Positions 1-45,517 of a stretch of 45,517 nucleotides of DNA are shown one piece after another. This DNA is from Hysterium pulicare CBS 123377 (taxonomy: Eukaryota > Ascomycota > Dothideomycetes > Hysteriales > Hysteriaceae): contig AJFK01000364.1 of the NCBI GenBank assembly GCA_000467715.1, forward strand, positions 1-45,517, written 5' to 3'. The notes beneath the pieces are model-generated. The model was not told where the DNA came from. It searched no databases and worked only from the letters and a program-made list of their open reading frames with translations. Both the position numbers and the translations under genes were made by a program. The first letter of the stretch is position 1, and each line of letters opens with the position of its first letter.

Positions 1-711
1 AGACTGAACTACTAAATTTAAGATCCGACCAGATCCCCTTATTTACGATAAAATATAGTAAAATCTATATAAATCTTAGTGGAAAAACCGAAAGAATTAG
101 TATTAAATTATGTAGATAAACCACTATGATTGATAGTACCAAAACAACCTTGATTCATCGTGAAGCAAAACCCGTAGGGGTCCTGTGGAATGCGAGAGGT
201 TTGATGAAACCTCTTGTTTTTTTTATTGATGGACATTTTGGGATGAGACTTGTAGACCGTTCTATTAACACTGTGTTGCTGAGGCGGGCTTAGTGCTGTG
301 CTGTTCAGCTCTTTCGCGGGCAGGATAATGATGATAGCTGCTAGAAGCATAGATCCGTGTGTCGACTCTTCTTTCTTTATATCATTTTTCTTGCCTATAT
401 AACGACTCTTTATTCAGAATTGATAGCATAAGCCTATTATTGCAATACAATTCACATCATGTTCTGATAAATTATGATATAATCTATCAAACACCATCAA
501 ATATGGTGCGTTCGTTGTGTACAGAAGGATACCGCCATTTTCTCTTGAGAGCTTAAGCATGTTAAAATCTATCCCAACTTTTCTGATCTCAGAACTCCGG
601 TCTACATCAAACGATGAAGCTCCCACCATGACACACATATATACAAGGCCCAAGCCCGGTCACAGCAGTAGCCCGTCTTCGAACGGCGACAAGACCCTCA
701 ACTCAAAACAT
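1..711. other. Gene-free left edge with AT-rich tract
   Basis: No supportable gene was found here. The first ~125 bp and parts of 360-500 are AT-rich with little C, like RIP-decayed or intergenic fungal DNA. Short open frames carry no recognisable motif. The right end is the 3' flank of the CFEM receptor gene on the minus strand. Confidence 0.5.
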
Positions 712-2312
712 TCACGGCGTGAAAAAGCTCCCCTGCTCCACCGTCTTCACCACCTCATCCCTCTTCCCAAAGCTCTCGCCAGACCCCGTACTCTCCGCCT
801 TACTCGCCCACCCCTTGCCCGCCCTCCCCAGTTCCACAAGCTGCACCTCATCGTCCTCCCCATTCTCACTTTCCACCCTCGTATCCACCGTCTTCGTAAT
901 CCCCACCCCACCAAAACTCAAACCCGCGCTTCCGTTCTTAGGGCGCCCGGAGCCGATTTTCGCGTTGGGGGTATCGTTGTATTGGTATTTGTCGGAGTTG
1001 GATTGCGTGCTGCCGAAGCAGCGGGGGAAGATGGAGGCGAGGAAGCGGCGGAGGGCGGGCATGCAGACGCAGAAGATGCCGACAAAGGCTTCGAGGACGG
1101 ACCAGTAGGCTGTGGGGACGTTGTCGTAGGTTGGGTTTGTGGAGGTGGAGAATTGGACAAGGGATTTCAGGCGAATTATACTGACGATTGTGGTACTGCG
1201 GTTGTGACAAAGGTAAGCACCTCTTCAAAATAGGGGGGGGTGGAGAATCGGCTTTGCTTACAAGGCGCCGATACTGAACATCATCATGATGTATACTTTC
1301 TTTTTGATGCCCATGGATAATTTCATGAGCTCGGGGATTGGAACTAGGATGACGACGATGTCGAATGCGATGTTGAGTCCCGCATGGACCCAGGCGAAGA
1401 TATGGAAGTTGATGCATTTCCCTTGGTGTTCGCCGTCCCAGGACGTCCATATGTACGACACGGGCGTGCAGTTAAAGAGCGTCGTGAATGCAAATGCGAT
1501 AATGTAGCAGACGGAAAATACGAGTAGTGAGTAAATGACAAGCTTTAGCTCCCGGCGAGGGAAAATACGGAGGTAGAAGCAGAGAAAGGACATTTTGGTC
1601 AAGCCGACAGTCATGAAGTAGAAGACTTCTGTGAGCCATGTCAACTAGAGACAGTCAGTTCGCTGTGAGATCCATGTTTTTGCATGAAAAGAGTGGTACC
1701 TTGACAATCGTGTAGATTTGATCAGGTGGGATCGTCCAGATATCTTTCCCAAATCCATCTGCAGACATGAAAAACTCCAATATCCCCATCGGCAATGCAA
1801 CGACTAATGCCACCACCGCAAATATGTCGTCCCAAGCAAAAATACCGCCGGTGCTAATGCATCGTATGACAACGGCAACGATCGCGAGGCCACCGGAGAC
1901 TCCAGACACGATGGGCGTGATGCTGGTGATATCACGCACTGGAGCTCCGCACATCGTTTGCGTTAGGTTCTGCGCCGCTGCTAGTGGTGAGTACATTGTC
2001 CCAAACTTGATGTCAAGGAATGCTCACCCAATGCTTCCTTGATGGTGCATGAAGTGAGAACGCAACCTTGAATCGTACCCATTAAAGGAACATCGGTGCA
2101 AATGCATGTCGTGTTTGTCGGACTACATGTTGTTTGCGCTTTTAAGCTAGATTCAAGACAAGTAGCCTAAAGAAAGTCAGTCAAGACAAGGACGTAAAGA
2201 AAGGGTATGCACTACTTACCGCACATGTGGGCATCTGCGACTGAGCCAGAACAGAGCCTATGAAGCATAACAGAAGAACCAAAGAAGAACCAAAATGCTG
2301 AATAAGTCGCAT
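712..2312 (-). CDS. CFEM-domain seven-transmembrane receptor, Pth11-like
   Basis: Five exons on the minus strand: 2312-2220, 2166-2028, 1980-1700, 1644-1262 and 1195-712, giving 459 aa. Introns are 47-66 bp, all GT-AG. The ATG at 2312 opens a clear signal peptide ending near LAQSQ. A CFEM domain follows with eight cysteines at residues 30, 34, 45, 52, 54, 66, 71 and 88, including the TCICTDVP core. From about residue 95 there is a run of hydrophobic helices typical of the fungal rhodopsin-like/Pth11 membrane family, then a hydrophilic Ser/Gly-rich cytosolic tail. In this family CFEM receptors sit in the plasma membrane and are thought to sense surface or host cues. No ligand can be inferred here. 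An upstream in-frame Met (2465 frame) was rejected because it would bury the signal peptide. Confidence 0.9.
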
Positions 2313-3161
2313 GGTGTAAGTAAAGAGAGGAACAGTTTCAACTACTGGATGCAAAGCAAACGAAGGTGGCTTGGAAAGTTGCCGAGAGGGACTTTTCAAC
2401 AGGAACAAATCAGGCTTGATAAATAATGGAGAAAGTAGAAATTCATCCCCTGCGATCCTGAGCACTCTGGATGCTCATCACGTCCCTCCTTCCTGGCGAC
2501 AAAACCCTTTAGCATCCAACGGTCAACCCTGATTACCGCAGATACCAAAAGGGACCCACAGTATCCATGAAGGGCCTTCGAAAAAGAACAACTGCACGTC
2601 TCAGCACAACTGAAACGGTATTGATCAACCTGCTCAGGTACGCATTCTATCCCCTTGTATGTTAGCGGCTTGGCCTACATACCCAAAGGTCTGAGCAACC
2701 GCGGTCCGCTCGGGCCATACCGCTAGCTGCCCAACGCAACGGTTGGGCGGACTGGTCTCCTGTTGGCTGAGATCCCAAAGCGGTCCGACGTGAAGGCTGC
2801 CGGACTTCGTGTGCAGTGTTAAATTGGTTCGAAGCGATCCCCAATTCTCGTTTCTCGTTTCTGCACTCACCCCAACGGCCATGACTGCTTCTGGTAAGTG
2901 CATGTAGCTGAAGCTATGCAAGAATTCGTCTCCTAACTTGGGAACGGGACTTTGAGGGCAAATCATATCCTTTGCTCTACCTGTGCTCAACCTGTGGAGT
3001 GTGCTTCGGTTAGAATGGCGGCTAAGAAGTGCCTTGCCACCATGACCTGAACGGTGAGCGTCCGGCGGGGGCCACCTTCAGTAGGTCAAAGGATGCTTTC
3101 GTATACATGGTGGGTCTCCAGGAAGCCATTCTATTTCCTGCAGCGAATGGAAGTCTTCAAG

Positions 3162-3203
3162 TTATTGAATGCCTGCCATGAATTATTGAATGCCTGCCAT
3201 GAA
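3162..3203. repeat. Exact 21-bp tandem duplication
   Basis: Two identical adjacent copies of a 21-bp unit beginning TTATTGAATGCCTGCCATG lie at 3162-3182 and 3183-3203. It is in noncoding DNA and probably a replication-slippage product. Confidence 0.95.
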
Positions 3204-3658
3204 CTCATCCAACCTGTTGGGTCCACACAAAAATAATGGGCCTTCCGTTTACAGATTCGATCCTGGTAACGGCCAGAGGGGTCGATGCAATGCTTGCTTC
3301 ACTGCCAAGCACAGCCATTGAATTTTCGAGAGAATTTGGCGGAGTAGCGATCATGATGGGTGCTCGCTTCCGAAAATGATTGGTGCCCTATCCTGCGAGA
3401 CTGCGGTACACATCCGATCGGATGCAAAGAGGTGGTGCAGTATCCGTTTCGTGATAGCACTTCTGCCAAGCAGTCCCGAGCATTGGGAAAGGAGGATGCA
3501 TGCACCTGTCTTCTTGAACATAAACTGCTAGGCTTCTTTAAATTTGCTGTCAATCATTTCCCCGTGCAGTGGTAGGAAGGACTAGATCTGTTTCAAAAAA
3601 CCAAGAATGCAGGAACCCACGGCCCAGAATCATAAAGAGAGGACGGGAGCAAGGCCAT

Positions 3659-3748
3659 ATGCAGACTGGAGTAATGCAGACTGGAGTAATGCAGACTGGA
3701 GTAATGCAGACTGGGGTAATGCAGACTGGGGTAATGCAGACTGGGGTA
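3659..3748. repeat. 15-bp minisatellite, six units
   Basis: Six perfect-length units of ATGCAGACTGGAGTA or ATGCAGACTGGGGTA lie head to tail. Units 1-3 carry A and units 4-6 carry G at position 12, so the array is split cleanly into two variant blocks. The 15-bp period keeps frames open, which creates short ORFs with repeats such as NADWS/NADWG, but no other coding evidence exists. Confidence 0.97.
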
Positions 3749-4032
3749 AAAACATGACATGGCGTGAATGCGTCCTTATCCCGCTATTTTGCTTTTCATG
3801 TTGACTGTGAAGTGTGGACAGAACTGCCGATACATATTTCGGAAATGATAATCAGTAGAGGTAGTTGCGGTGTCAATTACGTATCTCTCTGTTCGTCGTT
3901 TCGTTTATCCTCGCATATCCCTTCTGGACCCTGGACCCGAGCCGAGGAGGCGCACCCCAGATTCCTGTACACCACCTTTTTACCTCCGACCGAACGCCGA
4001 CCCGTCCCCATGTTTGTTGATCTCTTATACTA

Positions 4033-4160
4033 GGGGGATAATAGTATAAGGCTATTTTAATAATTAAGGTAGTTTATATAAAAAATTAGCTTTAAAAGTT
4101 AAAGTATATAAATATTTATACTATAAATATAGATATAGGGATAAAATATAATAAAAAACA
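4033..4160. other. AT-rich, C-depleted island
   Basis: About 128 bp is strongly A/T-biased and TA-rich, with C nearly absent on the given strand and sharp edges against balanced sequence. This is the composition expected of a small RIP-mutated repeat remnant, though it could be a simple AT-rich intergenic tract. No terminal repeats were seen. Confidence 0.6.
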
Positions 4161-4375
4161 TGAGCTGCTTTAAGTCCTCCATATTTCGATCTACAGCGCC
4201 ATCCTCGGTGTTCGGTCCGAGACAAAAAGGTGGTGTAGAGCAGGAGCATGCCGGAGCTGAACTAACGATTCATGCTCCGCAGTAGCAAAAGTTCTGGGCA
4301 TAACACGGAAAGCTACTTACTGTCCAAGATCCGTAGTTTTCTCCTCTCCTTCTTTTTCAATATTCGTCGTTCACC

Positions 4376-6116
4376 ATGGGGCTCTTTTCAGTTCTCCCGG
4401 ACCTCTCCTTGCGAACATGGCTCTTTGTCGTTGTCCCAATCGCAACTGCTCTCTACTGGGGTCTCTGGATTCTCTATTCGCGCACACTGCATCCTCTCAG
4501 TTCAGTCCCCGGACCTTTTTGGGCATCCATAAGCCGAACATGGTACATGTGGCGGGTGTATGTAGGGGACATGGATCAGGTTCAACGTGAACTGCACTCT
4601 CGTCACGGCCCATTGATCAGGATCGCTCCCAATGAGGTTGCTTGTGCAGACCCCTCAGCAATCCCCAAGCTCTATCGTAACCAAGCACCTCTCCGGAAGA
4701 CCGACTTCTATCCCGTATGGGGTGGCACCGCAATCAGCAAGCAGCCAGATACTTTCACTTGTCTGGATGAGAAGGTCCACTCGAATTATAGGAGGATCGT
4801 CAACCCGGTGTATACGCTTTCGAATGTACTGAAGAGTGAGGAGTTTGTTAATCAGTGCACGAGCCTGTTTATTCAGCGTTTGGGAGAGCATGCAGACACC
4901 CAGAAAGCGATCGATCTCGGGAAATGGGTTCAGATGTATAGTGCTATTGCTCAAACCGCTACAAGCTTGTACTCACTCCATACAGGTACTCTTTCGATGT
5001 CATCGGCGAAATCTTCTTCGGCCGCATGTTCGGTTTCATGGAAAAGAGCCACGACCACGGTGCGTTTATCGCATCTCTCGATGCCCTGATGCCAGTATTA
5101 TGCATTGCCGCCGTCGCCCCAACTTATATGCGACCGCTCATCATGGGTTCTGCCATCGTGGTCCCAGCAGCACTGAAGGCAGTTAAGGCAGTGGACGGTA
5201 TCCGGAAAGCAGCTGTCCAGGCTGTAACGCAACGACAAAAGGATATGGAAGCCGGCACCGCTCCACGTCACGATCTTCTGCACCAGCTGTTCGAAATCGA
5301 GCGAGAGAAGGGGAAGAAGGTGAATTTCACTTCTAACGAAGTCACACTTGAATCCTGGATCGCCATGTACGTCTTTGGTGCCGCCATATTTTGCTACTTA
5401 CCTCGTTCGTTGAGACCCCATAGTTCTGACATCGTAATGCAGATTTGCTGGATCTGATACGACCGCTGTCGCTTTGAGGGCGTGCTTTTACTATATCATG
5501 AAACATCCTGATGCGAAGCGCCGTGTGCAAGCTGAACTCGATGCCGCGAATGTCGCTGGATCTCTAAGTTCTCCGATCAAATATGCAGAAGCTATAAAGC
5601 TTCCTTACCTCTGTGCTTGCATCAAAGAAGCAATGAGACTGCACCCAAGCGTAGGATTAACGATTCCACGGCACGCACCAGCAGGTGGTCTCGAGATCTC
5701 CGGCAAGTTCATTCCAAAGAATTATCGTATTGGCGTCAACCCTGCTGTTGTGCAGCTTGACAAGGAGGTCTTTGGTACCGATTCGAGTGATTACAAGCCA
5801 GAAAGATGGCTTGTCAACGAGGAGCAGTTCAAACTCATGGAGAAATCATTGCTGCTTTTCGGAGCTGGTACCAGAACATGTATCGGAAAAAACGTAGGCT
5901 TCTTCTCCCTTGGCCTATATTGAAGGCTTTCGTACTCTCAGGGATGTCACGCTGATTCTTTTTCTGCAGATATCGCTTACTGAAATCTACAAACTTGTGC
6001 CTGAAGTCCTCCGCCATTTCGAGTTGGAGATGGCACACGATCGGCCCTGGACAACGACCAATCGCTGGTTCAACAAGCAGACCGATATAGTCGTGAAGGT
6101 GAAGAGGAGGATATAA
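4376..6116 (+). CDS. Cytochrome P450 monooxygenase, pisatin-demethylase-like
   Basis: Four exons: 4376-4935, 4986-5366, 5443-5893 and 5970-6116, giving 512 aa; introns of 50, 76 and 76 bp. Residues ~13-35 form an N-terminal membrane anchor, so the enzyme is probably ER-bound. A proline-rich hinge (SVPGPFWA) follows. Diagnostic motifs are the I-helix AGSDTT (316-321), the K-helix ExxR in KEAMRLHP, PERW, and the heme loop FGAGTRTCIG with the axial thiolate at Cys460. The family uses NADPH and a P450 reductase to hydroxylate small molecules. The overall pattern resembles the fungal pisatin demethylase/benzoate-hydroxylase-like group, but the substrate cannot be read from sequence. No secondary-metabolite backbone gene is in the window. 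It is followed by the GH30 gene on the same strand. Confidence 0.93.
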
Positions 6117-6681
6117 GGCTGGAGATGTTATTTGTTATCTTGTAAAGAATCCTCGCCCGTTAGCATCTCATGTTCGAACTAGTGGGGGCAAGAATAGATA
6201 CCGTATATCACCGTCCATTGTTTTTTGTTTGAACCCTCCTCGCTGAAAGCATGCCTACATCCTTCATTACCGGAGAAGAAAAGCTCCATTTCTTTAGTAC
6301 TCTCGAGTGATGCTGATCGTTGAATTCCGGGGCTTTAACATGGTTGACACGTGACAAAGTACATCCCGAGGTCGGTTACTATTCTTCCGAAGGACTGTAA
6401 CTAGCATTCTTAGTAAGGTCCTCTTAGGAAACTCGAACATTAGACGTTGGTCTAACTGAAAGACTGCTCGTCACAAGAACGATTGTTATCAATATCTTTC
6501 CCGCGTGTCAAACATTTAGCCTAAATGTCCGGCAATCGAAAAGATTGCTGATGATGATATTCGACTTGGATGTGGGACACTCTGCAGTTACTCAAGTCTC
6601 TTTGTTTAAATAGGCCAGACCAATTTCGGATTATGGGCACCACGCTTGGCTTCCGCGGTTTCGAGCCAGTCCCAACCTCGA
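6117..6681. other. GH30 promoter region
   Basis: No gene. It contains a 17-bp odd-centre palindrome at 6512-6528. An out-of-frame ATG at 6633 opens a frame running past the GH30 start (to 6908), so transcription probably begins downstream of it, or it acts as an upstream ORF. Confidence 0.5.
6512..6528. promoter_or_regulatory. Palindrome with GGCTAAA core, 154 bp before GH30
   Basis: ACATTTAG-C-CTAAATGT is a perfect 8-bp inverted repeat around a single base. The minus strand reads GGCTAAA across the centre. That matches the established XlnR/Xlr1 core (GGCTAA/G) controlling many ascomycete plant-wall hydrolases. A role here is inferred only from sequence and position. Confidence 0.4.
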
Positions 6682-8118
6682 ATGGCTTCACTCGCCGGAC
6701 TCATATCCTTTCTGGTGGCAACATCGCTCACCGCACCGCTCGCCGGGAACGCATCCAAGAGTGCGACCATATCGGTAGATACTCGCGACCGGTTTCAGGT
6801 AATCGATGGATTTGGGTTTTCGGAAGCCTTTCAAAGATCAGCCCAAATTCATGGCAAGTATGGTCTTCCACCCGATCAACAAAGCCGGGTCCTAGATTTC
6901 CTCTTTAGCGATACCGTGGGTGCCGGAGTAAGCATCTTGCGCAATGGCATTGGAAGTTCCGTGGACAGCGAAAAGGACTTTATGGTGTCGATCGAGCCCG
7001 TATCTCCAGGCTCTCCCTCATCTCCTCCAAACTACGTGTGGGACGGCAGCGACGAAAGTCAGCTTTGGTTAACGCAGCAGGCAATGGGCTATGGCGTGCA
7101 TACTATCTATGCAGATGCGTGGTCTGCTCCTGGATTCATGAAGACGAACGGTAATGACTCGAACGGGGGTAACATCTGCGGTGTGCCGGGTACATCGTGT
7201 GCTACTGGTGACTGGCGTCAAGCCTTCGCAAATTATCTCGTTCAGTACTTACGATTCTATCAAGAGGCTGGTGTTAACATCACTCACCTGGGATTCCTCA
7301 ATGAGCCGGATCTAAACCAAACGTATGCAGCAATGCAGTCTTCGGGAGTTCAAGCGGGGGATTTCCTCAATGTTCTTTATCCAACCCTTCAGTCATCCGG
7401 ATTCGGTGGAGTTAAGCTGGTTTGCTGTGAGGCCACGGGTTGGCTCCAGCAAGGCGACATACTTTCCGAACTTCAAACCGTTCCTGGCGCAGAAGACACC
7501 CTGTCCGTTGTCTCTTCACATGGATACCAGACCGACCCCAAGCTCCCTTTCGACACTCCCCACCGTGTCTGGCAAACTGAATGGGCCGACCTCACGGGTC
7601 AATGGACTGACAGATGGGATTTCCTTGGGAAAGTAGGAGAAGGCATTTCCTGGGCCAACAAGATCCAACAAGCGCTCACGTTATCAAACTGCTCAGCCTT
7701 CTTATACTGGATTGGAGCCGAAACTACCAGGACTAATTCGGCGTTAATCAGGTTGAATGGCACGAGAGTAGAAGTCTCGTCTCGTCTTTGGGCGTTTGGC
7801 CAGTTTTCACGCTTCGTGAAACCAGGCGCTACTCGCATTGGGACAAGAAGTAGTGTCGGGGTGTTGCACACCAGTGCATTTGAGAATGCCAATGGAACTG
7901 TCGCAGTGCAGGTGATCAATAACGGACATGATGACTACTCGGTCGATCTGAGTATTGTCGGCAAGTTGGGCGGAGATGACATGTTGGCAACGCCATGGCT
8001 CACGAACAACTTGAACAATCTGACAAACATGGAGCCGATTAGCATCATGAGAGATGAGGAAGTTTGGAAGATCAAAGCTTCAATTCCGGCGAGATCAATG
8101 GTTAGCTTTGTAATGTGA
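6682..8118 (+). CDS. GH30 endo-beta-1,6-galactanase, secreted
   Basis: Single exon, 478 aa. The start at 6682 is the first in-frame ATG; it gives a classical signal peptide (MASLAGLISFLVATS..., cleaved near LAG-NAS). The mature protein begins with the family opening VIDGFGFSEAFQRSA and carries GFLNEPDLN with the acid/base Glu at residue 208, and VWQTEWADL with the nucleophile Glu at residue 300. It ends with the small beta-sandwich and the PARSMVSFVM tail. Overall it resembles the Trichoderma and Neurospora endo-beta-1,6-galactanases (GH30 subfamily 5), which cut beta-1,6-galactan side chains of type II arabinogalactan. Several NxS/T sites fit a secreted glycoprotein. Neighbouring sugar porters and a GH51 arabinofuranosidase support an arabinogalactan role. 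A glucanase or xylanase GH30 is less likely because of the galactanase-type opening and nucleophile region. Confidence 0.92.
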   Translation: MASLAGLISFLVATSLTAPLAGNASKSATISVDTRDRFQVIDGFGFSEAFQRSAQIHGKYGLPPDQQSRVLDFLFSDTVGAGVSILRNGIGSSVDSEKDFMVSIEPVSPGSPSSPPNYVWDGSDESQLWLTQQAMGYGVHTIYADAWSAPGFMKTNGNDSNGGNICGVPGTSCATGDWRQAFANYLVQYLRFYQEAGVNITHLGFLNEPDLNQTYAAMQSSGVQAGDFLNVLYPTLQSSGFGGVKLVCCEATGWLQQGDILSELQTVPGAEDTLSVVSSHGYQTDPKLPFDTPHRVWQTEWADLTGQWTDRWDFLGKVGEGISWANKIQQALTLSNCSAFLYWIGAETTRTNSALIRLNGTRVEVSSRLWAFGQFSRFVKPGATRIGTRSSVGVLHTSAFENANGTVAVQVINNGHDDYSVDLSIVGKLGGDDMLATPWLTNNLNNLTNMEPISIMRDEEVWKIKASIPARSMVSFVM

Positions 8119-8637
8119 GGAATCCAGCAAAGAATCGTGCCATTGAAGTAACGAAGGAAATATCAATAGCAACATTCACTGCACAGATGATGTTGGAGTT
8201 CGGTGACGCAGAGGAAGTGTGAGGAACGGTCGGGTTTTGCACAATGACAAAACAGTTCGCGTATCGCTCTTAGTGCCAAACGAAGACTTGGCATACTGCT
8301 TAATATACTCCGTGCAGTTCACAAATTCGACATGGTAGCCGTGCAACACGATGTTCAGGTATCCTAAGGCATTCAAACATGTTGGTGTTGTAATTTTGCC
8401 GAAGCCACCCAGCCAGCCAAATGCTTAACAACGGAGCTATTCCCCGATAGGTAGCCGTTAATCAAAGCTTGTCGCTGATAAGGAATGCCATTTCAACCCC
8501 GCCGCATTGAGCCGTCCACCATGCGCATGGGTCTTTTGTTTCCCATATCTCCAGCATGCATCGCCTGCATCATTCTCTTTGGCCACCAGGACCGCCTTCG
8601 CCAGTAGGATAGCACCTCCTTCAACACCTAGATCGTC
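8119..8637. other. Intergenic region before first sugar porter
   Basis: About 520 bp with no supported gene. A minus-strand open frame at 8176-8376 and another stretch around 8450-8640 look mildly coding but show no motif. TATA-like and XlnR-core sites were not found. Confidence 0.4.
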
Positions 8638-10523
8638 ATGTCACGACAAGTGACCCTGTCCGGAACTTGGCTTCCTTGCTTCGTGCCGCGGTCATCGGCC
8701 GCCATATCCATCTTGTTGGTTGGCACTTCTATCATCACCTCCTCTGTAGGATGCTTCCATCCAAGATATTGCGCGATAAGCTAATAGCATGTAGACTTTT
8801 GGATATGATGGATCCATGCTGTAGGTTTACGATAATCACGCCATGAAGCACTTCTGATCATCGTAGGAATGGCTTGAACATCCTGCCATCGTATACCGAT
8901 TATTTCCATCTGAATGCGGCTACGGAAGGCTTGCAGACAGCCTCAGTCTTTATTGGAGGCTGCCTTGCTCCGCTCACATGGGGCAAGTTGACTGATCTCC
9001 TCGGTCGTCGCGTTGCGCTGTTTTGGGCTGCCGTCATTACTATTATCGGGGTCATTCTCCAGTCCGCTGCCCAGAATATTGCCATGTTCGTAATAGCCAG
9101 AATCTTCATTGGATACGGTACTTGTGCGTCTGGAGTTTCCGGTCCCGTCTATCTCGCTGAAACCCTTCCGCTTCATTGGAGAGGCTGGGGGTTGGGTATC
9201 TTCAATGACTGCTACTACGTTGGTAAGTATGAACCTTTGTGGATGATGTTTTTCTAGCTCACTGTGAGAATAGGCGGTCTCATTGCTGCCGGAGTGACGT
9301 ATGGAACAGCAAAAATGGATTCTACGTGGGCCTGGCGAATCCCATCGATCATTCAAGGTATCTTCAGCATCATCTGTATCATCATCTTACCGTTCGTCCC
9401 GGAATCTCCAAGATGGATGGTGCATAAGGGTCATCGTGATAGTGCCCTTCAGATTGTAGCAGCAACATACGCAAACGGCGACGTTACAAGTCCAATCGTT
9501 CTTGCCGCATACAAAGAAATCACTGATACTCTCGAGTACGAAAAGAACGTCGGCGAGACCTTGTCGTGGATGCAGATGTTCAAGACTCCTCTTGCGCGCA
9601 AGAGAGTCTTGCTCGCATGTTCGCCCGCAGTCTTCAGTGTCATCGTAGGTAAGATGGTCTCCTTATGATATGATCGCTTTACATCTACCTAACGCGCGTG
9701 TAGGTAACGTGATCGCAAGCTATTATCTTGGGACTATGCTGGATGATGCTGGGATTACAGACACCACAACCCAACTTGAAATCGTAAGGCCTCACGAAAA
9801 GCTTAGTACCCACACGTATGAGCTAATTCGCCGCATTAGAACGTCATCCTCAACGCATGGTGCTTGGTAGTCGCAATATCTGGCACGCTCTCGGTCGACA
9901 AATGGGGTCGCAAGCCTACCGCAGTCGCTTGCACGATCGCCTCCACTATCTTCATTTTCATGATAGGAGGATTGACGAAACGTACGTATTCTATTTTACC
10001 AATCTTAAAGTTAATGGCTCACTTGATTCCTAGGTTACGGCACCTCGTCCAATACCTCCGGCGTTTATGGAACTGTAGCAGCCGTGTTCCTTTTCCAAGG
10101 CGCCTACAGTTTCGGCTGGACTCCGTTGCTTTATCTTTACCCACCGGAGGTATTAAATTATCCAATTCGATCCAACGGCATGGCCGCAGCTCAATTCTCA
10201 AACAACGCCATCGCTTTACTCATCGTTTTTACCATGCCCATTTCTCTCGCCAATATCGGGTGGAAAACATATATGATTAATGGATCATGGGATGTACTCA
10301 TGATTTTTGCTATCATCTGGTTCTGGGTTGAAGTAAGTAACCATTATTCACCCAAATGTTTTACTCTAGCTGAACACATAACTCTACGCAGACGAAGGGA
10401 CGATCCCTTGAGGAGATTGATGCCGTGCTTGAGGGAGCTAAGCATAGCGATGTACCTGACCTAGAGAATATTTATAGGGGAAAGGCGGATGTTGAAGGAC
10501 TGACCACGGAGGTCAAGGCATAA
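8638..10523 (+). CDS. MFS sugar porter 1
   Basis: Eight exons: 8638-8745, 8795-8820, 8867-9222, 9274-9648, 9704-9783, 9840-9981, 10034-10332 and 10392-10523, giving 505 aa. All introns are GT-AG and 46-59 bp; exon 2 is only 26 bp. An in-frame stop just upstream fixes the ATG at 8638 if exon 1 is complete. Sugar-porter signatures are GYDGSML in the first helix (residues 39-45), GKLTDLLGRR in the 2-3 loop, PESPRW before the central loop, and VETKGRSLEEID after helix 12. The family moves mono- or disaccharides across the plasma membrane, usually with protons. It resembles fungal lactose/galactose-permease-like porters. Lying between GH30 and GH51 genes, it may import galactose, arabinose or short oligomers (inference). 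The N-terminal exon is the least certain part. Confidence 0.88.
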
Positions 10524-10817
10524 TAAGAAAAAGACACGATGGAAACTCAATACCTATCACAATCCACCTCGTCTTCTAGGAAAGTTGAGAAGCCAATCGA
10601 CTCTATGCTTCACCTCTGCGGGCATGACATGCATCCCAGTGATTTAAGTAATTAGGCTCGCAAAAATTTGCGGGGAGGTTTTGGATCAACATCGGCGCAT
10701 TCTGCAAAGACTACATTGCAACTATCTAGTCCCGCCCCCGTATCTGTCATGATCTGTCTTCTATGTACAAGATTTATGAGACATTTGGAAAACGGAGGAC
10801 TCAGTGAATCATAGGTA

Positions 10818-12717
<1,900 letters not shown>

Positions 12718-13165
12718 ATTTCTATCGATGTCTTGAACCGAATCCTTTTTTAAAATCTTTCAAAGATCGATAGGGAGATTCTCCTCGGTCATGTGAAAGT
12801 TGAGGCGGGTTCATTGCCGGATGTGGTCTCGGGAATCAAAGTGGGAGAGCGAATGTCATTGGTGGGAAAATGCCGATCCAGCAACAACAATGACCAAAGC
12901 TCTCTCGATTCCTCCGCCTCGAATTGTTCGTCGAGCCATGTCCGAAGACTTTGCAAACCTTACTGCATTCGAAGCTTAATCCGATGACTCGGCAGGCCAT
13001 CATCACTTGTCCGGGGCCGCACTGGAGTACCGCGTGGAGAGCATGGGTAGAGCGGGGAAATTTCCTGGGAGACTGATGCATCCCATCGCAATCTTTGCAT
13101 CTATATAAATCCTTGGCTGTGCAGCTCTCAGGTTCCACAAATCTTTCTGGGTGACCGCATTCACC
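12718..13165. promoter_or_regulatory. Divergent GH51 / sugar porter 2 promoter
   Basis: 448 bp separate two divergent starts, so the interval must hold both promoters. A TATA box lies near the porter side (13102-13109). I found no clear XlnR (GGCTAA) or AraR-like (CGGDTAAW) site by eye. Confidence 0.55.
13102..13109 (+). promoter_or_regulatory. TATA box of sugar porter 2
   Basis: TATATAAA sits 57-64 bp upstream of the ATG at 13166, a typical spacing for a fungal TATA element. No competing TATA is nearer. Confidence 0.6.
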
Positions 13166-14968
13166 ATGGCTCTCCCTCCAAAGTGGTACCAGGTATGTGG
13201 TCCATCCACTCATCGCCACCTTATACTTTCCCGGGGAAAAAGCTAACTTTAAGTAGTTCTTGGTCAGTGTATTTGCATCACTCGGATCGCTGCTCTACGG
13301 CTATGACTTGGGTGTGGTTGCGGAGGCCATTGCCTCACAGTCTTTTACTAGCAAGTTCAAACCCTCTGACAATGAAACGTGAGTACCCCTTGATCTCTGT
13401 GCACGCCATTCACGCTGCTAACCTCTCGGCATAGTGGAGCTGTTGTGTCTGTATTTACGGGCGGCGCCTTCTTTGGTGCAGCATTCGCGGGACCGCTGGG
13501 TGATATCGTTGGACGGAAGAAGACCATTTTGACCGGTGCCGTCATCTTCTGTCTTGGAGGAGGCCTGCAAACTGGTGCTCGGAGCCTTTCCTATCTATAC
13601 GCGGGACGAGCAATCGCAGGTCTAGGGTTCGTTCATTTTGGCTATCTGAATGATTATAAGCAATAGCTAATGCGCCAATAGTGTTGGTACTCTGGTCATG
13701 ATTGTGCCCTTATATCAAGCAGAACTTGCTCACCCAAGCATTCGTGGACGCATCACAGCCCTTCAGCAGTTCATGTTGGGTGTTGGAGCTCTTGCCGCAG
13801 CTTGGATATCCTATGGTGAGTTGATAAGCCGAAGAGTTGTCCATACGGCGGAAACTAAAGACTCGCAGGCACTTATGTAGGATTTGCGAAGACTGACAGC
13901 GCCCAATGGCGTGTGAGTCTCGGAATCCAGATCATTCCAGCCGCTATTCTAGCTCTCCTCATCCTACTCTTCCCGGAGTCCCCCCGATGGCTTATCGATC
14001 ATGGGAGACCCGCAGACGGCTTACGGACTCTCGCAAAGCTGCACGCCCATGGCGACGAGAGTGATCCCTGGGTTCGAGCGGAATACGAGCAGATCCAAGA
14101 AGCCATCACCTTCGAACACGAGAATGAAGCCAAGTCGTACAGTGAACTATTCAGAGATCGATCCTCTTTCCGAAGACTGTTTCTCGCCTGCGCACTGCAA
14201 GCATCGGTCCAAATGACGGGAGTATCGGCTATCCAATATTATTCCGTCACTATTTACGGACTGATGGGCATTCAAGGAAATGATACTCTCAAATATCAAG
14301 CTATCAGTTCCGTCATCGCTCTCATCGCCCAATTCCTGTGCATTCTATTCATCGATCATACCGGACGCCGCTGGCCTCTAATCTTCGGTAATCTGGGTAA
14401 TTGCGTAACTTTCATCATCGCCACAATCCTCCTGGCCCAATTCCCACCAGGAAATTCCTCGAACCATGCCGCTGCATGGGGTTTTATCGTCATTACCTGG
14501 GTCTACAACTTCTCCTTCAGCGCTACATGCGGTCCTCTATCTTGGATCATCCCCGCTGAGATATTCGACACCAAGACTAGATCCAAAGGTGTATCGATAG
14601 CAACCATGACTAGTTTCGCGTTCAATACCATGATCGGGCAGGTCACAAAACCTGCCATGACTCAAGTCGGTTATCGGTTCTATTTCTTGTTCATCGTAAG
14701 CAGCCAAGTTCTCTCATTCACGAAACTTGAAAATGAAAGCTAACACTTTTACTCCCAGATCTGCAATTTGACAAATGCAATCTTCTTCTGGGCGGTTTTG
14801 CCAGAAACGGCTAAGCGTCCGCTAGAAGAGATGAACCACCTCTTCAAGAACGCGCCGTACTTTGTACCTGGAATGAAGAAATCGGATTACGCTACGCACG
14901 ATTTGGAAAGAAGGGTAGAGGAAGTTGAAAGGAAGCAAAGCTATGCCGAGCAAGAAGAGAAAGTCTAG
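13166..14968 (+). CDS. MFS sugar porter 2
   Basis: Six exons: 13166-13192, 13257-13378, 13435-13626, 13682-13815, 13869-14695 and 14759-14968, giving 503 aa. Introns are 53-64 bp, GT-AG. The first exon encodes nine residues (MALPPKWYQ). Signatures are LLYGYDLGVV in helix 1, GPLGDIVGRKK, GRAIAGLGVG, PESPRWLIDHG before the central loop, and LPETAKRPLEEMN after helix 12. The tail is a charged coil rich in E, K and R. It is a plasma-membrane sugar/proton symporter type. Helix 1 and the PETA variant of PETKG differ from porter 1, so the two are not recent duplicates and may carry different sugars. Head-to-head placement with GH51 suggests arabinose or arabino-oligosaccharide uptake (inference). 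Confidence 0.92.
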
Positions 14969-15715
14969 AAAGGTGCCCACCAAGTTGTCATCAAATTTGG
15001 GTTTAGGAGCTTCATAGCTTTGGGAGCGATTGGAAAGTTTGGGAAAATATTCTTGTGAGCCCTGGAAAATTGTAGTACGAATATGACACTAGTTGGAGCC
15101 GAACAACGGACTTCTCCTGCTACATGCCTCGATCTCGTTAAGTTTTGCCATCAACCTCTGTCTTCTCTACGATCTAAACTACCGAGTCCAATGTCCTAAA
15201 ATGTTCCATCTTCCTCCCGAACCCTTAACAAGCGCTGATTCCTCAACTGCAAAATCTTAGTCCCATTTGGACTTCTAGTTAATCCCTCACCACATAAGCA
15301 AAGAGACCGCGTTCAACATATAGCCCATCCCAAGGCCTTGCCTTTGCTTCTTGTCTGAGTCAGTTGAGCAATCGAGAACTCCAAAATCATTATGAGGATA
15401 CCTCTATCCTCCCAGACGGATTATCCATGAGCGCCTAGGGGCTCGAACGGCCTGTCAGGCTGTTTATGCATTCTTAGTAGGACGGTAGCATCTGAAAAGT
15501 TAGATCATGGAGTGTCTCCGATAGTTGCTTTGATGGGAGTACGTCTCGGGCAATGGCGACGAGCGAAGATACGGAGGTTTCATAAGAAGAACAAACTCCA
15601 GACGCTACGAGCTATGCTTGAGGCGATGCATGGTGTGTCGGTGCTGGTCCGTCCGACATATGTCTGACATTGCATCAGGAATTCACGCCTTTCTGGAGAA
15701 CCACCGTACGAAGAA
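14969..15715. other. Intergenic, 0.75 kb
   Basis: 3' flanks of porter 2 (+) and the unknown membrane protein (-). A short plus-strand open frame at 15533-15667 (44 aa, rich in R and K) is the only coding-like stretch and has no recognisable motif. It may be a gene remnant or chance. Confidence 0.4.
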
Positions 15716-16577
15716 CTAATGCCTTGGCCCACCACTCCAGATGAACGCAAGAATATTGATGACCTCGTACGGAATGCCTACCCCTAGGTATTCAATTACC
15801 AACTTCGAAGTATAACAGATGTTCTGGCCCTGAAACGGTAATTGCAAGACCGCCGAAACAGCCTTGGGCATCGCTGTTGGCCAGACCATGGCAAGAACAA
15901 CGACAACGCCGAGAAAACAACAGAGCATTCCAATGGCCTTGGTGATCGCAGCGGAAACTATTTTGAATACGCGCAGAAACGTAGGTTGTGCTTGCTGTGC
16001 AGGAAAAAAGGCAAAAGTTCAGCCATCGCAGACTATAACACGGAGGATCCAGAGCAGTATACCTTACCTGAAGTCTATTCCCTATCTCAATCCCTTCATT
16101 AATTATCCGATAAGCGTCCAAATACGCCAGATTCAACTCTGCTTCCTGCTTCTTCAAGCGCGCCCAAGCAGCCAATACCTTCACTTCGTCCTCGGACGCT
16201 CCGCCCTGCTTGAACTTCGTCAGAGCGTCCTGAACAGGGCTGAGATGTTCGATGTCGAAGGAGTGGTTGTGCAAATTATATTCGAAAGTCGAAAGATAGC
16301 TTCTCATGCGCTCCAACGTCTCATTCCATTGTTCCGCTGACACGGCTGGGTTGCTGCAATTCTTGAGACTTTCCTGGGCGAGTTCGTGAGTAACAGTGAC
16401 GAGTTCTTTAAAGTGGGATTCGATGTCTTTTAACGTAGAAGTGTATTGAAGTAAATCCAGGTTGTCGTTCTCTCTTGTTGATTCATTTGGCAGTGTAGAT
16501 CGCGGTGGATTGGTGTATGTTTGTGAGCTCGTTCGCTCTTGGGGAAGAGATTCCTGAGCATGAGGGCCGTGGTCCAT
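15716..16577 (-). CDS. Unknown protein with helical region and C-terminal membrane segment
   Basis: Two exons, 16577-16068 and 15994-15716, with a 73-bp intron; 262 aa. I do not recognise the family. The N-terminal ~35 residues are polar and probably disordered. Residues ~38-165 are strongly helical and charged, with heptad-like spacing suggesting a coiled coil or helical bundle. Residues ~191-210 form a strong membrane helix (IGMLCCFLGVVVVLAMVW), and a weaker hydrophobic stretch lies at ~236-256. No signal peptide is present, so a tail-anchored or single-pass topology with a cytosolic helical domain is likely. It lies beside the laccase on the same strand but 1 kb away, so no operon-like link is implied. 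The open frame across a good intron supports a real gene. Confidence 0.75.
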
Positions 16578-17565
16578 ATTGTGGAGAACGTTTCTTGTGA
16601 CTTGTCCCTGAAAATAATGAGGTCACAAAGTGAATTATTCGTCGAAATTTGGAGACTATCCGCTTTTGATTATTGAGAGTCAACCTTGTGAATGGAGAAA
16701 ACGCGAAAGGCGGTGAAAGATAGAGCACTATTATCACGCGTAAAGGGACCATGTGTAGCAAACCAGAACATGGCAAGGTATATATGAACAGCGTAACCCA
16801 TTATTTGGTGACCTCATGTTTTCATCTGCAATTCACTCTTGCAGGCCCTTCGCTTCAAGAATAGAGCACCCGAACGCATCTATATGGCTCCCGAATAGCC
16901 AAGTATATAAACCGAGCAAGGACATCTTTTGGCAAAGGTGAAAATAAGGTGAAGTTATACGTTGTGCTTCAGTCACCAATATTCACCCCATCACGCTACT
17001 AATATCCCGCCTTCACACTCAAGTTTGCTTGCGCAAGAAACGCAAGCTTCAGAAGTCGCATCATGAGAAATGCCTCATGTCCCATTCTATTAACCCAGTC
17101 ATTACCACGACACTGACGGCATCGTACCTCAAGGTCCAGAGTATCAATTCCGCGAATAAAGTATCTCGATGCCAGTGCAGTAAGTTGATGGTCATATTTC
17201 ATGTGTTACCTGTCGAGGTAACATGCGACAAGTTGATTAAGGGTACTAGAAGGTGAGCGTATTCGTGGTTTGGAGGAGATGGGAATCAAGAACTGGAAGT
17301 GACGGGGTTGACGTGGATGGAAGGCTGATGGATTGGCGAGAACTATCGGCACGTGACTGTGGCTTAGGAGCGCTCAAGCAGACAACCCCAGAATGCAAAT
17401 GAAGTTTGGGTATTCATATTATTATGTTCGCAATTTCGTGATGATCCATTTTCTCCTCTACGCAGTCACAAAGATCACCAGTCTCAGACCTCCCCTGCAA
17501 AACATGTATGCTACTCATTTCCGCTCGAAATGCTGAGATGTATTGAGCGTCCTTCATCATGTCCC
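16578..17565. other. Intergenic, about 1 kb
   Basis: Promoter of the unknown membrane protein on the left and 3' flank of the laccase on the right. A 342-bp minus-strand open frame at 17414-17755 overlaps the laccase last exon in another frame and is a shadow. Nothing else stands out. Confidence 0.45.
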
Positions 17566-19915
17566 TCAGATACCAGAATCTTCCTGTGTAGCTCCTGAGT
17601 TCTTGTTGAAGACGGTATAGTAAGCTGCCCAGTTCGTGCAAGTCTCGGCGTACTTGCTCAGGATGCCGGACTTGCGGAATAGCGGAGCAATATGATCTGG
17701 CTTTTCGATGAATTGGAGAGCGAGTCCGCCGCTTGCATGCCATGCGATCTGCCATTACACCTTATTAGCACAATGACGGTGCGAGTGAGGAGGTTGAGGG
17801 AAGGATAAGACTATATATGTACTGGGCGGAAAAGAAGGGAAGACTTACGTGGCAATGCATGAGCCAAGCTCCCGGGTTATCAATCTTGAAAGCAATGATG
17901 AGATAGCCATCCACAGGAAGTAGCGCCACATCTCTTCGTGGCGGGTTGTTCAAGTTCAGGGTTACCGTATCAGCATTATATTCCGTATTGCCGGAAGCCA
18001 GGACGACGAAGTCATGACCATGGACGTGGATAGGATGCGCAACAGGTGCTTGCGTCTTGTAGATCTTGCGCGTGGAGTTATCAAGAGATTCTGTGAACTT
18101 GCCCTCAATGAGGAAGTACACCCAGCTTCCCTCGGGGTAATCGAGCCAGATCGGTTGGTAATCCGTGGGAAACGGGGAGTCGGTCCACTTTTTCTGCGAC
18201 GCGATGTTGATCAAACTGAGGGATGGCTGCGTCCAATCGAGGTAGAGAGATGAGTCTTTGAGAACCCATTTGTGCAAGACGGAGGAGTTGACCGTATCAT
18301 CTGGATAGCCGACGAGATGGACTTTGAGTGATTCCTTATCCTTATTGAAATCCTTATTAACCGGGTCGGGAATGGTCCGGGGGACAACAGGTACAAGGTT
18401 CCTACCAAGCTCGTCAAGGCATCCGTAGCAAACGTGCTTTTGATTCACGGGTGGAGTCCAGGGAATGTACTTTGAGGTAGGATCATAGCGAATGATGGCA
18501 AGATTTGAGCGGGCACCACCAATGGCACAGTCTCTCGCGTGGATCCAGAAGTCATTTTGTTGCCCAGGTTTACTGGCATTAGCTTGGATAATAATGTCGT
18601 AGCGCTGTCCAATGGCAATGTTGAGCATGTCGGCGGGGTAGGGGTTGATTGGTACGAAATCCGTGCCAACGACCCAGAAACTGTGGTTATCGATCCAAAA
18701 CGTAGTGTGCGTGGACGTTCCGGTATTCACAAGACTCATTCTATAGAACTTGCCCGCCTCGAAATTGAAGGTGGTTAGTTTGGGGCTGCCAGTGCAGTTA
18801 CTGTCGGAGGTTTGGCAGCAGTAGTATGTACCGTTGCCATTTATCAACATCGAGTCAGGCGATGGAGGGCGACCTAAACGTGGCCAGCATTAGCGACCTC
18901 ACGACATCAGGCGAGATTAGAGGATATTGGCTCACCAAGATACTCAAGCATCACTTGGGAGAACGCTGTTTTGTGGAAATGGTCAGTTATCAGAACAGGG
19001 CCTAGGTCAACGTCGTAATTCATGCTTGTTGGCCCATTAATCTTCAGAGCACCGACCAGCCCGTCGGCATCTGTGATAGTCAGCTTTTGTACACGACCGT
19101 TTGAGCATTGTTAAGCATACTAACACTGTAGACTGAAGTGACCTGATATACGTCAGTATTATCGAAGAAGGGGTCAATAGAGCCAGAACGTACTATGATA
19201 CCAAGAAACCCCATATTGTGTAGCATTCCACACATAGGTAAATGACTCGCCGGGCTTTGCAAATCAGGATTTGTTTATTTTATGAGGAAGGACGAGACCT
19301 ACCGGTATCGGACACTCAGTGACTCCAGACACACCATCAAACCAATTAGAATTGAGTTGTCTAATACCATGCCAGTGGATGGAGGTGCCATTGTGATTCT
19401 CCAAATTGTTTTTGACTTTGATTCCTGGCATTATTGTCAGTTCATTTTCCGAGAATAGAAGACTGGATGAGAGACGGCGCACTAAAAGTATCCCCCCAGT
19501 TTCCTTCCAAGGTCGGACCTGGATACGTCTTGTTGAACAGCATACGATTGACTTTGTATCCATCCGGCGCGATTACTTCATTTGTGAGCTCGAGGTAGAA
19601 CTGTTCGCACACCAGTGAATTAGATATGCATCCAAGATGGGGTTTGGATGCTACGGCAGAACTCACGTCTCTGACAATGCCTTTGGGGGTATATTTTTCA
19701 TAGTCGGTGGTGATATTGAATCCGTCCGACCAGCAACGTCTATTGTTGGGGGTGTTGCAAGTACCATCTCCGATAGCAATGAGGGGCTCATGTGCGTTAG
19801 AAGACGGCGAGTTACCAACTGAAGGTGTAAGAGTAGATAGCGGGGTCTGATCTGAAACATCGGATTCAAGGAACCGCCATAAGATGAGTTCGAGAAATCT
19901 TCTCCAGAACTGCAT
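17566..19915 (-). CDS. Laccase / multicopper oxidase
   Basis: Eight exons: 19915-19667, 19600-19483, 19424-19303, 19254-19194, 19142-19125 (18-bp micro-exon), 19070-18936, 18873-17849 and 17748-17566, giving 636 aa. All four copper signatures are present: L1 [10 protein letters not shown]2 WYHSHFSLQYADG (assembled across the micro-exon), L3 [10 protein letters not shown] and L4 [16 protein letters not shown]. Leu at the axial type-1 copper position fits ascomycete laccases. The enzyme oxidises phenols with reduction of O2 to water. The N terminus ([16 protein letters not shown]) is hydrophobic but not a textbook signal peptide, so the start may be incomplete; a hydrophobic open frame lies just upstream. 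The C terminus ends GATQEDSGI, lacking the usual DSGL plug by one residue. It could also be a pigment-type multicopper oxidase. Confidence 0.92.
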
Positions 19916-21068
19916 GATGAAAACCACTATGAGTGGTATAATTGATATTCAAAAGCGGAGGAATGTGCTTAAAAGAGCGCTGGCGATGGGCATCAGAAAC
20001 GTAACGGGGCATATAAGACATAGGAAGCAGAATGCCCGTAGGAGTGGGGTTTCCGGGAGCCATGTGAGACTCAGCAGAGCTGAAAATTCCGTGGTGATAA
20101 GAACCCGCATTGCATTGTGCGTGGCGTGCTTGCAGGAGGTGGTGATAGCTAGAGCACAGCCGGTGCAACTAAAGGTACTCATTTGGGAACTGAGTTCGGG
20201 AGGTTGTTTGTCGATATGCATTGATGAAAGTCGGCAGCAGACGCATGGCGTTTTAAGCGTAGCTGAAACATGAACTGTAGTGCGGGGCTCGGCCCGAATT
20301 CTTCGGATCGGCACGCGGAGGATGGCCCAGACGACCACCCTTTTAGAAGAATTTGGCGAGCCTCTTTACTCAAACCGCTGCATGGCTCTATTTGAGGTTA
20401 ACTACAGCCCATCTTGTGACTTCAGCCAAGCTGAACCCTCTCCCTTTTAGGGTAATCTTGATCCTTTGAGCTTAAGCTGAGGCTTGCGGCTGCAGATTGA
20501 GCTGCATGCTGACCGCCATGGACTTGCTTTGCGGACGCTTAGGTTGTCAAAAACAACTTGACGTATAACGGCTTAGCGATGTTGATGAGTAGTGGTACCG
20601 GTCGCCCGCAAATGTTACAGAACCTTGATTTCGCTGGCGACTAATCCGCTGTCTACATGTTTGTAGTCGTAAGTAGCCCCTAAACAGCTTAGTTGATAAC
20701 ATAAAGCATTTTACTAACTCCTTTCTCTCCGAACAAAGACTTGTAATATACCTTATGTTCTGAAACTCAACCTTTATCAATCTTCGTTCCAATCTTTCGT
20801 GACTGGTGAGACGGACTGACGGAGCTACCGAGACCGGCATTGGCGACTGGAGCATATTTGGCGGACCTGCGTAACTGAAAATTAGCCAGCCCTTGTGCTT
20901 CCCAATATAAGCCACATGCATGGTTCGAGAATCCAGACTTTACACAACATATCCACCCCTCACTCAGCTATCAATATGGTTTTAAATACCGAAATGTCTC
21001 GGTCAAACATTTGGCAGTGCAGACTCGAATATTTGGCTTGCTCAATGCTGAGGCACAGGTAGCCCTCC
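19916..21068. promoter_or_regulatory. Divergent laccase / GH31 promoter
   Basis: 1.15 kb between divergent starts. On the laccase side a minus-strand open frame (about 20108-19949) encodes a hydrophobic ~53-residue peptide that stops 34 bp before the laccase ATG; it may be an upstream ORF or an unspliced 5' exon. A TATAAG-like element lies near 20904, roughly 165 bp before the GH31 ATG. No gene otherwise. Confidence 0.4.
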
Positions 21069-24000
21069 ATGGATCCCCCTGTTATTGCGCCAAATGACCC
21101 ATTGAATTTTGTTCCGGCCGACCTTTTCTTCAAGTATGTACCAAGATTTCAGCAACCAAAGAAAGTAATCTCTGTCATTTCATCAGACTCAGAGGACAAA
21201 ACCGATCCCCTCCGATATGCGGCATACGTAACCCTGCAAGGGACTGGAGGAGACAAAGATACTCACTGCTTGGTGCAATTCGTGACACCTCAGATCTGGA
21301 GAATAAGATACAATCCAAAGTTCGCGGGTCTCCCCCAGTATCTGGATGCAAATTCGTGAGTAAATTCAATTCAGTCATGCTAGCTACCAGATGTGCTGAT
21401 ATCTCTTTTAGTCGCACCATCGTGGAGAACAGTTTTGCCGACCTTGTCGATCACCTTCAGGATGAATCTCGCGACTCTAATGCGTGGAATTCGTATCCGA
21501 GCAGCAACAGCAAGACATGGTTTTGGAAGACCAGTTTCGAGCAGAAGGCACCTGATCACTGGATTCTGAGTGTGCGTTATCCTCTGCATAGTCCTCTTTT
21601 GGGATATGAGTTTAATCGAAGATGTAGTCAGTCGATTTTGAAAACAAAAGCGCTCCGGGCACAGTCAATACTCGTTTGCACTTCTTCGATGCGCCATTCC
21701 GGATCGTAGTACGTATTTCGAATTCTTGTTGGGAAACGAATTTTGTTCTTACGTATATTCAGGCAACGAGGGCTTTACAGCCAACGACAACGGATTCCAA
21801 TATACTTAGTGCATTGGATATGGCTAAGTCTGTCGAACAGATTATCTGGCAGACATCTCCGCAAACATTTTCTTACCAGAACAATGCCAACATCGGCGTT
21901 ATCAATGAGGTCGCCATGTCTGTCAAGAAGCCAGGACCAGCACATTATCTCGGATTTGGCGAGCAGGGAGGCCGAACAGTTCTCAAAAAGCCTACTTTCA
22001 TGAACTATTTCTGTGCGTTCTCCAACTCGAAATTAAACCACGTGACTAATTTATTATTCAACCAGGCTTTGATAACTACAATTACTCAAAGGTCTATGGA
22101 GTGGGGGCCTTGGATCCCAAGGAACCGCTGTAAGTCATCGATCCTAGCATTTACTGCGAGTACGCTCTCAATTATTAACCCGACTAGATATCATTCTACT
22201 CCATTCTATCTTGAAATGAATGGAAACCCCGGGTATTCCAACGTCACGGGGTTGATGGTTGACAATTACTCACAAGTGGCTCTGGATCTTGGCAAGACTC
22301 AATCCGGCACGATCTCTGTGGGTACACGGTTCGGAACATTTGACGCATATGTAATGACCGCTCACGATGTTCCACGAATGATATGGTATGACCCCATTAC
22401 AAGACAACGAGCCATAATACTAACAAATGTCTAGGCAATATACGTCTCTCGTAGGAAGGCCTAAGCTCAAGCCACGATTCATACTCGGCCATCATCAAGC
22501 ATGTGAGTTTAACGACGTTTATTCGGAGAGTCCCCAATAACAACCTCATAAAGGCTATGGCTATAGTAGAAACGAGCATGTCACGGCCGTGGTTAATGGA
22601 TATCGAACTTCTCAAATACCACTCGACGGAATGCATCTTGACGTTGACTTCCAGGTATATCGTTCATGCTACTAGTGAGGAACTGAAGCTTATCTCTATT
22701 TCTTATAGGACCGCTACCGCACTTTTACAGTAAACGGAATCAACTTCTCAAATGTCAGCGGCCTGCTAAAAGGACTCAAATCTCAAGGTGTCAAATGCTG
22801 CACCAACATCACGCCAATTATGACTTTGAGGGAGTCAGATACTGATCCATACCAAGCTCTACGAAATTTCTGGGACCAGAAAGATCCGTTAAATCCCGCC
22901 ACTAAGTCAGTGATACCCCTGTTGCATATGTATAAATCACGCATTAATAGCATTTCAGTCTCCTTGTGACTGATCAACGATATATGGACGGGCTACCCGG
23001 CAATACCCCGAACTGCACCAGGTATGACGGCGGACCCTTTGTCCAACCGAAGAATTTGGATCCGAATGATCTCGAAAAGAGGGGGTATTATGCCGACTAC
23101 CTTGACGACAACGACCAACCTGTGGACGTATACAGAGACAATTACGTCTTTATTGAACACGATCCGACCAAACAGCAAGGAAACTATAATAGTGGCTTTC
23201 CTTTTCACGGGGGAGTTGGTTACGGATCAAATTTGGGCACTGTAAGTCGACATCTCCCTCTGAATCTATAGATTTGATGTTTGCCGCCATTCGTACCAAC
23301 TTAATTTCCCCAAAACTTAATGACCATTCACTTACCGTACAATAGCCTGGTTACTATCCTGATCTCAACCGAGCCGTAGCACGGGACAAGTGGGGCGAGC
23401 AATACCAATACCTATTTGACCAAGGACTCGAGTTCGTTTGGCAGGACATGACCACTCCCGCCGTAGCAAACTGTTATGGCGATATGCTTGGGTAAGTTCA
23501 AATAACCAAGCCACTGTTCAGGCTCCCCAGAAACCGCTGCCGTCACAGAGACTTCCCAACAACTGACTCAAATACTAGCTTCCCTTCTCGCCTACTCATT
23601 TCAGATGACGAGTATGACCAAGATCCTACCAAGAAGCCCAAACCTAAAACAGCAATAGAGCTATGGTCACTCTACTCCTACAACCTACACAAAGCGACGT
23701 ACCATGGACTCAACCGGCTGAAAGGCCGAGAGAACAAACGCAATTTCATCATTGGTCGAGGCAGTCAAACCGGCATGCATAGATTTGCAGGCCTCTGGAC
23801 CGGTGATAACGGAAGCTCGTGGAATTTTTGGAGAATTTCAGTGGCGCAGGTCCTTGCATTAGGCTACAGCGGTTTAACCATCGCAGGCGTAGACATGGGG
23901 GGCTTCACGAAAGATCCCACCACATCATTTGGCGCTCCCAGATGGTGCGATCCGGAGCTTTTGATTCGATGGTATAGCGGCGCTTTTCTATTGCCGTGGT

Positions 24001-25405
24001 ACCGCAATCATTACCTGAAGCATTTTCACGAGAAGGAATTTCAGGTGAGAGATGTCCTCCCCAGACTACAAAAAATACGACAGCCGTTTAACCCCACCAT
24101 GTAGGAACCCTGGAGATACACCATTGCTCCAAGTCTATATCCGCAGATACCGTCGAGCCTCTACCCTCGCTACGCCTCCGTTGAGCCGATTTGTCGATAC
24201 TATGTGCAGCTTCGCTACACTCTAATGCAAGTCCTCTACGATGCCATGTTCGCCAACTTGATTCATGGTCTTCCCATTGCCCGTGCTATGGCAAGTTCTT
24301 CCTCTCCGCAAGAGGCCTTTTGCGCTAACCATCTCCATCCTAGCTAATCACCGATCCCGACGACGGGTCTCTCTTCAATGAAGGTGCTGAATTCCTCGAC
24401 AATCAGTACCTGCTCGGCCACCAAATCCTCGTTTGTCCCATTTTAGAGCCCGAGGCTACCCAAGGCCCCAGACGCAACGTCTACGTGCCCCAGTCGGATG
24501 CTTGGTATCCGTCGAATCTGCGCATCAATGTGGATGGGTATGGACCGGACCCGCTTCTTCATGCTGCTGCATTGTTGCCGGTTGTGCCAGGCGGTACCAC
24601 CTTCTCATTTGACTGCCATATCCCAGATGTGGAGAAGGAGAGAGGTCAATTGCCATATGTGACTCCTGTGTATATCCGTGCTGGTAGGTTTTTAAATTTC
24701 GTTAATGATGCTGAAACCCGCTTAAGAAATTATATGCTAACACGCACCAGGCTCTATCATTCCGCAAATCGATGTACGACAATACGTTGGTGAGAACGAT
24801 CCGAATCCACCATGCATCCATATCTACCCTGGGGATAAAGACACAGTAAGCCACTCCTCCAAGGACCAAAATCTTCCTTTCTCCGAGTTCGATATAGCTA
24901 ACAACCCATGACACAGTATTACTCAATGTACCTCGACGACGGCGTCAGCCGCGACAGTCCACCAGCAGATCTCCCCCAATACAAATACTCCCACAAGCTC
25001 GACAAATACGACGGAAGCAAAGACCCGAACGCCGTAAACGAGGCTAAGAGCAAATACAGAGAAGTCAAGATCTGGCAGCGCTTCTCCACTTCTTCAACCA
25101 CTCCTCCCACCCGCCAAATCCAACTCTCCCACCCCTGGGATAATTACGACGCTTCACCAAACGTCGGCACTGCCTACCACCTCGCGATCTGGGGCGCCGA
25201 GTCCGCTCCTTCCGATTCCAGTAATGTGACTTATTCCTTCGTCGATCAGGATGGGAAAATGGTGTCCGATGCTGGGCTTATGGCGAGTTATGATACCGTT
25301 AGGAAAGTATTGAGTGTGAGTGTGCCGGTTGGGTTGGTACCGACGTTGGTGGATGGAAAGGGAGGATATTTGGAAGTTAGGGTCGAAGGGTTGAGTGGGG
25401 TTTGA
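21069..25405 (+). CDS. GH31 alpha-1,4-glucan lyase, probable
   Basis: Sixteen exons, 1136 aa: 21069-21355, 21412-21571, 21628-21708, 21763-22012, 22066-22129, 22188-22385, 22435-22502, 22554-22654, 22709-22905, 22959-23241, 23346-23491, 23579-24044, 24105-24290, 24344-24683, 24751-24845 and 24917-25405. Intron 13 is GC-AG. The nucleophile motif reads FVWQDMTTPA (Asp597), unlike the W-DMNEP of GH31 hydrolases; the acid/base Asp688 lies in LWTGDN. Further stretches (HKATYHGLNRL, RNKRNFIIGRG, YLDDGVSRDSPPADLPQYK) match, from memory, the Morchella and Peziza alpha-1,4-glucan lyases, about 1070 aa long. Those enzymes (EC 4.2.2.13) split alpha-1,4-glucan from the non-reducing end to 1,5-anhydro-D-fructose. 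No signal peptide, so probably cytosolic, acting on glycogen or maltodextrin. Alternative: a divergent alpha-glucosidase. Confidence 0.9.
24291..24343 (+). other. GC-AG intron in the GH31 gene
   Basis: The junction ...GCTATG|GCAAGT...ATCCTAG|CTAATC restores the frame (AM-LITDPDD) and needs a GC donor. The donor otherwise matches consensus (GCAAGT) and a CTAAC branch site lies upstream of the acceptor. The other 15 introns in this gene use GT. Confidence 0.85.
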
Positions 25406-26267
25406 GGGTAGGGGATGGTTTGTGGTGGCGGAATGTTTTAGTTGGTATATAGGGGTCTAAATTGATTTTGTTGATGGTCTTTGCATTTATACATGCTCCT
25501 CGGTTATAAAGTGTTCTTCGCTACGCTTTAGTAGTCTCAGAGCGGACTCTTGATGCATATTTTGGTTATGGGCGAATAATTGAAGACTAAAGGTTTTTTC
25601 TTGATGTCAGCTGGAAGCGAGCCTTTCTTCTCATCCCTTACTCCCTCAACAGTTCCGACCTCACTATCGAAGGAACCATTACCCGAGACTCCTGGTCCTC
25701 ATTCAAGGTGTCGAAGAGCGGAACCGCACGTATGTATCCCCGGCTCGTAATAACCGTGAGAGAAGCAAAAGAAGTAAGAAAACCAGATAAGGGAGAGTTT
25801 TGGTTGATTCCCTACCTAGTGGGTAAGAAATTCAAGTTTTTGCTTAATGAGTGGGAGCCTTTTGAGTCTTCTATGTAATAAGTCTCCCGCCTGATATGCC
25901 TCGTAATTATCAAGTCTGTTACTTATTTAAAACTGTATTGAGCCCTCCATCTAATAAGCTAGGAATTGATCAACTTGGCCTCCCAATACTTAGAGAAGTT
26001 GTATACATACACACACTATCATCAAACACAACAGAGATTTTGTTCACATAGACAAGTACTATGCATCAAATTACTCTTTTCCAGAGGTGAGCATCTAAAA
26101 ACAATATTATAATATCTATAAGACTACCGAAACCCCTTGTTCTTCCAACTAGAAAACTAATCTATTGACCATCGCTTTCTCTTCAGGCCATTAACGCCAT
26201 ATCTATCCCTTTTCATTTGTCATTATTTCCTCTACAGGTTTTCAACGTCTGATGCTCCTCCTGCTCA
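25406..26267. other. Convergent 3' intergenic region
   Basis: 860 bp between the convergent 3' ends of the GH31 gene and the repeat protein gene. Composition is AT-biased after 25860. No gene, repeat or RNA was recognised. Confidence 0.5.
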
Positions 26268-28638
26268 TCAAAGCATCACAAGCATCCACCCAGCCAACCC
26301 AACCACCAACCCTTCAACCAGCTTTCCCAGTCCTCCCGATTTCAACCCAGCAGCACCCCCCTTACTCTTTCCCGACTCATTAACTCCACTCGAGATAACG
26401 TTCACCGGAACCCGTCCGCTCGTCGTTGGAAACGCGCCAGAAAAAGAGCTACTAGAAGAGGGAGAGCCCGTCGTGCTTGCGCTATTCGATACCGGAGCCA
26501 AAGCGATCGTACTCGTATGTCCGTTAATAACGACCACGGAGGCAAATGCGTCGAGTGAGTATGTCGTTCCAGATATCGTTAGCACACCTCCCGCTGTGAG
26601 TGTTGTTCCTGGGCCAAGAATGAACTCGGTAGTACCACCGACTACAGTGGCGGAGTAAGTTTTATCATCGATGGTAAGAACCGGCGCTGCGGTGACTATT
26701 CCAGCGGGATGGAGAGTGGAAGTGACGCCGTTTACCACGATTACAGAACCGGATGCGCCAGCGGGGAGGGAGTACGTCGTTCCAGAAATGGTTAATTCAC
26801 CGCCTGCTGTGAGTGTTTGGCTGGGTCCAATGATGAATTCAGTCGTCCCGCCTACAACTGTAGCGGGGATAGTTTGACCGTTGATTATAAGGGCTGGCGG
26901 CCCAGTAACAAGTGGTGCGGTAGAGAGGGTTTGCGTCGCTCCGTTTACAACGGCAACAGTACCAGATGGGCCTAGGCTAAGAGTTGTTCCTTCAACGGTG
27001 ATAGCCGGGCCGCCGGGGTTTAGAGTTTGAGAGCCGATGAGGAACTGGCTATTGGAATTTGCGGTCACAGTAGATGATCCAACTGTGAGTATTGCGTGAC
27101 CGGTGGGAAGAGGTGGATTCGGATTGATGGCGAGGGTACTTCCTCCGACAACAACACTAGAGCCTCCGGCATTTGACGGGACGGAAACGATGACTCCATT
27201 GACGGTAGTTGCTTGGCCGACAGCGATAGTTTGCGATCCGATGATGACTGCTGGAGGCGCGCCAGGAGTATTTGGAGAAGCAGGGCCAACGGCAATGATG
27301 GTGTCGCCAATCGTTATAGATTGGCTAGGTTCACCACCGGCGGATTCAATGACTGTAGGGCCTTGGCTCACTTTTGGTGGGATGTCAAATCCAGTTCCAA
27401 GTATTCCCGAAAGACCTGTACTTCCCGGCAGCGCATTCTGAGAAGCTGGATTTAAGATCGAGGGTACTTGAGGAGGAAGCACTTGAGTTGGAGAGATCGA
27501 TAAACTTGCCCCGCCTGTCTGGGGGGGTTGTCTTAGAGGTCCAGAACTTTGGATATGTAACGTCGATTGAGTGAGGGAAGGTACAATCAAGGTACTAGAC
27601 TCTGTGACCAGAACGGACGAAGGTAGAGGTGGAGCGGGAGGTGATATGCGGACAGGACTCATTGTAGTTGTACAGGTAGCGATATTGGATCCATTGAAGA
27701 GGGTTTGCACCGCAGTGTTGCTTGCGAGGTAACTGATAAGTGCAGGCGGTAAGAGCACTGTTGAATCTTCATCAGCATCAGGATCCAGTGGCTGAATGAA
27801 TGGAGCCTCATTTCCATCCGGAGGTGGGAAAACATTCAAATCTTTTTGGGTGTTTTTACAGCCAGGCTCGTGTCTTTTGTCGACGAAGAGCCTTCGTTCC
27901 GGCGCAAAGTCTTCGTTGTAGTCCAGCCCTCCTTTGATATTGGTATACGCAACATAGGTGGTAGGGGCGGTTCTAGAAACATCAGCTGCCGCATGTGTTA
28001 TTACTAAAACTTTGACTCACAGTATAACATTGGGTGCCTCATTCCAGGTCCATGTAATGGTGAGGTGCATGTTTGTCTGGCTAGATGGCAAAGTTGGAGT
28101 TGAAACATTGTTGTAACTAGTCTGACTGACGGTGGTAATTGATCCGTCTCCATACGTGATAATGGAAACAAAGATAGTGCCAACAATTGTGGTAGAGATG
28201 TGCAGTGGATTGGAATAAGAGAGGGTAATAGGATCTACTGCTTCTAAAACACAGCCTGTGCAAGCGGCAGGGGCGGTAATGGAGGCATTAGAGGCACTTA
28301 GAGATTCCGAGGAAGACGCGGGGTCTAGAGTCGAAGTAACTGTCGAGGTGGCCGAGAGTTGCGGAATGTCTAGTGAAGAAAATGAAGTTATCGAAGATGG
28401 ACTCGTGGAGCGAGAACTTGAGTTAGCTGCAGTCGATTGTTAGTAAAATATGCGGAATAGCTTCAGGAGTTGAATGTTGATAGTCTTTGAGACTCACAAA
28501 AGAACGCATTTCCTAGAGTTATGTTAGCTATACATAGGGCTTGAAAGAGTTTTTTGACTTACTCCGACGGAGGCCATCTGCTTTAGTAAATGCTGCCAAA
28601 AGAGCGATAGCTGTGAAAAGAACGTAAGATCTCCACAT
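26268..28638 (-). CDS. GPI-type cell-surface repeat protein
   Basis: Four exons: 28638-28563, 28512-28498 (15-bp micro-exon), 28426-28021 and 27972-26268, giving 733 aa. The ATG at 28638 opens a signal peptide (MWRSYVLFTAIALLAAF); in-frame ATGs slightly upstream (e.g. 28656) would lengthen it. A Ser/Thr-rich region follows. A central part with TWTWNEAP and YVAYTNIKGGLDYNEDF is probably globular. From residue ~355 there are beta-type repeats; the two best copies cover ~520-660, each with TVVGGTTEFI, LTAGG.LTISGTTYSL and VVVNG/VVING. The C terminus is Ser/Gly-rich and ends in a hydrophobic tail (LVVGLAGWMLVML), as in GPI-anchored wall proteins. Function is unknown; adhesion or wall structure is plausible. 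It is divergent from the pepsin-like membrane protein. Confidence 0.85.
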
Positions 28639-29800
28639 ATTGGAGTCTATACCCATTGACATTTACGACATTGAAGAACGAACGAACTCCAGATCTCCAG
28701 AGAGACAAGACAACTGTAGTTAGAAATGACTGAAGGATATCTCGGGCGGCCAACAGCCCGGCTAGAGACCTGAGTAATGCACTTATTTGAAGCGTGTAGC
28801 CCTGCACTGTGAGGCGAATGGACGTGCTTTGAACATGGCCCTGCCCTATGAAGACCGTTAAGTGAGCTGCGCTGAAAATAGGGATCGACTTCATTAGAGT
28901 AAAACCAGAGTTGGGCCAATACGAGGTTGTACATGCAAGACAGTCTCAGCTCGCCAAGTAAACGCAGTTCGCAGAGATGAACGTGAATCGGGTAATCGTC
29001 GAAATTCCCCGAAAGTAGGCTACAGCCCATGCTACAGTTCTGCCGATGACCCATCCATATCCAAGCGGATTTAAAGCCCTTCTCCATCGCCCTGGTGTTA
29101 CCAAGCCGACTCTCGGGGTATTCGTGCAACCATGTAGACCTCTAAACCGTGAAGATGCACGGCCATTCAAACAACCTCTATCGGAAAGAAAGGGCCCGGA
29201 AGAATTCAATATACAAGCAGGAAACTAGCTATGAAGCCTGATTACAAGGATTAATAGGAGTCTGCAGGATGTCGTAGCTGGGATAGCTGTTGGGTGGAGG
29301 TTTGTGGCGGAGTCAGCAAGAAACCTAGGAAGAGGCCAGACCGTTTAGTGCTACGAGCTTTATTTGGACCACCAGTTTGTCCCAACCCACCAATCTTCAG
29401 CCCTCCAAGCCTGACCTCAGCTGTCGAATCTCACTATGCCCATGTCTTCCCGCACCATCTTCTCGAATCAGGAAGACTGCATAAGGCTCGCTCTTATACC
29501 CCTAATCCTGCCTCTCATTCCCCATTCTGCGTTTTGGGAATGGCTTGAAAACCCTTGTTCAGCCGCGTTTCAACAAAAAATGTGTACATCCCGTTTACTC
29601 ACGCCTTGTAAGGCGGACTTTTCCCATCGTGTTTCACTTACTTTGTTTTGAACTGTTTCCCAGGTTGGTTTTTTCAATCGTCAAATGCTTGCTGTGACCT
29701 AAGCTCCGCCCTTCTGGTTCGTATCGCGGGCTTGCTATGCCGGGTCGCGCAATCTTGATACGAAGATTCTTGCTACGGCTTAGGTACAGCACCGACTACT
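28639..29800. other. Divergent intergenic region, 1.16 kb
   Basis: Promoters of the repeat protein (-) and the pepsin-like protein (+). A missing 5' exon of the latter could lie here, but I could not define one. Short open frames (e.g. 29046-29228, 29436-29651) show no motif. Confidence 0.4.
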
Positions 29801-31462
29801 ATGTCCATCGCACCTCGCACAATCTCAACGACACTTCCTGCACCCTATGTTGTCCCTCCGTCGCAGAGTTTTGACGGCAACGACGGGAGCTGGTCCACTT
29901 TCCAAATCAGTGTCGGTACACCTGGACAGGATCTCAGACTTCAAGCTTCCACGAGGAGTGGAGAAACATGGGTAATCGTTCCAGAAGGGTGTTATCCGGA
30001 AGATGGATCGAATTGCCCAAGCCTCCGCGGAGCAGATCAATTCAATAGCGCTCAGAGTCCCGGTTTCGAGTTGAATGTGTCTTCAACATGGTCAACACTT
30101 GGGCAGTATAGCCTGGATTTGGAGAACAAGTTGAATTATACCGGTAATGGAATCTATGGCTACGACAAAGTTGCCTTGGGTCCTGCGTCTGATACTTCTT
30201 CGTTATACTTGGACCATCAGATTGTGGCAGGAATAGCTGAGATGGATTATTACATGGGCCACATACCTCTTGGAATTCAATCATCCAGCTTCTCCAGCCT
30301 CAGTCAACCCGTGGACTCATTTTTGGTTCAGTTGTGGAAACAATCAAAGATTCCGAGTCTTTCATACTCGTACACAGCCGGAGCGAAATACCGTATGTCT
30401 GGACGCGTTCGAAAAATTAACTTTTCTCATCTAATGATCTTCTTAGGGCTCAAGTCCGTATTCGGAAATCTTGTATTAGGCGGTTATGACTCTACTCGAT
30501 TCACACCAAATGCCAGCCCCTTCTCTTTCTCCTTCTCCACCGACGCTTCCACCCTCCTGACGGTAGGGGTACAGTCAATTATCGCAATGAATTCATTGCG
30601 AGGCACGTTTTCTCTCAATTCCGCCGGACATTTCTCCCTCATCGACTCCTCAGTTCCACATCTATGGCTACCACGAGCCGTATGCGATAACTTTGAAACA
30701 GCATTCGGACTGATATACGATCCGACGACAGACTTATACTTAGTAAATTCCACGATACATGACAAACTAATTTCTCTCAACCCTACTATGTCCTTCAAAT
30801 TGGGGAACTCTTTGACGGAAACCGGGTCAAATTACACCGACATCGTACTTCCATACGCGGCATTCGATCTTCAAGCATCCTACCCCATCTACAAAAACGC
30901 CACCAACTATTTCCCTATCCGCCGCGCCGCAAACGATACTCAATACGTCCTCGGACGTACATTGCTTCAGGAAGCATACTTGATCGTCGACCACGAACGC
31001 AACAATTTCACCATAGCACAAGCAGCTTTCCCAGACCCCATGCCGTCTCCACAAATTGTGACTATCACGCCACCTTCAAATTCCACGCAATCCGGCTCCA
31101 AATCAGCCTCAAACTCCGCTCTAAGTACTGGCGCAATAGCAGGGATCGCGGCAGGGGCTGTCGCATTACTCGTCACAGCCCTCATCGGACTGATACTATG
31201 TCTCCGGCGACGGAAAGCCACGGAACGGGACAACCGAGCCGAACTATCCGACACCGAAGTCGATACAGAAGCCAAGTTTTCTGTCTCACCGGTTGTCGAA
31301 GGCGAAGCTCAAGAGCTTTCTGGGATGCAGATTGCGGAACTTCATTCGCGGCATAAAGTAGAGCCACAGGAGCTATCGACTGAGCGCGTGTATGAAATGG
31401 AAGGTGATTACCAGGGAGGCATGTATAAGACACCGAGGAGTGGTGTGGAGGAAATGTTATGA
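29801..31462 (+). CDS. Membrane-anchored pepsin-like protein, first Asp motif lost
   Basis: Two exons, 29801-30392 and 30447-31462, with a 54-bp intron; 535 aa from the first usable ATG. The ectodomain has the pepsin-like fold markers SFDGNDGSWSTFQISVGTPGQ and FGNLVLGGYDSTRF. The first catalytic motif, normally DTG(S/T), reads ASTRSGETW (residues 49-57), so the catalytic Asp is missing. The second lobe keeps IDSSVPHLWLP. A membrane helix follows at residues 426-450 (GAIAGIAAGAVALLVTALIG) with RRRK on its cytosolic side and an acidic 85-residue tail. In fungi this group is usually annotated as A1 peptidase-like membrane proteins, and many lack a full dyad. The modelled start lacks a signal peptide although the topology demands one, so a 5' exon is probably missing. 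Confidence 0.82.
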   Translation: MSIAPRTISTTLPAPYVVPPSQSFDGNDGSWSTFQISVGTPGQDLRLQASTRSGETWVIVPEGCYPEDGSNCPSLRGADQFNSAQSPGFELNVSSTWSTLGQYSLDLENKLNYTGNGIYGYDKVALGPASDTSSLYLDHQIVAGIAEMDYYMGHIPLGIQSSSFSSLSQPVDSFLVQLWKQSKIPSLSYSYTAGAKYRMSGRVRKINFSHLMIFLGLKSVFGNLVLGGYDSTRFTPNASPFSFSFSTDASTLLTVGVQSIIAMNSLRGTFSLNSAGHFSLIDSSVPHLWLPRAVCDNFETAFGLIYDPTTDLYLVNSTIHDKLISLNPTMSFKLGNSLTETGSNYTDIVLPYAAFDLQASYPIYKNATNYFPIRRAANDTQYVLGRTLLQEAYLIVDHERNNFTIAQAAFPDPMPSPQIVTITPPSNSTQSGSKSASNSALSTGAIAGIAAGAVALLVTALIGLILCLRRRKATERDNRAELSDTEVDTEAKFSVSPVVEGEAQELSGMQIAELHSRHKVEPQELSTERVYEMEGDYQGGMYKTPRSGVEEML

Positions 31463-31885
31463 GTTGGCTGGGTCAACTGCTATTTTCTCGTATGTACCTT
31501 GGATGCGGAGAAAGTCTCGCGTATCTTTTTTATAGTCTAATTGAAGATTTTTTTCAAATATACTGCGGGATGGTGAGAAATCAATAGCTTCAGAGTCGAG
31601 CAGATTTGATAGGCTGAAGCTACAGTCTGAAGGTACAAGTGGAAGGTAGAGTCTGAAGGTATAGTCTAAAGGTACAGCTGAAGCTTCAGCGGAAGGTTCA
31701 TCCAGAGGTCGCAAAGGCTGGGACGGCGATGGAATATATCCAGTTTCGGTTTCATTTCTTCATTCCCGGCTAACATCAGCAAAAGCACACCTCGAATCAT
31801 TCTATTAAATCATGCGGTGTCATTGTTTAAACAATCTGTATAGACCCTATCCTCTTAAAATGGTGATGGTACTCGAGGAACCCCC
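31463..31885. other. Convergent 3' region with short repeats and a palindrome
   Basis: Between the pepsin-like gene (+) and the O-methyltransferase (-). AGTCTGAAGGTA occurs at 31623-31634 and 31649-31660, with a one-mismatch copy at 31662-31673. A perfect 14-bp palindrome GCTGAAGCTTCAGC lies at 31676-31689. It may form a hairpin in the 3' UTRs. No gene. Confidence 0.6.
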
Positions 31886-32587
31886 CTATTTCACAACAGT
31901 GATCAAAATGCCATCGTAGCTCTTCTCCCCGACCAATTGCAACACAACCCCATCCAATCTCTCATCCTTACCCACATTCTCCACCACCCTCCTAGCGCCC
32001 ATAATCCTGGGATCATTCCTCTCCATATCTGCCAACAGTCCACCTCTCACAATATTGTCCACAATGATACACGCGCCCGGATGGCACATGCCAATTGCCT
32101 GATCGACATAGTTCCAATTATTCTCCTTATCCGCATCAATAAACACCAGCTCAAACTTCCCTCTCTTCCCTTCCTCTATCTCCTCCTTGATCCCCGGCAG
32201 ACTTTCCAAGCCAGGTCCAAGACGAACTTCAACGCGATCCCCGACGCCCGCATTGGCGAGATTCTCCCGCGCCACTTTGGCGTGCTTCTCATCCACCTCC
32301 AGACTTATGACTTTGATGTCTGGGCTCGCGGACGCGATCCAGGCAGTTGAGTAGCCCCCCAATGTGCCGATCTCAAGCGCATTCTTCGCTTTCAAGAGCT
32401 TCGCCTGCAGCATGAGGAATTTGCCTTGGGCAGGGGAGACGGAGATGTCTGGGAGGCCGCTCTTCTCGGAGTGAGAGAGGGTAGCGGCGAGGGCATCGTT
32501 GGAGGGAGTGGAGCGGGAGGAAGGGTGGAGGTGGCCGAGAGTGTAGTGGTCGTTGGCAACCCAGCGGGGGTCTGTGTGATGAGGCAT
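31886..32587 (-). CDS. SAM-dependent O-methyltransferase, catechol/CCoAOMT type
   Basis: Single exon, 233 aa, a normal length for the cation-dependent O-methyltransferase family (PF01596). Motif I is LEIGTLGGYS (residues 71-80). The SAM-binding acidic region is VISLEVDE. The metal-site signature is FIDADKENN (Asp151 and Asp153) with a second metal cluster IIVDNIVRGG (Asp177-Asn178). The family transfers methyl from SAM to catechol-type hydroxyls of small phenolics, using Mg2+, in the cytosol. No signal peptide. The substrate is unknown; detoxification of plant phenols or a biosynthetic step are both possible. The GMC oxidoreductase upstream on the same strand and the laccase 12 kb away also act on small oxidisable molecules, but no cluster logic is proven. 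Confidence 0.93.
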   Translation of the reverse strand: MPHHTDPRWVANDHYTLGHLHPSSRSTPSNDALAATLSHSEKSGLPDISVSPAQGKFLMLQAKLLKAKNALEIGTLGGYSTAWIASASPDIKVISLEVDEKHAKVARENLANAGVGDRVEVRLGPGLESLPGIKEEIEEGKRGKFELVFIDADKENNWNYVDQAIGMCHPGACIIVDNIVRGGLLADMERNDPRIMGARRVVENVGKDERLDGVVLQLVGEKSYDGILITVVK

Positions 32588-33320
32588 TGTTGGTTTGGGG
32601 AGGCTGACAAAGATGAATTGGTCCAGAGCTTGGGTGAGTATGACGGTGAGTGAATTGGTGCTTTGTTAGCTGGAATGGGACATGAGGACTGCGGGGTTTT
32701 GGTCCTTTTATATCCTAGCTAGTAGGGCTTTCTATTCTGTGGCGCTATCCGCGGCCGATTGCCTTTCCCCGAGAGGAAACGGGGGAATATACGCCATAGC
32801 GATCCTGTCTGACGGGACGCGTCACATCGATAGTCGTTTGGCTGAATGGATATGCCGCAATTGGGAGGTGGTAGATATTGTGAGGATTGAGTTGCGTCGC
32901 GTGTAGAGAAGATGTGACTGTGAGGTAGTGGGGCGTCCACGCGCTGATTGGACGGGGCTTATCAGATCCCGCGATAAAATTGAGTGACTCATCTCTTCTC
33001 CGAGCCTACCTCCTTCTCCGACGGCTACAAGCGATATGTCCGAGTTTAGGTACGTCAGCTGCACTGCGAGGCATTCGGAATTCTTGCCAGGCCACTATCT
33101 CATCGTGCATTCGAAGAAGTGAGTCGAAGCATTAGCTGCATTGAAGAGATGAATTGCTGTTACGCTCCGTCAGGGAACATGGCACGTGTCGAAGATCACG
33201 CATGTATCACCAACGACATGATGATGTGAAACCGTCCAGCTCTTCGTACTTTCACCAGTGGGATTACACATTACCCCGTGTAGAATATCGCATACCGAGC
33301 CCCGAAAGTCACCGGAAACC
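32588..33320. other. Intergenic, 0.73 kb
   Basis: Promoter of the O-methyltransferase and 3' flank of the GMC gene. A TATAAAA element lies on the minus strand at 32706-32712. No gene. Confidence 0.5.
32706..32712 (-). promoter_or_regulatory. TATA box of O-methyltransferase
   Basis: Minus strand TATAAAA, 119 bp upstream of the ATG at 32587, within the range seen for fungal genes. Confidence 0.45.
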
Positions 33321-35387
33321 TCATCCAGCTGCGTCCTGAATGATGACGTCCGCAGCCTTCTCGCTGATCATGTATATCGGCACCGCGATATAGAATCCTG
33401 GAATCTTAGGAAAGACACTCGCATCCACCACACGCAGTCCTTGCACGCCTCGGACCCGAAATCTCGAATCCAGAACCGCCATTTTATCACTATCGGCGCC
33501 AATTGCAGCTGTACAGCACGCATGATGACCCCACGCTTCATTCTTGATGAAGTCTTTCATGCCAGCTTCGGTGCTCACATTTGGCCCTGGCCAGACTTCA
33601 GTGAACGAGCCATCGAGAGGGATGAGGTCTTCAAAAATCTGCCTGCTGTATGCCATTCCCTCGTATGAAGCCTGAAGATCCTTCTCGTCCGCACCACTAG
33701 CTGTATTGCCTGTATCGAAAGAGTTGAAATTGACCACAGGCATATCGCGAGGATCAGAGCTTCGCAATGTCACAGTTCCGGCATTATTTCTCGAATGCGC
33801 TTTCAGCACGATCCAAACCCAGTGTCGAGCATCTGCAAAAGCGAAGTCGGAGTACCCGGGAAAGTATCCTAGGAAGTATGCTGGAGCACCAGAGATCAAG
33901 AGATCTGGATCGTTCTCTGCGACGGAGGACTTCTTGACAACAGCAAGGGCAACGCTGCTACCATATGCTCCCTTTTCCACATCGTTCTGCCATTGCTCAA
34001 GGCAAGGATCGGGCTGTGAACGAAGAAAGGTACATTTTGATGTCAAAGCGAAGTCACTATCCGTCTTGCCTACCACGCTTGTCTCATAGCGATCCTGAAG
34101 GTTTGTGCCTACGCCCGGCAAATCGACCAGAACGGAGATATTGTATTGATTGAGTTTCGCAGCTGGTCCGATACCACTGAGTTTGAGGAGTTGAGGGGTG
34201 TTGAACGATCCCGCTGAAATGATGACTTCGCGGGTCGCATTAACGCTTCCCGGCGTGCCAGATGCAGAGTCACTGGACCGGGGATCGGCTCGATACAAGC
34301 TTTGACCTTGGAGAAAGTCCACTCCGATAGCTTTGGGTGTCGAACCGGATGTATCGAATCGGATCTTAGTCACTAACGTCGTAAGCAAGAGATCAAGGTG
34401 ATATTTGCGAGATCCATCTGCATTCTTCGCGTTGGTAGTATTCAAGATAAACTCGCGAGGACCATTGCGGTGATACTCATCCATTGACAGCGGGACCTGA
34501 TACAAACCAGTTGCGGCGTCTCGACCTGGAGTATCGGCATTGATATCTCGAATCAGCACCTCCCCCAGACCTACGACGGTAGTAACCAAACTTCCGAGGA
34601 TACTTTGACCCATCGCTTTTGCAGCGGCGACTACCAGTGACGGAACTTTCAGATCCGCAAGCAAGAGAATGAGATCGCTGAGCGCAATTCCAAGCCACCC
34701 GGTGAAGCCATGGCCGACAACTCCATTGGGCAGGTAACGGCTTCGCTCGAGTCTTTCGAAATACGTGCGCATCTTATCCGGCGCCCATGAGCTATCGCCG
34801 GTTAAGGTCGCAATATTCGCCCAATCGCTTTCATGAGGGTATATCATGATCAGAGCGTTGTGCGCAGTACATCCACCAAGAGTCCCCGCACGGGGATAGA
34901 GAATACCCAACGGCGTCGATCCAGCTGGAGGATCCCCTGTCCCGGTCGCCGCATTTGGTCCTACAAACAGTTCCCCGGATGGCGTCCTCCACGTCATCTT
35001 GGAGTCCTTCTCTTGCCTCTGTAGGTTCGAGTAGTGGTTGACGAAGTAGTTCCATCGCATCGGATCATATTCGGTAGCTTGTAGCTGCAGACCTGGGACT
35101 TGGTATTGGACTGCGCTTCCTTGGTCATCGCCTGCGTCGATTAGAAGGACTTTGTATCCTGCGATGGTGAGCCGTGATGCTAATGGTCCGCCTCCGGCTC
35201 CTGAACCGACGATTATGTAGTCGTAGTTTTCGAGGGTTGTCCCATTACTTGTTGTGTGAGTACTCTGTGTCTACGAGAGGTGGATGGCAAGTAGGCTCGG
35301 AGTATGTACTTACACCGCTTGCGAATATACAAGAACACATAGCGAAAGGATTGAAAGACTAAAGAGTCTGCTTAAGAGCATCTTCAT
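33321..35387 (-). CDS. GMC-family FAD oxidoreductase, secreted
   Basis: Two exons: 35387-35316 and about 35270-33321, giving ~673 aa. Exon 1 encodes a signal peptide (MKMLLSRLFSLSILSLCVLV). The short intron (45-51 bp) has alternative donors (35315 or 35313) and acceptors (35271, 35265 or 35263), so the junction around SQA is uncertain by a few residues. The FAD-binding fold shows YDYIIVGSGAGGGPLASRL. The first GMC signature region reads YPRAGTLGGCTAHNALI, the second ISAGSFNTPQLLKLSGIG. The C-terminal active site is AWGHHACCTAAIG, with the catalytic His in GHH, followed by RVVDASVFPKIPGFY. GMC enzymes oxidise alcohols, sugars or aryl alcohols, often making H2O2. Substrate unknown. Length and secretion fit fungal aryl-alcohol/glucose-oxidase relatives. 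Confidence 0.9.
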
Positions 35388-37398
35388 AGGCAAAGTAATG
35401 ATAACAACACCTCAGAATAAAAGATGGCGATTATAAAAGAAGACACTCTTGATGCAGAGCCAGCGACATCGGCATGTATCCCAGAAATCACCAAATGCCA
35501 GAACGAAACGTTAAATGACTTTTTTCAAAATGACGGATTGCACGAGACTAAGAACATAAACATCTCTCCTATAAGGAAACCCGAGAATCTGGTACAATAT
35601 TGGGTATCACGATCCTCCTAAACCCCGCATGACCCCCCTGGTTCAAAGTCGCACAAATAAATTAAACCCGCCCGTTTCGGGCAGGTCGAGGAAACCACAA
35701 TGGTGTGGAGATTCCCTTTTCGTCTTTTATATTTGCGATCTCTGCATTTTTATCTGTTTATGGATTTTCCGGGCGTCCAGTTGGAAATCACGGGTCCTGA
35801 CGGTTTGGTGGGATGGATGGCATATGGGAGGTGTGCACTCTGGGGAGGATAGGTTTGCTCAAGGTGCTCATGCGTTGATGATCTTCATCCATTTGAAACT
35901 TTATGATGTATTTGTTTGGATTCGATCGCGTAAAGTGTTGTGCGTGACGTTGGTTGGCTGGGTCTAGGGGTCCGGGTGACCATTTGAGATATGAAAAGCT
36001 TGAGTTGGGGCCAGGTGAGAGCTTTGAGAGTGATGCTTTCCAAGATTGTCTGTTACTGTTTGGCGAAGTAGTAGGGAAGTTGAAACATGGCATAAAGGTA
36101 GGGGTAGGAAGTGGTTTGGGGATTGAACCGTTCTCCGAGAGTTGTGGTCATATCTAACGGCGTACCTTGCCGGTAGAAGATACTGTGGGATTACTAACAT
36201 TGGTATATGTGCTCTAGATTGAAAGCGTAATGGTATCGTCTTTTCGTACCTTACTCTAGAGTCTACTAGAGAAAAAGGGTACTCCTCTTGTAATGAACTA
36301 GACTGGCTGTTAGACGTTTCAACAATGATACTCTCTATAATCATACCTTACAACATTAGGAGAGCACTGTCACTTTACCTGCTCTAAAGTTCAGCTAAAC
36401 CTTTACTAACATCATGGTTTTACCATCCGACCCTGAACTGACTGCCAAGATTCCTGATTAAGGGTTAATTTGGTATCACGCACATGAGTTCGTATCGCTC
36501 CTATTATCAATGCATTAAAATAGCCAAAATCCTAGTCTACCCAGGCGGAACTTCCCAGCACTCCAACGAAGTACCTGGATATACAAGCTCGTGCATTTCC
36601 CGATTAGGTGGAAATCCACTCCTAAACCTAAGTAGGATTCCACTGCGTAGCCAATGAAGAGCTGACTTCGTAATCTTTCCCGCCGCCTTACCTAGTTGAG
36701 GCACCTGTGCGAGGCGAATCACAGAAGAGAACGTAGAGGTAAATTCACGGCTCCGGTTCCTCCTACGCCTCGCCCTGATGAATCCTTCTTCTGTTATTCA
36801 GCCCATCAAGCTCGGCTCTGCTCTGCTCTACAAGATACATACTCGCGTCGGAGATTGAATACACGGGCTTTCCGCAACTTATTCAACTCCTCATTTCTCA
36901 AAAAGTGAAGCCTGTTGGGGATACGACATACAGGGGAAAGCTGTGACCAAGCCCGAACGGCCGTTGGAATCGGTTCTATTTTGCGGTTTGCCGTCTGATT
37001 ACTGATGACACCGGACCGCTCGCAAAAACTCTACCTAATCAGGTATAGAGTACAGCCACCAACGTCTACCATCTGGTCAACCGTCAAATTAAGCTTCGTA
37101 TAAGATCCCAAAACAGCGCAAGCTCCAAGCCTATTTGGCCCAGGATCCTTGTTACACGTGCATCTCGTGGGCTTCAGCGACGCGGTGTCGATGCCGAAGT
37201 GATGGGCCTAATTTTGGGTCTAAATCCATTGAGTCCTGCATGAGAGCAGGTGGGATTTAAAGATAGGCCCTTTTGCAGCCTACGACCTCGCTTCGAAGTT
37301 CCCTCATTTTCTTATTTGTGAGCATCTGTGACAATCTGCTCCTGATAGCTGTATTGTCTCTTAGACTTGGATTCTTGACATTCGACTTCCCTCTCACA
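35388..37398. other. 2-kb gene-poor interval
   Basis: No supported gene. About 36120-36520 is AT-biased with many stops in all frames and looks degenerate, possibly an old repeat remnant. Open frames at 35629-35967, 35964-36344 and 36537-36722 have no recognisable motif. The right end is the promoter of the next gene. Confidence 0.45.
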
Positions 37399-38910
37399 AT
37401 GGCCTTCGTCATCGAAACCCTCAACAAAGGTATCAGCGCAAGCATTGGTCTTGTGGCAGAGAAATACTATGACCATCGCGACCGAAAAGCTGCTCTTGCC
37501 TACCTGGAGAGCCGACCAGGTGTCGAGCTTAACAATACCAACCCTGATGAAATGACCAGCGATGAGGCGGTTTGGGCTCTCGATGAGGCTGCCGAACCTC
37601 CTAGCTACGTCGATTCGACGCAACGGCCGAAACCCGAACACACCAAATCAGATAGCCCGGTTGAAGCCCTCGTGCAGGACATCCTGCCTGCAAATATGGA
37701 AGCCACTAGGGCCGAGATCTATGCCCTGCAACATGCCACGAATGAAGAAGACAGGTTGAGAATGAGGTTACCATATCCCGTGGTGATCCCCCAACGTCGT
37801 CCGGGTGCCAAAGCGCGAGGTTTCGCCCGCGCATACCCACCGGATTTAGGTACTCTTGGTATCGACCAAGACACCTTCCTTCGCTTTCTAGATAACTTCC
37901 AAAAATCTTCGAAAGCCTCTCCTTTGCTACAAGCACTCTTTGTCTCCGCAGGCGCTATTGGCTTCGTGCCGGGAACCATCACTCTGGCCGTTTCCATCAG
38001 CTTGCAAGTGACCGTCGGCACGGCGATAGAGTTGCAAGAGCGGTACCGAGCGAACGCATTCTTGGATGAGGTGAACAAGGAGTTGTTCATGCCGCTAGGT
38101 CTATACGTTATGATGCTTATGCATAAGCCCGATGGGCCAGGGACGTCCGAGCATCCTGCCTTCGGTGTTGAAACCGTCAATCTTGAGACCGCAAAGGCCG
38201 TCGCGAAATGGGGATTGCCAAAAGAAAACAAAGACGACGAGCAAGGCATCTCTAAGAAGAGCGAAGTACTTCGACCGATCAGACTTACATCTGGCAAGAC
38301 TACGGGGGAGGCACTACCAACGATTGTTGCACCACTTATCTATCCTGGACTCGAGGACCTCGTCAATCGTCCGAACGTCGTCCGCGATGAGAACTTCAAG
38401 CAGCGTCTCCAGCGCAACAAGCAATGAGTCAGCGACTACTTCGACCGTAAAGCGCAAGCTAGATACGCAGGCAACAACCCAAAAACCGCGCTTGCTCAGA
38501 GCGGACGTGAGCAGGAATACAAGTTCAAGTCGCGGTTCAGTGACCCTAATCATCCTGTCAACAACGGCCATCTATTCTCCTTGATCACTGGAGGCAAGTA
38601 CGTCGCGCAGCCCTTGGGCTCTCGAAAACTGCGAGAAGTGGGCGAAGATGGGAAACTTAACCCCGAGGAACCAAGGCCTAAGCCCTTCAGTCCGGGAGGT
38701 GGAGGTATCATTGGACTTGCGGAGATGGGTGTCAAGAAGATTTTGACGGAGAATGTACTTTATTTGACGATTGTCAATCTGCCGAGCGAAGAGGAACTGG
38801 CTGAGGCTAGGAAAATTTTGGAAGCTGATGGAAACAAGTTTAGTGCGTTAGTCAAGGCTTTGAGAGGGAGGAAGAATGAGGGAGAAGAGATAGAGGCGGA
38901 GAAGAGATGA
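37399..38910 (+). pseudogene. Conserved fungal protein, interrupted by in-frame TGA
   Basis: From the ATG at 37399 (MAFVIETLNKGISAS) one frame runs to a TGA at 38425-38427 (342 codons). The same frame then continues open to the stop at 38908-38910 (504 codons in all). Both halves look like one protein: the C-terminal part (DYFDRKAQARYAGNN, FKSRFSDPNHPVN, GHLFSLITGGKY, TIVNLPSEEELAEAR) matches, from memory, the end of a conserved fungal family of unknown function. That family's N-terminal half has the VVIPQRRPG.KARGF.RAY and F.VSAGAIGF-type segments seen here. There is no signal peptide. The TGA is either a nonsense mutation, a sequencing error or a programmed readthrough; the context TGA-GTC is not the known strong TGA-CTA readthrough signal. 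An intron skipping it would delete conserved sequence. Confidence 0.75.
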
Positions 38911-39116
38911 GGTATCTTCCGCCTCCAGTTTGTTAAGCTTACAAAGAAGAAGGAGTTGTCCTGCATTTCTAGATATTAACTCACCTGTAGCGCTCTTCAT
39001 CTACCATTAGAGTATTAACACACCTTCCAACAGCTATCACTTCTCGCGTAACGGCATTTCTTCACACACGGTGACTTTCGAAGAATGGAATGCCGCGAGC
39101 TATGATGTTACCGAAG

Positions 39117-40901
39117 CTAGAGTTCTTGTGTCTCCCAACCCGTAAGATCCGCCAGAGGTTTAGGAAACCTCTTATCCTTCAGCACATCATGAGTATATGT
39201 GAATGTGACAAGCTTGTACGTGCCATCATGACACGGTCTCAGTACAGCAGGACGACTACACCCATGCAAAACAAATATTTCATCACCGATCTCTATCGGA
39301 TGATCAGCTCGTCCAAGATATCCCGTATCCGTGGCGAAAAAGACCCGTCCAGCTGACCGCGTTGCGATGAAGGCAACAGTGACGAAGCCTTTATTATACA
39401 GTTGCGGGGACAATGGAAGGCCGGACTCGAAACTTATTTCGCTCGCGTCCTCGCCCTCTAATTCCTCACCCGTGTCCTCTTCATCCTCGTCTTGGCCACC
39501 TCTAAAAATCGTCCATATGATGCCTCGTTTGGGCAGCTCCCCTGCTCTTCTCTGGCCATATCGTACAGTTAAGGCCGAAAAGGGAATACGTTCGACCTCG
39601 CGGCAGTCATTTCCCACGACCGATAGAGCTCTCGCGACATCCGCCGGGTCGAGCCCTTCGGCTGTCGATTCGACCCTGTGAGTAGAAGACGCATGGAAGA
39701 AGCCCACTTTGCCATCAGGCTGCCTATGACGCTAATTAGACCTTTGTCAGGGTTGTGTCGAACTTCAAACGGGTTTCTCAGTGCGGATGCAGCGTAGTAA
39801 TAGGTAGACCGCATTGGAAACTTTTCAGAAACCTTCCAGTAGGTATTCCATCCTGGTACTGAGAAGTCGAGACACCAAGAGGGGAGTTGTGCGTGATTGC
39901 GCCGGCCCATTGCATTCATGTGGGTCATCCATTTTAGACCTCCGCTTTCTCTGAAGGCTTCTACCATGGCGTTCTGGTATACAAGCTCTGGGGTTGTGGC
40001 TTTTCCATAATCTGGGTTAAGGATGCTGTTTCTTCTCGGTGATATTCCGACCAGAGCAAATATATGATCCCTATGATCTCCGGCATCTCGCTCATGTGTG
40101 AAGAGGAGAAGATTCTCCCACGTCAAGGAGCCCGATCTCTCCTTCTGTTTCTCCACACTCGTTTCGTGCCAAGCTTGGCGGATAAGATGAAGACCTATGA
40201 GTAAATCCATAGCTACATCAAGCTTTATTTTCTCGTTTATCAGCATGATATAAAGAGTCTGGATCATGCGCGACGCCTGCCGCCAAGGGATAGAAACGTC
40301 TCCGCACACAAGCTATGGATCTCGTGCGACAACAAGTTCCTGTACGGTCCACATGCGACTCCACCAGTCTTTGTTGAATAGCGTCCGCAATCCCAGACGG
40401 TGAAGCTCAACCTGCGAGGCTTCTGGGAAGCGACAACGCAAGCCGTCCGCGTCCTCACCCTCGTGGGTTATAAGACTCAACTTAAATTCCATAGCTCGTC
40501 TAGTATCATTATCGGATGGACCTAGCCATACAACAACGATATACGCATTGGCGTAGACGTCTCGCATCTGCTTGTACCTGTTCAGTCCGTTCCTCTAGGT
40601 CGCCTTGATTGATGCATATAGCATCGATCCACAGGGGACGGGGTTCTCCTGTATGTCTCAATTGACGGAGCGCAACTTCGAGATTGCGTGTGACTTCGAA
40701 ATCATAGCCGTCGAGAAAGAATTTCCTTCGTTCCGACGCGTCGCCTCAGGTATAGGAAAGTGCCTCATATTCGGGTGATTTCTTCAAAGGATGCGTCTGC
40801 AGCGTGCTGTGGATATTTGCCTCTACATCTTGGGATGGCTCAAGTGTAAGTAATTGACACTCCAGGATAGAAGAGTCCAGCGGGGTGTAACTGAAACTCA
40901 T
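39117..40901 (-). pseudogene. HET-domain (heterokaryon incompatibility) pseudogene
   Basis: Reading from the ATG at 40901 gives SPEYEALSYT-stop-GDASERRKF, where the conserved Trp of the HET motif SYTWGD is a TGA (40748-40746). The frame continues with LWIDAICINQGDLEERTEQVQ, then shifts by one base near 40570-40576 before MRDVYANAYIVVVWLG. WSRMWTVQELVVARDP is followed by a TAG (40315-40313) and then LVCGDVSIPW. A further shift near 39690-39710 joins LISVIGS to the C-terminal GKVGFFHASSTHR frame, which ends at 39117. The HET core is therefore fully recognisable but broken four times. Intact HET proteins trigger cell death after fusion of genetically different hyphae. It could still be expressed as fragments. 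Introns do not explain these breaks. Confidence 0.85.
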
Positions 40902-41539
40902 GATCTCATCGGCGGAAATAGAAGGACCTCGTGAGCTTTAAACCGTACATGAAAGATTAAACTCTGCTCTTCGTTTACGTAGAAGACTTTCTGTTATAAG
41001 CGATGATTGAAATCGAAACAAATAATAAAGAGGATTCTACCTGGGCAAGACGTGGATTTAGTAGCAATTCCAGGCGCACGAGATAGCTGACCCCTGCGCA
41101 TAGCCACGGCAGCCACACTTCCTCGGTTTCCTGGCAGACAACAATCCGATCCGATACCGTGGTAAGAGAAGCGAAACTTCCACACCACAAGGAAGGTTAA
41201 ATGATTTGCCTTTGGCGTAGTAGAGTAATACTTGCAGGATGAGAACCCCCGAACTTCAAGCCAGAGTTGCACTGAATCCCGCACAGGAGTAACGCTAGGT
41301 AGAAATTGTTATAGTTAGATTAATTCATTAAACATATTTATCGAGATATTCTGATGCACAGCTCATACCTTTCCTTCGCGATCCCAATTGCAAGATACGC
41401 CAAATGCATAAAGGGTCAAATCCCACTATTCCCTAGGAGTATTCAAACCATCTTACCCAAACCTAGATCACTCTCGAGACGCCACAAATGCACGATTATG
41501 TCCAGTTCCTGAGGAGGGCCTCTGCAAACCTCATTCGCC
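40902..41539. other. Intergenic, 0.64 kb
   Basis: Upstream flank of the HET pseudogene and 3' flank of the ferric reductase. A minus-strand open frame (41284-40994) has no recognisable domain and was not called. The stretch 41290-41400 is AT-rich. Confidence 0.45.
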
Positions 41540-43733
41540 TCAATACCCAAACGACTCGGTATGCAAGTAAATTCCTTGCGCACCGGTCCCCTTATGTACA
41601 GCCCTCTCATCACTTAGCACCACACAACTGTGCTTTACATCAGATACCAAACCCTGTGGTCCACATACAACGACCGCACTCTCACCGAGCGCTTGCTCCA
41701 AGCTCTTTCTAATGATATTTATGGGACTAGGGCGGCCTGACAGAACGGTAACGGAGGGATGTAGAAGAGGTTTCTTGGGATTGGAAGTGGAAGCTGCAGA
41801 GGAAATGAGGGAGGTTGGGCGCGGATCTGTTGGTGCACAACAGCAGCATTGAGTTTCCAAAGACCCCTCTTCGGTGTCGATGGTAGTTTTGCAGCAGCAT
41901 GTGCCGTCAGGGCCGCAGGTTGTGGGTTTCTTCTCCAATGATCCGGGGCTGGATTTGGTGTCGGAGTCGATTTCCCGGATTCCCTGTTTTGAATCTCCGG
42001 GGTTAGTCTTTTCGTCTTCGATCCCGGTGGTTCTCTGCGGGAGGTATTCAATTGCCCCATGTTGAGCTTGTTTTTCTTCCTGCTTGGGTGCCGGAGCTGT
42101 TATGTTCGAGAGAATGGATTTGTGTTCTTCGGTAAAAGAATCATCGCAGGTCACATAAATCGTCATATCCAATTCTATACCCAGCATTTGAGCTTGCAGA
42201 ATTTGGATATCAGCAAAGATAGAGGAGAGTTGTTCGGCGAACCAACCGAGTTGACCTCGGGATTTGACTACCCATACAAATCGGATGTGTCGGGTTACGG
42301 CGCCTTTTGGCTTTCTGAAAATTGAGGAGGATTGACTTGAAGGGTTGGCATTTTCTCGCCAACCTTGGACGATATCCCGGAGTAGGGGGGTGGTGAAACA
42401 TGCGCCTGTGCTGCCGGCGAGAAGAACAACACTGTCAAATTGACGAAGTGGGCGCAGAGAGCCGTATGGGCCTTCAATAGCGACTGTCTTTACTTGGGGT
42501 TTATCGCCGGTGATTCCTAGACCGTGTTGCTTTTCTGCATGCCTGAAGAATCTCCTGGTCCCGCCATGTTCGGCTTTTACCAGGAACTCCATTTTGCCAT
42601 CTTCCGGAATGGATGCAACTGTGAATGGATGGCTTTGGAGTGGAACGATTGAATGGCAAGAAAGGAACACATGCTGGCCAGGTGACCAGCTAATTGGGGG
42701 GTTTCGAATAGAGATCCTCGTCGTATCATGGGGAAGTGGGGTGAATTCTGCTTTACAGGCCCAGAAGCCAGACATTTGACCTGCCTTCCGTTGCTTGGGA
42801 TGAAAAAGTGCAAGGTTGGCGTATAGAACGCGCATTCCTCGAACGACCCGGTCAAAGAAGAAGAGTCCAACGGGTAACCATATGTAAATATGTACTTCGG
42901 CAGGGGTGTGGATGTATACGAAACCAATGAATGCGGCAAAGGAAAGGAGGTGCTGGATTACGAAAAATTCATAGCACCACCCTCGGATAGGTGTCATGGA
43001 ACTAATAACAATCCAGACCAGAATTCCCCACGCGGCCATACCTTTCCATGCTAACGTGTCCTCCTTGAGCTGAGTAAGAATGTAGTCGTATGGTGCCCAG
43101 TCGGCGAAGAAGTAGCCCATATGAATGGTCGTTGTGAGAAGCAGACATCTCGCGCACCACCGATGCAGCCAATTGATTTTTTCGTGACTAATGCCGGCTA
43201 AGAAGCCAATGATGTTGTTCTTACCAGCCAGTAGGAAAAGTAAGGGGATTTGGGCGATATTGACGAATCCGGTCCGGTATCCAATGTCCTCCCGCGACCA
43301 TCGGTCGGTGACTTTGAAACCATAAAAGCATAGAACAATCAGGGTGGTAAGGTTGGCAACAATCAAGCTAGTCCGGCCGATGGTTGGTAAACGGAATATG
43401 CGATTCTTAATGGGAATGAAAAACGAATAGTTTGATGCCTCGCGCGTTATCGCTGTAACTGTTGCGTATGCTCTCCAGAAAAGTGATTTGGGTTTGGCTG
43501 CTTTTTGCTGCCCTGCTCTGGCAGCTGACAGTCTGTCTTCTGTTAGTATATGCGACTTCGAACCACTATCGATGGGAGCTCTACCTCTGTCTGTATATGA
43601 TGTTATTAGATACGTTCACCAGGGTCGCAATTCCGATAGCTGTGCCAACCACGGCCCAGTACATCTGTGGGAAATACAGTAAAGGTGGGAGTCCACCCAC
43701 GGACATAGAGCCTGAACTCATATCCATATCCAT
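41540..43733 (-). CDS. Ferric/cupric reductase (FRE family) with Cys-rich insert
   Basis: Two exons, 43733-43585 and 43532-41540, with a 52-bp intron; 713 aa. The N terminus MDMDMSSGSMS is Met-rich. Several membrane helices form the ferric-reductase core, with heme-ligand His in HEKINWLHRWCARCLL, TTTIHMGYF and IQHLLSFAAFIGFVYIH. The cytosolic part has the FAD motif HPFTVASIPEDG, an NADPH-binding motif GPYGSLRP, and the terminal VVVCGPQGLV. The family moves electrons from NADPH through FAD and two hemes to reduce Fe3+ or Cu2+ outside the cell. An unusual insert at residues 589-615 has eight Cys (pattern C-x6-CCC-x12-CCCC), inside an otherwise Ser/Pro/charged linker. It is divergent from a CTR copper transporter, so cupric reduction feeding Cu+ uptake is a reasonable role (inference). 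Confidence 0.94.
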
Positions 43734-44674
43734 CTTGAAGATATTTCGCAATTTGTCTCTTTGGAGGTTGCGAGATATGTTGGTGAACTGATGGTGGTGG
43801 GGTGAAGTCGCTGGTAGCTGACCTAGAATAATTGTCAAATTAGGCTTCTGCTATGGCTCATAAGCTCATAGATGTTGACATGTCTCTCGTCCCGAGCAGG
43901 TTGTTCTAGAGACTGTTCAAGGAGACAAAAGACGGTCGCAAAGTTAAGTGAAGAGACAATGAGACGGAGATCAGAGGTGGCCAAAAGGCCAGCTACTTTT
44001 GGCAGCAAAAGAGGGACATTTGCTCCGGGCCCCGCGAATTGGGTAACCGGCAGACTGCTGCATGCTTGATATACACAGGCGCGATAGCGTCGTGATAGAT
44101 GGAAAGCTTGTGGTGCTTGTCTACAAGACCCTTGACTTTGCGCGGTGGCGTATCGTGAGACAAGGGACACGGGCCAATGGAAACGTGCTCAATTTGGCGC
44201 AAAGTGAGCAAAGGTGACCCCGACCAGCACCATCTTTGCGCCTGCTGGATTCGGAGAGAAGGTGGCACAAAGCGAATGCCGAGTAGCTCTTATGTCCTGG
44301 AACATGTATGATCTGTATGATATTGCTGCCAAGGGTAAGACCAGGTGCGCGGAGACTTTGTGCACTATTTGGTCCTCGTTACATTCCGTGCTTCATCCAT
44401 TCCACACCCAAGCCTAATTGTTCACAAGAGTTGTCTCAGCCATTCTTCTCATTCCTACTCCCAACCGCATTGCGTACTTCGTAAACACTGGGCGGCTCGA
44501 TTCGAACGAGACTTCATGCTAAGCGTTTTAACTTGCGCACTGTCTTCACTTCAAATTCTCCGCCAGTCGCACCCATTTCGTCAGCACATCTCTACCTCAA
44601 CGCTGCCGCAAACCACATCTCCACCTCCAGCAACTTGATCCCGCACAACAAATACAACGCTTCGCCTTCGAAAC
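43734..44674. promoter_or_regulatory. Divergent FRE / CTR promoter
   Basis: 941 bp between the two divergent ATGs. It holds five TTTGC[T/G]C cores (44019-44241) and a CCAAT box at 44174-44178. No other gene is supported in the interval. Confidence 0.65.
44019..44241. promoter_or_regulatory. Cluster of Mac1-like copper-response cores
   Basis: TTTGC[T/G]C occurs at 44019-44025 (+, TTTGCTCC), 44137-44143 (+, TTTGCGCG), 44197-44203 (-, TTTGCGCC), 44206-44212 (-, extended to TTTGCTCA at 44205) and 44235-44241 (+, TTTGCGCC). The yeast Mac1 element is TTTGC(T/G)C(A/G); the 44205 and 44137 sites match fully. An additional TTTGCTG (minus, near 44003-44009) resembles the fission-yeast Cuf1 core. Low-copper activation of both genes is inferred. 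Confidence 0.55.
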
Positions 44675-45265
44675 ATGGCTATGAACGGCATGACAATGGA
44701 TGCATCGGAGATGACTATGTCGTTCTTCTCCAGCACCTCTACACCCTTATATGCCGCGGCATGGGCTCCTAAAACCGCTGGACAGTACGCCGGAACGTGC
44801 ATCTTTCTCATTATTCTCGCATTCCTGTATCGTGGAAGCTTTACTTTAAAACATCACCTGGAACACAAGTGGCTCAAAGCTGCCATCAAGCGGAAATACG
44901 TCGTCGTCGCGGACAAGACCCCAGTTGCAGAGCGAATATCAGCAGATTCGGAGTCGAAGACGGCAGTTCTCAGCGTCAACGGGATTGAGGAAAACGTCAA
45001 AGTAGTACAAGCTCCGATCAAGCACATCCAGCCATGGAGATTCAGCGTAGATCTTCCCAGGGCAGCGTTATTGACGGTGATTGCAGGCATTGGTTACCTC
45101 TTGTAAGTTCGCAGCTGCATTCTTGACATGCCCATACTCACTCTCGATAGGATGTTGGCAGTCATGACCTACAACACTGGCTATTTCCTTTCGGTACTCG
45201 GAGGCACGTTTATGGGCGAGTTGGCCTTCGGGAGATACTTTCAACTCGACTCAGACGGGATGTAA
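44675..45265 (+). CDS. CTR-family high-affinity copper transporter
   Basis: Two exons, 44675-45102 and 45151-45265, with a 48-bp intron; 180 aa, a normal CTR length. The N-terminal ectodomain is Met-rich (MAMNGMTMDASEMTM), as used for Cu+ capture. Three membrane helices follow: GTCIFLIILAFLY, then RAALLTVIAGIGYLLMLAVMTYN with the pore MxxxM (Met144-Met148), then FLSVLGGTFMGELAF with the helix-packing GxxxG (Gly161-Gly165). The cytosolic loop between helices 1 and 2 is ~75 residues. CTR proteins form trimers that import Cu+ across the plasma or vacuolar membrane. The gene is head-to-head with the FRE reductase and shares its Mac1-like promoter cluster, which fits reductive copper uptake. A vacuolar CTR is the alternative. 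Confidence 0.95.
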
Positions 45266-45517
45266 TAGATCATTAACGCGTTACGAGAGGTTATTAACGG
45301 TCGGGCGAACGGGCGAACGGGCTTGGTTTTCCAATTTTGAGAATTGCATGTGCGCTTGGCGTTGGGTTTTTGGGTGCTTTTATCTGGGATGCTCTGGGGA
45401 AGAGATAGTACCTGCAGGGTCCAGATCAATACACATCATATATAAACGCGAGGACTGAATACAAGGCCTCTTCTGATTCGTCCGTTAACCCCTGTTTCTG
45501 CCCTCTAATTGGCTACA
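45266..45517. other. Right edge, 3' flank of CTR gene
   Basis: No gene. A short tandem GGGCGAACGGGCGAACGGGC motif occurs at about 45302-45321. Nothing else was recognised before the window ends. Confidence 0.4.

Follow-up and report, generated by a model that had tools for sequence, protein, structure and literature searches.

A predicted alpha-1,4-glucan lyase in Hysterium pulicare, head-to-head with a laccase gene and grouping with cyanobacterial proteins

Introduction

Does the GH31 gene near the middle of this contig encode an ordinary alpha-glucosidase, or does it encode an alpha-1,4-glucan lyase? The question concerns a window of 45,517 nucleotides, which is the whole stretch of DNA that we analysed (contig AJFK01000364.1 of Hysterium pulicare CBS 123377), and a first-pass annotation had answered it in favor of a lyase. 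Fungal alpha-1,4-glucan lyases are known from Morchella, Peziza, and Anthracobia, and the protein described here is presumably the same enzyme. The Anthracobia lyase is named in the title of a reference in the part of a 2025 review available to us (PMC12441222), and the available portion of a study of the Morchella importuna secretome reports three proteins of family GH31 that carry the annotation alpha-1,4-glucan lyase (PMC8185036). The enzyme itself is therefore of a known kind; what this analysis adds is its pairing with a laccase, its cyanobacterial sister group, and the gene context of its bacterial relatives.

Results and discussion

Gene structure and protein domains

The gene model was built by hand from splice signals (Table 1). 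From the ATG at 21069 to the stop codon that ends at 25405, the spliced frame is open for 1146 codons across 16 exons, the number that the first-pass annotation had also proposed. The 15 introns are 49-104 bases long, with 14 of the GT-AG type and one GC-AG (24291-24343), and the least certain splice of the model is the exon 2/3 boundary (21572-21627). An open frame over 16 exons rules out a pseudogene, and the introns together with the fungal neighbors rule out bacterial contamination of the window. These neighbors had been named before, and Pfam confirmed the laccase, a GH30-like gene, an arabinofuranosidase C-terminal domain, and a sugar transporter; a second sugar transporter is also present in the window.

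All three GH31 Pfam matches of the protein are above the cut-off, namely the barrel (PF01055, 2.9e-64), the C-terminal domain (PF21365, 9.8e-12), and the N-terminal domain (PF13802, 1.1e-8). The motif WQDMTTPA does stand at the GH31 nucleophile (D597), as had been noticed earlier, and WTGDN is found at the acid/base. The C-terminal segment that the first-pass annotation had likened to the Morchella and Peziza lyases, YLDDGVSRDSPPADLPQYK, is also present, and a second fungal lyase, on the contig that we call L038 (see below), has YLDDGVSRSSAPTGLPQY. LDDGVSR is not confined to fungi, as the bacterial A3 consensus reads MYLDDGxSRSSAP. The N-terminus, MDPPVIAPNDPLNFVPADLFF, carries no hydrophobic leader when read from the sequence, in line with the earlier remark that a signal peptide is absent, and that of the L038 lyase is similar (MGSVQQPNSPNLAGSEDPVNFIPAETFF).

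Table 1. Positions of the lyase gene, its predicted catalytic codons, and the adjoining laccase in the window.
Feature	Position	Strand	Basis
Predicted alpha-1,4-glucan lyase gene, GH31	21069..25405	+	splice model of 1146 aa, GH31 domains, lyase clade
Lyase exons 1-8	21069-21355, 21412-21571, 21628-21708, 21763-22012, 22066-22129, 22188-22385, 22435-22502, 22554-22654	+	
Lyase exons 9-16	22709-22905, 22959-23241, 23346-23491, 23549-24044, 24105-24290, 24344-24683, 24751-24845, 24917-25405	+	
N436 codon; counterpart in the alignments of N459 in the Gracilariopsis lyase 2X2H	22805..22807	+	alignments; role of N459 from the available part of PMC12441222
D597 codon; nucleophile of the WQDMTTPA motif, counterpart in the alignments of D553 in 2X2H	23445..23447	+	
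D698 codon; general acid/base of the WTGDN motif	23805..23807	+	alignments; role by analogy with GH31
Laccase gene, in head-to-head orientation to the lyase gene; ends in DSGI; provisional start codon	17566..19915	-	PF07731, PF00394
Intergenic region shared by the divergent laccase and lyase genes; 1153 bases, taking 19915 as the laccase start	19916..21068	.	gene ends

Catalytic residues

Full-length scores against PDB entries do not decide between a lyase and a hydrolase (MGAM, with two repeats, 185.6 bits; 2X2H 139.7; the glucosidase 3NUK 139.0). When the barrel region was used alone, the best match was 2X2H with 111.6 bits, followed by MGAM with 108.0. This entry is the alpha-1,4-glucan lyase isozyme 1 of the red alga Gracilariopsis lemaneiformis, for which we use the published numbering (printed chain number plus 11). 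It shares with the window protein the GH31 barrel, FVWQDMT, TNIT with Asn 459, and WxGDN, and identity over the compared part is 30%. Both catalytic aspartates are kept, with D597 and D698 aligning with those of 2X2H and of the hydrolases, while DMNE, the signature of GH31 alpha-glucosidases, is absent and reads DMTT. According to the available part of the 2025 review, D553 acts as the base in the Gracilariopsis lyase and is helped by N459, where hydrolases have Ile (PMC12441222). The alpha-glucosidases in our comparison (MGAM, 3NUK, and C441, C47, and C67 from the same genome) resemble the window protein in fold, acid/base, and nucleophile position, but they carry DMNE, have Ile, Leu, or an unread residue at the N459 site, and lie outside the lyase clade.

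In a set of 35 rows, QDM[TA]xP occurs in all 22 lyase-type rows and in none of the 13 hydrolase-type rows, a count that is partly circular for the 18 loci found by scanning (see below) because [ED]FVWQDM was one of the two search patterns. Asn at site 436, which was part of no search pattern, is found in every one of the 22 lyase-type rows, as well as in one of the 12 hydrolase-type rows that could be read there (Azospirillum). The same genome encodes two paralogues, C474 and C289, that also have Asn at the N459 site, with WWVDWQQ and WWIDWQQ in the nucleophile region. Given these cases, the residue alone is no proof of a lyase. Searching the 37.2 Mb assembly for GH31 gave matches on at least 10 contigs, and none is a close paralogue of the window lyase, the best other match having 36% identity over residues 655-865 (E 2.3e-13). 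QDMT is present in none of the seven paralogues that are readable at the nucleophile, out of nine in total (C254 and C74 are unreadable there).

Phylogeny and the choice between lyase and hydrolase

We built three trees, one of 25 rows and two without the motif columns, of 26 and 35 rows, in which the only characterized lyase is 2X2H. In all three, the window protein groups with 2X2H and the lyase-type proteins of bacteria and is separated from the hydrolase-type rows; the tree tool gave a long-branch warning for each of them. In the 35-row tree, the 22 lyase-type rows, including 2X2H, form one clade (100/100) and all 13 hydrolase-type rows, eight of which were chosen among the plasmid matches listed, fall outside it; the Verrucomicrobia rows are uncertain in their placement (94/93). 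The entry RobGH31_3NUK is missing from the 26-row tree and was restored in the 35-row tree. The paralogues C254, C438, C474, and C289 were aligned but kept out of the trees. The gene models do not extend to C145 and C74, and none of the trees includes L037, whose lyase is split over frames. A GH31 phylogeny had been one of the checks proposed in the first-pass annotation, and its outcome, together with the nucleophile motif and N436, argues for a lyase rather than an alpha-glucosidase.

Two other readings of the protein have to be weighed against this one. It might be a retaining alpha-glucosidase whose nucleophile motif is altered while its main product is still glucose and 1,5-anhydrofructose is a by-product, and the fold and the pair of catalytic aspartates are indeed the same as in GH31 hydrolases, which make traces of anhydrofructose according to the available part of the review (PMC12441222). 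However, the Asn-Glu of hydrolases is absent, Asn is present at the N459 site, and the protein is in a clade with 2X2H, so that we regard this reading as very improbable. We give equally little credence to a lyase-type protein that acts on another alpha-glucoside or is inactive. The clade has a single characterized row, 2X2H, and because two Rhizobium rows read QDMAVP it may hold more than one activity, but the frame is open over 16 exons with both catalytic aspartates kept, and these sites are conserved in the second fungal lyase, which is 52-54% identical. We therefore hold with high confidence that the gene encodes a GH31 alpha-1,4-glucan lyase (EC 4.2.2.13), predicted to be intracellular and likely to act on glycogen or starch dextrins.

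Within the clade, the fungal pair (the window protein and L038) is sister to ten cyanobacterial rows (99/98 in the 25-row tree, 100/100 in the 26-row and 35-row trees), and the red-algal 2X2H groups with proteobacterial and flavobacterial rows, away from the fungal pair. Forcing the fungal pair and 2X2H into one clade was rejected, with p-AU values of 1.6e-9 (25 rows) and 4.6e-6 (26 rows), in a test that was scripted before the 25-row tree was seen, yet after identities had hinted at the outcome. The nearest non-fungal relatives among the searched sets are cyanobacterial proteins and not the known red-algal enzyme, which suggests that the red-algal and fungal lyases have separate bacterial connections.

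Bacterial relatives and their gene context

A scan of genome_contigs with the single protein returned no relative, and a scan with the two-row alignment A1 returned 18 loci, of which 11 are cyanobacterial, one is verrucomicrobial and has a tandem pair of lyase-type genes, four are alphaproteobacterial, one is flavobacterial, and the last is L038. No lyase relative was found in a scan of viral_contigs. Searches of plasmids, with two of the bacterial lyases as queries, gave 136 and 193 matching records, and among the matches listed (the best 20 of each) are two Rhizobium plasmids with lyase-type proteins. Judged by their sequences, lyase-type GH31 proteins thus occur in several bacterial groups. 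The contig L038 was filed under a deltaproteobacterial MAG, but we treat it as fungal because introns break both its lyase and its laccase; in our reading, these introns and a HET-type frame rule out a true deltaproteobacterial source.

The cyanobacterial lyase-type proteins (L026-L035) share 36-42% identity with the window protein in their best segments, as well as GLEFVWQDMTTPA and TNITP. Their loci differ from the fungal one in that the lyases are intronless and have partner genes that were not found in the fungus. One partner family, A2, lies next to the lyase at 14 of the 19 prokaryotic loci (9/11 cyanobacterial, 2/4 alphaproteobacterial, 1/1 flavobacterial, 0/1 verrucomicrobial, and both Rhizobium plasmids); it is unnamed, and a cupin-like fold can be proposed for it at best tentatively. 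The other partner, a homolog of aldos-2-ulose dehydratase, is a single blast cluster upstream of the lyase at 4 of the 11 cyanobacterial loci (L026, L027, L028, and L035), the L027 copy being a fragment at a contig end. Aldos-2-ulose dehydratase also acts on anhydrofructose. The L026 copy matches the dehydratase structure 4A7K at 2.3e-73 and PF22301 at 7.7e-52, and PF22301 has matches in three of the seven lyase-bearing bacterial genomes tested (the L026, L028, and L035 copies) and none in the other four. Among 386 sampled cyanobacterial genomes, only two have PF22301 above the cut-off, and the place of this otherwise uncommon gene beside bacterial members of the clade is a further argument for the lyase reading. 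One of these is the centre genome, and the copy in the other has a GMC oxidoreductase nearby, with lyase and A2 genes absent from the 12.4 kb that were read.

A dehydratase of the AUDH type acting on anhydrofructose, for which the first-pass annotation had hoped, did not turn up in the H. pulicare genome when searched with PF22301 for the dehydratase propeller, PF18637 for the AUDH cupin, and the AUDH-like protein of L026; of these searches only that with PF22301 has a positive control, in the three of seven bacterial genomes given above, and an unrelated dehydratase might escape all of them. PF22301 also has no match in the record that holds L038. Nor was the A2 family found in the H. pulicare genome, where the partner proteins of L026, the partner protein of L042, and a DNA pattern for YPWHQY gave no match.

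Pairing with a laccase

The gene that faces the lyase in the window is a laccase whose DSGI ending is typical of ascomycete laccases. On L038, a laccase with a hydrophobic leader (MLLLLLLLVAGLLGRVANA) and the ending DESGI is likewise head-to-head with the lyase, across a gap that we read as about 0.9 kb. When the L038 laccase fragment was searched against the H. pulicare genome, it gave 29 matches, which we grouped into about 20 multicopper oxidase loci. The window laccase was top (1.8e-75, 53% identity over residues 7-259), the next locus reached 2.8e-33 (40% over 12-254), and another long match had 33% identity over 12-267; introns in the other laccase genes lower their scores somewhat, and the window gene is still the best among the long matches. 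L038 and L072 together cover 27.7 kb of the second contig, where besides the pair one frame matches the window, at 39.8-40.9 kb. We read that frame as HET-type, and Pfam named nothing in the corresponding window frame (39569-40312). Since the pair and this frame are all that match, the pair was kept in the two fungi while its surroundings were not.

Whether the pairing has a working meaning or is due to chance or an ancestral neighborhood is, in our estimate, evenly balanced. The comparison covers two fungi only, laccases are numerous in fungi, as the count of multicopper oxidase loci given above illustrates, and the L038 laccase has a secretion leader, which the lyase seems to lack. Against a chance arrangement, the 27.7 kb match the window in nothing but the pair and the one HET-type frame, and the L038 laccase fragment picks the window laccase before any other locus. 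Two cases establish no function, and any working link between laccase and lyase is one that we infer. The titles and abstracts among the literature matches listed contain neither a laccase-lyase pair nor a cyanobacterial lyase operon, while bacterial lyases may have been mentioned earlier in the GH31 subfamily literature. The terms “glucan lyase” and “laccase” do occur together in two papers, the Morchella secretome study and one on hemp.

Proposed mechanism and significance

If the protein works like the lyase of Gracilariopsis, D698 would donate a proton to the leaving sugar and D597 would form a covalent glucosyl-enzyme. This intermediate would then lose its C2 proton rather than meet water, because Thr-Thr replaces the Asn-Glu of DMNEP and N436 would assist D597 as the base. 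Loss of the proton would give the enol of 1,5-anhydrofructose, which would turn into the ketone.

A wider scenario, which we offer tentatively and consider rather unlikely to hold in full, is that glucan lyases reached eukaryotes on at least two occasions, from separate bacterial lineages. Red algae would have obtained theirs from a proteobacterial-type source, while the fungal enzyme would go back to a source of cyanobacterial type with operons that lead from glycogen to antibiotics derived from anhydrofructose. In fungi, the gene would then have joined a secreted laccase in a two-gene unit with a shared divergent promoter, and laccase chemistry, acting on exported anhydrofructose or reductones or serving pigment or defense, may replace the dehydratase that was not found. 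Ascopyrone and microthecin, fungal products of the anhydrofructose pathway, are reported to be antibacterial in the available part of the review (PMC12441222).

Glucan lyases are the entry to the anhydrofructose pathway, and the laccase gene that adjoins the lyase gene head-to-head in both fungi is a concrete partner candidate for this pathway. The bacterial loci supply further candidates, including the A2 family that accompanies most of the prokaryotic lyases.

Gene neighbourhoods of the lyase-type genes

An unnamed partner family (alignment A2) adjoins the lyase at 14 of the 19 prokaryotic lyase loci, and the motifs HxxH, EIHTQ, and YPWHQY are kept across its members. Four members were scanned against Pfam at a threshold of 0.001 and nothing was matched, while matches between the family and PF18637, the cupin of aldos-2-ulose dehydratase (AUDH), are weak. 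The lyase-type genes on two Rhizobium plasmids, both typed as conjugative, carry the motif QDMAVPD and are annotated only as TIM-barrel proteins.

Lyase-type genes, partner genes, and other features
Feature	Locus	Positions	Strand	Source
AUDH homologue, A2 partner gene, and lyase	L026	3784-9075		Cyanobacterial operon
AUDH homologue, A2 partner gene, and lyase	L028	3725-9159		Cyanobacterial operon
AUDH homologue, A2 partner gene, and lyase	L035	4010-9078		Cyanobacterial operon
A2 family member	L026	5174-5887		
A2 family member	L042	8604-9758		
A2 family member	L073	6708-7928		
Lyase-type gene	L073	7962-11375		Rhizobium plasmid
Lyase-type gene	L074	7785-10841		Rhizobium plasmid
Two lyase-type genes in tandem	L036	5464-11437		Verrucomicrobial MAG
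AUDH-like gene locus	L085	1-7511		Cyanobacterial
Long single repetitive frame downstream of lyase	Window	26268-28016	-	

The contig with a second head-to-head lyase and laccase pair, NYXK01000221.1 (L038), is filed under a deltaproteobacterial MAG, but because it carries fungal genes with introns, the bin that holds it is contaminated. In the window, the lyase gene has a GC-AG intron at 24291-24343, and the repetitive frame downstream of it gave no Pfam match. At 41540-45106, a Ctr copper transporter gene adjoined by a ferric reductase-type gene lies in the same window as the laccase, a copper enzyme.

Implications for the anhydrofructose pathway

At the cyanobacterial locus L085, a GMC oxidoreductase gene lies near the AUDH-like gene and no lyase was found in the neighbourhood; the AUDH-like enzyme could be reached there by a pyranose-oxidase route. 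The three cyanobacterial operons are candidates for a complete anhydrofructose pathway.
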